Assembly (NCBI RefSeq): GCF_013456555.2
Contig: NZ_CP084883.1
Coordinates: 248,001-312,000, forward strand
Source: Natrinema zhouii
GTDB lineage: Archaea > Halobacteriota > Halobacteria > Halobacteriales > Natrialbaceae
Length of the DNA: 64,000 nt
Direction: 5' to 3'
The notes under the pieces are model-generated. The model ran no database searches and was not told where the DNA came from. It saw only the letters and a program-made list of their open reading frames with translations. Position 1 is the first letter of the stretch, and each line of letters starts with the position of its first letter. The translations under genes were made by a program, and so were the position numbers. Positions 1 to 64,000 of this stretch are shown here, one piece after another.

Positions 1-450
1 GCGAATGCACCCATCGTCGAGGTCGACGTCAAGACCGGTCAGGTCGAAATCCTCAAATTCCACACCGTCCGCGACTGCGGAACGATGCTCAATCCGATGA
101 TCGTCGAGGGACAGGCCCACGGCGGGATCGCACAGGGGATCGGTGCCGCCCTGCTCGAGGAGTTCGGCTACGAGGACGACGGCCAACCCCAGGCGATCAC
201 GCTGTTCGATTACCTGCTGCCATCGATCGAGAACGTTCCAGAGATCGAGATGGAACACACCGAGACGCCATCGCCGTTCACCGCATCGGGCGCGAAAGGA
301 GTCGGCGAAGGCGGGATGATCGACGCTCCCGCGAGTATCGCGACGTCGATCAACGCGGCCCTCGATCCGCTCTCGGTCGAAGAACCCGCAAGTCAGATCC
401 CGGTCGCCCCGGATCACCTCCGACGGAAGCTCCGCGACTCTGAGCAGTAG
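1..450 (+). CDS. Molybdopterin-binding large subunit of a CoxL/xanthine dehydrogenase-type hydroxylase, C-terminal part
   Basis: The reading frame is open from the first base, so only about 149 C-terminal residues are present and the start lies outside the window. Visible are the stretch GQAHGGIAQGIGAALLEE and the motif KGVGEGG, whose Glu is the conserved active-site base of the xanthine dehydrogenase/CO dehydrogenase superfamily. The family binds molybdopterin cytosine dinucleotide and hydroxylates purines, aldehydes, CO or N-heterocycles. The active-site loop that separates true CO dehydrogenase from other hydroxylases is not in the window, so the substrate is unknown. The FAD subunit and a CoxG-like gene lie just downstream on the opposite strand. 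Confidence 0.9.
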   Translation, partial: ANAPIVEVDVKTGQVEILKFHTVRDCGTMLNPMIVEGQAHGGIAQGIGAALLEEFGYEDDGQPQAITLFDYLLPSIENVPEIEMEHTETPSPFTASGAKGVGEGGMIDAPASIATSINAALDPLSVEEPASQIPVAPDHLRRKLRDSEQ

Positions 451-494
451 TCGACTCCGCTTCTCTTCTCCTGTTCGTTCGCTGTTCGGCTCAA

Positions 495-532
495 ACTATC
501 CGCACGGAACGCCCTTGTACTATCCGCACGGA
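495..532. repeat. Short direct repeat between convergent genes
   Basis: ACTATCCGCACGGA occurs at 495-508 and again at 519-532, exactly 24 bases apart, in the gap between the convergent CoxL-like and CoxG-like genes. No function is evident. It may be a duplication or part of a termination region. Confidence 0.4.
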
Positions 533-693
533 AACGGCGGTGCTACCCCGAGCAGTGAGTGTAATTTCTCTCTACAGCCCAGCGAACGGACAGCCCGAAG
601 ACGCGCTGTTGAACCGACAGTCGACACTCGAAGGGATTATCGTCGGAACGGATCAAAACGAAATCGTGACGCGGTCGGCCGGAAACTGCGCGC

Positions 694-1203
694 CTAGTCG
701 TCCGTCTCGAGCGTGGCGTCTTTCTCGGGTGCGGCCTCAAGCTCGGACTCGGCTTCGACGCCCTCGTCGGCTTTCGCCTGCATCTTCGAGAAGAACTTCT
801 TGACCAGCCGTTTGGTGACGCTCTTGAGCGCGCGGCCGCCGAGACTGGCGATCGTTCCCGAGACATCGGCGGTCGCCGACCAGACGACGGTCGTGCCACC
901 GTTATCGTTCTCTTTCAGTTCCATCTCCGCGACCGTCTCGAACTCGTTTCGCGGCGCGTGGCCGACCGCTTTCATCTCGAGGACGTCCGGACGGTCAGCG
1001 CGGGTGACGACGACGTCGACGTCGAATTCGGGCTTGACGCTCCCGACGCCGACGGCCATGACCGCCTCGATCTCGTGCGGGGAAATGAGGGTCATCTCCT
1101 TGCAGCCGGGCGCACACTCCGCGAGGATATCGGTGTCCGTGAAGTACGGCCAGAGTTCCTCTTTCGACTGTTCCATCTCGTTTTCGCCGGTGAATTCTAA
1201 CAT
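694..1203 (-). CDS. CoxG-family SRPBCC protein
   Basis: A 169-residue protein of the CO dehydrogenase subunit G family, a START/SRPBCC helix-grip fold. The early segment with LWPYFTDTDILAECAPGCKE matches the family pattern in which a first helix is followed by the CxPGC-like turn. In Oligotropha CoxG is linked to membrane attachment of CO dehydrogenase; in other organisms it accompanies many molybdo-hydroxylases. The C-terminus (after about residue 140) is a low-complexity acidic tail typical of haloarchaea. Its ATG lies inside the last codons of the FAD-subunit gene (7-base overlap), so the two are co-transcribed and probably translationally coupled. Confidence 0.82.
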   Translation of the reverse strand: MLEFTGENEMEQSKEELWPYFTDTDILAECAPGCKEMTLISPHEIEAVMAVGVGSVKPEFDVDVVVTRADRPDVLEMKAVGHAPRNEFETVAEMELKENDNGGTTVVWSATADVSGTIASLGGRALKSVTKRLVKKFFSKMQAKADEGVEAESELEAAPEKDATLETDD

Positions 1204-2099
1204 TGGGTTTCGGTTGCTACTGCGCGTTCGTACGACGTTTCGAGCGAGCGTTTGGCGTACTCGCCGGCCACTTCTTCCTTGTAATCCCGATCGGCGTGCA
1301 TCTCCGATTCGGGGGTGACCGCTGACGCGACGGTCTCGACGACTGCCTCGAGGGCCTCATCGGAGAGGGGGCCACCTTCGACGTGGGCCTCCGCGTCCTC
1401 GACTCGAAGCGGGATATCTGCGGCGTTCGCCATGGCGATCCGGGCGTCCTCGACGACCGGTTCGTCCGCGGTCGGATCGTCGACGCGGATCGAGGTCGCC
1501 GCGCTGACGGTCGGGAACGTCTGGGCCGCCCGTTTGAGTTCGAGAAACGTCATCCCGGTTCGCTCGGGCGGGAACGGCTCCGTCGGGATCGAGACGGACT
1601 CGATGAGCTCCTCCTCGCGGAGGTCCGTGAACATGTAGGCGATGAAGTACTCGTCGACGGGGACGTCGCGGGTTCCCTCGATCGAACGGAGGTGAATCGT
1701 TCCCTCGAGCGCGGCCAGCGCCGCGGGATAGTTCCCGGCGGGGTCGGCTTCACCGATACTTCCGCCCAGCGTCCCCTGATTTCGAACCGACGGGCCAGCG
1801 ATCTGTCCGGCGGCCTCGGGGAGCATCGGCATGCACTCGGCGAGTCGGTCGGAGCGCTCGATCGTCCGGTGACGAGTCATCGCCCCGATTCGAACCGCGT
1901 CGTCGTCTACGTCGATGAACTCGAGTTCGTCGACACCGTTGAGATCGACGAGGTGGTCGGGCGTCGCCAGTCGGTTCGCCATCACGATGCCGAGCGACTG
2001 GTTCCCTGCGAGGAGTTCAGCGTCCTCGAGTTCCTCGAGGCGCTCGAGGACTTCGTCGACCGTCTCCGGTCGGTGGTGTGTGAATGGTGCTGGCTTCAT
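1197..2099 (-). CDS. FAD-binding medium subunit of a molybdenum hydroxylase (CoxM type)
   Basis: A 300-residue flavoprotein subunit. The N-terminal half carries AGNQSLGIVMANRL, which corresponds to the AGG(Q/T)xL FAD loop, and RNQGTLGGSIGEADPAGN, the TLGG FAD loop. The C-terminal part is a typical CO dehydrogenase flavoprotein domain. In this enzyme class it carries electrons from the molybdenum and 2Fe-2S subunits to an acceptor. It overlaps the CoxG-like gene and converges on the large-subunit gene at the left edge. No small 2Fe-2S subunit gene is visible in the window, so it is probably left of base 1 or elsewhere. Confidence 0.88.
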   Translation of the reverse strand: MKPAPFTHHRPETVDEVLERLEELEDAELLAGNQSLGIVMANRLATPDHLVDLNGVDELEFIDVDDDAVRIGAMTRHRTIERSDRLAECMPMLPEAAGQIAGPSVRNQGTLGGSIGEADPAGNYPAALAALEGTIHLRSIEGTRDVPVDEYFIAYMFTDLREEELIESVSIPTEPFPPERTGMTFLELKRAAQTFPTVSAATSIRVDDPTADEPVVEDARIAMANAADIPLRVEDAEAHVEGGPLSDEALEAVVETVASAVTPESEMHADRDYKEEVAGEYAKRSLETSYERAVATETQC

Positions 2100-2359
2100 A
2101 CTCCCTCGGGGCGGGTGATCGTGGAGCCACCGGAGGCCCGTTGACAGTTGAAACTGGACCGATTCGTGTGGGTGGTAAGGGCAATCATGGGTCTGTCACA
2201 CAGATACCAAACGACTTGATCAACTGCACTAATAAATGTTGTTACAACCCGTTGTGAGGAACCGACTCAGTCGGATCATGTTGTTTGAGCGACTCGTTCG
2301 ACGGTACCCAGCTACCCTGTTCACGTAGGTTTAAGTGAGCTGCCCGGAATGTAGCATCT

Positions 2360-3118
2360 ATGCTCGATGGCTACGAGATGTACGATTTGACGCAGCCGTG
2401 GTCAGTAGACACGCCAGCGTGGCCGACGTACGACAACCCGAAGGTCTGGTACGAAAAGAGTCTGGACACGGAGAAGGTGAACGGGCAGAAGATCGAGTTC
2501 ATGAACCACACCGGGACGCACCTCGACGGTGAGAAACACTTCGTCGCTCACGGCCGGGACATCGAAGAAGTCGGTCTCGACGAGCTCGTCAGTGACGCGG
2601 TGGTCGCCGACATCTCCGACAAGGTCGACGACTACGACGTCTACACCAGCGAGATGATCGAGGACGTCTGTGACGTCCAGGAAGGCGACATCCTGTTCAT
2701 CCACACGGGCTACCAGGATTACGCCTGGCACACCGAGGAGGCGGACCCTCACCGGTACTTCTGTAAGCACCCCGGTCCGAACGCGGAGTTCGCCGACTGG
2801 TGCAAGGAGATGAACCTCAACTACCTCATCCTGGACTGTGGCAGCGCCGATCACCCGATGAACACGGTCATCCAGGACATCCGTCCCGAACTCGCCGAGG
2901 AAGCCGCCGACCACTTCGGCGTCGACGATCTCGACGAGGTCTTCCCGCCCGAGGGCTACCAGCTCATGCACAACGAGCTCTTCCCCGAGGGGATCATCCA
3001 CGTCGAGAACGCGCAGGTCCCCGAGGAACTGCTCAACGAGCGCGTCCAGATCGGGACCTTCCCGTGGCGCTTCCGCGGCGGGGAATCCAGCGTCTCCCGC
3101 GTCGTCGCGTTCAAGTAA
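2360..3118 (+). CDS. Cyclase-family metal-dependent amidohydrolase (kynurenine formamidase-like)
   Basis: A 252-residue protein with the family metal-binding motif HTGTHLDGEKHF at about residues 50-61 (HxGTHxD), and a second conserved region FIHTGYQDY with a downstream DCGSADHP. Members hydrolyse small cyclic or formylated amides such as N-formylkynurenine, isatin and related carbonyl compounds. The start is the ATG at 2360; the next ATG is ten codons later. It lies between the molybdo-hydroxylase genes and a permease, so an N-heterocycle substrate is plausible, but the exact reaction cannot be read from the sequence. Confidence 0.82.
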   Translation: MLDGYEMYDLTQPWSVDTPAWPTYDNPKVWYEKSLDTEKVNGQKIEFMNHTGTHLDGEKHFVAHGRDIEEVGLDELVSDAVVADISDKVDDYDVYTSEMIEDVCDVQEGDILFIHTGYQDYAWHTEEADPHRYFCKHPGPNAEFADWCKEMNLNYLILDCGSADHPMNTVIQDIRPELAEEAADHFGVDDLDEVFPPEGYQLMHNELFPEGIIHVENAQVPEELLNERVQIGTFPWRFRGGESSVSRVVAFK

Positions 3119-3420
3119 TCCGTTCGCCGCGGTTCGTTTTTCGTTCGTTCCTCGCACCCGATAGCGAGGCGCTTCCCGGTTCGGCGTATCACAGGAAAAG
3201 AACGGAAAGCGGGTGAGAGTGATGCCGAAAACGGAGTCGAACCGACTCGCAGTTATTGCTGGGGGTGGACGGGTGTGCTCGCGCACGTTGTCGGGTGTCT
3301 CGTCGGCTACTACGCCCTCGAGGAAACCGGTCTCCTCCCGTCGCACCGGGTACCCGAGGACGCCGACCGAGTCTGACCGCGTGAAAAACGAACGATTCCG
3401 GCATCGGTTCCGCGGTCGGC
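3119..3420. other. Intergenic region, no supported gene
   Basis: A T-tract (3137-3141) just after the cyclase stop is a possible transcription terminator. A short plus-frame stretch around 3210-3376 (containing WTGVLAHVVGCLVGYYALEE) looks hydrophobic but has no ATG or suitable upstream start, so I do not call it. Confidence 0.5.
3137..3141 (+). terminator. Possible T-tract terminator after the cyclase-family gene
   Basis: TTTTT lies 18 bases after the stop codon at 3118. Archaeal intrinsic termination mainly needs a U-tract, so this is a weak candidate. Confidence 0.3.
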
Positions 3421-3846
3421 CTATCGAACGACGAGGACGGGGACGGACGACCGCCGGACGACTTTCTCCGCGACGCTTCCGAGGAGGACCCGGGCGACGC
3501 CGTCTCGGCCGTGACTGCCAATGACGATCATCTCGTAGTCGTCCTCCTCGGCTCGTTTGACGATCAGTCGGTCCGGTCGGCCCCGGCCGCGTTCCGTCTC
3601 GATTTCGGTGTCGCGTTCGGCTGCGACCCGACGGGCCGACTCGAGGATTTCCTCGGAGCGCTCCAGTTCCGGGCCGTCGTCGGGGATGTCACCGGTCATT
3701 CCGGAGAGCGTCCCGATGTCGCCGCGTCCGGACTCGAGTACGTGCAGGGCGGTGATCGACGCTCCCGGAAACGTTTCGATCGCGTACTCGAGTGCGTCGT
3801 CCGACCTGTTCGACCCGTCGACGGGGACGAGGATCCGATCTGGCAT
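3421..3846 (-). CDS. Universal stress protein (UspA family)
   Basis: A 141-residue single-domain Usp. It begins with the standard beta strand MPDRILVPVDGSNRSDDALE. It ends with the nucleotide-binding signature GSHGRDGVARVLLGSVAEKV followed by VPVLVVR, matching the G-2x-G-9x-G-(S/T) ATP-binding form. The family responds to stress and binds ATP or other adenine nucleotides. It is transcribed divergently from the zinc alcohol dehydrogenase next to it. Haloarchaea carry many Usp genes; this window has three. Confidence 0.92.
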   Translation of the reverse strand: MPDRILVPVDGSNRSDDALEYAIETFPGASITALHVLESGRGDIGTLSGMTGDIPDDGPELERSEEILESARRVAAERDTEIETERGRGRPDRLIVKRAEEDDYEMIVIGSHGRDGVARVLLGSVAEKVVRRSSVPVLVVR

Positions 3847-3955
3847 AGTCGTCAGTTGGTTCTCGAGTGACGTATTCCTTCCCCGAACTCCACCGAATCG
3901 GGAACGTCTGCCGCGAGAGGAACGTTATTACTGCCGTGGGGAATTCCTGGTAGGT

Positions 3956-4993
3956 ATGAAAGCGTGTATCCTCGACGAGTGGGGCGGATCGCTGACGGTC
4001 GACACGGTTCCCGATCCGGAGCCCGAACCGGGTGAAGTCCGTATCGATGTCCGCGCCTGCGGCGTCACGCGAACGATCGAGAACGCGATTCAGGGCGGAC
4101 TGGAGGACGATCCGGGACTCACGCCGCGGGTGCCGGGTCACGAGTTCGCGGGGATCGTCGACGCGGTCGGCGACGGCGTTTCGGGAATCGTGCCGGGCGA
4201 TCGCGTGCTGGCGTACTTCTATCTCACCTGCGGCGAGTGTGAGGCGTGTCGACGCGGCGCGACGAACCAGTGTGCGAACTTCGAGGGCTGGTACGGCGCC
4301 ACTCGAGACGGTGCGTACGCCGAGCGAGCGGTCATTCCCGCCTCGAACGTGCTTCCGCTCCCGGACGGGGCGAGCTTCGCCGACGGAGCGATCGCTGCAG
4401 ACGGGCTCGCGACGCCGCTGCATATCTGTCGTCGGGCCGGGATCGACGACGCCGAGACGGTGCTCGTCATCGGCGCGGCCGGCCGCGTCGGCATTCACCT
4501 CTCGCAACTGGCCGCACTCAGGGGCGCTCGCGTGCTGGCTGCCGACGTCGCGGACGAGCGGCTCGCACACGTCGATTCAGTCACCGGCCCCGCGGTTCGC
4601 CCCATCGACATCCGCGGCGACGACGTCCCGACGCGGCTCCGCGAGGCGACACCGAACGGCGACGGACCGACGGTCGTCGTGGACACGGTCGGGGACACGG
4701 ACACGCTCGCGGACGCCTGGCAGGCGCTCGCGATGGGCGGGCAGCTGATCTCGCTGACGACCCACCACGAGAGATCGTTCGCACCGCCGCTAAAGGAGTT
4801 CGTCGTGAAAGAGGCGTCCATCAGTGGGTCGCGGTACGCGACGAAAGACGAGGTCGCCGAGGCCGCGCGATTGCTGGCCAACGGCCGAATCGACCCCGTC
4901 GTCACCGAGCGAGTCGGCCTCGAGGACGTCCCCGCCGTTCACGAGCGGATTCGATCGGGCGAGAGCCACGGAATGGTCGTTCTCGAGCCGTAG
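3956..4993 (+). CDS. Zinc-dependent medium-chain alcohol dehydrogenase-like protein
   Basis: A 345-residue MDR-family protein. The start MKACILDEWGG at 3956 is chosen because the frame upstream is only the reverse of the Usp gene. The GroES-like domain shows GHEFAGIVDAVGDGV and the structural-zinc loop CGECEACRRGATNQC. The Rossmann domain follows with VLVIGAAGRVGIH (GxGxxG-like, here GAAGRVG). The catalytic zinc residue region CGVTRT lacks the common CGVCHTD wording, so the natural substrate may not be a simple alcohol. The family oxidises alcohols or reduces aldehydes and ketones with NAD(P). It appears to be a single-gene unit. Confidence 0.85.
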   Translation: MKACILDEWGGSLTVDTVPDPEPEPGEVRIDVRACGVTRTIENAIQGGLEDDPGLTPRVPGHEFAGIVDAVGDGVSGIVPGDRVLAYFYLTCGECEACRRGATNQCANFEGWYGATRDGAYAERAVIPASNVLPLPDGASFADGAIAADGLATPLHICRRAGIDDAETVLVIGAAGRVGIHLSQLAALRGARVLAADVADERLAHVDSVTGPAVRPIDIRGDDVPTRLREATPNGDGPTVVVDTVGDTDTLADAWQALAMGGQLISLTTHHERSFAPPLKEFVVKEASISGSRYATKDEVAEAARLLANGRIDPVVTERVGLEDVPAVHERIRSGESHGMVVLEP

Positions 4994-5057
4994 AGACGGG
5001 TACAAGCGGATTGAAGCGAGGGTGTCAGATCGTAACGGACCGTAGCCGATTGCCGAT

Positions 5058-6425
5058 TCAAGTGTCAGCATCGGCGTCGGCAGACGTGAGGCCGCCATCG
5101 CCGGGGATGATTGCGTTCAACACCAGCGCGGTGACGCCGCCGACGAGCAGGCCGGAGCCGAGAAGCACTTGGAGATCGTCGGGGAACTGTACGAGCGCGT
5201 CCGATTGCACTTCAACGCCGAGACCGAGCACGATCGAGGCGGCGATAATCGTCAGGTTCCGCTGTGTCAGCTCCACGTTCTGAGCGACGAGTCTGAGCCC
5301 GATCGAGAAGATCATCCCGAAGAGGACGATCGCCGCGCCGCCGAGGACGGGTTCGGGCATTGCCGAGATGATAGCGGCGACTTTCGGAATCAGGCCGAGA
5401 ACGACGAGGAAGCCCCCGCAGATCGCGACGACGAACTTGCTCGCGACGCCGGTAAACCCGATCAGCCCGACGTTCTGGGAGAACGACGTGTTCGGGAAGG
5501 CGTTAAAGACGCCCGCGATCATGCTCATCACGCCGTCGGCCAGCAGGCCGCCCCGCATCTCCTCCGAGGTCGCACGTCGGCCGACCGTTCCGGTCGTCCC
5601 CTCAACGTCACCGATCGTCTCCATCGAGGTGACGACGTACGCGAACGCGGCGATGACGATCGCGCTCGGGTGGAACTCGACGCCGAACTCGAGGGGCATC
5701 GGGACGGCCACCCACCCGGCGTCGGCGACGCCGGAGAGATCGAGCAACCCGAGCGGCGCGGCCAGCAGGTAGCCGACGACGACCGCGATAAGCACGCTTG
5801 CGACCGAGAGGAAGTTATCGAAGTACTGGTTGAACAGGACCGCGATCAGGAACACGAGTCCGGCCACGCCCAGGTTCGCGAGGTCGCCGTAGGTTTCGGC
5901 GCCCGGTCCCCCGGCGGAGTACTGGATCGCCGTCGGAACGAGCGTCAGTCCGACGAGCATGACGACCACGCCCGTCACAAGCGGAGGAAACAGCGACCGG
6001 AGGTCATCGTAGAAGTAGCCGATGACGATCTCGACAGGGGCAGCAACGATGACGGCGCCGAAGATCGCGGCGATTCCGAACGAGTTCCCGATGTCGATCA
6101 GGGGCGTGACGAAGATCGCGCTCGTTCCCATGACGATGGGGAGACGGGAGCCGACCGGTCCGATCGAATACACCTGTACGATCGTGGCGATCCCGGCGAC
6201 GAGCAACGCCATCTGCACGATGAAGGTGGTCTCACTCTGCCCGAGTCCGATCGCTCCAGCGATGACGAGCGGGAGAGCGACCGTCGAGAGGAACATCGCG
6301 AGCAGGTGTTGAATCCCGAGCGGGATGGCCTCCGAAAGGGGCAGTTCGTCGTCGATTCCGTATCGAACGATACCGTCGTCGGAACCCGAACCTGACGGCT
6401 GATCGTCAACATTTATGTCCGTCAT
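5058..6425 (-). CDS. NCS2-family nucleobase (xanthine/uracil) permease 1
   Basis: A membrane transporter of about 455 residues with the NCS2 layout of 12-14 segments. The start is set at MTDINVDDQPS (6425), eight residues inside the longest frame, because a TATA-like box lies about 30 bases upstream. Family features include the loader region IPLGIQHLLAMFL, the Q/E-rich segment around FNAFPNTSFSQNVGLIGFTGVASK and the segment SMETIGDVEGTTGTVGR. The family couples proton or sodium entry to uptake of xanthine, urate or uracil. A second NCS2 gene lies at 10124-11689; both are near molybdo-hydroxylase, MoeA and urease genes. Confidence 0.9.
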   Translation of the reverse strand: MTDINVDDQPSGSGSDDGIVRYGIDDELPLSEAIPLGIQHLLAMFLSTVALPLVIAGAIGLGQSETTFIVQMALLVAGIATIVQVYSIGPVGSRLPIVMGTSAIFVTPLIDIGNSFGIAAIFGAVIVAAPVEIVIGYFYDDLRSLFPPLVTGVVVMLVGLTLVPTAIQYSAGGPGAETYGDLANLGVAGLVFLIAVLFNQYFDNFLSVASVLIAVVVGYLLAAPLGLLDLSGVADAGWVAVPMPLEFGVEFHPSAIVIAAFAYVVTSMETIGDVEGTTGTVGRRATSEEMRGGLLADGVMSMIAGVFNAFPNTSFSQNVGLIGFTGVASKFVVAICGGFLVVLGLIPKVAAIISAMPEPVLGGAAIVLFGMIFSIGLRLVAQNVELTQRNLTIIAASIVLGLGVEVQSDALVQFPDDLQVLLGSGLLVGGVTALVLNAIIPGDGGLTSADADADT

Positions 6426-6451
6426 TGCAACGGATACCACCACAGACACGG

Positions 6452-6463
6452 ATAATATATATC
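6452..6463 (-). promoter_or_regulatory. TATA-like box of NCS2 permease 1
   Basis: Read on the minus strand the sequence is AGATATATATTATC, centred about 32 bases before the ATG at 6425. That gives a nearly leaderless transcript and supports the shorter start. Confidence 0.5.
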
Positions 6464-6594
6464 TTTGGGAGATTTTCAGCGCAGTGGGGCACGATTTAGC
6501 TGAAAAGTGGCGCTCAACTGTCCGTTATCACGACGAAGCCATCGCAACTGCCGTGATACGACGCTTTTTGTAGATTCGATGTGTAGCCGGCTAC

Positions 6595-7758
6595 GTGTTA
6601 CGGCACTGGTCGGTCAGTGACGAGTCGCGGACCGTCCCCTGGACAGCTATCAGCGAGATCGGTCTGGGGCTGTTCGGTCTCGGACTCGCCGTCGGTGGCT
6701 ACGGCGCGTACGTCTCCGCGCTCATCGCACGCGGCGTCTCGCCCGATGCGGCCGGATTCGGCATGTCGCTTTTTCTCCTCGGGCAGCTCCTCGTCGTCGT
6801 ACCGGCGGATCGTCTGACGCGAACGGCCTCCGTCGAACACGTCGCGACACTCGGGTTCGCCGTCGCCGGCATCGGAATCGCCCTCGGCGGCGTGGTAACT
6901 CTCGAGACCACGTACGTCTCGCGGCTCCTGCTGGGCCTCGGGCAGGGAACGGCGTTCGTCGGCGGAATGAAATACGTCGGATTGCGGACGACCGGCGCCG
7001 ATACCGCGACCGCCCAGGGGATGCTCGGCGCGCTGTTCACGCTCGGGCTGGCCTGTGGACTGGCGGTGGGTCCCGTCGCCGTGTCCACGTTTGGCCCGAT
7101 GATCCCCGCCGTCATCGCGGCTGTCGTGACGCTTTCGGGAAGCGCCCTGACGAGTCGGCTGCCGTCCGTCAGCGCGAACGCGAAGACGGCGCTTCGAGCG
7201 TATCTGGACCCGTTCACGTCCGCGAGCGGCCTCGCGCTCGGGCTCGGCAACATGGCGACGTTCGGATTTCTCATGGTGGCCTCGACCTGGTATACGGAAC
7301 TCCTTTCGGGGGTCGCGCTTCCCGCGATCGCGGTGCTCGTCGGATTCGCCCTGGCGACGGTCCTCGGTCGGGGACTCGGCGGCTGGCTATCGCGAGGCTA
7401 CGGGGAACGAGCGACCGTCGCGGGCACGCTATTGGGACTGGCACTCGTCCTCGTCGGACTGTCGGCGGCAATCGCGACTGGTACTGAACTAGGGATCGGG
7501 ATCGGACTCGTATTGACCGGATTCGGCTTCGGAATCCCGTTCGGGCCACTGTTCAGTCTCGCGTTCTCCGAGTTGGCCGACGATCCCGGCGTGACGCTGT
7601 CGGGAATGTTGCTCGTGGGCAACGGCGGCGCGCTGGCGTACCCGTGGCTCGTGGGCTGGCTGCTGGCTGCGACGGAGAGCTACGCCGCGGGATTCGGGGC
7701 AATGGGACTGACCGTCGCAGCAGTCTGGGTTCTCTGGGTAGCGACGATCAGTCGCTGA
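6595..7758 (+). CDS. MFS transporter
   Basis: A 387-residue, very hydrophobic protein with about 12 transmembrane segments. It starts with GTG at 6595. The loop VPADRLTRTASVEHVATLG between segments 2 and 3 resembles the MFS motif A region (D-R-x(1,3)-R). The central loop SRLPSVSANAKTALRAYLDPF separates the two six-helix halves. No substrate can be assigned. It is a single gene between divergent permease and hydrolase genes. Confidence 0.85.
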   Translation: MLRHWSVSDESRTVPWTAISEIGLGLFGLGLAVGGYGAYVSALIARGVSPDAAGFGMSLFLLGQLLVVVPADRLTRTASVEHVATLGFAVAGIGIALGGVVTLETTYVSRLLLGLGQGTAFVGGMKYVGLRTTGADTATAQGMLGALFTLGLACGLAVGPVAVSTFGPMIPAVIAAVVTLSGSALTSRLPSVSANAKTALRAYLDPFTSASGLALGLGNMATFGFLMVASTWYTELLSGVALPAIAVLVGFALATVLGRGLGGWLSRGYGERATVAGTLLGLALVLVGLSAAIATGTELGIGIGLVLTGFGFGIPFGPLFSLAFSELADDPGVTLSGMLLVGNGGALAYPWLVGWLLAATESYAAGFGAMGLTVAAVWVLWVATISR

Positions 7759-7887
7759 AACGAAGTCGATGCTCCGACGGCGAGGATTCCTCGATGACGA
7801 GAAGAGATCGCGTGCGCCTCGAGTGAGCGTTCGTGGTCCCACCGTCCGTCGGCGGTCACGCCGGTCGGTGAACCGACCGCGAACACG

Positions 7888-9777
7888 TTACCGCGGCTGA
7901 ACTGGCAGTTCGACGTGCGTCGCGTACTCGGCGTCGTGGTGGACCGTGTTGGTCGCGATTTGGGACTCGCGGTCGCCGTACAGCGGCCCGCCGGTGTTGT
8001 GGTTCACGTCGAAGCGCGGGTAGTTCGACGAGGAGATATCCAGCCGAATGCGGTGGCCCGCCTCGAAGACGTTCGCCGTCGGGTACGGTTCCATCTCGAA
8101 CTCGTAGACCTCGCCGGGCTCGAGCAGGTCGGGCTCGTCCCGGTAGCCCCGGTAGCGCCCGCGACAGATGGAGTCGGCGAGGTTCACCGCGAAGCCGTTC
8201 GGGAACTCCTCGCTGGGCGGGTACTCGTCGATGAGTTTCGCCGTGAAGTCGGTGTCCGGCGCGTCGGTCGAGCCGAAGACGCTCACGCGGATCGGACCCG
8301 TGATCTCGAGGTCCTCCTCGAGCGGCGGCGTCCGGTAGACGAGGACGTCGTTGCGCTCCTCAAGGGGGCCGTACGGCGATTCGGCGCCGAGGGTATCGGG
8401 GCGGGTGCGCTGGTCGAACCCGCCACGGCCGGTGATGTCCTGCAGGTTTCGATTGGCGAGCGGATACTCGATGAGGTTCTCGTCTCGCGGTTCGTAGGTG
8501 ATGTACGACGAGCAGTTGCCACCGAGGGTGGGGACGGGATCGCTCGGGTCGAACTCGTAGCTCGTCGCGGCGTCCTCGACGATCGGTTCGTCCGTCGACA
8601 GCCGACCGCCCTCGTGGATATAGTAGGTCGTGAACTCGGTGTCCGGCAGGGGCCACTCCTCGCCGGAGCGCCACTCGCCGCTGTGGAAGAGCCGTCCGTC
8701 GCGCGTCTGCGAGCCGTCGCCGGTCCCCATCTGGAAGTACTGGACCGTCGGCTGGTCGTCCCAGGTGTCCTCGCCCTTGAGGTAGTGATCGAAAAAGCGC
8801 AGCCGCGTTTCCTGGTAGTCGCGCAGGGCCTGCTCGCCGAACTCGAGTTCGCCGGAGTAGGACTTGTTCCACGAGGGCAGGGGATAGGTGTTCCAGCCGT
8901 GAGTCCACGGCCCCATCAGGAGGTAGTGGTCGCTGTCCTTGCGCTCGGCGAGCGCCTCGAAGTTATCGCAGGTCGCCTTCGTGTACGAGTCGTACCACGC
9001 GCCCGAATAGACGGTCGGAACGTCCGCCGACTCGTCGTAGTACGCCTCGAAGTTGAGCCCGGGTTCCTGCCAGAGTTCGTCGCTCGCGGCCCCTTGCGTC
9101 ATGATGTCGAACGTCCACTCCTCGTAGTCGGGGATGTGTCGCAGCGGCGACTGCCCCGGCTGGACCGGCCCGTTCTCGAGCACGTCTCGAACGTCGACGT
9201 TTGCGAGTCGGCGCTGGACGTCCGAATCCTCGAGCGCCCGCTTCGCGAACCCGCCGCCGAGGGTGTACGCCCAGCAAAGCCACCGAAGCTCGAAGGTCCC
9301 GTTGTGTCGGAAGGTCGCCTTCCGTCCGTTGGCGGCCCCCTGGTTGATGAACATGGCCTCGAGGTGCGGGGGGTCCTGCGTGGCGAGTGCGTTCTGCACC
9401 CACGCACCGTAGGAGGTGCCGATCGTTCCGACCTGATCGTCACAGTAGGCCTGGGCCGCGAGCCATTCGACCGTGTCGTGCCCGTCTTCGGGCTCGTTGA
9501 CAAAGATGTAGTAGTCGCCGCCGCTGTTGAATCGGCCCCGACAGTCCTGGATCGCGACGACGTAGCCGCGCTTGGCGAACCACTCGCCGTGTCGTTCCAT
9601 GCGTCCCCGCTTGCCGTAGGGGGTTCGATCGAGAAGCGCGGGCTTGGGATCGTCGATCGGTTCTCCCGTGTCGGGGTCGGCCGGACGGTAGATGTCGGTC
9701 GCGAGTTCGACACCGTCGCGCATCTCGACCATCACATCGAGTTCAGCAGTGACTGCGTACTCCGGATCAGATGCCAT
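7888..9777 (-). CDS. CocE/NonD family hydrolase (X-Pro dipeptidyl-peptidase-like)
   Basis: An alpha/beta hydrolase of about 629 residues. The start MASDPEYAVTAELDVMVEMR at 9777 fits the family, where a beta strand precedes RDGVELATDIYRP; the longest frame adds 15 unlikely residues. The nucleophile elbow GTIGTSYGAWVQ gives the GxSxxG serine. The C-terminal third is the X-Pro dipeptidyl-peptidase C-terminal jelly-roll domain. Family members hydrolyse esters or acyl-amide bonds (cocaine esterase, glutaryl-acylase, peptidases). The substrate here is unknown. There is no signal peptide, so it probably acts in the cytoplasm. Confidence 0.88.
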   Translation of the reverse strand: MASDPEYAVTAELDVMVEMRDGVELATDIYRPADPDTGEPIDDPKPALLDRTPYGKRGRMERHGEWFAKRGYVVAIQDCRGRFNSGGDYYIFVNEPEDGHDTVEWLAAQAYCDDQVGTIGTSYGAWVQNALATQDPPHLEAMFINQGAANGRKATFRHNGTFELRWLCWAYTLGGGFAKRALEDSDVQRRLANVDVRDVLENGPVQPGQSPLRHIPDYEEWTFDIMTQGAASDELWQEPGLNFEAYYDESADVPTVYSGAWYDSYTKATCDNFEALAERKDSDHYLLMGPWTHGWNTYPLPSWNKSYSGELEFGEQALRDYQETRLRFFDHYLKGEDTWDDQPTVQYFQMGTGDGSQTRDGRLFHSGEWRSGEEWPLPDTEFTTYYIHEGGRLSTDEPIVEDAATSYEFDPSDPVPTLGGNCSSYITYEPRDENLIEYPLANRNLQDITGRGGFDQRTRPDTLGAESPYGPLEERNDVLVYRTPPLEEDLEITGPIRVSVFGSTDAPDTDFTAKLIDEYPPSEEFPNGFAVNLADSICRGRYRGYRDEPDLLEPGEVYEFEMEPYPTANVFEAGHRIRLDISSSNYPRFDVNHNTGGPLYGDRESQIATNTVHHDAEYATHVELPVQPR

Positions 9778-10123
9778 CACGTCTACTGATACGGTCGAAG
9801 TGTAATAGTTCATTCCCTCCAACCGTCTTTCAAACGCTGGCGGGATGTCAGGTCGTAACGGCCGGGGATAGGGTCTCAGCGAACGAGAATTGTCCGTAGC
9901 CGATCCCGTATAGATATTACCGAAGGTATCTTATCGAATATGCCATTCGGGATTGTTTGTCGATGAGTCTTTCATGTTTGTCTACCGCATTAGTGATTTA
10001 ATTGATGAAATTTCACGTAGGGATTTCAACGGTATCTTTATGCGTATTCGCTCTGCTATTCATGCTATACCTGTGCAAGTGTGAACGCTCGGCACACATA
10101 TCGCGGTACAGGTGGTGACATCC
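9778..10123. other. Divergent intergenic region with AT-rich promoter DNA
   Basis: About 345 bases between the CocE-like gene and NCS2 permease 2, which diverge. It is markedly AT-rich between 9950 and 10080 and probably holds both promoters. I see no RNA gene or small protein. Confidence 0.5.
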
Positions 10124-11689
10124 ATGACGGATCACAACGACACATCGGACGAAATCGTGACGGATGGGGGTGAGGTCTCCCGTGAGGAGGCATCGTTCGT
10201 CGAATACGGTATCGAAGATCGGCCACCACTAGGCGAGTCGATACTGCTCGGGTTACAGCATTACCTGACGATGATCGGGGCGACGGTTGCGATCCCCTTG
10301 ATTCTCGCGGGGGCGATGGAGATGCCCCCGGCAGAAACCGCCCGACTCATCGGGACGTTCTTCGTCGTATCGGGCGTTGCGACGCTGTTACAGACGACGG
10401 TCGGGAACCGGTATCCGATCGTTCAAGGCGGGACGTTCGCGCTGCTCGCACCGGCTCTGGCGATCATCGCTGCGATGGGTACCGGATGGGAAGCGACCAT
10501 CCTCGAGTTACAGGGCGCGGTCATCGCGGCCGCTATAGTGCAGGTTCTGCTCGGCTACGTCGGAGCCCTGGGCAAACTCAAGTACTACCTTTCACCGGTC
10601 GTCATCGCACCGGTAATCGTACTGATCGGTCTCTCACTGGTTGGCACCGCTGACGTGACGAGAGCCGACCAGAACTGGTGGCTGCTCGGGTTCACCCTCT
10701 TCCTGATCGTGCTGTTCTCGCAGTACCTCGACAAGTACAGTCGCTACGCGAAACTGTTCCCGGTTCTACTGGGAGTGGTCGTCGCCTGGGTCATCGCTAC
10801 GGTTCTCTCGATGACCGGCGTCTACGGTCCGGGGACGCTCGGCTACGTCGATACCGGAGCGATCGCAGACGCGTCCGCGATACAGCTAATCACGCCGCTG
10901 CAGTGGGGGATGCCGCAGTTTACCGCCGCCTTCGCGATCGGGATGTTCGCCGGTGTCATGGCCTCGATGATCGAAAGCATGGGTGACTATTACGCCGTCG
11001 CCCGGATCGCCGGCGTCGGTGCGCCGAGCGAAAAGCGCATCAACCACGGTATCGGGATGGAGGGAATCGGGAACGTGATCGCGGGGATCATGGGGACGGG
11101 CAACGGCTCGACCTCCTACGGTGAAAACATCGGTGCGATCGGAATCACCGGTGTTGCATCCCGATACGTCGTCCAGATCGGTGCGATCGTCATGCTGATT
11201 GCCGGATTCGTCGGCTACTTTGGCGCCCTGATCACGACGATCCCGGGACCGATCGTCGGCGCGCTGTACATCGCGATGTTCGGACAGATCGCCGCAGTCG
11301 GACTGTCGAACCTCAAGTACGTCGACCTCGACGCGTCGCGTAACGTCTTCATCATCGGAATCGCACTCTTCCTCGGACTCGCCATTCCGCAGTACATGGC
11401 GAACGTCGGGAGCGCCGAGGCGTTCCAGGAGATTACCTCCGGCGCAGCGGTGATCGGGCCGATCCTCGGTCAACAGATCGTCTCCGATACGATCTACGTG
11501 TTCGGGTCGACCACGATGGCCGTCGGCGGGGTCATCGCCTTCGTGCTCGACAACACGATTCGCGGCACCCGCAAAGAACGCGGCCTCGAGCACTGGGAAC
11601 AGCTCGCCGAGGACGACGACGAGTTCGTCACGTTCTTCGAACGGATGGGCTCGTCGGGCGATCCGAAACCGGTCGACAAGGCCGACTAG
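10124..11689 (+). CDS. NCS2-family nucleobase (xanthine/uracil) permease 2
   Basis: A 521-residue permease. MTDHNDTSDEIVTDGG at 10124 is taken as the start; the GTG four codons earlier is possible. The core shows LGLQHYLTMIGATVAIPLIL (GLQH-type segment 1), QGGTFALLAPA, and FAGVMASMIESMGDYYAVARI, which carries the conserved Glu of segment 8. GNGSTSYGENIGAIGITGVAS corresponds to the NCS2 motif around segment 10. It has a longer acidic C-terminal tail than permease 1, and the two are only moderately alike. The likely role is proton-coupled uptake of xanthine, uric acid or uracil. Confidence 0.9.
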   Translation: MTDHNDTSDEIVTDGGEVSREEASFVEYGIEDRPPLGESILLGLQHYLTMIGATVAIPLILAGAMEMPPAETARLIGTFFVVSGVATLLQTTVGNRYPIVQGGTFALLAPALAIIAAMGTGWEATILELQGAVIAAAIVQVLLGYVGALGKLKYYLSPVVIAPVIVLIGLSLVGTADVTRADQNWWLLGFTLFLIVLFSQYLDKYSRYAKLFPVLLGVVVAWVIATVLSMTGVYGPGTLGYVDTGAIADASAIQLITPLQWGMPQFTAAFAIGMFAGVMASMIESMGDYYAVARIAGVGAPSEKRINHGIGMEGIGNVIAGIMGTGNGSTSYGENIGAIGITGVASRYVVQIGAIVMLIAGFVGYFGALITTIPGPIVGALYIAMFGQIAAVGLSNLKYVDLDASRNVFIIGIALFLGLAIPQYMANVGSAEAFQEITSGAAVIGPILGQQIVSDTIYVFGSTTMAVGGVIAFVLDNTIRGTRKERGLEHWEQLAEDDDEFVTFFERMGSSGDPKPVDKAD

Positions 11690-11717
11690 TCGGACGGGAT
11701 CGACCAATTCACAGCGG

Positions 11718-11723
11718 TTTTTT
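11718..11723 (+). terminator. Possible T-tract terminator after NCS2 permease 2
   Basis: Six T residues lie 28 bases after the permease stop, in the short gap before the next gene. This is only a sequence-pattern call. Confidence 0.35.
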
Positions 11724-11774
11724 CGCGCCCGAACGGGGGAAAGTTTGATTACGACCGCTCGACGAGTGACGGTA

Positions 11775-12245
11775 ATGCCGAGCCGAACAGGCCTCGATCT
11801 CGAGACCGGCGAACGACTCCACTATCGGGGCGGACTCCGCTCCGGCGACGAGATCGCGGTCACCGATCGTCGCGTCCTCGTCCGCGGCGCCGACGAGACG
11901 ACGAGCGTCCCCTACACCAACGTCAGCGAGATCAGCAACGAATCGTTCGACTGGTTTCTCACGATACTGAGCCTCGCGCTCGTCGGATTCGGACTCTACT
12001 CGATTGGTGAAAACGCCTTCATCGGGATCGGAATGACCCTGTTCGGGCTCTGGAGCGTCTACCGAACCTACCGTCACCGAGATCGCGTGCGTATCCACAC
12101 GCACAGTCAGGCGAAACCCGTCGAAGTGTTTCCCGAAGAGGTCGAGGCGCTGTACGACGAACTCGAGCCGGCGATCGAGGCAGTCCGAGCCGAACAGGAG
12201 CGGGCCGAGCGCGCTGACGATGAACGATCCCCGGACGAGGCGTAA
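11775..12245 (+). CDS. Membrane protein with PH-like N-terminal part, unknown function
   Basis: A 156-residue protein starting MPSRTGLDLETGE at 11775. The first 55 residues (GERLHYRGGLRSGDEIAVTDRRVLVRG) have the pattern of bacterial PH-like domains, in which a 'target' sequence is followed by a TDRRV turn. Two closely spaced hydrophobic segments follow (FLTILSLALVGFGLYSI and AFIGIGMTLFGLWSVY), then a charged cytoplasmic tail. The function is unknown. It lies just upstream of moeA on the same strand, with 81 bases between them. Confidence 0.72.
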   Translation: MPSRTGLDLETGERLHYRGGLRSGDEIAVTDRRVLVRGADETTSVPYTNVSEISNESFDWFLTILSLALVGFGLYSIGENAFIGIGMTLFGLWSVYRTYRHRDRVRIHTHSQAKPVEVFPEEVEALYDELEPAIEAVRAEQERAERADDERSPDEA

Positions 12246-12326
12246 ATCCCCGAACGTGACGTAATCGACCGGCAGATCGAGAGAGAATGTCACAAGGACT
12301 TTTCTTCTTCGAACCGAACGGTCGGT

Positions 12327-13538
12327 ATGTCCGACCACGACGATCTCATCCCGCTCGACGACGCGATCGACCGAGCGATTTCCTGTCGCAACGCGTTTTT
12401 CGAGGACCGACCGACGACGACTGTTCCGCTCGACGATCTCTCCGGCCGGATACTCGCCGAAGACGTGACCGCCGAGGCCAATCAGCCCTCGAGCGATCGC
12501 GCCACGATGGACGGCTACGCGTTCGCTGCGGCCGACGAGGGTTCCCTCGAGATCGTCGAGCAGCGCGTGTTCCCGGAGACGGAACCGCCGGCACTCGAGG
12601 CCGGTCAGGCGATCGAGATCGCGACGGGTGCGCCGCTGCCCGAGCGGGCAGACACCGTCTGCAAGCGCGAAGATGCGACGATCGAGGACGGCCGACTACT
12701 GCGACCCGCTCTCGAGAGCGGGACCTACGTCTACGAGCGCGGATCGAACGTCACGGCGGGCGAGGTGCTGTACGAGGCGGGGGAACGCCTCTCGGCGCTC
12801 GACGCGATCTTGCTCCGGGACCTCGGCCGCGAGACCGTCGAGACGTACGAGCCGCTCTCCGTCGGCGTCCTCGCGACCGGGACGGAAATCCACGAGGGAC
12901 GGCACACCGACCTCGACTCGCCGATGCTCTGTAGTCTGCTCCGGTCGTGGGGCCACGACCCGACGTACGAGGGGTCGGTGCCCGACGAGGGGGATCGAGT
13001 CGAGGAGCGAATCGGCAAACTCGCGGACCGACACGACGTGGTCGTCACGACCGGCGGGACGAGCGTCGGAAAGAAAGACTACGTTCTCGACGCACTGGAC
13101 GCCCTCGGCGAGATCCTCTTCCACCGCGTTCGCGTCCGGCCGGGAAAACCGATCGCCCTCGCACGGTTGCCCGATCACGACGCCGTCGCCGTCGCCATTC
13201 CCGGGAAACCGATCGGGGCCTACGTTATCGCCGCGCTCGTCGCCCGGCCCCTGTTCACGGGCAATCGAACGACGGCGACACTCGAGCGAACGGTCACGCA
13301 CGACGTCGGACTCGGACCCGAGGGCTTCACGTACGCGATTCCAGTCACGCTCGAGGGCGGCGACGCCACGCCGCTCGGACACGTGGATTCCCCGCTCGAG
13401 GTGTACGAGGAGACGTTCGATCCGAGCGTTCTCTCCTCGAGTACGCGCGCGGCGACCGCCGACGGCTTCGTACTCACCACGGAGCCCCTCGATGCCGGAG
13501 CGCGGATAGACGTGATTCCGACGGATAGCCTCGAATGA
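12327..13538 (+). CDS. moeA: Molybdopterin molybdenumtransferase MoeA
   Basis: A 403-residue MoeA, the enzyme that inserts molybdate (or tungstate) into adenylylated molybdopterin. The N-terminal domain has DRATMDGYAFA, the classic DxxxMDGxA motif. The central MoCF-binding domain carries TGTEI, then VVTTGGTSVGKKDYV (the TGG-S-G-D/K loop), and the late motif IPGKPIGAYV corresponds to PGNPVS. In archaea MoeA copies are split between Mo and W use; this cannot be decided here. It supports cofactor supply for the molybdo-hydroxylase at the left edge. The aldehyde:ferredoxin oxidoreductase at 53.3 kb would need tungstopterin but is broken. Confidence 0.93.
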   Translation: MSDHDDLIPLDDAIDRAISCRNAFFEDRPTTTVPLDDLSGRILAEDVTAEANQPSSDRATMDGYAFAAADEGSLEIVEQRVFPETEPPALEAGQAIEIATGAPLPERADTVCKREDATIEDGRLLRPALESGTYVYERGSNVTAGEVLYEAGERLSALDAILLRDLGRETVETYEPLSVGVLATGTEIHEGRHTDLDSPMLCSLLRSWGHDPTYEGSVPDEGDRVEERIGKLADRHDVVVTTGGTSVGKKDYVLDALDALGEILFHRVRVRPGKPIALARLPDHDAVAVAIPGKPIGAYVIAALVARPLFTGNRTTATLERTVTHDVGLGPEGFTYAIPVTLEGGDATPLGHVDSPLEVYEETFDPSVLSSSTRAATADGFVLTTEPLDAGARIDVIPTDSLE

Positions 13539-13566
13539 GACGGGGCTGCGGCCGCCGATAGGAAGG

Positions 13567-13572
13567 TTTTTT
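13567..13572 (+). terminator. Possible T-tract terminator after moeA
   Basis: TTTTTT begins 28 bases after the moeA stop and 31 bases before the next gene. Confidence 0.35.
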
Positions 13573-13602
13573 GTCGACTGCAGTAATCAGTCATGGTATC
13601 AC

Positions 13603-14808
13603 ATGACTACCGGTGATCGAATTCTCGACGGCGTGAGAGTCGTCGATCTGACCACGTTCGTTACTGGCGGCTTTTGCTCGCTGATGCTCGCCAATCAGGG
13701 AGCAGAGGTAATCAAAGTCGAACGGCCCGGCGTCGGCGACGACAATCGTCACTCGGGGCCGCCGTTCATCGACGGCGAGTCGCCGTACTTCTGGACGGTT
13801 AACTACGGCAAGAAGAGCGTCGAGATCGACCTCAAGAGCGATGCCGGACGGGAGGCGCTGTACGATCTCGTCGGTGAGGCCGACGTCTTCCTGCAGAACT
13901 ACCGCCCGGGGACGGCCGAGCGCCTCGACGTCGACGAAGAGACGATCCGTTCGCACAACGACGACATCGTGTACTGCGCGATTTCGGCGTTCGGGCAGAC
14001 GGGGCCCTGGCGCGAACGGCCCGGCTACGATCTGATGATCCAAGGGATGAGCGGGATCATGAGCGTCACCGGCGAAGCGGACGGACAGCCGGTGAAAGTC
14101 GGGCTCCCGATGACGGACCTCATCACCGCGATGTGGGCTTCGTTCGGCATCTCGAACGCTCTCTACCGCCGCGAACGGACCGGCGAAGGCGAGTACATCG
14201 ATCTCGGAATGCTCGACGCCGCGCTTCCGTGGCTGACGAAACAGGCCGGCAAGGTGTTCGCGGGTGAGTCTCCCTCGCGTATGGGAACGAAAGATCCGGT
14301 GCTCGCTCCCTACCAGACGTTCGAGACCGCCGACGGCTACCTCAACGTCGCCTGTCTCAATCAGAAGCTCTGGAAGGGGCTGTGCGAGGCGATCGATCGC
14401 CCCGAACTGGCCGACGACGACCGCTTCGAGACGAACGCCGACCGTGTCGAACACATGTCCGAACTCGAGACCGAACTCGAACGGACGTTCCGTGAACTGA
14501 CGACCGACGAGTGGATGACTCTCCTCGTCGACGAGGCGGGGATTCCGGCAGGCCCGGTACACGATGTCGAGGACGCGCTATACAACGAGCAGACGGAGGC
14601 CCGTGAGTCGGTAACGTCGATGGATCACCCCGAACACGGCGAGATACCCGTGATCGAGCACCCGCTGAAGTACGATCGCTCGAGCAGCGGCTTCGAGTCG
14701 CCGCCCCCGAAACTGGGCGAAAACACACGGAGCGTCTTTCGGGAGCTCGGCTACGACGAGGAGAAACTGGACGAGTTCACCGACCGCGGCGCGTTCGGAG
14801 CGGAGTGA
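13603..14808 (+). CDS. CaiB/BaiF family CoA-transferase
   Basis: A 401-residue class III CoA-transferase. The family layout is clear: DGVRVVDLTTFVTGGFCSLMLANQGAEVIKVERPG at the N-terminus, NYGKKSVEIDLKS, and the region GLPMTDLITAMW, whose Asp corresponds to the catalytic aspartate that forms the acyl-anhydride. These enzymes move CoA between organic acids such as carnitine, oxalate or aryl-succinates. It is the first gene of a tight three-gene set with a thiolase-like protein 16 bases downstream and a DUF35 protein overlapping that. The set suggests activation and processing of one particular acyl-CoA, substrate unknown. Confidence 0.9.
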   Translation: MTTGDRILDGVRVVDLTTFVTGGFCSLMLANQGAEVIKVERPGVGDDNRHSGPPFIDGESPYFWTVNYGKKSVEIDLKSDAGREALYDLVGEADVFLQNYRPGTAERLDVDEETIRSHNDDIVYCAISAFGQTGPWRERPGYDLMIQGMSGIMSVTGEADGQPVKVGLPMTDLITAMWASFGISNALYRRERTGEGEYIDLGMLDAALPWLTKQAGKVFAGESPSRMGTKDPVLAPYQTFETADGYLNVACLNQKLWKGLCEAIDRPELADDDRFETNADRVEHMSELETELERTFRELTTDEWMTLLVDEAGIPAGPVHDVEDALYNEQTEARESVTSMDHPEHGEIPVIEHPLKYDRSSSGFESPPPKLGENTRSVFRELGYDEEKLDEFTDRGAFGAE

Positions 14809-14824
14809 TGGGAGGCCGATCGAA

Positions 14825-15970
14825 GTGACCGACGCGTTCGTCACCGGCGTCGGGATGACGCGATTCGAATCCGAGAATTCCGGATCTGCGCTCGAGTTGG
14901 CCGAGCGGGCGGCGTGGCGGGCCCTCTCCGACGCCACCGTCGAGCCGGCGGACGTGGCGTCCGTTCACGTCGGCAACATGGCGGCCGAGGCGTTCGAGAG
15001 CCGAACGGGGCTCGAGAACGCTCTCTGTGGCGCTCTCGGCGTCGAGGGTGCGATCGCGGATCGGATCGAGAACACCAGTGCAAGCGGTGCGAGTGCCGTC
15101 CTTCGCGCCGTCCACGCGCTCGAGGCAGGTGCGTCGTCGTGCGCACTCGTCGTCGGTGTCGAGACGATGACGTCCGCCGAGACGGAAGCGGCGACGGAGC
15201 TCATCAGCCGCCTCGTCCACGACCGGGAGTACGCGCAGGGCATCACCCTCCCATCGTTTGCGGGACTCGCGGCCGATCACTACCTGCGGACGTACGACGT
15301 CGATCCGTCGGCGCTCGCGCAGGTAGCCGTCAAGAACCACCGTAACGCCGCAGCGAATCCGTACGCGCAGTTCCAGGAGCCGATCACGCTCGAGGAGGCA
15401 CGAACCTCGCCGCCCGTCGCGGAACCCCTTCGACTGTACGACTGCTGTCCGATGAGCGACGGCGCCGCCGCGGTCGTCCTCGAGACGTCAGAAGGGGCGG
15501 ACGGGATCCGAGTCGCGAGCGCCACCGGCGCGACCGGAACCCACGCGGTCGCCGAACGACCGAATCCGCTCGAAATCGAGAGCGTCGAGCGGGCCGGTCG
15601 GCAGGCGCTCGCCGACGCGAACGTCACGCAGGACGACGTCGACGTTGCCTGCATTCACGACGCGTTCACGATTCTCGAGTTGCTCGAACTCGAGGAACTC
15701 GGGTTTTACGACCCCGGCGACGCCTGGCGAGCGACGGCGGACGGTGAAACAGCCCTCGGCGGACGGCTGCCGGTCAATCCCGGCGGCGGACTCAAGGCCC
15801 GGGGGCATCCCCTCGGCGCAACCGGCGTTGCCCAGATAATCGAACTGGTCTGGCAGTTACGCGGCGATGCCCCCGAAGAACGACGCGTCGAGAATCCGCG
15901 GACGGGGCTCGCGCTCAACGTCGCCGGATTCGGAAACAATGCGGTCTGTACGATCCTTCAGGTGCCATGA
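14825..15970 (+). CDS. Thiolase-family protein with Ser in place of the nucleophilic Cys
   Basis: A 381-residue SCP-x type thiolase homologue starting with GTG at 14825. The C-terminal catalytic motifs are intact: CIHDAFTILELLE (HDAF), NPGGGLKARGHPLGATG (GHPxGATG) and FGNNAVCTIL near the end. The position of the N-terminal nucleophile, normally NxCASG, reads ENTSASGAS, with codon AGT (Ser85, bases 15077-15079). Ordinary thiolysis is therefore doubtful. Such proteins commonly pair with a DUF35 Zn-ribbon/OB protein, which overlaps this gene by four bases. Possible roles are a non-decarboxylating Claisen-type reaction, acyl binding or scaffolding; this is inference. Confidence 0.85.
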   Translation: MTDAFVTGVGMTRFESENSGSALELAERAAWRALSDATVEPADVASVHVGNMAAEAFESRTGLENALCGALGVEGAIADRIENTSASGASAVLRAVHALEAGASSCALVVGVETMTSAETEAATELISRLVHDREYAQGITLPSFAGLAADHYLRTYDVDPSALAQVAVKNHRNAAANPYAQFQEPITLEEARTSPPVAEPLRLYDCCPMSDGAAAVVLETSEGADGIRVASATGATGTHAVAERPNPLEIESVERAGRQALADANVTQDDVDVACIHDAFTILELLELEELGFYDPGDAWRATADGETALGGRLPVNPGGGLKARGHPLGATGVAQIIELVWQLRGDAPEERRVENPRTGLALNVAGFGNNAVCTILQVP

Positions 15971-16308
15971 CTCGAGACGTTCCAATCGACCACGCGTTCG
16001 TCTGTGAATCGTGCGGAAACCGCTGGTATTACACGCGCGAACGGTGCCCGGAGTGTCGCTCGACGTCGGTCGACTCGTACCGGCTTCGGGAGGGAGCGGT
16101 CGTCACCGCGACGACCGTCCACGCGACGCCGCCCGGCGTTCGCTCGCCGAACCGGCTCGGGATGGTACGGTTCGACGGCGACGTGACGATCGTCGCTCAA
16201 CTCGGAGACGACAGTTCGGCCGGCGATACCGTGCAGTTCGGAGCGGTGGAGGTCCTTCGAGACGGTGATCGACCCGTTTCCGGTCCCCGGCTCGTCGGTC
16301 TCGAGTGA
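15967..16308 (+). CDS. Zn-ribbon/OB-fold protein (DUF35), partner of the thiolase-like protein
   Basis: A 113-residue protein with an N-terminal rubredoxin-like zinc ribbon, CESCGNRWYYTRERCPEC (two CxxC pairs), followed by a short OB-fold (GAVVTATTVHATPPG ... RFDGDVTIVAQL). DUF35 proteins form complexes with SCP-x thiolases and archaeal HMG-CoA synthases, where they help CoA chemistry. Its ATG overlaps the thiolase stop (ATGA), so the two are coupled. It ends 26 bases from the end of ureF, which is on the opposite strand. Confidence 0.9.
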   Translation: MTRDVPIDHAFVCESCGNRWYYTRERCPECRSTSVDSYRLREGAVVTATTVHATPPGVRSPNRLGMVRFDGDVTIVAQLGDDSSAGDTVQFGAVEVLRDGDRPVSGPRLVGLE

Positions 16309-16333
16309 GCCACCGTGCTCGGCTCAGCAGCGT

Positions 16334-17104
16334 TCAGCTCATGAACAGCCGTCTCCCGGCGCGTTCGTGGTTCATCCCCATGATTTCGGCCAGCGGAGCG
16401 AACGATGCCATCGCCGTCGGTTCGTCGTCGACGTGGCGCTCGCAGACCTCGGTTATCGTCGGCTCCAGCCGCTCGAGGACGGACTGAATCTCTGTGTGCC
16501 CGAACCGACCGAGCCGCTGCGCTGCGCCGAGCAGCCCCGTCACGAACGAGTAGGCGTGTGCGAGACAGGCCTCGAGTCGCGAGAGGCCGCGCGCCGCGGT
16601 GACGACCGCGAAGACGACCGGATAGTGCCCCGGCGTCGAACCGGTATCGATTGCATCGGCGACGGTGGCCTCGAAATCCCTCCCGTCGGTCGCTGGTGCT
16701 GTCGTTTCGGGACGCGCTCCAGCCACATTGTCACGCCCCGCATCCGTGTGTGAGCCCGTCCCGTCCGGACCGAACAGTTCGGAGAGCTTCGCACCCGCCT
16801 TCGTCGAGCTCTCGCGGAATTCTCGGGGCAGCGTTACCGCGTGGAGTCGCTCGTCGACGGCCAGGAGGCGCTCGAGATTGTCGCTTTCGCTCGCGATGTG
16901 AGCGTTCGCCAGCGCGACGGTCTCGCAGGGGCCGACCACGCGGCGGAGGTAGGCCGCGAGCAGGTCCCGCAGATCGTCGCCGGTCGTAATCCGACCCTCG
17001 TTGATGTACTGCTCGAGGCCGTAGGAGGCCGTGTAGCCGCCGACGGGGAGAAACGAATCCGAGAGCCGGAGCGCCGTCAGGAACGAACTCGGGTCAGTGG
17101 TCAT
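16334..17104 (-). CDS. ureF: Urease accessory protein UreF
   Basis: A 256-residue UreF, starting MTTDPSSFLTALRLSDSFLPVGGYTASYGLEQYI at 17104. The longer frame upstream is the antisense of the ureE His-rich tail and is rejected. LSDSFLPVGG(Y/F)xxSxGLE is the family hallmark. UreF works with UreD and UreG to load Ni and CO2 into apo-urease and is thought to act as a UreG GTPase checkpoint. A less conserved insert sits around residues 125-160. Its start overlaps the end of ureE by 11 bases. It is the last gene of the operon. Confidence 0.92.
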   Translation of the reverse strand: MTTDPSSFLTALRLSDSFLPVGGYTASYGLEQYINEGRITTGDDLRDLLAAYLRRVVGPCETVALANAHIASESDNLERLLAVDERLHAVTLPREFRESSTKAGAKLSELFGPDGTGSHTDAGRDNVAGARPETTAPATDGRDFEATVADAIDTGSTPGHYPVVFAVVTAARGLSRLEACLAHAYSFVTGLLGAAQRLGRFGHTEIQSVLERLEPTITEVCERHVDDEPTAMASFAPLAEIMGMNHERAGRRLFMS

Positions 17105-17759
17105 GGTGGGATTCGTGGGTGTGGTCGTGCTCGTGGGGATGACCGTTTTCGTGCTCGTGGAGATGACCGTTCTTGTGCCCGTGCTCGTGACCGTTCTCGT
17201 GCTCGTGCCCATGTCCAGGCCCGTGCTCCGAGCCGAGATCGACGCCGTGTGCGCCACCGGGATCCGCATCCTCGATATCAGTCACGAACAGGTCGGCCTC
17301 GACGGTCGTCTCGCCGATCTCCGAACCGGGGACGACATCGGCGACGACCCGCTCGACGATGTGGCGGTCGGCCTCGAGCGGGACGTAGACGGCCCCGTCG
17401 TCGATCGCGAGGTCCCAGTGCTGATTGCCGATTCGGTGGCCGAGTTTAACCGCCGCCTCGAGCGCCTCGGCCGTCGCGTCGGGCAGCGACACGACAAGCG
17501 CGTCGCGGGGTTCGAACGCGACGACGATCAACCGGTCGTCCTCGACCAGTAACACGTCACCCGCCGAGACGGCGGCCCTGTCCACGATGACGCCGACGTC
17601 GGTGCCTCCGTCCGTCGTCGCCCGGAACCGCGACCGCCGACGGTCGTCCGCGTCGATGACGACGCGCTCGAGCGTACCGGCCGACTCGTGGTCGTCATAC
17701 AGCGCCGCGAGGTCGTCGTCAGCGTGGACGTTGCCGACGATACCGTCGATTCGTTCCAT
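17094..17759 (-). CDS. ureE: Urease nickel metallochaperone UreE with His-rich tail
   Basis: A 221-residue UreE, starting [16 protein letters not shown] at 17759. The C-terminal domain has the conserved GHRIGNQHWDLAI (family GNRH-type motif with the metal-binding His) and the strand VYVPLEADRHIVERV. The last 40 residues are a His-rich tail of repeated HEHENGHEHGH-like units, with about 18 His, suited to storing or delivering nickel. This tail is much more His-rich than in many bacterial UreE proteins. It is coupled to ureD (TGATG overlap) and overlaps ureF by 11 bases. Confidence 0.93.
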   Translation of the reverse strand: MERIDGIVGNVHADDDLAALYDDHESAGTLERVVIDADDRRRSRFRATTDGGTDVGVIVDRAAVSAGDVLLVEDDRLIVVAFEPRDALVVSLPDATAEALEAAVKLGHRIGNQHWDLAIDDGAVYVPLEADRHIVERVVADVVPGSEIGETTVEADLFVTDIEDADPGGAHGVDLGSEHGPGHGHEHENGHEHGHKNGHLHEHENGHPHEHDHTHESHHDH

Positions 17760-18730
17760 CAGTATCGCCGGTCGGCAGGGACGCCGACCCCCAGTAGTTG
17801 CCGTCTCGTCGCGTCCCACGCGGCGCGCAGCGTCTCGGTCACGTCCGCCTCCCGGTGGCCGAGGAGGCGAACGACGGCACCGGCATCGCGGGGAAGCCGT
17901 GAGACGCCGGCCTCGACGCCGTCGCGGTCCGCGAGCTCGCCGTGGATTTCGTCGATCAACGCCTCGAAGTCGGTCTCGTCCGGCGAATCCGCGTCGTCGG
18001 TATCGGCACCGTACGGTGCGAAGACGTACAGCGAGCCGACGACGCCGTACTCGCCGACGCTGGCCGGGTCGCGCGGATCGCGCTCGTTCGGTCGCAGGTC
18101 GACCGCGTCGGAACAGACCAATCGTCCGTCGTGTTCGGCCTCGATGCGCGCCTGGTAGTGATCGAATCCGAACGGTTCGTGGTCGCTCAACCCGTCCGGG
18201 ACGAGAACGTCAGCCACCACGACGACCGCGTCGTCGGCGAGTTCGACGTCGACGGTCTGGAGACAGCGCGCGTCCTCGTTGATGATCGTCGGCCCCGGCA
18301 TGTACTCGAGGTAGCTCCCCTCGGCCGCCCGGAGTACCGTGTCGAGATGCGCGTAGTTCGCGTCCATGCTGTGGACCTTCGTCGCGCTCTGCGTCGTCAC
18401 GTGCGCTCGCGCCCCCGCTCGAGCGTCGATCCGCATCCGGTGACGGTCACCCTGTGCCACGCCGCCGGTGGGCTCCTGTGCGACGAGCGTCGCGAGATTG
18501 GGCGACGGATCGGTGTCGAGCGTTCCCGTCAGGTGGTAGGGGACCTTTACATGGTCGCGGACCAGCCGGGTCGGTCCGTCACCCTGCCGGGCGAACGTCG
18601 CCTCGAGCAGTCCGTTCTTCCCCGGACCGCCCGCAGGCGCTTGCGCGAGCGGTTCGTCGGCGTATGTCTCGAACGACGGCGGAAGGGGGATGCCGTCGTC
18701 TGCAGTCGCCCTCGAGTAGTCTGTACTCAT
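17759..18730 (-). CDS. ureD: Urease accessory protein UreD
   Basis: A 323-residue UreD/UreH, the scaffold that binds apo-urease and recruits UreF and UreG during nickel insertion. Family signatures are present: [12 protein letters not shown] near the start, [32 protein letters not shown] (the GG-ΦxGD and TxxxxxKxY-like segment) and [15 protein letters not shown] (the LEYxPxPxIxF-like segment). Its ATG overlaps the ureG stop and its stop overlaps the ureE start, showing tight coupling. Confidence 0.92.
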
Positions 18731-19347
18731 TCGAACAGCACCTCCCGCTCGACGTGCTCGAGGATCGCGTCGATCCCCTCGCCGTCCTTGCAGTTGGTGA
18801 AGACGAACGGATCGTCGCCCCGCACCTCGTTCGTATCGTCCTCGATCACCGCGAGGTCAGCGTCGACGTGGGGTGCGAGATCGATCTTGTTGACCACCAG
18901 CAGGTCAGCCTGCGTCACACCGGGACCGCGCTTGCGGGGGATGTCCTCGCCCTCCGCGACGCTGATAACGAACAGGAAGTAGTCGGCCAGTTCGGGATTG
19001 AAGGTCGCGGCGAGGTTGTCGCCGCCGCTCTCGACGAGGACCACGTCCAGATCGGGGTGACGCTCGGTGAACTCGTCGATTGCCGCGAGGTTCATGGAAG
19101 GATCCTCGCGAATGCCCGTGTGCGGACAGGCACCCGTTTCGACCCCCTCGACGAGGTCCGCTGGCAGCAGATCGGCGAACGACTCCCGGAAGACGTCGGC
19201 GTCCTCCTGCGTCATGATGTCGTTGGCGATGACGCCGACCTCGTAGCCCCGGTCGACGAGTTCGGGGACGAGTCGCTGGACCATCGCCGTCTTCCCGGAG
19301 CCGACGGGACCGCCGAGACCGACTTTCGCGACGTCACGGTATCCCAT
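18727..19347 (-). CDS. ureG: Urease accessory GTPase UreG
   Basis: A 206-residue SIMIBI-class GTPase that supplies nickel and GTP hydrolysis for urease maturation. The P-loop is [15 protein letters not shown] (GPVGSGKT). The metal-binding CxH pattern lies in [15 protein letters not shown], corresponding to the conserved Cys-Pro-His. The specificity loop VVNKIDLAP (NKxD) is present. Its ATG shares one base with the ureA stop (TGATG) and its end overlaps ureD by four bases. Confidence 0.95.
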
Positions 19348-19787
19348 CAGTCGCCCTCCGTGGGTTCGGGGCCGCCGCCCGTAGTATGTGCCTCGCTCGA
19401 GTCGTCGCTTCCCGGTGCGTCGGGATCGGTCACGACGTCCTCGCCCGGGTCCGGATCGACTGTCTCGAGTTGATCGCGACTGTCGGCACGAATCGGTTCG
19501 TGGATCGTCACGAGCTTGGTTCCGTCGGGAAAGACGGGTTCGATCTGGATCATGTCGACCATTTCGGGGACGCCGTCCATCACGTCCTCGCGGGTGAGTA
19601 ACTGGGTCGCCTCCGAGCGGATCTGCGCGACGGACTTGCCCTCGCGGGCGGCTTCGCAGGCCCAGTCGGAGATGTACGCGACCGTCTCGGGGTGGTTGAG
19701 CTTCACGCCGCGGTCCTTTCGTCGGCGGGCGAGTTCGGCGGCCATGAACACCGTCAGCCGCTCCATCTCCTTGGGCGAGAGGTTCAT
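19347..19787 (-). CDS. ureA: Urease gamma subunit UreA
   Basis: The start is set at [24 protein letters not shown] (19787), the usual beginning of UreA, preceded at a good distance by GGAGGTGG, which looks like a ribosome-binding site. The core through [30 protein letters not shown] is standard, followed by an acidic haloarchaeal tail, giving 146 residues. The frame stays open upstream to a TTG at 19931, which overlaps the ureC stop and would add 48 residues. Because every other junction in this operon overlaps, that longer form cannot be excluded. UreA forms the trimeric enzyme core with UreB and UreC. Confidence 0.88.
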
Positions 19788-19927
19788 CGGTCCACCTCCG
19801 TTCGGACGGGGCGTCGTTTCGAGCGACTCGAGCACGGCTTCCTCAAGGCGGTCGAACTCGAGTGAGCTGTTCGTTTCCTCGATACCGTCGCGATCGGTGG
19901 GGGAGCTATCGTGTGGGTGACCATGAT

Positions 19928-21634
19928 TCAAAGCAGGTATCGCTGTGCCAGCGGAACTTCGTCGGCTGGATCACAGGTGACGTGTTCGCCGTCGACCTCA
20001 ACCTCGAACGTCTGGGCGTCGATCTCGATATCGTCCGGACAGTAATCGTTGTGTAACATATCTGATTTTCGGACCGATCGCGTGCCGCTGACGGGCCGGA
20101 CGGGCGTTTTCAGGTCGTAGGCATCGCCGACCTCGTTCTCGGAGGCAGCCTCGCTGACGAACGTCACCGAGAGGCCGTGTTTCGCTCGCCCCTGTGCGCC
20201 GGCGCGTTCGCGGCCGATCACGGGCTCACAGGTCATCAGCGAGCCGTTGGCCTCGCCCATCTGGGACCAGACCGGGAACCCGCCCTTGATAACGACTTCC
20301 GGCTTGATGCCGAAGAAGGCCGGATCCCACAGCGCGATGTCCGCGAGCTTTCCGGGCTCGAGCGAGCCGACGTAGTCGTCGATTCCCGCCGTGATCGCGG
20401 GGTTGATCGTGTACTTGGCGACGTAGCGCTCGATCCGCGCGTTGTCGGCCTCGGTGCCCTCGTCCGCCTCGAGCGGACCGCGCTGGGCCTTCATCTTGTG
20501 GGCGGTCTGCCACGTTCGACACACCATCTCGGCCATCCGGCCCATCGCCTGCGAGTCGGTGGTCATCATCGAGATGGCGCCGGCGTCGTGGAGGACGTCC
20601 TCCGCGCCGAGCGTCTCCGCGCGGATGCGCGACTCGGCGAAGGCGACGTCCTCGGGGACGTCCGGATTGAGGTGGTGACAGACCATCACCATGTCCAGGT
20701 GCTCGTCGAACGTGTTCTCGGTGTAGGGCATCGACGGGTTCGTCGACGACGGCAGCATGTGCTCGTGGCCGATCAGTTCGAGCACGTCGGGTGCGTGGCC
20801 GCCGCCGGCACCCTCGATGTGGAACGTGTGGATCGCGCGGCCGTCGATGGCGTCGAAAGTGTCCTCCACGAATCCCGACTCGTTCAGCGTGTCCGTGTGG
20901 ATACAGACCTGAACGTCCTCCTCGTCCGCGACCTCGAGGCAGGTGTCGATCGCCGCCGGCGTGGAACCCCAGTCCTCGTGGAGCTTCATCCCGCAAGCGC
21001 CGGCCTCGACCTGCTCGCGCAGCGACTCCGGTCGACTGCTATTGCCCTTCGCGTAGAAGCCGACGTTGACGGGCCAGTCCTCGGCGGCCTGCAGGAACCG
21101 CTGGATGTTCCGCGGGCCGGGCGTACACGTCGTGGCACCGCCGCCGAACCCGCCCCCGAGCATCGTCGTCACGCCCGAAGCGAGCGCGTGGTCGACCAGC
21201 TGCGGGCTGTTGAAGTGGACGTGGATGTCCAGCGCACCGGGCGTCGCGATCAGCCCGTCGGCGGGGATGGTATCGGTACTCTGTCCGATCACCATGTCGA
21301 CGCCGTCCATCGTGTCCGGGTTGCCCGCCTTTCCGACGCCGACGATCTTCCCGTTCCGAACGCCGATATCGCCTTTGCAGACGCCCAGCACGGGATCGAT
21401 GATCACGACGTTCGTAAAGACCCAGTCGAGGGTCCCTTCGGCCTGAGTCGTGCCGGATTGCATTCCCATGCCGTCGCGCATCGTCTTCCCGCCGCCGAAG
21501 ACAGCCTCCTCGCCGGGGACGCCGTAGTCGGTCTCGATCTTCGCGAACAGGTTCGTATCGCCCAACCGAAGCCGGTCGCCCTCGGTCGCGCCGAACAGTT
21601 CCGTATACTCCCTGCGCGGGAGTTCTCGGCTCAT
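19928..21634 (-). CDS. ureC: Urease alpha (catalytic) subunit UreC
   Basis: A 568-residue catalytic subunit. Nickel ligands and active-site residues are visible: [20 protein letters not shown] (the HxH metal pair), [12 protein letters not shown] (Lys carbamylated to bridge the two Ni ions), [26 protein letters not shown], and MVCHHLNP (the flap Cys-His). It hydrolyses urea to ammonia and carbamate in the cytoplasm. The length matches bacterial UreC (about 567). Its ATG overlaps the ureB stop by four bases. Gene order B-C-A-G-D-E-F is the haloarchaeal arrangement, unlike the common bacterial A-B-C-E-F-G-D. Confidence 0.97.
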
Positions 21635-22017
21635 TCGTCGGCCCCCGTGATGTAGCCCTGCTCTCGAGCGCGTTCGATCGCTTGAGCCTTCACGTCCTCG
21701 TCGTCAAGTTCACCACCGACCAGTCCGCCCATGCCGTGGATGATCCGATTGCCACCGATCGCAACGAGGTCAACCTCGCGCTCGCAGCCGGGTTCGAACC
21801 TGATAGCCGTCCCCGCCGGAATATCCAGCCGCATCCCGTACGCCGACTCGCGATCGAACTCGAGCCCGGGATTCACCTCGAAGAAGTGAAAGTGTGAACC
21901 GACCTGTGCGGGCCGATCGCCGGTGTTCTCGACCGTGACCATCGCCGTCGGTCGTCCCTCGTTTATCGTCACCGGCTCGTCCGCTGGGAGCAACTCGCCC
22001 GGAACGAACTCGCTCAT
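21631..22017 (-). CDS. ureB: Urease beta subunit UreB
   Basis: A 128-residue UreB, starting [21 protein letters not shown]. Family features are [31 protein letters not shown] (with the conserved SHxHFxExN) and [12 protein letters not shown]. It is structural and helps to position the active-site flap of UreC. It is the first structural gene of the operon; a small membrane-protein frame lies 66 bases upstream. It overlaps ureC by four bases. Confidence 0.95.
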
Positions 22018-22082
22018 TCTTCGATCACTCCGGATGCAGTACCGGAGACCGTGATACCATGTGTACTTGTCATTGGTCGCGG

Positions 22083-22241
22083 TCAGTTGTTAGCGGTGTC
22101 TCGCTGCGGACGGATCCAGTCCCGCAGACGATCCGAGATCGAGCCGAGTCCGAGTCCCGCAACGAATGCGAAGAAACTCGGAACGAGTATCCAGAGGAGA
22201 TCGGGATGCTGTGCACCAGTGTGTAACGGAGTTTCAAGCAT
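22083..22241 (-). CDS. Small single-pass membrane protein upstream of ureB
   Basis: A 52-residue frame starting at the ATG at 22241, with an N-terminal [14 protein letters not shown], one hydrophobic helix [19 protein letters not shown] and a basic C-terminal tail [17 protein letters not shown]. It reads in the same direction as the urease operon and sits 66 bases before ureB, so it may be the first gene of the transcript. The composition (one TM, positive-inside tail) looks like a real protein rather than a random frame. Function unknown. Confidence 0.5.
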
Positions 22242-22561
22242 ACGTCTTCCCCATAACGGATTACAGCAGTTAATATCGCGATGACGGCCATACTTGCCAG
22301 TCCGTTCACTATTTTTTGTCTTCTCTAAAGATAGAGCTGAATGTCGAGAGCGAAAAGAATCATTTGAATATGAATTAGGCATATTTATCCCCATCTTGGA
22401 AGAGACGTGCAGGGCACTACTGGCTGTCAGCGACCACTGGCGGAACAACGAGTTCATCGAACGATGATTTGGATCGTCCTCGAACGGACGTGTTCGTCCG
22501 TCATACACCGACCAAACGTCCTATTTGGCTGTAAGAACGGACGGGAATTCCGCCGCTTCCG
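22242..22561. other. AT-rich intergenic region upstream of the urease operon
   Basis: About 320 bases, AT-rich at 22300-22395. It probably holds the urease promoter and the 3' end of the methyltransferase transcript. No gene is recognised. Confidence 0.4.
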
Positions 22562-23185
22562 TCAGCGAGTACGCGTCGTTACCGTCACTCCATCGCCGAG
22601 CGGCAGGAGCGTCGATTCGAACGCCGAACTCTCACGGACGTGTGTGAGATACTCGAGAATCCCTGCAGTGTGTTTCTTCGTCTCTTCGGGCAGCTCGGTC
22701 TCCTGGATATCGACTATCTCGCCGGTGAGTGCAGCGAGGAGCACCTCGAAATCCACGGTATCGTCCGGGGCGTCACGGCCTGCGGACATCGTGTTATCCG
22801 CGATAACCATCCCACCCGGTGGGATTGACTCGCGAATCGCCTCGAACGCATTCACGTACTGGTATTTTTCGATGTCGAGGAGCGCGATCTCAAACGGACC
22901 GTCGTATTGCGACGCGGTTTCGACGGCATCTCCGACCTCGAACGTTGCGAGATCGGCCGCATCGAGACGCTCGAGATACGTCCGTGCACGCTCGAGGTTT
23001 TCCGATGACCCTTCGGTGAGAACGATCTCACCGTCATCGGGAAGCGCTCGCGCGAACCAACACGCCGAATACCCGTATCCCGATCCGAACTCGAAGACTC
23101 GAGTCGCGTCTGTAATTCGTGCGAGTTGGCACAACCAGGCCCCGATGTCCGGGCCAATACTAGCGGAGGTTCTATACAGACCCAA
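22562..23185 (-). CDS. O-methyltransferase-like SAM-dependent methyltransferase, N-terminus probably out of frame
   Basis: A 207-residue class I methyltransferase of the catechol-O-methyltransferase-like type. The SAM motif I is VFEFGSGYGYSACWFARALP, motif II region is EIVLTEGSSENLERA, and IALLDIEKYQY corresponds to the metal-binding Asp region. The only available start is a TTG at 23185. The expected N-terminal helix (read as DVSRLIERVHSEG) sits upstream in another frame at about 23210-23316, starting at the ATG at 23316. A small indel may therefore have split the gene, leaving the catalytic core but no proper start. Confidence 0.7.
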   Translation of the reverse strand: MGLYRTSASIGPDIGAWLCQLARITDATRVFEFGSGYGYSACWFARALPDDGEIVLTEGSSENLERARTYLERLDAADLATFEVGDAVETASQYDGPFEIALLDIEKYQYVNAFEAIRESIPPGGMVIADNTMSAGRDAPDDTVDFEVLLAALTGEIVDIQETELPEETKKHTAGILEYLTHVRESSAFESTLLPLGDGVTVTTRTR

Positions 23186-23325
23186 TACACACTTCCTATC
23201 AGATTGGTTAAATGTAAAGCGATATGATCACGACCCTCTGAATGAACACGTTCGATTAAACGAGAAACATCATTCTGGACCACTTCGGCAAGGATCCTAA
23301 ATATGAAATTAGCCATCCTATTCGG

Positions 23326-23347
23326 TTAGGCCAACTAGTTAGCCTAA
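23326..23347. repeat. Short inverted repeat TTAGGC/GCCTAA
   Basis: TTAGGC at 23326-23331 and GCCTAA at 23342-23347 form a small dyad. A related pair of TTAGGC units, in direct orientation, is at 32072-32077 and 32098-32103. Possibly an operator or a mobile-element scar; function unknown. Confidence 0.25.
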
Positions 23348-23505
23348 TCAAGCGCGGATCGAGATAGTACACGGCGACCGAGTCAGATACAGTCATCATG
23401 ATGGTTTCAACGGGCTGAATCACTCGAGTAGGGTTCAATCTCAGTGTTGCATCCGCAATTCGGAAAAGATGACTGGAATGTGATTTATGAAAGTGTCATA
23501 GTTCA

Positions 23506-23711
23506 CAGGAAGGGATGAACGCGAAGCTCGGCTTGGAGAGGAAACCGACGAGGAGGCGATCGAGGAACAGTCGGAAGAACGCCCCGACGATGTCCCGACC
23601 AAAGCGACGATCACGATCAAGGAAATCAACGACAACCGGTACTACTACTGGCAGTGGCGAGACGGTGACCAGATCAAGTCTCAGTACAAAAGCCCAGTTA
23701 ATCCAGGTGAC
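23506..23711 (+). pseudogene. Gene fragment cut at the TnpB element
   Basis: The frame beginning after a TAG near 23491 reads as a convincing haloarchaeal protein: an acidic stretch (EETDEEAIEEQSEERPDDVP) followed by TITIKEINDNRYYYWQWRDG and SQYKSPVNPGD. It has no start codon. It runs directly into the hairpin end of the TnpB element and the reading sense is lost there. It is best read as an internal or terminal piece of a small gene interrupted by the insertion. The family is not recognised with certainty. Confidence 0.5.
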
Positions 23712-23716
23712 ATCCT

Positions 23717-23736
23717 CCCCGCCGTAAACGGCGGGG
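23717..23736 (-). repeat. Right-end hairpin of the TnpB element
   Basis: A near-perfect palindrome, CCCCGCCGTTTACGGCGGGG on the minus strand, 33 bases after the tnpB stop. It probably belongs to the element's right end and to the 3' part of an omega RNA transcript. Confidence 0.6.
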
Positions 23737-23768
23737 CTTCCCGTACCGCAGGTGGGATATTTGCCGGT

Positions 23769-25019
23769 CTACGATACGACCTGTTCTCTCATCTTGAACG
23801 TCCCGCTCTCGCGGTCGAACAGGTGTACCGAGGGCTGTGCCACACAGCCGTTACCCCTATCCTCGCCGTGAGGACTCGGAGTTATCTTCTGGCGCATATT
23901 CTCCGCCCCGTTACAATCCGCGTTACCCACCAACTTACACGACGAGCAGACATGCAAGCCACGTTCGACACGATTCGATCTCGTGTCGTCGCCACATCGT
24001 GAACACGTCTTCGAGGTGTCCCACTCGTTCTCTTTCAGTACCTCTACCCCACGTATCTCGCCCTTGTATTCGAGGTACTGGCAGATGCGGTCGAACGCCC
24101 ACGAGTGCAACTTCTTGTTGCCGGTCTTGCCCCAGTCTGACTCTCGCACGTCTTCGGGCCAACTCACCGCGAGTGTGCCAACACCGCGTTCGATACACTC
24201 CGTGATGATGGCGTCCGTGAGAACGTGGTAGAAGTGTGTCTCACGGTCAGCGAGTTTCTGACGTGCCCACATCGACTTTTCCGACGGGCCGTTCTCACCC
24301 TCAGTATCGTACTCTGCCCGCGTGAAGTAGTGCTTGTCCTGTTTGAGTGAGTTGCCGGGATACAGGACATATTCGTCAGGGAACGCGACCGTGGCGATAT
24401 TCTTGATGCCGAGGTCGATACCCGCAACTTCGTCGCCTGCGGAGTCGTTGGTTTCGAGTTCGACTTTGCAGACGAAGTGTATTTCCCACTCGTCGCCGTT
24501 CCAGACGGCCCGAACGTTCTGCACCTTGTTGACTTCCGAGAGGTCAACGTCGGGGCGGGTCTGGTAATCGCAGAGGATGAAGTCCGACCACGACTCTTTG
24601 AGGTTCAACCCCTTGCTGAGTCGGACGCGGTTGTTCTCGGGGTCGTGCTTGAACCCGTCTGCTTTGAACGTGACCGTGCTCTTGGGCCGTTCGTCGCCGT
24701 GTTTGCGGTAGCCGGGCGGATTCGCCTCCTCGTCCTTGTGTCGCAGGTCGAACCACGACTGGAAAGCGTCAGAAAGTTCTTCGATGACTTTCTGACTAGA
24801 TTGCGCGTTCAAGTCTTTCCAGCACGGTTGGTTCTTCATATACGCTTTCAGCACACCTTCGTCTGGGATTTTTCCGGTTGCGTCCCAGATGCGGTCAGCT
24901 GTCCAGCGTGCAACGTTCCAGATGTTCGAGGCGGAATCACCGAGCGAATCGAGGCCATCGCAGACCTGCCGGTGGTTCTGGATGGCACCAACATAGGTGC
25001 GTGTGACCTCAATCGCCAT
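23769..25019 (-). CDS. tnpB: RNA-guided endonuclease TnpB family protein (OrfB)
   Basis: A 416-residue IS200/IS605 OrfB. The RuvC-like catalytic triad is visible: Asp in VAGIDLGIKNIATVAFP, Glu in LAVSWPEDVRES and Asp in GNADCNGAENMR. The zinc finger CSRCGDDTRSNRVERGLHVCSSC lies between the last two, as in the OrfB Zn-ribbon family. TnpB proteins are guide-RNA-directed nucleases that help keep the element in place. All key residues are present, so the protein may be active. Its ATG at 25019 has no near alternative. The gene ends 33 bases from the right-end hairpin. Confidence 0.93.
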   Translation of the reverse strand: MAIEVTRTYVGAIQNHRQVCDGLDSLGDSASNIWNVARWTADRIWDATGKIPDEGVLKAYMKNQPCWKDLNAQSSQKVIEELSDAFQSWFDLRHKDEEANPPGYRKHGDERPKSTVTFKADGFKHDPENNRVRLSKGLNLKESWSDFILCDYQTRPDVDLSEVNKVQNVRAVWNGDEWEIHFVCKVELETNDSAGDEVAGIDLGIKNIATVAFPDEYVLYPGNSLKQDKHYFTRAEYDTEGENGPSEKSMWARQKLADRETHFYHVLTDAIITECIERGVGTLAVSWPEDVRESDWGKTGNKKLHSWAFDRICQYLEYKGEIRGVEVLKENEWDTSKTCSRCGDDTRSNRVERGLHVCSSCKLVGNADCNGAENMRQKITPSPHGEDRGNGCVAQPSVHLFDRESGTFKMREQVVS

Positions 25020-25118
25020 GCATAGAATATGTAAGTAAATCTACTTAATAGTGTGGATTAGCGTGGAATATCCGGCCTACTATCGACGGTGGTTAGTGCT
25101 GGGGTTGTTGGATTCACT

Positions 25119-25136
25119 CCCGCCGTAAACGGCGGG
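25119..25136 (-). repeat. Second copy of the TnpB-element hairpin (putative left end)
   Basis: CCCGCCGTTTACGGCGGG on the minus strand, 100 bases upstream of the tnpB start. It is in the same orientation as the right-end copy, as expected for IS200/605 ends. It could instead be the right end of a lost second element. Confidence 0.5.
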
Positions 25137-25161
25137 ATTCTCTCCTCGTAGACAGATAGAC

Positions 25162-25194
25162 GATAACCGAACTACTGCCCCCTTTTCGGTTATC
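25162..25194. repeat. Inverted repeat GATAACCGA/TCGGTTATC beside the origin boxes
   Basis: GATAACCGA at 25162-25170 and TCGGTTATC at 25186-25194 form a perfect 9-base dyad with a C/T-rich 15-base spacer. It lies 25 bases before the first family A box. It may be part of the origin or of the neighbouring element. Confidence 0.4.
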
Positions 25195-25218
25195 TTTCGA
25201 GCTACGTCGTTTCCAGAG

Positions 25219-25989
25219 ACCCCTCTATCGATGTGTTTGTGTGAGTAGGTCACTTGCATATCAAACGACGAGACGAGCCGGTACTGATAGATCACCGAGT
25301 TCTGCGGACGGACACACCTCTATCGATGTGTGTCTGCATCATCAGTTTCCGTACCGACGAGAGTTCTGTTCGACTCGAGACCGTCTCTCCTGAGAGGGAC
25401 TATCTGGCCTGACGGTGTTCGAAAGAAGCGGAGTGTTGGAGGAACAGAGACACCCCTCTATCGATGTGTTCTCCACAGAGATAGCAGAAGGAAAGAGACG
25501 AGCGGATGAAGGAATCCACAGGATGTACTGGGATTCCGTACAGCTATCCCCTGAAAGCAGCTATTTCGAGACTGTAATCTGATGAGAGAGACGAGAGAAC
25601 ATGACGATCGATAGGTGATAAGAGACGAACGGTCCAGAACACATCGAACACATCGATAGAGGTGTGTGTGAGTGTGTATTCTAGAAAGCTAGAAGAAGAG
25701 AAGAGAAAAGACCGAATTTGCTTCCCGAAACCATGCTTCCAAGCGGCTGTATACCGTAAAACCTCGAGTCACTGCGACTCTACTCCGACTCCCGTTCAAT
25801 CGCACTTGGAGATTACACCCCTCCCTTCGAGCGTTCGAACACATCGATAGAGGGGTGTCTGTCTCCGTGGAACGGTCGACCGCTACACATCGTCATCCGT
25901 TCGTACTAACTCGTTACTTCTTTTTCTCTGTCTAGCAGAATCAGGGCTGTTTGTCCCTCAATAGCAGAAATACAGATCGATAGAGGTGG
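25219..25989. repeat. Family A origin boxes upstream of the first orc1 gene (six copies)
   Basis: Cores on the plus strand are at 25219-25236, 25314-25331 and 25452-25469, and on the minus strand at 25648-25665, 25839-25856 and 25972-25989. The three plus and three minus copies face each other across 25470-25647. The shared core is CTCTATCGATGTGT with a variable A/G/C start. The last copy (25972-25989) carries one change (CAGATCGATAG) and lies 35 bases before the orc1 ATG, where promoter elements should be. The rest of this roughly 870-base stretch holds no supported gene. Confidence 0.85.
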
Positions 25990-26024
25990 GGAACACTTTT
26001 GTTCCCGCCCTGTCTGGACACCGT

Positions 26025-27452
26025 ATGGACGACTTCGAGGCTCCTCGAGATGAGGCGGGGACATCGAGGGATGAAACGTCACGGCAGGCCCCTTCCTCAT
26101 CGGATTCCACTGAGTCCGAGCAGTCTCCCTCCTCGACTGAATCGGATGCGAACAGCGACGTACAATCGATCGAGGATATGTTGCTCGAGTTCGATCAACA
26201 GGAAGGACTCATTCGTGATCGATCACTTCTCGATCCGAATCATATCGTCGAAGAGGATCGAATCGTCGGTCGCGACGAGCAACTCCAGGAAGTCACCAAG
26301 ATGCTCCGTGTTGCCCTCGGCGACAACCGCCCCCCAAACCTCTTTCTCTACGGGCCCTCGGGGACCGGTAAATCGCTTATCACCAAGGCCGTCTGCAAGA
26401 ACATTAGTGCGATCTGTGACACGCGAGATATCCGGTTCGGGACAATTGAGGTCAACTGCCAGGATCTCGACACGCTCGGCGTCGCAGTCTACGAACTGGC
26501 GAGTCGGGCTGCAGACGAAGCTGACGTTGAGGTCGAAGTCCCGAAACACGGCGTCGCGACGAAGGAAAAGTGGGACGAACTCTATCGGATCGTCAACGAG
26601 AACTTCGATTCGGCAGTATTCGTCCTCGACGAACTCGATATGCTCGTCGGTCGACGAGACAAACAAGAGCCGGCGTTCTCCCGACTCCTCTACCAACTGT
26701 CTCGAGCCGGCGCAAATAACGAACTCACTGCACATGTCTCCGTCGTCGCGATCTCTAACGACACGAAGATGATGGAATCCGTGGGCAGTCGAGCCCTGAG
26801 TTCCTTCACACCGGAGGACGTCCACTTCGACGACTACGATGCAAACCAGCTGCAGTCAATTCTTCGTCGCCGTCAGGATGCCTTCTACGAAGACGTTCTC
26901 GACGAGGACGTTATTCCGTTGGCGGCGGCCTTCGCGGCCCAGACCCACGGCGATGCTCGCAAGGCGATCGATCTCATGCGAGTCGCCGGCGAACTCGCAG
27001 AACGTGAAGGAGACGGAGGTGTCGGTGAAGCACACGTACGCGAAGCGCAGGACAAAGTCGAAAAGAATCGTGTCCTCGAGGTTGTCCGCGGCATCAGCAC
27101 GCAGAAGAAACTCTGCCTCTACGCGACGGCGGCTGTCGCTGCTGAGACGAACGACGAATCCGCGCGCAGTACGACCGGATACCGGGTCTATCAGTTCCTC
27201 ACGGACGTGATCGATGCCGATCAGTACCACCAGGAGACCTACGTCAACAAGATGAAGGAGATGACGACGTATTCGCTCGTTGACTTCGAACGCCGGAGCC
27301 ACGGCCCGAGCTCGGGAATGTTCCTCGAGTTCCAGTTCGGCGAGCGCCCCGAGACGATTCTCGAAACGCTTCGTGAAGATTCGCGTATCGATATGGTTTC
27401 CGCTGACGAGGTGAAGAGCGTCGTCAAAGCACAGATCCGAAACGAAACGTAG
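26025..27452 (+). CDS. Orc1/Cdc6 replication initiator A
   Basis: A 475-residue AAA+ initiator, starting MDDFEAPRDEAGTS at 26025 (a GTG 39 bases upstream is less likely). After a Ser/Glu-rich, probably disordered, 55-residue N-terminus come the domains: EEDRIVGRDEQLQEVTKML, Walker A GPSGTGKSLITKAV, Walker B VFVLDELDMLVGRR, sensor 1 VVAISNDTKM, and sensor 2 THGDARKAIDLMRVAGE. A C-terminal winged helix follows (TTGYRVYQFLTDVI to the end). In archaea these proteins bind origin boxes and load MCM. Family A boxes flank the gene on both sides, so it is probably their binding protein. Confidence 0.93.
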   Translation: MDDFEAPRDEAGTSRDETSRQAPSSSDSTESEQSPSSTESDANSDVQSIEDMLLEFDQQEGLIRDRSLLDPNHIVEEDRIVGRDEQLQEVTKMLRVALGDNRPPNLFLYGPSGTGKSLITKAVCKNISAICDTRDIRFGTIEVNCQDLDTLGVAVYELASRAADEADVEVEVPKHGVATKEKWDELYRIVNENFDSAVFVLDELDMLVGRRDKQEPAFSRLLYQLSRAGANNELTAHVSVVAISNDTKMMESVGSRALSSFTPEDVHFDDYDANQLQSILRRRQDAFYEDVLDEDVIPLAAAFAAQTHGDARKAIDLMRVAGELAEREGDGGVGEAHVREAQDKVEKNRVLEVVRGISTQKKLCLYATAAVAAETNDESARSTTGYRVYQFLTDVIDADQYHQETYVNKMKEMTTYSLVDFERRSHGPSSGMFLEFQFGERPETILETLREDSRIDMVSADEVKSVVKAQIRNET

Positions 27453-27470
27453 CCGCTCTCTGCCCGTCGG

Positions 27471-27727
27471 TCCCCTCTATCGATGTGTATCTTTACTTTG
27501 CTATACAGCTGCGGATTTGGCTGGAGAGATTCTCCAGTCTTCCCCTCTACCACACACCTCTATCGATGTGTGATATGGTCCAAGAGCTGCTGAAAAGCGG
27601 AAAGACAGACTTGTATGATTACATGTGGTGCGAAAATAATATCCTTATTTCACCTAACAAGCGGAGTCTATCGTCCATCGCTGTCTTTTCAATTATTGAG
27701 AGAGCAGACACACCTCTATCGATGTGT
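27471..27727 (+). repeat. Family A origin boxes downstream of the first orc1 gene (three copies)
   Basis: Direct copies at 27471-27488, 27554-27571 and 27710-27727, all plus strand, starting 19 bases after the orc1 stop. Copies two and three match ACACCTCTATCGATGTGT exactly; the first begins TCCC. The surrounding AT-rich DNA to 27902 has no convincing gene. Confidence 0.85.
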
Positions 27728-27802
27728 TTTCGCTCTGTGCAGGAGTGAATTCGTTAGACACCTCGAAATTGGAGTCACTGCTATCAAGAGCAAAATGCAA
27801 CC

Positions 27803-27825
27803 AGAACAACGGACACAGTGGTGTC
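27803..27825 (-). repeat. Family B origin box downstream of the second orc1 gene
   Basis: Read on the minus strand it is GACACCACTGTGTCCGTTGT followed by TCT. It lies between the last family A box and the 3' end of the second orc1 gene. It is the only family B copy on that side. Confidence 0.75.
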
Positions 27826-27902
27826 GGTCAGAAACAGAACGCGGCAAGGGAGAAGCTGAGAAGACTGTCAGTAACTACTATAGAGAAGAATCGGGAGGGA
27901 AA

Positions 27903-29162
27903 TTACTGGAATTTAGCTAACGACGTGTTCTCATCGGTCGTGTCCTCATCAATCAGATGACCCTGAATAGAATCGTGGACACCAACGTCGCGAAGGATAT
28001 CATCGAGTGCCGAAAGGATGAGCTCGAGGTCCGTATCGAGTGTATATTCGCGGTATGTGCCGCCGCGTCGACCCTCATTCCGCTCAGTGACCGAGACGAG
28101 TCCGAGCATAGCGAGCTCTGACAGGTGATCGCGCATTCGACGCGGAACGAGCGGATCTCGTCCGGCCCGTTGTGCAAAGTTCGTATAACGGGGACGGACA
28201 TCCCGTGATCGAATAGGGGTTTCGTCCTGGAGGTGGAGTGTGAGCAACGAGTACAGTACCAGATGACCGTGCTGAGTGAGGCCGCTGATTCCCTCTTCAA
28301 TACGGCCACGTTCCAGATCATGGCGGCCTGCTTCCACGTGGCTTTCAGTGACGGTCGTCATCTCTGCTTCTTCTCGAGCGAGATCGCCGGCTTTCATGAG
28401 GAGATCGATCGACTGACGGGCGTCGCCAGCGTCTTTTGCGCCGTAGGCCGCACACAGTGGAATTACCGCATCATCGAGGACGTCTTCGTGAAACGCGACG
28501 TCCGCACGCTGTCGGAGAATTTTCTGGAGATCACCTGCATCGTACGCAGGGAAGTGAATTTCCTGTTCGCAGAGCGAACTCTTCACCTTCGGGGAAAGGT
28601 CGTCACGGAACGAAAAGTCGTTCGAAATGCCGATGATCCCGATCTTTGCTGCAGAGAGATCATTGTTCGCTCGAGCACGGGGAAGTTGATAGAGAATCGA
28701 ATCGTCTTCGACGTGGTCGACTTCGTCGAGGACGATCAGATTAGTGCCGCCGATCTCGTCGAGTTCGTCCCAAAGCATTTCGTATACTGTCGCCCGCGGA
28801 TAGCCAGTGGTACTGATCTGGTTCGTCTCGTCTCTGAGTTCATTGACCAGACGTGTCGCGATTTGGTACGAGGACGTAAGGCCGTCACAGTTGAGAAACG
28901 TGAGATAGAGATCGATATCGTCGTACTGAGTGGCGTCTCGCTCGAGATGCGAAAGAAGATATCTGGTGGCAGCGGTTTTTCCGACACCGGTTTTCCCGTA
29001 GAGGAAGACGTTGTTCGGTTGTTCACCGTTGATCACAGGCTGTAGTGCAGCCTGGTACATCTGTATTTCTTCGTCACGCCCAATGAGTTGCTCGGGCTGG
29101 TAATCTTCCCGTAGCGCGTCTCGGTTTCTGTATATATCAGTGTCACGTTCGAACAGACTCAT
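27903..29162 (-). CDS. Orc1/Cdc6 replication initiator B
   Basis: A 419-residue Orc1/Cdc6 paralogue, only distantly similar to initiator A. It starts MSLFERDTDIYRNRDALREDYQPEQLIGRDEEI at 29162, the usual beginning for haloarchaeal members. Walker A is YGKTGVGKTAATRYLL, Walker B is LIVLDEVDHVED, sensor 1 IIGISNDFSFRDDL, sensor 2 KDAGDARQSIDLLMKAGDL. The winged-helix domain follows (LVLYSLLTLH to TERNEGRRGGTYREYTL). Family B boxes flank it on both sides, and one sits beside its TATA-like box, suggesting it binds family B DNA and may control its own expression. Confidence 0.93.
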   Translation of the reverse strand: MSLFERDTDIYRNRDALREDYQPEQLIGRDEEIQMYQAALQPVINGEQPNNVFLYGKTGVGKTAATRYLLSHLERDATQYDDIDLYLTFLNCDGLTSSYQIATRLVNELRDETNQISTTGYPRATVYEMLWDELDEIGGTNLIVLDEVDHVEDDSILYQLPRARANNDLSAAKIGIIGISNDFSFRDDLSPKVKSSLCEQEIHFPAYDAGDLQKILRQRADVAFHEDVLDDAVIPLCAAYGAKDAGDARQSIDLLMKAGDLAREEAEMTTVTESHVEAGRHDLERGRIEEGISGLTQHGHLVLYSLLTLHLQDETPIRSRDVRPRYTNFAQRAGRDPLVPRRMRDHLSELAMLGLVSVTERNEGRRGGTYREYTLDTDLELILSALDDILRDVGVHDSIQGHLIDEDTTDENTSLAKFQ

Positions 29163-29193
29163 TCGAGCTCACTCCGTGACAATATAGACGCAT

Positions 29194-29205
29194 AGTTTAT
29201 AAAAC
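29194..29205 (-). promoter_or_regulatory. TATA-like box of initiator B, next to a family B box
   Basis: GTTTTATAAACT on the minus strand, about 37 bases before the ATG at 29162. A degenerate family B box (29206-29232) begins immediately upstream, so initiator binding could block or modulate transcription. Confidence 0.45.
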
Positions 29206-29934
29206 CACCTTGTCCGGAGTGTCCGCTGTTCTCTATCTTTAAATAAAACACCGAAACACACCCCCTCCACTATGTCCGCAGTAGTCCCGATGATGGAAAG
29301 AGTAGTGGAGGAGAGTTTTGAATAGCGGAATCTTTAATACAGTAAGATGAGAGCTAGTCCAAATGGCAACTCCAGCTGTTTTATATTCTGCAAATCATGA
29401 TGAAGAATACATCAGTGAGTAGCTCACTAGCTCTTCAGAGAAGAACAGCGGACATAGTGGGGTGGGTGTGTCTTCTCTCAGAAAATATTACTAGGCAGGG
29501 TCGCTAATTCATCTCGATCTTTCAATGCGATCTACCCTATAGTTGCCACTGAAATGATTTACACGCTGATTGCACTCGCTGTCGTGCGATCAGATGCGTA
29601 TTGCCTTCCCGTGGTCACTATAGTCCATGTATTCCATATCTGACTATCATTTTCACGCAGTAACTACTTCGACTAGTAGCACTCACACCACCATGTCCGC
29701 TGTTCGAGGATAGAATTACTACCACAGATACACCACTGTGTCCGCTGTTCTGTGAGGTACTCACCCTCTGGGAGATTGCTCGTTAGAAAGTAGGGTGTTC
29801 ACGAAGAGAACGACGGATGCGGTAGCGTATCGAATCTCGATGCTATTTCCTAACCAATAGTAACCCAGAACCATTAATCGAATCACCGCTGCGGCTGCCG
29901 TTCTTCCTATATTCACACCACCGTGTCCGCTGTT
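29206..29934. repeat. Family B origin boxes upstream of the second orc1 gene (six copies)
   Basis: Plus-strand copies lie at about 29206-29232 (degenerate, with CACCTTGTCCGGAG before TGTCCGCTGTTCT), 29257-29283, 29684-29705, 29731-29751 and 29914-29934. A minus-strand copy is at 29442-29470. The common part is CCACTGTGTCCGCTGTTC. The first two plus copies and the minus copy face each other across AT-rich 29285-29440. The remaining three are direct repeats. I see no gene in 29163-30101. Confidence 0.82.
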
Positions 29935-30071
29935 TTCAACTGAAAGGGAGAATAGCACTGGACGCAGTGGAATGGTTTCCTCACGTTCCTGATTCGACGT
30001 GCTCGGAACAGAGTAGGATTCGATGCGACACTCGCTGTCATCGGTCGCCAGTCCCGGCAGAAATCGGTATG

Positions 30072-30077
30072 TTATAG
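30072..30077 (+). promoter_or_regulatory. TATA-like box before the CBM9-like gene
   Basis: TTATAG centred about 27 bases before the GTG at 30102, the spacing expected for a leaderless archaeal transcript. It supports 30102 as the original start of the interrupted gene. Confidence 0.35.
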
Positions 30078-30101
30078 CTCATCGAGGGTCGAACGTATCG
30101 C

Positions 30102-30773
30102 GTGAAGCAGTATACGATCGCCCGTGCATGAAGCGACGTTCCTCTCGGTGACGCAGTTGACGGAACGCCGTGGGAGGAGGCAACGGAGTTCCGCATCGAC
30201 GAGTTTTCGTGGTACGAGGGTGGTCCGAAACCGCTCACGACCGGTCGCGTCTGCTACGATGACGAGTCGATATACCTGCAGTTCTTCGTCGAGGATCCCG
30301 ATATCACCGCTTCGGTGACGGAACTCAACGGCCCGACCTTCGAGGACAGTTCCGTCGAGTTCTTCGCCGATCCGACTCCCGACGAGGACTCGATGTACGT
30401 CAACTTCGAGCCGAACTGCTGCGGTCAGTTCAAGATCGCCTGGCAGGAGGCTGGCTGGCAGGAGCGAGGGATCGATCGCGACCTCGTCTCGCCCGAACTC
30501 GCATCGCGAGTTTCGGTTCGGACGTCGGTTCCCGGCCCGACAACGGCGGGTAACTCTGCCGACGGCTGGTGGCTCGCCGCTGCGATTCCGTTCGACGTCC
30601 TCTCGAGACTGACCGGCCGCGAAATCGCGCCGACTGCGGGGACGGAGTGGCGGGGCAACTTCTACCGGAGCGGCGTCGCTTCCGACTCTCAGAAGGCGAC
30701 CTGGAACCCCATCGAGAAACCCAACCCCGACTACCATTCACCGGAGTACTTCGGTCGGCTCCGGTTCGAGTGA
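30102..30773 (+). pseudogene. CBM9-like carbohydrate-binding protein with an in-frame stop at codon 10
   Basis: From GTG at 30102 the frame reads MKQYTIARA, then TGA (30129-30131), then SDVPLGDAVDGTPWEEA and on to the end without a break. The body resembles small CBM9-like/DOMON-type proteins: EFRIDEFSWYEGGPKP, YDDESIYLQFFVEDPD, ELNGPTFEDSSVEFF, YVNFEPNCCGQFKIAW, and a final YHSPEYFGRLRFE. A TATA-like box supports the GTG start. The stop or a small indel at codon 10 would prevent normal translation, although the rest is undamaged. Downstream starts such as the GTG at 30315 would remove about a third of the protein. Confidence 0.65.
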
Positions 30774-30827
30774 CCCTTCGTTGGTACTGAAATAAATGAA
30801 CCGACGAAATCAAGCGAACTGACGCTG

Positions 30828-31856
30828 TCAGTCCTCGAGCAGCGACTCGAGTTCGGCAGCGAGATTCTCGCCTATCGTAATCATGGCGTCGTCACCGGGG
30901 TGGACCAGATCGGGGGTGAGACCGCTGATGGTGGGCAGCAGTTCGGGCCCCTCGAGGAGGTGGACGTTCTCGTGGGGCGTCTCGGCGACGACCTTGCGGA
31001 GTTCCTCGCGGAATCGCTCGCACGTTCCGTCGGGGTCAGCACTTCGACAGACGTCTCGAGCGTTGCGAAAGATGGTGATAGCGACGACCGGTTTGTCGGG
31101 ATGGGCGCTCGCGACCCGGTCGATCAGCTGCGCAGCGCGTTCGCGGAACTCCTCGGGGGCGAAGGTTCCGACCATGTTCACCGAAATCGAGAGTGTCGCG
31201 ATATCCCAATCGTCGCGCTCGGCGATGTGATCGGCCATCGCGGTGTCGCAGTAGGCGGTACCACAGGAACCGAGGTTGATCGGGTCGGCATCGAGCCGAC
31301 GGGCTGTCTGGCTGACGTAGTTCAGGTGCTCGCCCAGCGGCGCTTCGCCCTCGGTGATCGAGGTGCCGTAGGCGAGGTAGCGCCGGTCGGGTAGTTCCTC
31401 CTCACGGGGCGGACGGACGTCGCCCTTGAGGCCGTGATAGACCATCGGCCCGCCGCGGTGCTCACCGGGTAACTGGATCCGACAGACCCGCGGATCGAAC
31501 GCGAGAGCTTCGCGGGCCGACGGCTCGAGGTCGGTTAGCTTCTCCGGAAGCGAGACTGCAATCGTCGTCGGATCGTCGCCGACGACGATCTCGGTCGCAC
31601 TCTGGATCGGTCCCCAGAAGACCCGGACGGTCCCGTCCTCGGAACTCCCACCGGGAACTGTCGAGAGCGTCACCCTCACAGGACCGTCGGGAACGAATCG
31701 GAGTTCGACGCCCGCGGGGTGGCGCATCCGCGACTGCGCGCCGTCGTTGAGTTCGGTTTTGACCGCTTCCGGAACCCGTTGTAGCAACTTCCCGTCTTGA
31801 CCCTCGATCGGTCGCATGTCGCCGACGTTGTGAAATTGAATACCGTCGTAGTGCAT
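30828..31856 (-). CDS. SGNH/GDSL hydrolase
   Basis: A 342-residue protein, starting MHYDGIQFHNVGDMRP at 31856. The first half is a beta-rich domain; the second half is an SGNH hydrolase with block I YLAYGTSITEGEAPLG, block II LGSCGTAYCDTAM, block III SISVNMVGTF (conserved Asn) and block V DLVHPGDDAM (Asp/His pair). Such two-domain enzymes are commonly carbohydrate esterases or lipases. There is no signal peptide. It converges on the CBM9-like gene with 54 bases between the ends, which together suggests sugar ester processing. Confidence 0.85.
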   Translation of the reverse strand: MHYDGIQFHNVGDMRPIEGQDGKLLQRVPEAVKTELNDGAQSRMRHPAGVELRFVPDGPVRVTLSTVPGGSSEDGTVRVFWGPIQSATEIVVGDDPTTIAVSLPEKLTDLEPSAREALAFDPRVCRIQLPGEHRGGPMVYHGLKGDVRPPREEELPDRRYLAYGTSITEGEAPLGEHLNYVSQTARRLDADPINLGSCGTAYCDTAMADHIAERDDWDIATLSISVNMVGTFAPEEFRERAAQLIDRVASAHPDKPVVAITIFRNARDVCRSADPDGTCERFREELRKVVAETPHENVHLLEGPELLPTISGLTPDLVHPGDDAMITIGENLAAELESLLED

Positions 31857-32261
31857 ACGGACACGTTCTCCCACTCCGCTATCAACTGTTTGGTGGGTCC
31901 GGTCGAGAGCGTTCCTCCACTCGAGCTCGTGCCATCACCCCGTCGGTTGCTGCGTCCGCGATTTCGAAAAGTCACTCGTTACTGAATTCGCGACGCGGTA
32001 GGTGACCGTTGTGATCGGGTCTCACTATTTCAAAAGCACTGTGGGCTATCTCGACAAGCTAGTCCAGTAGATTAGGCTGATAGGTTATCCCAATAAGTTA
32101 GGCTATTCCACGATACCAGACAACGTTCCTGCAGAACAAGATACCAAGCCCGATGAGAGCATCTCGAACCGGCCATTGAGCTTCTGGCTCGAGCGAAAGC
32201 GGAAGGATGGAGCGGAAGGCGAGAGGATAGAGCGGTAGTTGGGGTAGCACTTCGTCGAGGT
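31857..32261. other. Intergenic region
   Basis: About 400 bases between two minus-strand genes. It contains the direct TTAGGC pair at 32072-32103 and no supported gene. Confidence 0.4.
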
Positions 32262-33956
32262 TCAGAACTCCACAGTAGAGTCGTAGTCAGCGACGGATGC
32301 GGCCGTCGGCTCGTCCGGATCGACGTGGACGTCGATGAGTTCCGGCCCGTCATCACGCGCCAGTGCGGCGTCGACAGCATTCTCGAGTCCCGAAAGCGTC
32401 TGCACCGTTTCTCCTCGGCAACCGAATCCCTCCGCGATAGCGACGAAATCTGGGGACGACCAGTCGAACCGGTGACCCTCGGCGTACTGGTCGATCTGCG
32501 GAGACTTGCTGATGATCCCGTAGTCCTGATTGTTGAAGAGGATCGTGATCACGTTCAGTTCGTACGACGCTGCCGTGTGCAGTTCCTGCAAACACATCAT
32601 CGCGCCTCCATCGCCCGTCAGTGCGACGACCGGCCGATCCGGTGCGGCGAGTTTCGCGCCGATCGCTGCCGGAAGTCCGACGCCCATCCCCGCCCACGAG
32701 CCGGCAGTGACGTACGTCTCCGGTTCGTACGTCTCGAAGGTCTGCTTGGCCCAGAGCCGGAACCCGCCGATGTCGGTCGTCGCGACGGTCTCTCGCGGGA
32801 GGACATCGCGGAGCGTCCGGAGCGCGCCCGCCGTCGCAATCGGCGCCCCGTCCTCGAGCAGGCCGTGAGCGCGAAGTCGGTCATCGTATTCCGCGCGGAC
32901 CCGTTCGCCGACGGACGTTCCGTCCCAGGCGGTGTCGGGACGGGACTCGGTCCGGAGACCGTCTCGCAGCCGAGTGACCGCGCTCGCGACGTCCTCGATG
33001 ATCGCGACGTCGGACTCGTAGGCGACGTCGATGCGGCTCGCGTCGAGGGTCACGTGGATGAGCGCGTCGCCGACGGGAAGCGACCAGTCGTCGGTGGTGA
33101 CGCCGTCGAACCGGGTGCCGAGCGCGAGAACGACGTCAGCCGCCTCGAGGGCTCGCCTCGCTCCCGCTGGGAGGTGACTGCCAGTGACGCCGAGCCAGCG
33201 CGGGTCGTCCTCGGGAAAGATGCCTTTTCCCTTGTAGGACGTGACCACGGGAGCATTCAGCGTCTCGACGAGGGCCCGAATCGCTTCCGGATCACACGAT
33301 CTGCGGGCGCCGACGCCGAGATAGACGACCGGCCGCTCGGCGTCGGCCAGCATGCGCGTCGCGGTCCGATACTCCTCGTCACCGTCGAACCGGCTCGTCG
33401 GTGGATCGATCGTCAGTGGCGGCGAGCGAAACTCGGCGTTGAGGAGGGACTTGGGAACGCCGAGGCGGACCGGTCCGTACGGGGGCGAGAGCGCGGTTTC
33501 GATTCCCGATCGGATCGCCTGGTGGAACTCGACCGGTCGCTTGATCGAGACGTTCTCTTTGACGACGTTGTCGTACGTATCCGGTTCGATCTCGTGGATA
33601 GGCCCCTTCCCCCGGTCGTCGGGGTCGGCGTCCGCGGCGATGTGGACCAGCGGGACGCGGTCGTCGAGTGCGTTCTTCAGTCCGTGCATCGCGTTCGTAT
33701 CGCCGGGGCCCGGGACGGTGAGCGTCGCGGCGACGTCACCTCCGGCCTCGTAGTACCCCCACGCGATGTGCGGGATCGCGGTCTCGTGACGCGCCATCAC
33801 GTATCGGATATCGTCTCGGCGTTCGACGGTACGATCTAGCGGGAGCGTTTGCGTACCAGGGAGTCCGACGAGGAGGTCGATTCCGGCATCGACGAGGGCA
33901 TCGTAAAGCTGCTCGCTGCCGGCGCGCACCGTCGGTCCGCCGTCTGTAGAATTCAT
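32262..33956 (-). CDS. Thiamine-diphosphate-dependent enzyme, acetolactate synthase large-subunit type
   Basis: A 564-residue ThDP enzyme, starting MNSTDGGPTVRAGSEQLYDA at 33956. The catalytic Glu lies in YVMARHETAIPHIAWGY; the central domain has the GxxxxxxxxxxP pattern; the C-terminal ThDP-binding motif is ALTGDGGAMMCLQE through ITILFNNQDYG (GDG...NN). The family includes acetolactate synthase, benzoylformate decarboxylase and glyoxylate carboligase. No regulatory small subunit is adjacent, so a catabolic decarboxylase or ligase role is more likely than branched-chain amino-acid synthesis (inference). Confidence 0.85.
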   Translation of the reverse strand: MNSTDGGPTVRAGSEQLYDALVDAGIDLLVGLPGTQTLPLDRTVERRDDIRYVMARHETAIPHIAWGYYEAGGDVAATLTVPGPGDTNAMHGLKNALDDRVPLVHIAADADPDDRGKGPIHEIEPDTYDNVVKENVSIKRPVEFHQAIRSGIETALSPPYGPVRLGVPKSLLNAEFRSPPLTIDPPTSRFDGDEEYRTATRMLADAERPVVYLGVGARRSCDPEAIRALVETLNAPVVTSYKGKGIFPEDDPRWLGVTGSHLPAGARRALEAADVVLALGTRFDGVTTDDWSLPVGDALIHVTLDASRIDVAYESDVAIIEDVASAVTRLRDGLRTESRPDTAWDGTSVGERVRAEYDDRLRAHGLLEDGAPIATAGALRTLRDVLPRETVATTDIGGFRLWAKQTFETYEPETYVTAGSWAGMGVGLPAAIGAKLAAPDRPVVALTGDGGAMMCLQELHTAASYELNVITILFNNQDYGIISKSPQIDQYAEGHRFDWSSPDFVAIAEGFGCRGETVQTLSGLENAVDAALARDDGPELIDVHVDPDEPTAASVADYDSTVEF

Positions 33957-34220
33957 GGCCTCTATCCCGATTAGGGCGGCGCAGAACAATAAATACCGTC
34001 GGTCGTTCTGGGTCGTGTCGCCACCTTCCACTTATGAGAAATACCGCTGTCACTGAGGTAGTGATCGGAGTGAGATGGGGCTCTTACGGATTACGTCGAC
34101 GGGAATGCGAGCCGCTTCCACCAAATAGATTCCCCTGTCGGGAACGGATGTGCGCTGCCAGCTGAAGAGCGATTACGAGTTTCCATCGTGAGAACAAGGA
34201 AACGAGCAGTCGGTTGTCGG

Positions 34221-36185
34221 CTAGATCTCCGTGACTACTCCGTGGTCCCCTTCGATTGCCTGTGCGTCCTCGTCCAGCAGTGCCACGACGAGGTACGGCA
34301 CGTAGGATTCGAAGTATTCGACGAGGTCGGCGATTCGCTCCGAATCAATCGCCTCGAGCGAGTCGAGCAGCATGAACGGAACCGTCTCGTAAACGTCGTG
34401 AACGAGATAGCCGGCCAGCGCAAACACGAGGCCGGTCACTTCCCGTTCGCTCTCACTCAGGTGATCGATCGAATCCTCGTAGGCCGCGTCATCGTCGGTA
34501 CTTCGAACGATCGTGAGATCGAACGACGACTTCGTAACTTTCCGGCGGCCCTCGCGGACCTCGCGGCTGGTTCGATCGATCCAGATCCGATCTAAATTGG
34601 TATATCCGAGCGTCTCGAGCAGGTTCTCCATGTGCTCGTTGAACGCTTCGACTGCATTCTGTTCGATCTGGTCGATCCGTGTGCGGAGGCTCGTCAGTTC
34701 GTCGGTAACATCCTCGCGACGCGCTTCGAGTCCGTCGCGCCCCTCGAGTCGATCCTCGATCGTTGCGATCTCCTCCTCGACTTCGTCCCGCTCGCGCTCT
34801 TTTCGCTCGAGTTCGAACTCGAGTTGATTGACCTCCTTGTGCTGGTCGAGGACGTCGCTGTAGTCCTCCGTCTCCAACTCGTTGATCTCTCCTTCGAGTT
34901 TATCGACCGCATCGGTCAGCTTCTCGCGCTCGGCCGTCAGCTCCTCGAGTCGATCGCTCCGCCGGTCGATTTCGTCGTCAGTCGACTCGAGGCGGCGACG
35001 CGTCTGCTCGTACTCCGTCCGATTTTCCTCGATACTGGCGACTGCTTTCCGCCGGTCGTCGAGTTCGGCGCTGATCTCGGAGCGCTCCTCGAGGCGGTCC
35101 TCTCTCGCGGTCCGGAGCTGGTCGATGGTCATCTCGATCTGTTCTCGAGCGACTGCGGACCCACAGGTCCAACACGTGACCGTCTCTTCGTCCGCAAGCA
35201 ACTGATCCGTCACGGGTCCATCGTCCTCCTCATCGTGGCCCGCGTTCGGCTCGAACGAATTCGGCGCTTCGAGGAATTGCTCGTTGAACTGGATCGTGCT
35301 CTGAAGCTGCGAAATCTCCTCCGAGAGGTCGTCTTTCTCCTCCTGAAGCGTTTCTATTTCCGCCCGGAGTCGACTGATTTCCGACTCGTCGCCCGTCGAC
35401 AGCGAATCGAGTTGCTCCTGGATCTCCGTTCGTTCGGTCTCGAGCGCATCGATGCTCTCGCGTTCGGTGTCGATACGATCTCGGACTCGTTCGAGCTCGG
35501 ATCGCGTATCGCGCAGCTCCGCCAGCTTCGTTTCGAGTTCCGACTCCTCCTCTCGTCGCTCCTCGACGTCTACGTTGGTCTCCTCGAGTTGCGCTTGCGC
35601 CGTCTGGAGGTCGTCTCTGAGTTCGCTGATTTCGTCTGTCAACTGCGTCCGCTTCTCCTCGAGGGTGGGGAGTCGCTGCTCGAACTGGTCCAGTTCCTCC
35701 AGTTGCTCGTCGATCTCTCGCTTTCGTCGCTCACAGCGATCGATCTCGGCCTGAATCTCGTCAGTGTCGACCGGCCGCATGATCAGTTCCTGCAAATTGT
35801 CGCCCCGTGCGACGGCCCGTCTCGCCTCGTTCGATTCGAGCAGGAAGGCGAACAGATCGGCGAGTTCCGGATCCTCGAGGTAGGGATCGCCGTCGGTGGC
35901 GATCGCTCCGTTGCGACGGTGAAGTGTCCGCTGATAGCGTTCGTCGCCGAACTCGAGTGTAGCATGTCCCTCGTCAGCGTCGGCTTTGAGACTCACCTGT
36001 TCGCTTCCGAGCGCGGCCATGATCGCCTGTAACAGCGACGTCCGGTTCGTCGCGTTTCGACCGGAGAGAACCGTTATACCCCGCTGAAAGCTGACCTCGG
36101 TTTCGTCGATCCCTCCGATATTACTGACGGAAAGCTTCGCTTCCTTCGGAATTGATTGCTTCGCCGAATTCAGAGTAGTTCCCAT
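34221..36185 (-). CDS. Archaea-specific SMC-related protein (Rad50-like ATPase)
   Basis: A 654-residue protein, starting MGTTLNSAKQSIPKEAKLSV at 36185. The head shows a deviant Walker A, LSGRNATNRTSLLQAI, without the usual GKS/T lysine arrangement. Two long coiled coils run from about residues 150-310 and 380-500. They flank a hook segment TVTCWTCGSAV with a single CxxC, as in Rad50 zinc hooks. The C-terminal head has HLSESEREVTGLVFALAGY (ABC signature region) and FMLLDSLEAIDSERI (Walker B-like). It lies just downstream of rdfA on the same strand, a pairing typical of haloarchaea. A role in DNA organisation or cell-shape control is likely but unproven. Confidence 0.85.
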   Translation of the reverse strand: MGTTLNSAKQSIPKEAKLSVSNIGGIDETEVSFQRGITVLSGRNATNRTSLLQAIMAALGSEQVSLKADADEGHATLEFGDERYQRTLHRRNGAIATDGDPYLEDPELADLFAFLLESNEARRAVARGDNLQELIMRPVDTDEIQAEIDRCERRKREIDEQLEELDQFEQRLPTLEEKRTQLTDEISELRDDLQTAQAQLEETNVDVEERREEESELETKLAELRDTRSELERVRDRIDTERESIDALETERTEIQEQLDSLSTGDESEISRLRAEIETLQEEKDDLSEEISQLQSTIQFNEQFLEAPNSFEPNAGHDEEDDGPVTDQLLADEETVTCWTCGSAVAREQIEMTIDQLRTAREDRLEERSEISAELDDRRKAVASIEENRTEYEQTRRRLESTDDEIDRRSDRLEELTAEREKLTDAVDKLEGEINELETEDYSDVLDQHKEVNQLEFELERKERERDEVEEEIATIEDRLEGRDGLEARREDVTDELTSLRTRIDQIEQNAVEAFNEHMENLLETLGYTNLDRIWIDRTSREVREGRRKVTKSSFDLTIVRSTDDDAAYEDSIDHLSESEREVTGLVFALAGYLVHDVYETVPFMLLDSLEAIDSERIADLVEYFESYVPYLVVALLDEDAQAIEGDHGVVTEI

Positions 36186-36271
36186 ACGGGGACGTACTAA
36201 CTCCTCACAGATAGGTATTACCACTGCCTCTGGCGGCCATCTATGAGAGCAGATAGTGACGTCAGCTGGTA

Positions 36272-36919
36272 TTAGTCCTGACCCGTACTCGACTCGTGGC
36301 ACTGGCAGGTGCCCCGCTCGAGGAGTTCCCTGACGGTATACTCCTGGAGGCAGTCCTCGCAGGTCACCGTCACGGAGACGACGACGTCGAAGTCTCCGAT
36401 CTCGAGGATATCGTTGCGCTCGAGTTGTTCGACCGTACTCGTCGTCACCGCCGAGGTTCGATTCTGGAGCGCACCGAGTTTATCCGCACTCCGGTCGAGA
36501 CGATCCTCGTCGCTGGGTTCCTCGAGGGACGTCTCTAGACAGTCAGTCAGATGGTTATAGACCGTCTGGTGAGAGGTGAAGTCCGACTCTACCTGCTCGA
36601 TTGGGACGCCGTCGCGTTGTAGTTCGTTTCGAGTCTGTACTCGCGTTCCGCTACTGACATCGTCATCAGTGAGCAACCGGTACGTGTTCTCGACTTCTCC
36701 GTCCTTAATCGGAACGGCTGCCGTCTCGAGGGCGGCCTCGAGCACCCGCTGGTTCACGTATGTTGCGAGTTCGCGCGTGCTGTACTGCTCGCTTGCTTCG
36801 CCGGTCCAGTACTCGACGAGAGTTGTATCGAGTTCCGAGAGCTCGTATCGCGTCGTAATCCGACCGACTTTACACCCGCATGATGTACTCGATCCCGCTG
36901 AGGAGTTACTATCTGTCAC
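36272..36919 (-). CDS. rdfA: Rod-determining factor RdfA
   Basis: A 215-residue protein. The diagnostic N-terminus CGCKVGRITTRYELSELD (residues 14-31) and the region YRLLTDDDVSSGTRVQTRNELQRDG match haloarchaeal RdfA. The rest is SDFTSHQTVYNHLTDCL followed by a linker, then a C-terminal Cys-containing segment VTCEDCLQEYTVRELLERGTCQC that could bind zinc. In Haloferax volcanii RdfA is needed for rod-shaped cells. The start is the ATG at 36919; an 86-base gap separates it from the SMC-like gene, so they are probably co-transcribed. Confidence 0.88.
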   Translation of the reverse strand: MTDSNSSAGSSTSCGCKVGRITTRYELSELDTTLVEYWTGEASEQYSTRELATYVNQRVLEAALETAAVPIKDGEVENTYRLLTDDDVSSGTRVQTRNELQRDGVPIEQVESDFTSHQTVYNHLTDCLETSLEEPSDEDRLDRSADKLGALQNRTSAVTTSTVEQLERNDILEIGDFDVVVSVTVTCEDCLQEYTVRELLERGTCQCHESSTGQD

Positions 36920-37875
36920 TTTTGGACCATTAGTGCTCTTGTATAATTAATCTTTTGGGTTTATCCGTTCGATCGAATGATTTCAGGCTAGTTTCCCCGT
37001 CTGGGGATGATGACTAATGTATGGCTTTCCCCATGAATAGTACATTTTATTATAGGACTTGTCCCATTATGTATTATTGACGCTTTCCTGTTGCTTCCCT
37101 ATCTCGCTCAGTACTTCTGTGCAGAAGTGGATTTAGAGGGGTAGTTGCGAGCTTCAACGCCATCCAAAACTATACAATTGTATGGACGTAAATCCGGCGC
37201 GTAATTCTGAATGATAGTTCACAATCAATTTACCCTACGCGAACGTTTACGGATGTACATATGTAATATATCGCTTCGAACCGGTATTAAGGACGTATGT
37301 TTCGAGACAATCGGTCGAGATATTATGGGGGTGAAAGAGAACACCACCGGAAACTCGCGGTTTCGGCCACAAAGGTGGACTGTATCACTCCGTTCCCGAT
37401 AGGGGAATCCAAATCAAAACTGGTTCCGTCTCAAATCATCCGGGTACTAATGTTCTCGGCAACACCGGTGAACGGTTCCGTCAATACAATCTCGTTTCGG
37501 CGGAGAATACGCCGTCCGTCACTGATCCCCATCGTTTGCTTCATCGTCATTCCGAAATCGGGACAGCGTGAGTCCCGGGTTGGAACATAGCCCCGCGCCC
37601 TGCGTCGAATCCCGTTCCCAACAGCGAAACCGAACTCGTGAGTGACCACGTGATTGCAGAGAGACGCTCACCGATGACGAAGACGCTCGTCGGTGACCAA
37701 AACGCTTGCCGGTGACTACATGTGGTGGTCGATCACCGACTGAGGGCCCTCTCTATCTACATCTCATGCGATCCTGAACGACGGTGCTCGAGCAATCTGA
37801 AGGGCGTTCCCACCCGCAAAAGCGGCGCCCACGAGCGGCCCACTATCCGCGCTGTCATTCGGTCCGCTGCACGTT
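36920..37875. other. Long intergenic region (about 955 bases), no supported gene
   Basis: AT-rich near 36935-37080, then a mixed stretch. Short open frames at 37211-37649 show no recognisable domain, unusual composition and no good promoters. I see no RNA gene or clear repeat here. It may be the decayed boundary between the SMC/rdfA pair and the sugar-acid island. Confidence 0.4.
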
Positions 37876-38814
37876 CTATTCGATGAGAGATTCGATGTCG
37901 TCCTCGAGTCGGCTGTAGAGTTCTTCGGCTTTGCGCTCCTCTTCGGGCGCGAGCGGTCGGATCGGCTCTCGAACGTTGCCGCCGTTGAGTCCGGCGAGCT
38001 CGAGCCCTTTTTTGACCGCCGAGACGCTGACCGCGCCCTGAATCGAGTTTTCTTGTCCGGTCTCGTCTCGGAAGTTCTGGTAGGGAAGACAGATGTTCCG
38101 GAGTTGGGAGGCGCGCTCCCAGTCTCCCTCGGAGAGCGCGTCGAACAGTTCGAGCCCGATCTCGGGTCGGAAGTTGCTGACACCTGCCGAAAAGCCTTCC
38201 ACGCCCTCGGCCCAGAAGGAGACGGCGAACGGCTCCGCCAGCCCGTCGACCCAGACGACGTCGTCAGCCCCGGCGGCCACGCTCGCGCCGAGCTTTACCG
38301 GATCCTTCAGCGCGTACTTGATTCCGACGACACCCTCGACGCGGGTGAGACTGGCGAGGTATTCGATAGACGGATCGAAGCCACGGACGTAGGGGACGAG
38401 TGGTGACTCCGTAACCGAAGCGAGGCTCCGATAGTAGTCCAACAGGCCCTGTTCGTGTATATAGGTGTGATCGGGCGGCATGATCATCATCGCATCGACG
38501 CCGATGCGATCGTACGCACGAATCAGATCCTTCGCCTCCGGTGTACTTCCGCCGACGCCGGCGAGCGTGCAGGCGTCCGACGGGAGCGCGTCAACGCTCG
38601 TCTCAGTGACGCCGACGCGTTCGTCCTGTGAGAGGGAGTGATACTCGCTGATATTTGCTGTCGTCAGAAACGTCCGAATCCCTTTGTCGTATAGGTTCTG
38701 GGCGTTCTCCGCGATTTTCTCGTGTTCAATCTCGAGCTCATCGTCGAATGGTGTCAACAAACCGACAGCAACGCCTCGAAGACGGCTCCGTACCTGCTCA
38801 GCTGGCAATGACAT
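37876..38814 (-). CDS. DapA-family aldolase/dehydratase 1 (KDG/5-keto-4-deoxyglucarate type)
   Basis: A 312-residue member of the dihydrodipicolinate synthase superfamily, starting MSLPAEQVRSRLRGVAVGLLTPFDD at 38814. The Schiff-base Lys is in GVVGIKYALKDP and the loop Tyr region is VPYVRGFDPS. A close paralogue is at 56666-57592. Superfamily members cleave 2-keto-3-deoxy sugar acids or dehydrate and decarboxylate 5-keto-4-deoxyglucarate to 2-oxoglutarate semialdehyde. The aldehyde dehydrogenase next to it would take that semialdehyde to 2-oxoglutarate, so I prefer a role in uronate or sugar-acid oxidation over lysine synthesis. Confidence 0.85.
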   Translation of the reverse strand: MSLPAEQVRSRLRGVAVGLLTPFDDELEIEHEKIAENAQNLYDKGIRTFLTTANISEYHSLSQDERVGVTETSVDALPSDACTLAGVGGSTPEAKDLIRAYDRIGVDAMMIMPPDHTYIHEQGLLDYYRSLASVTESPLVPYVRGFDPSIEYLASLTRVEGVVGIKYALKDPVKLGASVAAGADDVVWVDGLAEPFAVSFWAEGVEGFSAGVSNFRPEIGLELFDALSEGDWERASQLRNICLPYQNFRDETGQENSIQGAVSVSAVKKGLELAGLNGGNVREPIRPLAPEEERKAEELYSRLEDDIESLIE

Positions 38815-38834
38815 AATAGCTGGATGTACTGCGC

Positions 38835-38845
38835 ACAATATAAAC
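38835..38845 (-). promoter_or_regulatory. TATA-like box of DapA-family gene 1
   Basis: GTTTATATTGT on the minus strand, centred about 26 bases before the ATG at 38814. This points to a leaderless transcript and supports the shorter start. Confidence 0.5.
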
Positions 38846-38987
38846 CCATCGCCTAAAACTGACCCGCATAGGACAGTTATCTCGAAGTCAGTAGATCGCG
38901 GCGTCGTTTCGTCGCTTCGAACCGAACGGTGAATCGATCGCCGAAACGAACCGAAATCGAACCGCGCTACAGGGGGTCGACGGCAGG

Positions 38988-40439
38988 TTAGTAGTTCATA
39001 TAGACCGTTTTCGTCGACGTGAAGAAGTCCAAGCCGGCGTCGCCCTGCTCGCGGTAGGTGTCCGTCGAGGACTCCTTGTAGCCGCCGAAGGGAACGTGTA
39101 GTTCGAGTCCGGTCGTCTTCTCGTTGACCTTCGCGACGCCCGACTCGACGTTCTCGGCGAACTGGTTGGCCTCGGTAAGGTCCTGCGTGACGATACTCGC
39201 CGAGAGTCCGTAGTCAACGTCGTTGGCGACCTGGAGGCCCTCCTCGAAGCTGCTGACCTTCAACACTGCCAGCACTGGCCCGAAGACCTCCTCTTGTGCG
39301 ATTCGCATGTCGTTTTCCACGTCGGCGAAGACGGTCGGCTCGACATAGTAGCCGTCGGCGTACTCGTCCTCGATGAGCGCGTCGCCACCGGCGACCAGTT
39401 TCGCACCCCCGTTTTCGGCGATGTCGATGTACTCGAGACTCCCCTCGAGTTCGCTCTCCGTCACGTGGGGGCCCATGTCTGGATCGTCCGTGCCCGGCCC
39501 GACCTCGAGATTCTCGGCGTAATCGGCGATGGCACCAACGAACTCGTCGTAGACGTCCTCGTGGACGATCGCACGGGAGGCCGCAGTACAGGACTGGCCC
39601 GTGGTTCCGAACGCCCCGACGCCGACGATGTCGACCGCCTCGTCGACGTCGGCGCTGGGCATGACGACCGTCGGGTTCTTGCCGCCCATCTCACACTGGA
39701 CGCGTTTGAGGTCGTCCGCGGCGGCCTGTGCGACGGCGGTCCCGACCTGCGTGCTCCCGGTGAAGGAGACGGCGTCGACACCCTCGTGGTCGGTCAGCAC
39801 GCCGCCGACCTCACTGCCGGAGCCGGTGACGTAGTTTGCGACGCCGTCGGGCAGTCCAGCCTCGTCGAGCGCCTCGATTAGCTTCCAAGAGACGGTCGGC
39901 GCCGCTGAGGCGGGCTTGAGGACGGCTGTGTTACCGGCCGCCAGCGCGGGTGCGAGCTTCCAGGCCGGGATCGCGATAGGGTAGTTCCACGGCGTGATCA
40001 GCGCGGCGGTTCCGAGCGGCTCGCGTTTGGTGTACAGGTTCTTGTCCTCGCCGCTGGGTGACTTGACAGTGCCGCCGAGGTCGCTGGCCTTCTGGGCGTA
40101 GTAGTAGAAGATGTCGATCGCACGCTGGACTTCACCGCCGGCTTCGCTGAGCGTCTTCCCCTCTTCTTTGGTCAGTGTCTCGGTCAGTTCGTCCTTCTGG
40201 TCTTCGAGAATCTGTGCCGTTTCCTTGAGGATCGCGCCGCGAGCCGGACCGGGCGTCGAGGCCCACTCGTCCTCGGCGGCGACCGCAGCCTCGACCGCTT
40301 CTTCGGCGTCTTCAGAAGTCGACGACTGGAACTCGCCGACGACCTCGGTCGTGTTTGCGGGATTCAGTACTTCGAACGTCTCTTCGGAACGTGATTCGAC
40401 CCACTCTCCATCGACGTAATTGCGATACGCTGTCGACAT
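38988..40439 (-). CDS. NAD(P)-dependent aldehyde dehydrogenase (2-oxoglutarate semialdehyde dehydrogenase-like)
   Basis: A 483-residue ALDH-superfamily enzyme. Key features are FTGSTQVGTAVAQ (cofactor loop), QCEMGGKNPTVV (general base Glu), and GTTGQSCTAASRAIVH (catalytic Cys). The family wording EEVFGPVLAVLKV is near the C-terminus. Haloarchaeal homologues oxidise 2-oxoglutarate semialdehyde (2,5-dioxopentanoate) or other aldehydes in pentose and sugar-acid pathways. It lies 173 bases upstream of the DapA-family gene on the same strand, and each appears to have its own promoter. Confidence 0.9.
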   Translation of the reverse strand: MSTAYRNYVDGEWVESRSEETFEVLNPANTTEVVGEFQSSTSEDAEEAVEAAVAAEDEWASTPGPARGAILKETAQILEDQKDELTETLTKEEGKTLSEAGGEVQRAIDIFYYYAQKASDLGGTVKSPSGEDKNLYTKREPLGTAALITPWNYPIAIPAWKLAPALAAGNTAVLKPASAAPTVSWKLIEALDEAGLPDGVANYVTGSGSEVGGVLTDHEGVDAVSFTGSTQVGTAVAQAAADDLKRVQCEMGGKNPTVVMPSADVDEAVDIVGVGAFGTTGQSCTAASRAIVHEDVYDEFVGAIADYAENLEVGPGTDDPDMGPHVTESELEGSLEYIDIAENGGAKLVAGGDALIEDEYADGYYVEPTVFADVENDMRIAQEEVFGPVLAVLKVSSFEEGLQVANDVDYGLSASIVTQDLTEANQFAENVESGVAKVNEKTTGLELHVPFGGYKESSTDTYREQGDAGLDFFTSTKTVYMNY

Positions 40440-41500
40440 TCGAGCTAGTTGTTTCGTCGTTCTCTATACGAACCTTCGTTTTCCGGCAATACTACTGGCA
40501 CCGGTGACAGCGGTCTCGCTGGTATGGACTCAGCGGGACGGAATGAAAAACCACTAATCAATGTAGAAGAACAAACCAAGGCGGTATCGGTTCCGCCGCC
40601 AGAGATTGAGACTTCGTATCGTCAGATCGCCGATTTCCTTCCGAGAACGTTGTCGCCGGAACGGTTCGTCGATCAACGGTTAGACGATACGGCAGCAAGT
40701 GGCACTGCCACATCGTTACCATGCGGATAACTGACCTGACCAGCGTGACCCGACAGCGACGACCTCATGCAGCAGCTGATCCACTTAGTCGACCTGCTCT
40801 ACTGACCTGCAGAATTGAGACTACGACTGGTGTCCGCGGCAGGTGCGAGCACATCGAACTGTATCAGCACTGATGGTCCGTCCCACTCGGAATATTCGTC
40901 CTCGAGGACGAGGAGGCCGATCTCGCACTCTCGAAACCGCCCTGCGGAGAAATTCGAAGGACAGATTTGCGATTTCGCCGTGCAGTCTGTGAGACCACGA
41001 CCCGATCGTCAGCGATCGGGACACCCAACGCTCTCGCAGTCGTCCTCGTCGCCTACATCTTGGTAACCCTCAATCGTCCCGTAGATGTCAGCGTGGTCGG
41101 GCCTGCAAGAATACACTTGACGGGACGAGGTCCGTTGGTGACCCTCTCCGAGAGCAGCAGGATGCTGGCGTCACGCTGACCCGAGAAACGCCACATAGTC
41201 CAGTTTCAGTATCGCAAAACCGTGATCAACTCGAGGAGGCTGAACTCGTTGATCGAGACGTTCCTGATTTAGTTACCGTGCCGATTGCAGATGAGTAGTG
41301 CTCTTGCAAGATAGTCACAGCGCGCACGCGTTGGTTCAATGTGGCTGATGTTCTTGAGACGGCCTATTACTGTAGTGACTGCGAAGATAGCATGTTGTTC
41401 CGGCTCCAATTGAAGATGTACACTCATCAACCGAACAGATCGAGAGAACCGGATGCCCCTAATAATTAGATTTATATCCCTCCGCCCCAATGGTGTGAGT
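40440..41500. other. Long intergenic region (about 1.06 kb) with coding debris
   Basis: No intact gene. A plus frame at 40524-40730 (starting MDSAGRNEKPLINVEEQ) and a minus frame at about 40810-40990 (containing FRECEIGLLVLEDEYSEWDG) have the codon and amino-acid character of haloarchaeal proteins but no known domain or complete form. A further plus fragment is at 41190-41300. I read these as worn-out gene pieces left of the TRAP operon. An AT-rich stretch precedes the operon start. Confidence 0.4.
41470..41477 (+). promoter_or_regulatory. TATA-like box of the TRAP operon
   Basis: ATTTATAT centred 27 bases before the ATG at 41501, implying a leaderless operon transcript. Confidence 0.55.
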
Positions 41501-42535
41501 ATGTCTGGCAAACAGACCACTGGGAAGGAGAGACGTTTAGGTAACATGACCCGTCGTCAAGCTGTCAAGATGGGAATTGGTGCATCCGGACTCGCGTCTC
41601 TTGCTGGGTGTATGGGTGGTGGCAGCGATGGAACGACCATCACCATGGCGAGCGTGATGGAAGAGGGAACCTCTCTAGTCTATGCGGGTAATCAATTCAA
41701 AGACCGCATCGAAGAGGAATCAGACGGAGACATCAGCGTCGAGTTCTCCTACGGCGGTTCGTACGGGTCAGAAACCGAAACGTTCGATCTGATGAATCAG
41801 GGTGCAGTTGATATGTACACCGGTGGGTCAGACGCTTACGACATGCACTCACCCGAGTACTACTTCTTCAACTCGCCGTTCGTCCTCGACAGTTTCGAGC
41901 ACCAGAAGCGGATCATGGAGTCGGACGAGTTCCAAGAAGAAGTGTACCCGTCCCTTGAGGAAGCAGGGATAAAGGTCGCCGGTCCTCGGGTCTACAGAGG
42001 GATGCGTCATTACACGTCGAACGAGCCAGTTCGTACTCCTGAGGACGTTCAAGGGATGGATCTACGGCTTCCGAGTCACGATTCATGGGTAAGTGCGTGG
42101 GAAGCCATCGGTGCGAGTCCATCACCGGTCTCACTCGATGAACTCTACTCCGGTCTTCAACAGGGTGTTGTTGAAGCTTCCGAAGGTCCACCAGCCCAAA
42201 TCGCCTCGCTTAGCCTCTGGGAAGTGCAGGACTACTACAGTAAAACGAGTCATCTTCCGCAGAGCGGGCAGATGTACGTCAGTACCAGTTTCTACGATGG
42301 ACTGGATCAGTCTCAACAGGATATGATCGACGAGATCGTCACTGAAGTTTCCGAAGAGGCAACCCAATGGGCCCGAGACTCGGAAGAAGAATTACTTACT
42401 GAGGCCGAAGAGGGCGGCATGGAAATCATCGAGGATGTCGACTCGGAGGCGTTCTATGAGGAAGCCTCCCCTGCTATCGAACAATTATTCGAAGAGAAGT
42501 ATGCGGGTTCGTGGGAGCAGTGGCGTGACATCTGA
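41501..42535 (+). CDS. dctP: TRAP transporter substrate-binding protein (DctP family)
   Basis: A 344-residue binding protein, starting MSGKQTTGKERRLG at 41501. A twin-arginine signal (MTRRQAVKMGIGASGLASLAG) ends in a lipobox LAGC, so it should be exported folded and lipid-anchored. The mature part has the DctP pattern, ending in the long helix and including the region GPRVYRGMRHYTSNEPVRTPEDVQGMDLRLP, where the substrate carboxylate-binding Arg lies. DctP proteins bind organic acids such as C4-dicarboxylates, sialic acid or uronates. It is the first gene of dctPQM. Confidence 0.92.
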   Translation: MSGKQTTGKERRLGNMTRRQAVKMGIGASGLASLAGCMGGGSDGTTITMASVMEEGTSLVYAGNQFKDRIEEESDGDISVEFSYGGSYGSETETFDLMNQGAVDMYTGGSDAYDMHSPEYYFFNSPFVLDSFEHQKRIMESDEFQEEVYPSLEEAGIKVAGPRVYRGMRHYTSNEPVRTPEDVQGMDLRLPSHDSWVSAWEAIGASPSPVSLDELYSGLQQGVVEASEGPPAQIASLSLWEVQDYYSKTSHLPQSGQMYVSTSFYDGLDQSQQDMIDEIVTEVSEEATQWARDSEEELLTEAEEGGMEIIEDVDSEAFYEEASPAIEQLFEEKYAGSWEQWRDI

Positions 42536-42592
42536 GTGAGCCAATCTCCCTGAATCGGTGCTATTATATTATCACGACCATTATTATTGAAC

Positions 42593-43153
42593 ATGGATAT
42601 CGACCAATCACTGGGATTGAAAAGAGATACATGGTACGACTGGGTTGTACTAAATGTAGCAACATTCATCTTTATTATGATGTTGGTACTGACAGCATTC
42701 CAGATACTCGTCCGTATTTTCAATCTTCCGGTCAGCGGAGGTGCATGGTGGACAGAGCCGCTCGCACGGTATATGCTCATAGTTGGGACATACGGCGGGG
42801 CTGCAGTCGCCTCCAGAAACGGCGAACATATTAAGATGACAATCGTCTCTACCCAACTCGAAAAACGATCTCCAGTGATCGGATCGATCGTCGATATCTT
42901 TGCACAGGTCTTGACGATTGTCTTCCTGATCATGTTGGGATATGCCGGCTTCCGTGCATCGCTTCAGAACTGGGATACGCCTATGATGGCTGTAGGCGAG
43001 GTACAACAGGGATGGATATACGGATCAATAACGGCCTTCATCGGGATGATGGTGTTCTACGAACTAGTCAATCTGCGCTCTCTACTAATGACAGCCAATT
43101 TTAGTCAACAACTCATGAACAAGGAAAACCGCGCGAACAAGGAGGGAGAATAA
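42593..43153 (+). CDS. dctQ: TRAP transporter small membrane subunit (DctQ family)
   Basis: A 186-residue membrane protein with four predicted helices: VVLNVATFIFIMMLVLTAFQILV, YMLIVGTYGGAAVASRN, VDIFAQVLTIVFLIMLGYAGF and WIYGSITAFIGMMVFYELV. The sequence AARNGEHI-like (here ASRNGEHIKM) between helices 2 and 3 is a conserved DctQ motif. The start is the ATG at 42593 rather than the TTG two codons earlier. It is 57 bases after dctP and ends one base before dctM. Confidence 0.9.
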   Translation: MDIDQSLGLKRDTWYDWVVLNVATFIFIMMLVLTAFQILVRIFNLPVSGGAWWTEPLARYMLIVGTYGGAAVASRNGEHIKMTIVSTQLEKRSPVIGSIVDIFAQVLTIVFLIMLGYAGFRASLQNWDTPMMAVGEVQQGWIYGSITAFIGMMVFYELVNLRSLLMTANFSQQLMNKENRANKEGE

Positions 43154-43154
43154 G

Positions 43155-44450
43155 ATGGAGCTATTACTGATCGGACTCATCTTCCTCGGCGGATTGCTGT
43201 TCCTCTATGCACTCGGCATGCCCGTCGCGGTCGCGATCGGATCAGCATGTGTCCTCATCATGCTCTCCCCATTCGGTCCGCCCCTCAATTTCGGTTTGAT
43301 GTCGAACCAGTTGATGCACGGCCTGAATTCGTTTACGTTACTCGCAGTTCCGTTCTATCTCATGTTAGGTCGGTTAATGAACAGAACGGATATGACTTCG
43401 GAAGTTTTTGACTTCGCGAACGCGGTATTCGGCCGAGTCCGAGGCGGAATTGCGCAGGTTAATATCGGCGCAAGCGTCATCTTTTCCGGGATGTCCGGAC
43501 TAGCGGTCGCTGACGCTGCGGGACTCGGCCGGGTCGAGTACAATGCGATGCGCGAACAGGGATATGATAAAAAGACGGCAATCGGTGTCACTGGCGCGTC
43601 ATCGATCATCGGACCGATCATCCCGCCAAGTGTACCAATAATTCTATATGGTGTGTTAGCGGAAGAGTCCATCGGGGCGCTGTTCCTCGCCGGAATTGTA
43701 CCTGGGCTACTACTTGCAGTTGTCCTTTCTGTATTCACGTATCTCGTCGTCCGGTGGAAAGGATACGGGAAAGGCGAGGCCGTCGGACTCCGTACGATCG
43801 GTCAAGAGTTTGTCAACGCTCTCCCTGCGCTAGTGATCCCTGTATTCATCGTCGGCGGAATTCTCTCAGGGATGTTCACCGCGACCGAGGCCGGCGCGGT
43901 TGCAGTCCTCTACGCAATCGGTCTCGGCTTCTATCAGGGCTCTCTCACTGGAGGGATACTGCTCGAGGAATTCCGAGACGGGATGGTCGAGACGTTCTCC
44001 ATTCTGTTCATTATCTCTCTCGCTATGCTCTACGGTCTCGTTGCGCTACAGCTCCGGATTCCGATACTGTTGGCTGACGCGATTACAGGCTTTACGACGG
44101 ATCCGACAGTGGCAATCCTGATCTTCGTTCCGCTGTTCATGCTCATCGGGACGTTCATGAGCATCACCGCAACGATCATGATCATGGTTCCGATCCTCAT
44201 GCCAATCATTGGGACACTCGGAATCGATCCGATCCACTTCGGGATCGTGATGATCCTCTCGCTCATGACCGGCGTCGTGACGCCGCCGCTGGGATCGGTC
44301 CTCTTCGTCTTGGAAAAGGTGACCGATGCCTCGCTCGAAACTGTCATGCGAGCGATGGTCTTGTTCTACATTCCGTTACTAGTCGTTATCTTGATTGTCG
44401 CCCTCGTACCTGAGGTTTCAGTCTACGTCCCGAACAACTACTTCTTCTGA
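43155..44450 (+). CDS. dctM: TRAP transporter large membrane subunit (DctM family)
   Basis: A 431-residue, very hydrophobic permease of about 12 helices. DctM features include LMLGRLMNRTDMTSEVFDFANAVFG, NIGASVIFSGMSGLAVADAAGLGRVE, ASSIIGPIIPPSVPIILYG and GMFTATEAGAVAVLYA. It forms the ion-coupled transport pathway with DctQ and takes substrate from DctP, using a Na+ gradient in known systems. The start ATG follows the dctQ stop by one base, with GAGGGAGAA just upstream as a possible ribosome-binding site. Confidence 0.93.
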   Translation: MELLLIGLIFLGGLLFLYALGMPVAVAIGSACVLIMLSPFGPPLNFGLMSNQLMHGLNSFTLLAVPFYLMLGRLMNRTDMTSEVFDFANAVFGRVRGGIAQVNIGASVIFSGMSGLAVADAAGLGRVEYNAMREQGYDKKTAIGVTGASSIIGPIIPPSVPIILYGVLAEESIGALFLAGIVPGLLLAVVLSVFTYLVVRWKGYGKGEAVGLRTIGQEFVNALPALVIPVFIVGGILSGMFTATEAGAVAVLYAIGLGFYQGSLTGGILLEEFRDGMVETFSILFIISLAMLYGLVALQLRIPILLADAITGFTTDPTVAILIFVPLFMLIGTFMSITATIMIMVPILMPIIGTLGIDPIHFGIVMILSLMTGVVTPPLGSVLFVLEKVTDASLETVMRAMVLFYIPLLVVILIVALVPEVSVYVPNNYFF

Positions 44451-45052
44451 TCCAACTTCCCGTTTTTACACGTCCATCACAGTAGATAGTGCCCAGTATA
44501 TGACGCCGTAGTACCCCGAGAACCGCGTGAACAATTGCTTATTAGACGTACCGAAGTATCCAGACATCGTCTAGAGGGTGCTCATCAAGAATCATTCCCT
44601 ACTACCAACCATTCTATTTCTAGAAATTGGTCGATTTCCCAGCAGTGGCGAAGCGTTCAATTTGCGCTAAAGTTCTAGGCGTGCTCAACAGACTGTGGTA
44701 GAAAATAGGGTTGGCAAGTGTGAAGCGCGCTCTGGACGCATTGATTGCTCAGTCACCGCTGTATCGCAGGGGTGAAGCGGACGATGTGTAATCACATATT
44801 CAGGGTCTCTTTGTGGAGAGTTCGTGGGTCTAATGCCAAACAAATAGATATGGACGCTGGGATTCAATTTGGGCTTAGTTGGTCTGCAATACGTAATTTT
44901 GAATGAGCCATTGAGCAGAAACTGCTTCAAATCTATTCTCAAGCGGATTCAGACGGTTGGAACGTAGATATCGCTTCGTCGTCTCACAACAGTCTCTGGC
45001 AGCTTCTCACTGCAGGCTGAGTTTTATATATCTTCACGAGAGTACTGATAGT
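44451..45052. other. Intergenic region after the TRAP operon, no supported gene
   Basis: About 600 bases of AT-rich DNA with only random-looking frames. Minus-strand residues at 44685-44942 look somewhat protein-like but match nothing I recognise; they may be a transposase remnant. The end of the region carries the promoter of the next gene. Confidence 0.4.
45022..45030 (+). promoter_or_regulatory. TATA-like box of the second Usp gene
   Basis: TTTTATATA centred 26 bases before the ATG at 45053, consistent with a leaderless transcript. Confidence 0.55.
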
Positions 45053-45496
45053 ATGGATACAGTGCTTGTTGCTCAAACGGGCGATGAACCGGATCAACAA
45101 TTGCTGCGTACGGCAAAGCGACATGTTACCGGAACGGAGACTAAAATCATATTCTGCAGAATTATAGACGAAAAGAAGGTTCAGAATAACGTTCAACGAC
45201 AGGCAAACGCGGAAAGAGAAATCGAAAGCATCGACGAAATGGAGGAAATCGCAAAGACCGAAACGAACGATATTGCGAGCGATGCGTTCGGTGACGATAT
45301 CCCATACAGAGCAATAGGTCTCGTCGGGACGATCCCGGACGATCTTCTCCAAGTAGCCGAGGAAGAAAATTGCGATCACATCTTCATTAGCGGAAAGAAG
45401 CGTTCCCCGGCCGGAAAAGCGGTTTTCGGCGATGTGGCCCAATCGGTTATCCTCCAGTTTGATGGGCCGGTCACGGTAACGACGATGTCGAGCTAA
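45053..45496 (+). CDS. Universal stress protein (UspA family)
   Basis: A 147-residue Usp. The start MDTVLVAQTGDEPDQQLLRT at 45053 is supported by a well-placed TATA-like box; the longer upstream frame is discarded. The C-terminal part ISGKKRSPAGKAVFGDVAQSVIL carries the GxxxSxxGxxxxGxxxxxV form of the ATP-binding loop. It is similar in type to the Usp at 60275-60727, including the R-S-P-x-G-K-A-V-F-G segment, and less similar to the one at 3421-3846. It probably responds to carbon or energy state of the neighbouring transport genes (inference). Confidence 0.88.
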   Translation: MDTVLVAQTGDEPDQQLLRTAKRHVTGTETKIIFCRIIDEKKVQNNVQRQANAEREIESIDEMEEIAKTETNDIASDAFGDDIPYRAIGLVGTIPDDLLQVAEEENCDHIFISGKKRSPAGKAVFGDVAQSVILQFDGPVTVTTMSS

Positions 45497-45908
45497 CGCA
45501 GTGGCATCGGCCAAACGTCGCGAACCGATTTCTAGCAGCTATTGATATCGTGTCTCTATGAAGTGCGGTCCGATCATAATGATCTTTACTTGAATAGGAG
45601 ATGGATAGTAGAGTTTATGCCTCTGTCTGGTGGCCAAACACATGGCGCAATCGAGTGCGGTGAATTACCAGACTACGAGTCGCCCACCTCTTCACTTCGG
45701 GCTTCCCGAGGGAACGTTGCGCCACCTGTCGTAGCTCTTCGAAACGCTAGCCCGTATTGCTGTCCCATAGCAAGCGGGTACAACTAGCTTTCTGGTACAG
45801 ATATATTCGTATGTGTTAGAGGTATCCTATTTCTCATCTGGTCTCCACCCGATTCGCGGCCGCTGTAGTCTTCGTAACAGTTTAGTTGTCTCGAAATGAG
45901 CACAGAGT
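45497..45908. other. Intergenic region, no supported gene
   Basis: About 410 bases between the Usp gene and the UxuA-like gene. No conserved frame, RNA or repeat is seen. Confidence 0.4.
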
Positions 45909-46952
45909 ATGAGCCAGAAGAGTAGTGCAAACGTTCGCGTTGGCGTTCGAACACGGTCCCTTTCGGAGTCTCGATTACGGTACATTCGTCAACTGGGTGC
46001 AACGGACATTTTTGTTGATCACGCTGATACGGAGGAGGAACCCGACGAATTCAACGACCGCGATGGAACAGATACGATCGCAGTCGGTCCAGACCAAATT
46101 CCGTCCGTTTCGGAACTCACGGCCGCTCGAGAACGGATCGAGGACGCAGGACTGTCCTTTACGGGCATCCAGTCGCTCCCGTATTCGATGTACGGCGACA
46201 TCATGTTCGACCGTGACGGTGCGGACGAAGCGCTCGATCAGATCACGACCCTGATTCGGAATCTCGGAGAGGCTGGCATCCCAATACTGGGGTATCAGTG
46301 GAACCCCCGCAGCGTCGTTCCAATGCGCACGTCCCCGGTCGAAGACCGAGGCGGCGCCGAATCCACTGCCTTCGATTACGACGAGCTTGACGAACCGGAT
46401 GAGCTCGCGCCCGGTATCGACCGCGAGTACACCGAAGAGGAGTTCTGGGACAACTACCAGTACTTCCTTGAGAACGTCCTTCCGGTCGCCGAGGAGGCGG
46501 GTGTCGACCTGGCGCTTCACCCGGTTGATCCGCCGAGTATCGAATCACTCGGTGGGATCCCGCGCCTGTTCCGCAACGTGGAGAACTTCGAGAAGGGCAT
46601 GGAGCTCGTCCCGAGTGATAATCACGGTCTAAAGCTCTGCCTGGGCTGTTTCTCACAGATGGGTGAGGATGTTACCGATGTCATCCGTCGATTCGGCGAG
46701 CGCGACCAGATTACCTTTATCCACTTCCGGGACGTCGTCGGCACGATGCCGAAGTTTCACGAGACGTTCGTCGATAAGGGTAACTTCGATACCGCTGACG
46801 TAGTAAGAACGCTCCACGATGTCGGTTTCAAAGGTCCGGTCATCCCCGACCACGTACCGAAGATGGAGGGTGATGACGACTGGCGACACCGAGGACGCGG
46901 ATTTACTATTGGATATCTCCGCGGCGTCGTCGATACGGTCCGCTCGGAATAG
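45909..46952 (+). CDS. UxuA-like mannonate dehydratase / TIM-barrel sugar isomerase family protein
   Basis: A 347-residue TIM-barrel protein with UxuA landmarks: LALHPVDPPSIESLGGIPRL (UxuA HPDDPP), GLKLCLGCFSQMGED (metal-site Cys region), FIHFRDVVGT (HFRDV) and GPVIPDHVPKMEGDDDW, then HRGRGFTIGYLRGVVD at the end. UxuA dehydrates D-mannonate to 2-keto-3-deoxygluconate in glucuronate breakdown. The protein is shorter than E. coli UxuA (about 394 residues) and may act on a related sugar acid. Its place beside a TRAP transporter and an IclR regulator fits uronate use. Confidence 0.82.
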   Translation: MSQKSSANVRVGVRTRSLSESRLRYIRQLGATDIFVDHADTEEEPDEFNDRDGTDTIAVGPDQIPSVSELTAARERIEDAGLSFTGIQSLPYSMYGDIMFDRDGADEALDQITTLIRNLGEAGIPILGYQWNPRSVVPMRTSPVEDRGGAESTAFDYDELDEPDELAPGIDREYTEEEFWDNYQYFLENVLPVAEEAGVDLALHPVDPPSIESLGGIPRLFRNVENFEKGMELVPSDNHGLKLCLGCFSQMGEDVTDVIRRFGERDQITFIHFRDVVGTMPKFHETFVDKGNFDTADVVRTLHDVGFKGPVIPDHVPKMEGDDDWRHRGRGFTIGYLRGVVDTVRSE

Positions 46953-46983
46953 ACTTATAGTGGCTAGGACGAATCTTTACCGG

Positions 46984-48027
46984 TCAAACACTTCCAGATG
47001 TTTGGCTCGTTAATTGCGTTAACTCTCTTGAGATGTTGTCTTTCAAAGTTGAAAGGTCGGAAATGAACCGGTGCTTGAACCGCTCTTGCAGTTGATTCCA
47101 GCATCCTTCGACAGGGTTTAACTTGGGGACCTTTGAGGGGAAGTACTACATTTCGAGCTTATCTCCTCGCACGCACGAGACCGAACTGTCTCCGACAGTT
47201 TCGGTCTCACGCTCGCCGCTCACATGCTCCCAGACATCTCTCGTAGAAGCAGCCCGCTCAGTCAAGGAACACTACTAACCCTTCCCCAAATCTCTCAGTA
47301 AACGCATCTAACAGCCGAATTCCGTGCTTTCGCATAAGATTCTCTTCTGTCCAGCAGTAGAATCTGTCACCGTCGTCGGTGACAGCGCCGAACACTGTCA
47401 CCTTCTCCCAGGAATTAGCCGTTTCGATCGTCGGATTTGACCCAATCGGATACCACCCACGTCGTTACACCGTTCCGACTCGTTTGGTGAATTGATCAAT
47501 GACAACGACGCTTTTCTCGGTCAGCTCCGGTCGCTTTTTTCGACTGTCTCCTTGAACTCGACTTCTTCTTCAGGATCAGCTTCGTGATGGCGCGGCCGTG
47601 CTATCCGCCAGGACAGCTCGGCCTCGTTCAACAACGTGTATGCGTGGCTCTTACTGTACTCAACGTCGTATTCTTCTTTGACGTAGTGCAACAGAAGATC
47701 CGGCGACCAAGCTTGTTGGTCATAGCCAAGCTCGGTCGGTGGCTCTTGGAGTTGCTCGAAAAACCACTCACGTTCGTCAGATTCAAGTTTTGATGGGCCT
47801 CCTGGTCGAGGAGCGTCGTAGGGTGCCTACTCGATCGGTTCGAGGAAGAACCGATCGAGCCAGTTGCGGATCGTTTTCTCGACAACACCGTGGCGCTCAG
47901 CGAGTGTCTCGATTTGATCGCCCTTTACGTCTAATCGCTGCGAGAACGTGTTCTCGCGGCTTTCCTTCGTCTGTTTGCCCGCGTACTTCGTGGAATTCCT
48001 CAACCGTAATGTCGTCAAGCCGACCAA
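46984..48027 (-). pseudogene. IS630-family transposase, broken
   Basis: Pieces read on the minus strand. The N-terminal helix-turn-helix starts at the ATG at 48027 (LAERHGVVEKTIRNWLDRF). After a frameshift near 47825 come EWFFEQLQEPPTELGYDQQAW, YVKEEYDVEYSKSHAYTLLN and SWRIARPRHHEADPEEEVEF. The last piece has PKLNPVEGCWNQLQERFKHR, the end of the IS630 DDE domain. In between are several stops and frameshifts, plus an inserted palindrome at 47177-47208. The element is therefore inactive. Terminal repeats could not be set with confidence. Confidence 0.75.
47177..47208. repeat. Palindrome inserted in the IS630 transposase
   Basis: GAGACCGAACTGTC at 47177-47190 and GACAGTTTCGGTCTC at 47194-47208 form a stem of about 14 bases with a one-base bulge and a tiny loop. 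It lies where the DDE domain should be continuous. Confidence 0.6.
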
Positions 48028-48182
48028 TTACCGATTCTGTGTACTCTACTGGTTAATAACTTTACTAGTCCCTATCAGATAATGCCGTCGACCGAGGTCG
48101 AGTAGATCCATTCATTCAATTTGACTCCTACAATTCTTTTCATAAATGTAGAATTCACCATTACAAACACCGAATTTATTAG

Positions 48183-48640
48183 TTATCTGATGCCAAACGA
48201 GACGAGCAGAAAGCATAGAAGCGTGAGCCTGAAGCCGTACTGCCAGCTTGCGGCGACCGCGATACTTCTGGCGATAATATCGGGTTTGAGACATCACCAG
48301 CCGTCATCGTAACGCCAGTCGCAGTACCGACCTGAACTGGATAGAGATCGACAAGGATAGGAAAGTGGGAAACACCGTAAAGAGCCGTTCCAAATTTAAA
48401 TAGTCTTGTTGTGACGAACAGCAAGCCGGATTCGCCGTCACAACGAGCGTGGCGGCAGAGGTCAGTGTACTCAGTACCAGGAGCATTCGTTCGCCGCTGC
48501 AATCGATAAAGTCCTTTCTGGGAGTTGACCGAGTCCGTATACATGCCAGAGAACGGTCAACAGAAGGCCTGCTGATATAAGGGAAAACTGTAGCCAACCG
48601 CAGGTACGGAAGTAGCGCCGGATACATCATCCGGACGCTG
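48183..48640 (-). pseudogene. MFS-type permease remnant (C-terminal part)
   Basis: On the minus strand three frames together give membrane-protein text: LYISAGLLLTVLWHVYGLGQ, then VGTATGVTMTAGDVSN, then SWQYGFRLTLLCFLLVSFGI just before a stop at 48183. Order and character match the end of an MFS carrier. No single frame is open, so it is a frameshifted remnant. It lies between the IS630 debris and the IclR gene. Confidence 0.5.
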
Positions 48641-49240
48641 ATTGATAGTGATCAACCAGATGCAACGGCAATTCATGCCCCCCTCGTTCATCGATCCAGA
48701 GTGTTTTCGCTACTCGTATCGAAGTAGATGACGTGCTAAGGGCGATGCCGAAACGCGAATACATTTTTGTTGACATATATGACCACTGATGATCACCTCC
48801 GACAAATTGTTTCGGCTCTTCCGGTTCCCCTTCGCCGAATTTTTCATTTGCACGTATGTAGGTAGGAGAACACTATTGGTTACATTAGTATGGATGTAAA
48901 GAAATAGTATTTTTGATCGATACACAGCACGACAAAATTCTAATTCTCCGCTACCACGCCCTAAAACCGCCATGTTCGGGGTTTTCAGGGGTGTTCGCGT
49001 ACGGGGAATACCAAATCCGTTCTTGAGGGGACAGCCAGTACCATTCGAAGGATTACCTGAAGAGCAGTCGCGGTCAGAATGCAACTGGTAGCGAGTGGCC
49101 TGCCCATATGAGACGGAAATTGTCGACGAATGGCGATGTCAAACGAGCATTTTTCCTCATTCGACAACCAGTGGATTCAACGAGGAAGGGTTCCGCTCTG
49201 AGGAACATACTTATGTAGGAGAAACCCACCATGTCTTGGT
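48641..49240. other. Intergenic region upstream of the IclR regulator
   Basis: About 600 bases. AT-rich at 48770-48920, with only short random frames. A TATA-like ATACTTATG at 49206-49214 lies about 30 bases before the IclR start. It may also hold regulator binding sites, but none could be defined. Confidence 0.4.
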
Positions 49241-50014
49241 ATGGTAAACACCCCCCACAAACGCACCGGACGCCGAATCCAATCAGTCGAGATTTCCTTT
49301 ACCGTTCTCGATGCCGTTCGAAAGAACGACCGGCCCAGCGTAACCGAACTCGCCAACGAACTCGGCCACTCGAAGAGCACGATCCACAGTCATCTTCAGA
49401 CCCTCGAGAGCGAGGAGATCATCGTTCGCGAGGACGACGGTTATCGGCTGAGCCTCCAGGTACTGGACATGGGCAACGACGTCCGCGATCAGGTCGCCAA
49501 CTATGACGTGATCGTCGACGCGGTCGACGAACTGGCAGAGCAAACGGGGGAGATCGCGCAGTTCGGACTCGAGGAACACGGGCAGGTGTCGTACCTTTAC
49601 AAGGCGATGGGGAACCAGGCCGTCGAGACGGCCTCACGCGTCGGCGGGAAACAACCGATGTACTCGACCTCGCTTGGAAAGACTGTCCTCTCATTTCTCC
49701 CTTCCGACAAGCAAGAGGAGATCATCAGCGAGACGACGTTCGAACGAAAGACGCCGAAAACGATCACAGATCAGGCAAGTCTCTACGAGGAACTCGAGGA
49801 AATCGCCGAGCGGGGGTACGCGATCGACGACGAGGAGAACATTGAGGGGCTCCGCTGTGTCGCCGCGCCCGTGCGGAACGGGGCGTCGGTCGTCGGCGCT
49901 GTCAGCGTCACCGGTCCGGCCAGTCGGATCACGGACGACTACCTCCACGGCGAACTCGCCGAGAGCGTCCAGCGGGCGGCCAACGTCATCGAACTCAACA
50001 CCAAGTTTTCGTAA
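49241..50014 (+). CDS. IclR-family transcriptional regulator
   Basis: A 257-residue IclR protein. The N-terminal winged helix shows QSVEISFTVLDAVRKNDRPSVTELANELGHSKSTIHSHLQTLESEEIIVREDDGYRL. The C-terminal effector domain ends with IEGLRCVAAPVRNGASVVGAVSVTGPASRI. Haloarchaeal IclR proteins control sugar and sugar-acid genes, as with XacR for pentoses in Haloferax, either activating or repressing. Being amid uronate-type genes, it is the likely local regulator of the TRAP transporter, ALDH and DapA-like genes. Confidence 0.92.
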   Translation: MVNTPHKRTGRRIQSVEISFTVLDAVRKNDRPSVTELANELGHSKSTIHSHLQTLESEEIIVREDDGYRLSLQVLDMGNDVRDQVANYDVIVDAVDELAEQTGEIAQFGLEEHGQVSYLYKAMGNQAVETASRVGGKQPMYSTSLGKTVLSFLPSDKQEEIISETTFERKTPKTITDQASLYEELEEIAERGYAIDDEENIEGLRCVAAPVRNGASVVGAVSVTGPASRITDDYLHGELAESVQRAANVIELNTKFS

Positions 50015-50172
50015 CCCGAACGTAGGCGGAGGACTTGCTTTCGTCGCGTCCATGGGGGGAATTATTACGCTCGCGAGTACAACGTGGGTGGATCGATCTG
50101 CGATATGTCGCGGCACAATCCGAATCGGTCGCGGTCTGAGGAACGAACCGAAATATTAGCTACCTGAACTAA

Positions 50173-50361
50173 TTAGATAAGACGAACTATTTCGTGCCGC
50201 TCGAGGAGACGACAGCCGACGGCTACCCAAAGCGGACTGAACTGTTTGTCGACCTCGTAACCGAGACCAGGGACACCAAGGGGAACCTCGAGACGGAGGC
50301 GACACCGACGGATGTCGGACCGTCCGACCCAAATTTCAATCCGTCCGAGCAACACCTCTAA
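50173..50361 (+). pseudogene. C-terminal fragment of an unrecognised protein
   Basis: The frame after a TAA at 50170 reads NYFVPLEETTADGYPKRTEL and on to DPNFNPSEQHL before its stop at 50361. The amino-acid and codon pattern is that of a genuine haloarchaeal protein end, but there is no start codon. The family is not recognised. Confidence 0.4.
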
Positions 50362-50402
50362 GCGACCGCCGGAATGGGCCACGTGCCAATGCGAACTGTT
50401 CG

Positions 50403-50582
50403 AGACGATCCGGCTTCGTATTCAATTTCGTCGGACGGCTGGTCGAACCCGGTGAAACGTTCACCTAGGACGGCGTCGATCTCACCGTCGAAACCGTCGA
50501 TACGACGCGAATCAAACGCGTGGGAGTTATCGAACTGGAGCCAGCGACGGCCGACGGTTCCGGTGTGTCTACAGCCAGTTGA
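50403..50582 (+). pseudogene. CorC/HlyC-type transporter-associated (HCC) domain remnant
   Basis: The frame reads RRSGFVFNFVGRLVEPGETF, then T and a TAG stop (50466-50468), then DGVDLTVETVDTTRIKRVGV to a natural end. This is the pattern of the C-terminal HCC domain of CNNM/CorC-type membrane proteins (GFV-LGRLPEPGDT ... DG-FTV-VD--RI-RV). The rest of the gene is gone and the piece carries an internal stop. Confidence 0.55.
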
Positions 50583-50898
50583 TCGGTCCACGGTCGTACT
50601 CCTTTCCAGAATTCACGACTGCTCGATCAAACATCTCCATCCTGTGCGTCGACCGTCGAACGGCCGCGAGGTTTACGATGTCCGTGAGCTCGGCGTCTGC
50701 GAGCGACAGGCTACGTTGCGTGTTCGTTGGTTTCGTCGTCACTATCTCAATCATTCACGCTGGATCCGCTTGCTGGTACTCAAGCGGATCTTCGTCCAAT
50801 ATCCTGCTGTGTCTCTCCTGTGTACTATCAACGGTACGGCTGCTCACAATCAATCGATTCCATCGGCCGGTATTCGGCTCGAGGAGAGCAGAACGCAC
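50583..50898. other. Non-coding debris
   Basis: Short frames on both strands (for example minus 50569-50754) have no recognisable domain. Probably part of the same eroded stretch as the HCC remnant. Confidence 0.35.
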
Positions 50899-51027
50899 TC
50901 AGTCGGCCGCGTGTCGCGGGACGTGACCGCAACTAGTACACTCCCACGAACGGTGTTCGGAGACGAGATCCCCCTCGCAACTGGGACATTGATACGGCTG
51001 CACGGCTACTTGCTGACAGGCTGTCAT
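50899..51027 (-). CDS. Small zinc-ribbon protein (rubrerythrin-like domain)
   Basis: A 42-residue frame, starting MTACQQVAVQPY at 51027, with CPSCEGDLVSEHRSWECTSC, two CxxC knuckles that should bind one zinc. Very small CPxCG-type proteins of this sort are common in haloarchaea, where several affect growth, biofilm or motility. An alternative start 18 codons upstream (51081) has an arginine-rich lead that I consider non-coding. It is not part of an obvious operon. Confidence 0.6.
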   Translation of the reverse strand: MTACQQVAVQPYQCPSCEGDLVSEHRSWECTSCGHVPRHAAD

Positions 51028-51344
51028 CACTCTCCGTTCGCCGGAACCGGTCTTAAACCTTCTCCCCGCTAGGGAGGCCATGTTTCTGTTAGAGCGGCCA
51101 TCGTTGGTGACAGTGATTCTATCTGCATCCTTTCGATCACGTTTGGTTATTAGTGAGAACAGTTTATCAGTAAATCCTCTTTATAACCCTCTCCTGGAAA
51201 CACACTCCTCTATTGATATATCTGATCGATATTACTGTTAGTTGGATCAGTAGCAACGTTACTATAACAAACTGCAGTATGTCAATCATTGGAACCAATG
51301 TACTTCTTCTACTCACGCCTATAACTGTCAGTCCCATTTTGTGG
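51028..51344. other. AT-rich intergenic region left of the IS6 element
   Basis: About 320 bases, AT-rich from 51110. No gene or RNA is recognised. Confidence 0.4.
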
Positions 51345-51402
51345 GCACTGTCTATTTGAGCCAGTTTGAGAAACAAGCAGGCCGTTAAGTAAATTGGTTA
51401 GG

Positions 51403-52080
51403 ATGCTCGCAGACCTGTTCAGCGAGAGCTATGATTCGGATTTAGAAGAATCTTGGGAGAATGAGCGAACGGCGACGCCCATCAGGGCGTTCGTCGTCCG
51501 CCTCCATCAGACCGGTTGTTCGCTTCGGGAGACAACAACGATTCTCGCTGAATTAGGCGTTGAGTGCTCTCACCAAGCAATCTGGCACTGGATACATCGG
51601 CTGGCTGACAGCGTCTCAGACCCGCCGACGTCCACAAGAGCGAAGCTCTCGTGCGGCCCATCAGAACGCGAAGCGTTCTGAGGACGGTGAAGCCGTCACG
51701 GGTCGCCATTGATGAGACTGCTGTCAGGATTAACGACGACTGGTCTTGGGTATATGCTGCAATAGACTTAGACTCGCGGTTCATTCTTGATGACGCAGTA
51801 TTCGGACGACGAGGCACCGATCCAGCTGCTGTGTTTCTCCATCGATTGACCGAGAAACACGATCTCTCCGACACCGTCTTTCTCGTTGATGGCTATCTGA
51901 CTGCCCTCTCTCGATTAGGATTGAGCGGTCAGCTCGACTACGTTGATCGAAAAGTGTTTTCACATCCGTAAGATGCGTGTTGACCGCTTCCAGAACTCGT
52001 GGTGGGCAGTCGGGCGACCGTCAGAAACTGTTTTGAGCAGTTCGTACACTACTATAACACGAAACGGTCGCACCAATAAC
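51403..52080 (+). pseudogene. IS6-family transposase, disrupted by a hairpin cluster and frameshifts
   Basis: The N-terminal part from the ATG at 51403 has the helix-turn-helix CSLRETTTILAELGVECSHQ and AIWHWIHRLADSVSD. After an insertion (51634-51697) the DDE part resumes in another frame as RVAIDETAVRINDDWSWVYA, FGRRGTDPAAVFLHRLTEKH and LDYVDRKVFSHP. The last part (after 51960) is degenerate but still shows the VDRF region and the YYNTKR-like end. The catalytic Asp residues are visible (IDET, VDGY), but no frame can give a full transposase. Confidence 0.75.
51634..51697. repeat. Cluster of three small hairpins inserted in the IS6 transposase
   Basis: Three palindromes in 64 bases: AGAGC-GAA-GCTCT at 51637-51649, CAGAACGC-GAA-GCGTTCTG at 51662-51680 (perfect) and GACGG-TGAAG-CCGTC at 51683-51697. 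They replace the expected link between the two transposase parts and shift the frame. Confidence 0.65.
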
Positions 52081-52380
52081 TCAACAGACAGATGCCAGCG
52101 GGGACGCTAAACTAGACAGTGCCCTATACATATACCATCCACTATGTGACTGTCGTTCACTGTACACCGCTTTGCCTGCCTTCCATACGAATCGAATTAA
52201 CGCACTCAAACCGAAGCTAGATCGCGCGTCCTATCTGGAACTGACTCGTTTCGTCACTGACCAAAATCGGTGTACTGCAGAATCTGCCTTCGACATCTCA
52301 CTTTACCATATTTATGGCAGGTCTTTCGTAAAAACTGACCGCGTGAAAAGACGCCGTTCCGGATGGAATCCGAACCGTTG

Positions 52381-52803
52381 TTACAGGGACTCTTCGAATG
52401 CCGTCACGCCAGCGCTGGCTACCGCTATATCTTCTGAAACGTCTCCACCACTGCAGCCGACTGCGCCAACGACAACACCATCACTCTCGAGTGGAATCCC
52501 ACCACCGAACGTGACGACGCGGTTATCGTCAGTCGACTGAAGGCCGTAGACGTCCCCACCAGGTTCCGACCCCTCTTTCAGCGCTTCCGTCGGCTTCTTG
52601 ACGGCTGCTGCGGTGTACGCCTTGTCTCGAGCAATGCTCGCTGCAACCAGTTTTGCCCCATCCATTCGACGGAACGCGAGCAGATTCCCTTCATTGTTCG
52701 TCACTGCGAGGTTCATTGCGACGCCGAGTTCGTTTGCTTTCGACTCTGCCGCGTCTAGTATCTCCTTTGCCGTTTCTAGCGAAACAGTTTGCGCTGTTCT
52801 CAT
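52381..52803 (-). CDS. GlcG/HbpS heme-binding-like protein
   Basis: A 140-residue single-domain GlcG family protein: SLETAKEILDAAESKANELGVAMNLAVTNNEGNLLAFRRMDGA near the start, the central KAYTAAAVKKPTEAL, and the late FGGGIPLESDGVVVGAVGCSGGDVSEDIAVASAGV. The family includes HbpS and GlcG and often occurs beside glycolate or sugar-acid genes as a small ligand- or heme-binding partner. No signal peptide. Its own transcription unit, within the uronate-type region. Confidence 0.88.
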   Translation of the reverse strand: MRTAQTVSLETAKEILDAAESKANELGVAMNLAVTNNEGNLLAFRRMDGAKLVAASIARDKAYTAAAVKKPTEALKEGSEPGGDVYGLQSTDDNRVVTFGGGIPLESDGVVVGAVGCSGGDVSEDIAVASAGVTAFEESL

Positions 52804-53332
52804 CTACTCATAGTGTGATTGGACTAGTGTAAATACTCTTCGAAACGGGAGATAACTGAGATCGAAACCGGGGACAGGACGGCCTTCGAAATTCGACGCA
52901 GGTGATTCCGGCGAGTACTCGCCTGAGTGTATTCTGCACCTGTATCCGGCTTTGTCGGACACACTTTCGGTCTCTGATTTCGTGCTGACGAGTACGATTT
53001 CACTGTTTGAGACCTATCGGTTGGATAATGGGTTCCCGAGTCACCGCTCCCGTTCAGTACTCCGAATTGCATTTCTGTCTCGTCTTTTGTTCGGTGTCAC
53101 CGGATACGTATGCCTACAACTATTTACAACAGTATGCCTGTAATACGCTGCGGGCCAATGCGTAGTCTCCGGTACTGGATCGTCCGGTCGTACTGTCTGT
53201 TCCGCACTCCCTCTCAGTTTCTGCCTGTGCCCCCTCCAGATAGTATGGTAACAGGAACCGTCCGGTTGCACCGGATATTCTCGTTCGAAAACGGGCGAAC
53301 TACCATCACTAGCTTTTTCATCTCGAGGTACA
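52804..53332. other. Intergenic region before the broken AOR gene
   Basis: About 530 bases with no supported gene. It should hold the promoters of glcG-like and AOR genes, which diverge. I see no clear TATA box with good spacing to the AOR start. Confidence 0.4.
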
Positions 53333-55002
53333 TTGGACCCGGCAATCCTCCACGCGAAGGGATCGCTCTGTACGATTGACGTTGGCAGTCGATCCATAAC
53401 GACGGAATCTATCGAAGACGAACTCTCCGAATTTATCGGTGGACGAGGTGTCGCAACCAAGCTCGCACACGATCGAATTCCGTTCGATGCGGATCCATAC
53501 GGTTCCGAGAACCGACTCTACTTCTCGACTGGCCCGCTCCAGCAGTCACAGATGAGTTTCACCGGTCGAATGAACTGTACCGCCCTCTCACCGCTGACGG
53601 ATGGGGTTGCCTCGGTGAATGCTGGCGGCTATCTCTCGCGGAACTTTGTTGGAACTGGCCACAGCGTCGTCGAACTGACCGGCCAGAGCGACGAACTGCT
53701 CGCAGTCCACGTCACCGACGATGATATCGAATTCGAGGAAGTCCCTGAACTCAAGGAGGCGACTGTTCCCGAGGTGACTGTGGTAATGAACGAACGCCAC
53801 GGCCTCGAAAGCGGAAACCTCGCGACGATCGGCCCGGCTGGCGAGAACCGCGTTCGATTCGCCTACGTGATGACCTACGATAGTCGCGCGTTCGGCCGCG
53901 GCGGACTCGGCGCAGTGATGGGGTCGAAGAACGTCAAGGCCATCACCTTCCAAGACGACTCGGCACCCGACCTAGAGGTCCCCACCGAGGAGATCCAGTC
54001 GGCGGTCCACCGGGGAGCCGCCACCAGCGACCACATCATGCGCCGCCAGGGAACGACGAACTCGATCGAGTTCATCAACGACAACTTCTCGTTCCCGAAG
54101 CGGTACTTCTCAGAGCGGTCCTTCGGGGATATCAAGAACATCGACGGCGACGCCGTCGAGGAAAAGAAGTACAAGAAGGTTTCCTGCTCGGTCTGTGCGT
54201 TCGTCCGCAAACTCCCGACGAAAGACGAGGAACGCGGCGTCGAAACGGAAGGACCGGAGCTCGAGACCGTCTTCTCGTTCGGTTCGAACTGTGGTATCGG
54301 CGATCTGGTCGACATCATGCAGTCGAACAAACTGTGTGACCGGTACGGTATGGATACGATCTCCTGTGGGAACGTCATCGCGGCCTATCTCGCGAGCGAA
54401 GACGAGTTTAGCAACACCGACCTCGTCGAGAAGATCGCCTTCCGTGAGGAGGAAGGCGATCTCTTGGCAGAGGGCGTTGCCCGCGCTCACGACGATCTTG
54501 GCGTCGAGAACTACTCCGTCAAGGGCGTGAGTTCGCTACTCACGATGGCCGTGTACTCCACGGACAGGGACTCTCCTACGCCGTTGCGAACCGCAGCGGC
54601 GATCACATGTACTCGACGACGCTTGCCGACGAGTACGGCGGAGATGTCGATCCGCAGGGAACGGCCGGCAAGGCCGAACTCGTGATTGAAAACGAAAACC
54701 GCAACGCGCTCAGAGACAGCGGCCTCATCTGCCGGTTCGGCGTCGGCCGTGCGGTCGAGGGTGACCGGTTCGAAGCCCTGCTTGACGCCGACTACGACGA
54801 CCTGCTCGCGGTGGGTGCACGTATCGTCGAACTTGAGCGTCACTTTCGGAATCAGCGGGGTCACGACGCTGACGAAGACAGGCTCCCCTATGACATTCCG
54901 GACCTTGCATCGTCGGTCGAGGAGTATTACGAACTCCGCGGTTGGAACGACGACGGGACTGTTCCATCCGGTACTGTCGACGAGTATGCACAGGCAGACT
55001 GA
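53333..55002 (+). pseudogene. Aldehyde:ferredoxin oxidoreductase (tungsten AOR family) with a frameshift and a lost cluster Cys
   Basis: Frame 1 (53333-54528, TTG start, uncertain) has FIGGRGVATKLAHDRIPFDADPYGSEN, FGRGGLGAVMGSKNVKAITF (tungstopterin loop) and CSVCAFVRK (4Fe-4S site). A one-base deletion at about 54527-54529 then moves the reading frame; the C-terminal part reads EFATHDGRVLHGQGLSYAVA, SGDHMYSTTLADEYGG, ENRNALRDSGLICRFGVG and ends at 55002. The third cluster Cys expected in CxxCxxxC is Arg (CGC at 54206-54208). Frameshift and Cys loss together indicate a gene out of use. Intact AOR oxidises aldehydes to acids using ferredoxin. Confidence 0.88.
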
Positions 55003-55116
55003 GAACGGGTCTGATTTTCGCTTTTCGTCGGTTTTGCACCGTTCCGTAACCGGTGTTGAGAGGTGGTGAAACAAGGAGGAGCAAGGTCTGAGGCTGTCGG
55101 GATTCGGTAACGTGTG

Positions 55117-55330
55117 TTAGCCGACTTCGGCCGGCGGTGACGCACTCAGTTCGTCACCGTCCTCGACCGGTGTCTCGATGCCGTCCTCGAAGGCGACGTT
55201 TCGACCGTTTCGCATGCCACTAACTGATCCGCTGAACTCGTCGCCGTTGAACATCAGGTCACGAACCGCAGAATACTCGGTCGCGAGTTCGTCGAAGTGT
55301 ACAGGTCACGTTCATCAGCTGTCGGTTCAT
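55117..55330 (-). pseudogene. MoaD/ThiS-like small protein, internally truncated
   Basis: A good ribosome-binding site (AAGGAGAT) precedes MNRQLMNVTC at 55330. About 25 expected residues and the frame are then lost, after which FDELATEYSAVRDLMFNGDEFSGSV, MRNGRNVAFEDGIETPVEDGDELS and SPPAEVG complete the ubiquitin-like fold end. MoaD carries sulfur for molybdopterin or tungstopterin synthesis on a C-terminal Gly-Gly; here the last residues are Val-Gly. Dedicated MoaD copies often accompany AOR genes, and AOR lies just beyond, convergent. It follows the uronate dehydrogenase-like gene by 21 bases. Confidence 0.7.
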
Positions 55331-55351
55331 CGTAAATCTCCTTGAAAGTCT

Positions 55352-56194
55352 CTATTCAGGCGGTGCGTCCCACTCCTCACCGTTGTCCTGTGGCTCGTAG
55401 CCGATGGTCTCTCGGGCGTTTTCGATGCTGTACCAGCGTCGATCGTTGTCGCTGACGCCGCTGAAGATCTCGAAGCCCGCCTCGTCGGTCTGCAGACAGC
55501 AGTCGATCATGTGTCCGAAGTCGCGTCGGGACTGCCACATCCCTTTCATCCGGGCGACCTGCTGTTCGTACTCGTCGCTGCCACGTTCGTACTCCCCGTC
55601 GTCGACTCCGTGTTCGGCATCACCGTACGGATGATCGTACTCGGGCATCCGGACGCTGCAGATCCGGATCGCGTGGGCTCGCTTCGGGTACTCGTAGTTC
55701 TCGACGTAGTACCGGCAGAGATCCTCGCCGAAACTCTTCGAAACGCCGTAGTACGAGTCCGGACGGACGGGATCCTCGTGGGAGAGTTGGAAAGGAGCCT
55801 CGGAACCGTAGTAAAGGTCGGGGGCGTTTTCGGCTTCGTACATTCCCATGACGTGGTTCGATGAGGCGAAGACAACCGTCTCGAGTTCGGCCTCGCGGGC
55901 GGCCTCGAGGGCGTTGAGTACGCCGATGATGTTGGGTTGGTGGACGTCGTCCCATGTGCCGTCAGTGAAGGGGTAGCCAGCGAGATGGATCATCGCGTCC
56001 TGATCAGCAGCCGCCTCGCGAACGGCGAGACCGTCTGCGACGTCGGCGACGACAGTGTCGTGGTCGCCGTATGTACTGCTCTCGTCGGGCTCCTCACGGT
56101 CGAGGTAGGTAAACTCGTAGTCGGGTTCGTCGTGCAGTTGGTCGATGATTGCGGTTCCACAACGGCCGTACGCGCCGGTTAGCAGGACGTTCAT
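55352..56194 (-). CDS. Uronate dehydrogenase-like NAD-dependent SDR
   Basis: A 280-residue extended SDR. The Rossmann motif is MNVLLTGAYGRCGTAII (GxxGxxG), the active-site region is VFASSNHVMGMY, matching bacterial uronate dehydrogenase SSNHVxG, and the catalytic YxxxK is in DSYYGVSKSFGEDLCRYY. Uronate dehydrogenase oxidises D-glucuronate or D-galacturonate to the aldaro-lactone using NAD. It agrees with the nearby enolase-superfamily dehydratase and DapA-like genes, which would act next. It is transcribed ahead of the MoaD-like remnant. Confidence 0.85.
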   Translation of the reverse strand: MNVLLTGAYGRCGTAIIDQLHDEPDYEFTYLDREEPDESSTYGDHDTVVADVADGLAVREAAADQDAMIHLAGYPFTDGTWDDVHQPNIIGVLNALEAAREAELETVVFASSNHVMGMYEAENAPDLYYGSEAPFQLSHEDPVRPDSYYGVSKSFGEDLCRYYVENYEYPKRAHAIRICSVRMPEYDHPYGDAEHGVDDGEYERGSDEYEQQVARMKGMWQSRRDFGHMIDCCLQTDEAGFEIFSGVSDNDRRWYSIENARETIGYEPQDNGEEWDAPPE

Positions 56195-56665
56195 AGGAAT
56201 CAGTTGCCGCTACGCTCTGATAATCGTTTGGTTAGCGGATCACGTCGCGCCGAGAATGCATTGCATCGTGAGTCGACACCGATGATGTGTGCCGTTCATG
56301 GTGTCGTGAGTGCCGATAGCGATGCGTTGCCGACGCGGTGGTCCAGGAGGTTGACCCGGCACGCATGATTGGGTGGTGCCGATTCAGTCTCCGAGCGTAG
56401 GTGGGTGACGCCAGGCATCTGACAACCTAGTGGGCACTTGGTGCAGTCTCTGGAGATGCGCCGACGGTGTACGTTGCGACATCCGAAATTGTCTCTTCGA
56501 GGGACTGAGTCATGTTGACGATAGCTGCTTCTCCGTCGGGTTTGTGATAAACCTTGGTGGACGGTTCGACCCCGGGCGACCGAACTCATACCGGTCGCCA
56601 GTTATTGAGTCGAGTGTCGAATCACGCTGCGATAGCTTTATTTGATATCTGCCTGATTTCGAACC
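56195..56665. other. Divergent intergenic region (about 470 bases)
   Basis: Separates the uronate dehydrogenase-like gene from the DapA-family gene 2, which diverge. It should carry both promoters and any regulator site. I see no gene in it. Confidence 0.45.
56635..56648 (+). promoter_or_regulatory. TATA-like box of DapA-family gene 2
   Basis: GCTTTATTTGATAT, centred about 25 bases before the ATG at 56666; leaderless transcript expected, as for its paralogue at 38814. Confidence 0.5.
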
Positions 56666-57592
56666 ATGGCATACGCCAAGCTACAGGACGGACTACGGGA
56701 CGTTGCAGTTGGAATGTTGACGCCATTCGACGATGATGGTGAGATCGAACACGAGAAAATCGCCGAAAACGCAGAGGATCTCTCGGGTCAGGGGCTCAAT
56801 ACGTTTCTTGCGTGTGCGAACATCAGTGAGTATCACTCGCTAACACACCAGGAACGTATCGACGTGACTGAGACGAGCGTTGCGGCGCTGCCCGACGATG
56901 CCTGCGTACTGGCCGGTGTTGGTGGAAGCACGAAGACCGCTCGAGACCTCATCACCGCGTACGACCGGATTGGTGTCGACGCGATGATGATCATGCCGCC
57001 GGACCATACGTATATGCACGAACAGGGACTGCTCGAGTACTACGAGGCGCTTGCAGACGCGACAGAGACCGCGATCGTTCCGTACATCCGCGGGTTCGAC
57101 CCATCCGTCGGATTTCTGGCAGCATTGACCGAAATCGAGGGCGTCGCTGGGATCAAGTACGCCCTCGCCGACGCGGTAAAACTCGGTGAAGCGATCGCTG
57201 CCGGCGACGACGTCGTCTGGGTTGACGGTCTCGCGGAGCCGTACGCGCTGTCGTTCTGGGTCCAGGGTGCAGAAGGCTTCACTGCCGGTGTCACGAACTT
57301 CGAACCGCGACTCGGACAGGAGTTGCTGGCAGCGTTACGTGAAGACGACTGGGAACGTGCCCGTGCGCTTCAGAACGCTGCCGTTCCCTATCAGCAGTTT
57401 CGGAGTCGAACGGGCGAGAACAACACGCTCGCGGGCGCAATCAGCGTCTCCGCAGTCAAGGCGGGACTCGAACTCGCGGGCTACCATGGCGGTGGCGTCC
57501 GCGAACCGATCGTCAGCCTCTCGGCGAACGACCAGCAGCGAGCCGAGACGCTCTACGAGCGGCTCCAGTCCGATCTCGACCGACTGCTCTGA
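56666..57592 (+). CDS. DapA-family aldolase/dehydratase 2
   Basis: A 308-residue paralogue of the gene at 37876-38814, matching it over nearly the whole length, with shared strings such as YDRIGVDAMMIMPPDHTY. The Schiff-base Lys is in GVAGIKYALADAVKLG. The role is expected in cleaving a 2-keto-3-deoxy sugar acid or dehydrating keto-deoxy-glucarate. Neighbours are uronate dehydrogenase-like, RhaM-like and enolase-superfamily genes, so the natural substrate is probably the product of that dehydratase. Two copies in one island may mean two sugar acids are handled. Confidence 0.88.
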   Translation: MAYAKLQDGLRDVAVGMLTPFDDDGEIEHEKIAENAEDLSGQGLNTFLACANISEYHSLTHQERIDVTETSVAALPDDACVLAGVGGSTKTARDLITAYDRIGVDAMMIMPPDHTYMHEQGLLEYYEALADATETAIVPYIRGFDPSVGFLAALTEIEGVAGIKYALADAVKLGEAIAAGDDVVWVDGLAEPYALSFWVQGAEGFTAGVTNFEPRLGQELLAALREDDWERARALQNAAVPYQQFRSRTGENNTLAGAISVSAVKAGLELAGYHGGGVREPIVSLSANDQQRAETLYERLQSDLDRLL

Positions 57593-57845
57593 GCTGGTAT
57601 AACGACGGTTTCGACGCTCAAGTCTGTCGAACTGCTGCTCGAGCACACGCTCTCCCATTTCATTCGGTCATATCGGACACGAACTGGACGCTGCTGGTGC
57701 GATGAGAAGCTGTCGTGCGAACCGATATCGATAGTCTGCGTTCTACTCAGTGCTGTTGGAGGAATAATGGCAACAGTTTGTTTGAAAACCAACGATACCC
57801 CTGCCAGTCGACCAGTAGCTCATGGACTGAAGCGGACTGTCGCGC

Positions 57846-58151
57846 TCAGATCATCCGATACACTTCGTCCATCCACTGATCGCCGTCCTCATCGACGGTA
57901 ATTCCCTCCATCTCCTCCGCCCAGCGAGCCTGTGCGTCGCTGTTTTCCATTACCTCCTGGAGTGCGTCCGGATCCTCGAGTTCCAGAAACCCGAAGACGT
58001 GACCGTCCGCCTCGAAGACGCTGTAGGTTTCGAGTCCGGCGTCGGATTCGAGGTACGCTTCCTCGAGCCACTCAGGGACGTTCTCGTGTGCTTCGCGGTA
58101 CGCCTCGCGCTCGCCATCCGCGATCTTCAGGTGGAACGCAATACGGGCCAT
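57846..58151 (-). CDS. RhaM-like L-rhamnose mutarotase family protein
   Basis: A 101-residue dimeric ferredoxin-like fold protein. It lines up with E. coli RhaM through FHLKIADGEREAYREAHENV (YxxxH), ARWAEEMEG (QRWWKYM in E. coli) and the final DEVYRMI (EVFYLP). RhaM interconverts anomers of L-rhamnose. Its presence suggests the island also handles a 6-deoxy sugar such as L-rhamnose or L-fucose, or that the mutarotase serves a uronate. It is transcribed towards the MLE-type dehydratase end, same strand, 119 bases apart. Confidence 0.82.
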   Translation of the reverse strand: MARIAFHLKIADGEREAYREAHENVPEWLEEAYLESDAGLETYSVFEADGHVFGFLELEDPDALQEVMENSDAQARWAEEMEGITVDEDGDQWMDEVYRMI

Positions 58152-58268
58152 GCGTCTCGAGAGTGGGGGGACACGTTCATAGCTATTACGCTGCAGTCGG
58201 CCCGCAGTGACGCCGTTGTCGTCGATCCAGAACGCACCGATGCTGGCCCTGTCGACTCCGACTCGTCC

Positions 58269-59414
58269 TCACTCGAGTCGGAACCGATCGACCGCCGTTT
58301 CGTCGACCTCGATGCCGAGTCCGGGAGACTGTGGCACCGCGAGCGTCCCGCCGGTGGGATCTAACGGTGACTCGAGCAGTTCGTGGCGAAGCGGATTCTC
58401 GCTGCGGTCGAACTCGAACAGTACCGGGTCGGGTTCCATCCCCTGGGCGTGAGGGTACGACGAGAGGCTTGCGGCGAACTGGAGCGCGGCCGCGGTTCCG
58501 ATGGCGCTGTTCCAGACGTGTGGCCGGACGATGGCGTTCGCCGTCGTCGCCAGTTTCGCGACGAACCGTGCCTCGGCGAAGCCACCACACCGCCCCAGAT
58601 TCGGCTGGATAACGTCGACCAGCCCCTCCTCGAGCAGCCGCGTGAACTCGAATCGCCCGTAATGGGCCTCACCGGCCGCGAGCGGGACGTCGACGCGATC
58701 CCTGATCTCTCGGTATCCCGAATAATTCTCCGGTGGAACCGGCTCTTCGACCCACGTGATGTCGTAGGGCTCGAGGTCGCGAATCGACGCGATTGCCTGT
58801 CGCGGCGTGTAGTTCCCGTTGTAGTCGACCATCAGATGGGCGTCGTCGCCGAGGATTTCCCGGGCGATTTCGACACGGCAGCGGTCGTCCTCGCGACCGC
58901 CACCGATCTTGATCTTCGCCGCGGTGAAGCCGTCCGCGGCGGCCACTTCCATAGGATCGGCGGGATCCTCTCCCCATTCGGTGAGATACATCGTCGACGC
59001 GTACGGGACGACCGACTCGACCCGCTGACCGCCGAGCAGTTCGTGGACCGGCAGTCCGGCTGCCTTTCCGCGGAGGTCCCACATCGCGACCTCGACGGCC
59101 GAGAGCGCGGACTGTGCGAGCGCCTCGCGAGCGGCGTGATAGCCGCCGATGTCGCCGGTGTAGACGCGGTCGGCCAGTGACTCAGCCTCTATCGGCGAAC
59201 TACCGAGAATTGCGTCGGCGAACTCGTCCTCGATCAGTGCTGCGACTGCTCGCGGCGAGGCAAAGGCCTCGCCCCAGCCGACGGTTCCATCGTCCGTCTC
59301 GAGGCGAACGAGTGTTGTCGATCGCGAGTCAGTCATTCCGCGTGAGCCGCCGAAGGCACGGCCAGGTTCGAGGTCGTGTGATAGCGGAATCGCTGCTAGG
59401 TCGATGATTTCCAT
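58269..59414 (-). CDS. Enolase-superfamily (mandelate racemase/muconate lactonizing) sugar-acid dehydratase
   Basis: A 381-residue protein. Superfamily residues can be seen: AAKIKIGGG (KxK base), LMVDYNGNYT (metal Asp), WVEEPVPPENYSGYREI (metal Glu), PLAAGEAHYGRFEF (metal Glu), DVIQPNLGRCGG (Asp) and RPHVWNSAIG (catalytic His). This is the mandelate racemase-type set that dehydrates aldonic or aldaric acids. Glucarate, galactarate, galactonate, rhamnonate and fuconate dehydratases are all of this type. With the uronate dehydrogenase and DapA-like genes here, an aldarate or rhamnonate substrate is most likely. Confidence 0.88.
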   Translation of the reverse strand: MEIIDLAAIPLSHDLEPGRAFGGSRGMTDSRSTTLVRLETDDGTVGWGEAFASPRAVAALIEDEFADAILGSSPIEAESLADRVYTGDIGGYHAAREALAQSALSAVEVAMWDLRGKAAGLPVHELLGGQRVESVVPYASTMYLTEWGEDPADPMEVAAADGFTAAKIKIGGGREDDRCRVEIAREILGDDAHLMVDYNGNYTPRQAIASIRDLEPYDITWVEEPVPPENYSGYREIRDRVDVPLAAGEAHYGRFEFTRLLEEGLVDVIQPNLGRCGGFAEARFVAKLATTANAIVRPHVWNSAIGTAAALQFAASLSSYPHAQGMEPDPVLFEFDRSENPLRHELLESPLDPTGGTLAVPQSPGLGIEVDETAVDRFRLE

Positions 59415-59491
59415 GTCGTCTGTATGTGTCTCACGATCGGGTCAAATATCTGTTCCTGACTGGCGACGGGCGGGATCTCGTCCTCAAGTAG

Positions 59492-59884
59492 GGAACCGAC
59501 CTCGGAGCGGACCTCGAACTGTTCACCATCGTCGATCAGACGCAGGCCAGCGACGGCGAGATCGAACTCGAACTCGGGACCGGGACCTACCGAGTCAATG
59601 TGGCACACAGCGGGCTCCCCGTGACGGTTGCTGCATCCGGCCCGCTCGATACCAGTGGTGACACACGAATCCCCTTCGTGAATCAGTTTTTCCGCATCTT
59701 CTGTGGGTCGCTCTCGCTCGCGTACCTCGGAGCGATGACGGCAGTCGGATACTGGGGTCTGTATCTCGGCTTTCTCGCGGAGACGAGTATTTCGGCCGCC
59801 ATTAACTACTGGCAATTTCGCACGAACAAGTGGAAAACGATCAGCGAGAGTTACCGTCCAAACGTTGTAGTTTCCGACGACTGA
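59492..59884 (+). pseudogene. Fragment of a membrane protein with beta-rich domain, no proper start
   Basis: After a TAG at 59489 the frame reads GTDLGADLELFTIVDQTQAS, GEIELELGTGTYRVNVAHSG (an Ig-like or carboxypeptidase-regulatory-like beta domain), then a hydrophobic helix AYLGAMTAVGYWGLYLGFLAE and a basic tail. The same protein text continues upstream of the stop (YVSHDRVKYLFLTGDGRDLVL at 59423-59488). No ATG is present; the first GTG is at 59600. I read it as a damaged gene of unknown function. Confidence 0.45.
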
Positions 59885-59983
59885 GATACCAACGGATAGT
59901 TCAACTCTCCCTTGTCGACAGCCGTTTGAGATACGACAATTGTCATAGCAAGGTTTTAGTGATTAGCGATAGTCCCCGAACTC

Positions 59984-60085
59984 ATGGAGTACGAGTGTCC
60001 ACACTGCGATAAGGCGATCGCAGTACAACATCACCCCTCGAGCTGCCCGGACTGTGGCTATTCACCGAAACATGGCGCTGATTAG
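59984..60085 (+). CDS. 33-residue zinc-ribbon small protein
   Basis: ATG at 59984 to TAG at 60085. It reads MEYECPHCDKAIAVQHHPSS, then CPDCGYSPKHGAD: two CPxC knuckles spaced to bind one zinc, as in the haloarchaeal small zinc-finger proteins. An AT-rich stretch upstream (TTTTAGTGATTAG) could be its promoter. Function unknown. Confidence 0.6.
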   Translation: MEYECPHCDKAIAVQHHPSSCPDCGYSPKHGAD

Positions 60086-60274
60086 TCCCCGGCCGAGTCG
60101 TCTGGCTGGCCATTGCACGCTTGACAGTACTAGCGCGACGCAGTATGGATCCAGTGACAACAGGACTGCTGGTAGGGGCCCTACTTCGGCGGGAGTGTCT
60201 CTCAATTAGCGACTGATGGCGAAAACCGGTATCGAGCATCCAGTTCTCGGCATCATTGCAGGAGTAAATCGAGG

Positions 60275-60727
60275 TTAGTTGAGACAGACGAACGTTACGG
60301 GACACGGTGAGGAGAGGAGCACCCCCTGTGCAGTTGATCCGAAGACAGCTTTGCCAACCGGCGACCGATTTCGGCCCGCGACGATGACGCGATCCGCGTC
60401 GGTTTCGGTCGCTACGTCGACGATTTTCGGCCCCTGTTCGCCGACGGCACCTCGAATTTCGTACTCGAGGCCCGCAGCGTCAAGGGTGGGTCTGAGGTCT
60501 TGCATTACCGTGTAGCGCTCGGCGACCTGATCGGGGTTGATCGCCTCACGGCTGGTATCGAACTCGAGCTGGGAGAGTCGCTGGTTGTACTCCTCGTCCA
60601 TGAAGATGTGTGCGAGGACGACAGTCGCGTCAGCCGGTTTCGCAACCTCCAGAAAGGTCTCAATGATTTCGTCCGATCGATCGGTGTCTTCCGGTCCGAT
60701 AGCAACGAGAATGGTGCCAAGTGTCAT
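60275..60727 (-). CDS. Universal stress protein (UspA family)
   Basis: A 150-residue Usp starting MTLGTILVAIGPEDTDRSDE at 60727. The nucleotide-binding loop is VAGRNRSPVGKAVFGSTAQGVLLSSPCPVTFV. It closely resembles the Usp at 45053-45496 in the RSPxGKAVFG segment, suggesting a recent duplication within the island. A short AT-rich stretch upstream may be the promoter. Confidence 0.9.
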   Translation of the reverse strand: MTLGTILVAIGPEDTDRSDEIIETFLEVAKPADATVVLAHIFMDEEYNQRLSQLEFDTSREAINPDQVAERYTVMQDLRPTLDAAGLEYEIRGAVGEQGPKIVDVATETDADRVIVAGRNRSPVGKAVFGSTAQGVLLSSPCPVTFVCLN

Positions 60728-60964
60728 CACCTACGCTAAAGCTATTCACTTGCTTAATTGTATGGTGTAGTCCGTATCGACAGTCAACGAACCACGCTCC
60801 AGCGAACCAGGTCGAGCGTTCACTACCATGATCGAGCAACAAGTGAGAATCAGTGGAATTATCGTATTCGGACACACTATTCGATGTCGGCAGCGCGGAC
60901 GGCATCGGCAGGGATTTCGGATAGTCGTTCTCACGACGCAGGACGTTGCAAATCGAGTTAGAGG

Positions 60965-61064
60965 ATCTGGTACCTTCATCGACGTAGAGGAGATGACCGG
61001 TGATGTAGCCGGCCTCGTCGGAAGCCAAGAACAGATACGAGCCGGCGAGTTACTCGGGTGATCC
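60965..61064 (-). pseudogene. C-terminal fragment of a short-chain dehydrogenase/reductase (SDR)
   Basis: The minus frame reads GSPE, a TAA stop (61050-61052), then LAGSYLFLASDEAGYITGHL and LYVDEG. This is the classical SDR end (G-x-PEE-LA--x-LFLASD-A-YITG--L-VDGG). Everything upstream of it, including the catalytic YxxxK, is missing. It may be what is left of a sugar dehydrogenase of the same pathway. Confidence 0.6.
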
Positions 61065-61189
61065 CATTCAATCCATCAGAATGTCCGTACTGATCTCCTG
61101 ATCGTCGAATCGGGGATCGGTGTCTCGGCATCAGGTACTTGAGAATCGACATGTGATTCGGGATCCAGATTCCCGATTCCGAACGTCGT

Positions 61190-61276
61190 TTCGATGACGC
61201 CCGCAAACGACGGTGTCCCGGACGGGATGACTGTCGACGAGGAGGACTCAATCTGGTTTGCCCAATCCAGCAAGGT
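61190..61276 (+). pseudogene. SMP-30/gluconolactonase-type fragment
   Basis: The plus frame reads MTPANDGVPDGMTVDEEDSI, then WFAQSSK. The string GxPDGMTVDxEGxxWxA is the hallmark of SMP-30/gluconolactonase beta-propeller proteins. Only this short piece is recognisable. A lactonase would follow a sugar dehydrogenase in an oxidative pathway, as would the SDR fragment just to its left. Confidence 0.45.
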
Positions 61277-61454
61277 GGAGTCGAATACCGAGCCTCATCA
61301 GCCGACGCGGTGTCCGTTCTCGCTCCACAAAACTCAAATCAATCCAGTCGCTACAACCGTTGAGGCGGTCGATTTTTGCCATAGACCAGCATAAAATCGT
61401 ACCCCTCACTTTTCACGCTTAACTAAACACGGCCCGGAGTGGGGCCGAAACAAG

Positions 61455-63788
61455 CTACTCCTCGAGGATCCGAATTTCGTCGAGCAGCGCCGACCCACGG
61501 GTACCGATCCCGCCGGCGATGAAGTCCGTGTTGGTCGCGGAACCCGACGCGATTTCTGTTCCGTCGGGATCAAAGAGTGTGGCGGTAATTTCTCCGTCTT
61601 CGCCCCAGTCGACGACTAGTTCGTACAGCGTTCCGGTCTTGATGTCTGCGGTCGGTTCAACCGAGAAGAGGTTCCCACTCGAGCCGCTGTAGAGCTGAAA
61701 TCGAGGGGCATCCAAATCGGGGCTCACACGTATGAAGTAGAACTCATCAGTACTCTGCGCCCCGAATGCAACGCCCATGTGAGGATTGTCGTCCGTCCGT
61801 CCAATCTTCGCGGAAAACGTAGTCCCCGCTGCCGGATACCGGTCTAACCCGTCAGTCGAGATGATCGGTGCAACACCAACGTCACTCGCGAGCCTTGAGT
61901 CACCGTGGGAAACTGGCGGGTCGTTGGTGATCTCGTAGGCGTCAGTGTTGCCGTCGTAGGCATCGAGCGTGCCTGACTCGAACGAGTCGACAATTCCAGG
62001 GCTCGTGTCATGATCCCAGTCTACGTCTCGCTCGAGGCCGAGGTTTGCCTGGGGCTGATCAACGATGTATTTGACGTCAAGGTCGGCGCCAGGGTCGGTG
62101 TGCCACTCGAAGACCAGGTCCCAGCGCTCAGCGTCGCCGTCCCATTCGAAGCGATGGTCCCAGGAACACGAGCCAGCAGGTGCCTTGACGGCTGATGCGC
62201 GAAGGTCAAGCGTCGCGGAGGGATTCTCGCTCACGCCCTCGATGCGGGCAGCAGGATCGACGTCTGACTTGAGCGTGACCGTCCCCGAGTCAATACCATC
62301 GCCGATGTTGTTGCGGACAACTGTATCGTCGGCCGTGATATCGAGCAGGTGTTCAGTGCCACCGTTACGGACATCGCAATTGACGACGCTGCTGTGGTCA
62401 CCCGTGACACGGATTGCGACCGGTTGCTCCCGGTCGTCTTCGGGACGATCATCGTAGACACGGACGTTGCTGACTGCGAACCCTTCCGTGTCCGAACGGA
62501 TACCCTCTTGGGCGCAGTTCTTGATGAGTCCGCCCTGAACAACTGCGTTCTCGACGGTGCTATCTGCGGCGATACCCAGCGTCCGTGGGTTGCTGATGTT
62601 GACGGTGTTGATTGTGATGTCCCGACCATCACTAATGTGGACGCCTCGTGGGGCGTCGCGACTCACTACCTGCCCGCAGGAAACATTCTCGACCTCGTTG
62701 GCTACCCGGAACGTCGCGTAGCGCGTCTCTGATTCAGGGTTGTACCCCACGACGCTATCGACGGTCGCGTTGATCGCTTTGTTCAGGAGTAGCGAGCACC
62801 CCGCTATGCCGTTGCCGAGGACCCGTCCAACCTGAACGCGTTCGACATCGTAGAATTCGACGCCGTGATGGTTTGCGTTCTCGATGTACGCTGAATCGAG
62901 TTGGATGTCCGTTGCGGCGTCCTCGCGCGACCGCCCGGAAATTCGGACGCCTTCGTTGATTTCGCCGACATGGACCGGATCGGCCAGCTGGTCCTCTCGT
63001 GGTCGGCCGGGTTCGTGAGACGGGGGAAAACTCTCGGGCGGATCGAAGTTCGGATGATCTTCATAGGGGTCGAGCGCATTGAGCCCGTCGAACTGGACGT
63101 CGATGTGCCCGAGCCGTACGCTATCACAGTTCTGCAGGACGATCCCGAAGCGTGGGTTCCCCGTGATGTTCAATCGCGGTATTTCGATCTCCTCCTCGTT
63201 GAGGGCGCGGAAAGGGATCACCAGTGACTGTCCCTCATCCTCGACGCGGATCGTCGCCGGCACGTCGACGACAGTGTAACTCGGCAAGACGACTTGCTTA
63301 AGCTTGTTAGTTGCCTCGACCGTCCCGTCGGCGGTCACGAGTACACGTTCCTTCGTAGTTCGCCCGTCGGTGAGGCTATCGACGGCCGCCTGAATGAGTT
63401 CGAGATAGTCATCGCTGCTCGCTACGTGGCCATCAGTCCCATCGGCCTGATAGACACCGTCCTCGTCCTCCCAGACGATCACATCCGCCTCGCGGGCCGA
63501 TGTGTAGGTATGATCGACTTCGAGGTTGTGCAAGTCATACAGGCCGTGTCCGTTCGCGTCGACGTCGGCGTCCCACTCGTACCACGGTTGGTTGCCGGTG
63601 TCAGGGCCGGCGCTCGACTCCTGACCGCTCGCACTACCCGCGAACGCTGCTCCGAGCCCTGCGGCCCCGATCACTCCGAGCGCACCCCGGCGCGGCATCG
63701 ACAATCCTCTCCTTTCGTCCGATCCCCCGGATTCATCGTCGTTCGATACGTGTCGCTCTGACGGCGTCTCTGTCGTGTCCTCTCTCAT
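61455..63788 (-). CDS. Secreted parallel beta-helix protein with Tat signal and C-terminal lectin-like domain
   Basis: A 777-residue protein. The N-terminus has a polar lead, then a Tat signal MPRRGALGVIGAAGLGAAFAGSASG (residues 31-55), so it is exported folded. Residues 110-530 contain repeated right-handed beta-helix turns (for example GVRISGRSREDAATDIQLDSAYIENANHHGVEFYDVERVQVGRVLG), as in pectate lyases and other polysaccharide enzymes. Residues 610-777 look like a concanavalin/LamG-type beta-sandwich (DSFESGTLDAY ... FFIRVSPDLDAPRFQLYSG). It may degrade or bind a uronic-acid polysaccharide. The catalytic residues of a specific lyase family cannot be named. Confidence 0.82.
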   Translation of the reverse strand: MREDTTETPSERHVSNDDESGGSDERRGLSMPRRGALGVIGAAGLGAAFAGSASGQESSAGPDTGNQPWYEWDADVDANGHGLYDLHNLEVDHTYTSAREADVIVWEDEDGVYQADGTDGHVASSDDYLELIQAAVDSLTDGRTTKERVLVTADGTVEATNKLKQVVLPSYTVVDVPATIRVEDEGQSLVIPFRALNEEEIEIPRLNITGNPRFGIVLQNCDSVRLGHIDVQFDGLNALDPYEDHPNFDPPESFPPSHEPGRPREDQLADPVHVGEINEGVRISGRSREDAATDIQLDSAYIENANHHGVEFYDVERVQVGRVLGNGIAGCSLLLNKAINATVDSVVGYNPESETRYATFRVANEVENVSCGQVVSRDAPRGVHISDGRDITINTVNISNPRTLGIAADSTVENAVVQGGLIKNCAQEGIRSDTEGFAVSNVRVYDDRPEDDREQPVAIRVTGDHSSVVNCDVRNGGTEHLLDITADDTVVRNNIGDGIDSGTVTLKSDVDPAARIEGVSENPSATLDLRASAVKAPAGSCSWDHRFEWDGDAERWDLVFEWHTDPGADLDVKYIVDQPQANLGLERDVDWDHDTSPGIVDSFESGTLDAYDGNTDAYEITNDPPVSHGDSRLASDVGVAPIISTDGLDRYPAAGTTFSAKIGRTDDNPHMGVAFGAQSTDEFYFIRVSPDLDAPRFQLYSGSSGNLFSVEPTADIKTGTLYELVVDWGEDGEITATLFDPDGTEIASGSATNTDFIAGGIGTRGSALLDEIRILEE

Positions 63789-64000
63789 TGGTTTGCTATG
63801 TCACACCGCATGACACGGAAGAGTATTTATAATCACATATAATAAAAGTTTCCCAGATCGAAAACAGTCGTGTTTAGTTTGTAGCATTCTGCCAGACGGC
63901 GAAAGCTTGGAGCCACGATTCTGCGGTTGATGGTCTGACGTGATTAAAACAGTTTGAAAACGAGGAGGTACGTCGTTTTATCTCTCAAAATATACGTTCA
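63789..64000. other. Upstream region of the beta-helix gene, to the window edge
   Basis: AT-rich. A TATA-like stretch TATTTATAA at 63824-63832 (read in the opposite direction for the gene) lies about 40 bases before the ATG. No other gene is visible. Confidence 0.4.

Follow-up and report, generated by a model that had tools for sequence, protein, structure and literature searches.

When two origins abut on one replicon, are both of them used, and how is double firing avoided? This question is raised by a locus in a Natrinema genome of 5.3 Mb in five contigs. The window, the whole stretch of 64,000 nucleotides that was analysed, covers positions 248001-312000 of a 465,323-bp contig, C3, and contains two convergent orc1/cdc6 genes with a gap of 450 bp between them. 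Gene A (26025..27452, forward strand) encodes a plasmid initiator of the PL131/pHLAC01 type with 475 aa and the Walker A motif GPSGTGKS, and gene B (27903..29162, reverse strand) encodes a protein of 419 aa near Cdc6K of pHH400, with the Walker A motif GKTGVGKT. The matches to TIGR02928 of NCBIfam are above the curated cut-off, with E values of 1e-126 and 9e-131 for A and B, respectively. Both products are full-length Orc1/Cdc6 proteins with AAA+, lid and C-terminal winged-helix domains (Pfam Cdc6_lid and Cdc6_C), and the Walker A motif is intact in each. They are 30% identical over the full length and 53% identical in the lid, but no more than 20% in the winged helix, which bears out the initial annotation of the pair as distant paralogues. 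The winged helix, at 20% identity, is the place where differing box specificities would be expected to show.

Unit A, boxes and gene together, spans 25222-27727 and contains nine copies of CCTCTATCGATGTGT, eight of them exact and one with a single mismatch. Upstream of the gene, three exact boxes on the forward strand (box 1, 25222..25236; box 2, 25317..25331; box 3, 25455..25469) are followed on the reverse strand by two exact boxes (box 4, 25648..25662; box 5, 25839..25853) and by box 6 (25972..25986), which holds the mismatch and is a candidate autoregulatory site in a promoter-proximal position, 38 bp away from the ATG. Downstream of the gene are three exact boxes on the forward strand (box 7, 27474..27488; box 8, 27557..27571; box 9, 27713..27727), with box 7 as a candidate titration site. 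At up to three mismatches, 1.9 matches to CCTCTATCGATGTGT were expected in the window, and the observed count was reached in none of 100 shuffles. The whole 5.3-Mb genome holds one further exact CCTCTATCGATGTGT, a lone site at C3:341569; we considered it as a conserved titration site and rejected the idea, as it is without counterpart in the other joined plasmids.

Unit B (27804-29935) has seven boxes (ACACCACNNTGTCCGCTGTTC) around gene B, one of them degenerate. Box 1 (27804..27815, reverse strand, one mismatch) lies downstream of the gene. On the other side, the exact box 2 (29220..29231, forward strand) is promoter-proximal, in a conserved TGTCCGGAGTGTCCGCTGTTC context with a TATA-like element adjoining, and is faced across 211 bp by the exact box 4 (29443..29454, reverse strand). 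Box 3 (29273..29284, forward strand; TGTCCGCAGTAG preceded by CCTCCACTA) is the degenerate copy, yet matches the box at the equivalent place in another B locus. Boxes 5 (29694..29705) and 6 (29739..29750) are exact and box 7 (29924..29935) has one mismatch, all on the forward strand. At up to one mismatch TGTCCGCTGTTC occurs six times around gene B against 0.41 expected (0 of 100 shuffles), and the longer box ACACCACNRTGTCCGCTGTT has five matches against 0.02 expected. The order along the DNA is A boxes, gene A, three A boxes, one B box, gene B and B boxes, without interleaving. As the initial annotation had it, each gene is bracketed by a family of its own, with nine A and seven B copies, and both families are far above chance.

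The two units share a layout: boxes that face each other upstream, one box that adjoins the promoter, and more boxes downstream (three in A, one in B). The facing boxes had been described as lying across AT-rich DNA. The facing arrangement is present in both units, but the enrichment is modest, with 52% AT between the facing boxes of A and 59% in B against a window mean of 41%, and, except near 27601, this DNA does not rank with the stretches of the window that are richest in AT. The claim that the families have no obvious sequence in common also stood in part. The consensus of 234 A boxes is ACAC[CA]CCTCTATCGATGTGTT and that of 123 B boxes is ACACCACNRTGTCCGCTGTTCT; the cores are unrelated, and the similarity of the whole motifs is not significant (p=0.62). 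Both families, however, start with an ACACC-type 5' end (ACAC[CA]CC in A, ACACCAC in B), which is known as the halophile 'G-string' (PMC3528665). The seven-column G-string end alone is not significantly similar between A and B either (p 0.12), and the genome has several further Orc1 loci whose private box families, different again, end in a similar way.

The split between the two families is maintained at other loci. In about 24 loci on other plasmids that have gene A only, 5-10 A boxes are present in nearly all, with one divergent locus having 1, and B-like sites number at most one, which is chance level. The 21 loci with gene B only have abundant B boxes and zero A boxes. When 13 genomes were scanned whole, gene A accounted for essentially all A boxes and gene B for nearly all close matches to the B box. 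Exact CCTCTATCGATGTGT boxes flank the A homologue in Natronomonas PL131 and in Halorubrum pHLAC01, exact TGTCCGCTGTTC with the ACACCAC prefix is common to pHH400, pNG700, pHME505 and the window, and the promoter-proximal TGTCCGGAGTGTCCGCTGTTC arrangement of B box 2 recurs in Haloarcula pHH400, pNG700 and Haloferax pHME505. Judged from these sequences, Orc1-A and Orc1-B would each bind only their own boxes.

How often are the two units together? In the samples searched, 19 genomes have both A and B. The two are on separate contigs in 11 of these; 2 have them on a common contig at a distance of 43 kb or 786 kb, and 6 have them within about 3 kb of each other. Halostagnicola larsenii, Natribaculum luteum, Halobellus limi, Haloarcula halophila and Haloarcula sp. 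CBA1115 each have A on one complete plasmid and B on another, which makes the two types naturally compatible. The adjacent pairs, six in all, belong to Natrinema: the window genome, N. versiforme BOL5-4 (pNVE414), N. versiforme JCM 10478, Natrinema sp. SYSU A 869, G052 and G067. We found no published description of the A+B pair in the literature. Two different arrangements occur among the six loci. In G067 the genes are divergent, not convergent, and both box sets are in one intergenic region of 1.8 kb without interleaving; the units thus behave as modules. In Natrinema sp. SYSU A 869 an IS200/IS605 element separates genes A and B. Most other Natrinema genomes have A without an adjacent B, and the close B type (at least 92% identity) is found there only beside A. 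Clustering of orc1 genes is not rare on plasmids in general: at least 7 of 18 largely complete genomes have a plasmid with two such genes separated by less than about 6 kb. Some of these clusters have private boxes as well. Halomontanus rarus has a third private box family 3 kb from A, pNVE414 has a triple cluster because a third unit lies 6 kb from B, and in G071 the neighbour of gene A is a relative of B at 61% identity, with the core shifted to TGTCCAGTGTCT.

These distributions lend good support to the proposal that two replicons were fused, as each unit occurs alone elsewhere with the same boxes, other genomes carry both on separate replicons, and the joined state is confined to six genomes of Natrinema. 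They equally uphold the description of A and B as two self-contained initiator-origin units. The history after joining is less simple. The joined B genes form one clade (support 90/86). For the joined A genes a single clade is rejected (AU p 0.028 for protein and 0.013 for DNA), and hence the history is not that of one simple fusion inherited intact. A single clean fusion inherited by all six fits B but is contradicted by A (AU p 0.013-0.028); what is needed is either a fusion that took place early and was followed by several losses of B, or coupling on more than one occasion, or recombination or exchange. A thiamine-pyrophosphate-enzyme gene is on the B side in four of the six joined loci and one 283-aa ParA type is common to four of the six; this is an argument that those replicons, at least, have a shared ancestor. 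Beside A in the A-only Natrinema genomes, no closely matching B remnant was found as a scar of loss; one of these genomes (G076) has a B-family fragment covering residues 70-140 at 59% identity, and G071 has the different B relative (61%) noted above. A pair of partition systems was also considered as a scar of the fusion and set aside, as a single ParA was found on C3; the partition module of the second parent is thus not visible. At dS values of 0.2-1.3, comparison of the joined loci gives a dN/dS of 0.040-0.076 in gene A and of 0.026-0.046 in gene B. Both genes have been under strong purifying selection since joining, and neither unit resembles a decaying relic.

Taken together, we read the locus as the joined replication region of a multi-replicon megaplasmid, derived from two compatible replicator-initiator units, with a probability of about 0.8. 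A and B would be different, naturally mobile origins linked to orc1, each of which runs plasmids of its own in other haloarchaea. The units are found apart on compatible plasmids (the 11 genomes with separate contigs) and together on one replicon (the 6 joined loci), which is one mark of multi-replicon plasmids, and the fact that both were kept under selection after joining suggests an archaeal counterpart of such plasmids in bacteria.

Then, how might such a locus work? We infer the following scheme for the specificity of binding, the firing of the origins, autoregulation, titration and the way in which the units were fused. Each Orc1 would recognise its own boxes alone, by way of the winged helix, while a part of the protein that is more conserved probably reads the common G-string end. 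Upstream of each gene, the boxes that face each other (25455, 25648 and 25839 in A; 29220 and 29443 in B) would constitute the origin, where the DNA is opened and MCM is loaded. From the promoter-proximal box each Orc1 may repress its own gene, and the downstream boxes, three in A and one in B, may titrate the initiator and damp initiation as in Haloarcula hispanica oriC2. With no cross-talk between them, the units would be compatible as separate plasmids and could therefore be joined; we envisage that they started as such plasmids, were joined in an ancestor within Natrinema and were both retained. Over the full 465 kb of the replicon, neither GC skew (p 0.67) nor AT skew has a significant turning point by which an active origin could be located.

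The A origin has a further property. Its most conserved part is a stretch of 75 bp (25637..25711) that consists of one box, box 4, and a purine-rich stretch and occurs in either orientation in relatives. The segment between the facing boxes 3 and 5, at 25455 and 25839, which form its outer arms (37 nt), is likewise found in either orientation across A loci. Relative to the window the core is inverted in 13 of the 29 tree loci with a detectable core, which requires no fewer than five flips along the A tree. G075 and G072 differ by an inverted block of 453 bp that ends in the boxes and has colinear flanks; the A core also has opposite orientations in the two N. versiforme strains. When B origins were compared for core inversion, the matches were short. 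Recombination between inverted initiator boxes would be the simplest cause of the inversion, and a core in either orientation implies that the A origin tolerates both. One may speculate, rather doubtfully, that the Natrinema megaplasmids are dual-initiator replicons in which both abutting, non-cross-reacting origins are active and selectively maintained and the A core flips as a switchable element through recombination at the initiator boxes.

The rival that deserves most attention is that one unit fires normally while the other is a dormant or backup origin, kept but silent; a backup origin was also suggested in the initial annotation. We regard this as a real possibility, though not as the more probable one. 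The driver would be A, since plasmids with A alone are common in Natrinema and this B type was never found there without A. A single active origin per replicon is enough in H. hispanica, and dormant haloarchaeal origins are known (PMC3936714, PMC4595724); on the other hand, the chromosome and the minichromosome of H. hispanica each have two active origins (PMC3936714). The dN/dS of B after joining is lower than that of A, and the B boxes, the promoter-proximal tandem box and the facing pair are intact in the joined loci, which speaks against silence of B. A conserved gene nevertheless fits the active and the reserve readings alike, as a dormant, conditionally required origin would also stay conserved.

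The boxes adjoin both promoters and are also downstream of both genes, so they could be mainly gene-regulatory or titration sites, with one Orc1 no longer an initiator; an archaeal Orc1 that is a regulator and not an initiator is known (PMC9738581). The same box layouts, however, are found on free-standing plasmids and belong to a proven origin in pHH400 (PMC3936714), and we consider this reading improbable. Adjacency and a common protein family would also be produced by local duplication and divergence of a single unit. This is contradicted by the identities, as A and B are 30% identical to each other while, on unrelated plasmids, the identity of A genes to A reaches 87-94% and that of B genes to B 72-94%, and by the unrelated box cores; we give it hardly any weight. 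An assembly chimera or contamination at the junction might be suspected from the contamination estimate of 6.65% for the assembly, but the pair recurs within a few kb in five other independently sequenced genomes, including the complete plasmids pNVE414 and NZ_CP082247, and an artefact is practically precluded.

Unit A shows two features of a haloarchaeal orc1/cdc6-linked origin, as does unit B: a full-length Orc1/Cdc6 and facing ORB-like repeats with a terminal G-string. Wu et al. placed origins in one family at an Orc1 identity of at least 80% (PMC3528665). Gene A is 86.7% identical to its homologue of PL131 and 88.4% to that of pHLAC01 over about 90% of the length, and the box CCTCTATCGATGTGT is identical, so that by identity and ORB sequence unit A is an origin of the PL131/pHLAC01 type. 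In Natronomonas pharaonis PL131 and Halorubrum lacusprofundi pHLAC01, this origin also has boxes that face each other upstream and four more that cluster downstream, and it occurs without B; we found no functional data on it in the literature. Gene B is 72.3% identical to Cdc6K of Haloarcula hispanica pHH400, with an identical core box TGTCCGCTGTTC, the same TGTCCGGAGTGTCCGCTGTTC next to the promoter, and boxes on either side of the gene. Unit B has the ORB sequence of the oriP-cdc6K family (pHH400/pNG700), but 72.3% is below 80%, and we therefore call it oriP-like and not a strict member. In pHH400, oriP-cdc6K shows ARS activity, can not be deleted and yields a stable ARS plasmid (PMC3528665, PMC3936714, PMC4441112). 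Whereas oriP is the sole origin of its plasmid, unit B in the window has a second origin, unrelated to it, joined to its side.

H. hispanica also has replicons with more than one orc1/ORB pair, with oriC1 and oriC2 on the chromosome and oriC6 and oriC7 on the minichromosome (PMC3936714). Their descriptions, however, do not portray these pairs as abutting within 5 kb with convergent genes and a common intergenic region. In that species oriC2, oriC6 and oriC7 each depend on their own adjacent cdc6, and the downstream ORB cluster of oriC2 acts as a titration element (PMC3936714). The cognate dependence in H. hispanica, together with the consistent linkage of genes and boxes, suggests that each Orc1 acts on its own origin here. 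The initial annotation had singled out the one-to-one split between genes and boxes as the standout feature; it is an instance of the linkage-specificity already known for haloarchaeal Orc1/ORB pairs (PMC3528665, PMC3936714). That specificity, several origins per haloarchaeal replicon and the building of extrachromosomal replicons by origin recruitment are established (PMC3528665, PMC3936714, PMC4441112).

The value of the locus is that it offers a natural test of initiator-origin specificity, with two orthogonal Orc1/box systems about 450 bp apart and the stand-alone halves as controls. It also indicates a possible route to archaeal multi-origin replicons, namely the joining of compatible plasmids. 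Compatible replicons are likewise joined in one plasmid in the bacterial IncF plasmids (FII/FIA/FIB), in which one replicon is often silent. The IncF initiators have no homology to A or B, and the archaeal side relies on Orc1/ORB chemistry. Initiator-box specificity and multi-origin replicons are already known, and the A+B locus is best described as an archaeal multi-replicon plasmid.

The A origin core, the box-flanked segment of about 400-450 bp between the facing A boxes upstream of the orc1/cdc6 gene A (window 25435-25873), is present in both orientations among relatives. Relative to the window it is inverted in 13 of the 29 tree loci, with at least five flips, and two N. versiforme strains differ in its orientation. 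The locus pairs L033/L027 and L035/L037 served for the orientation comparison. This makes the segment an invertible replication-origin core.

The GC content, mostly 59-69% to the left, falls to 47-57% over the origin region (window 22000-30000), which is consistent with a plasmid-derived module. To the left of the first A box, some 200 bp away, lies a TnpB gene of the IS200/IS605 type (window 23769-25019). Natrinema sp. SYSU A 869 has a TnpA/TnpB element between A and B (L015 7853-9536). The difference in position suggests that the IS200/IS605-type elements inserted later and did not bring about the A-B fusion. One exact A box (AACACACTCCTCTATCGATGTGTATCC) lies 65 kb from the origin at C3:341569 (L095:9569), with transposase-like ORFs next to it and a ParA gene 2 kb away; no conserved counterpart of it was found in the other joined plasmids, the Natrinema replicons in which A and B are adjacent.

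A different replicon of the same cell encodes a gene A paralogue with 68% identity (C5:95835-98000, L002) and its own variant box, CCCCTATCGATTTGT, in about ten copies. The two would constitute a natural pair of close yet distinguishable initiator-box systems. L016, L177 (the N. versiforme plasmid pNVE414) and L143 (genome G071) contain additional orc1 genes close to one of the two units, A or B, each gene having a private box family of 8-9 copies; G071 carries a B relative (61%) whose core, TGTCCAGTGTCT, is co-shifted.

Upstream of gene B, tandem overlapping TGTCCGGAGTGTCCGCTGTTC with adjoining TATA-like sequences (window 29195-29231) is probably an autoregulatory operator; the tandem arrangement has equivalents in about 15 B loci and is conserved as far as pHH400, the Haloarcula hispanica megaplasmid with the B-like oriP-cdc6K.
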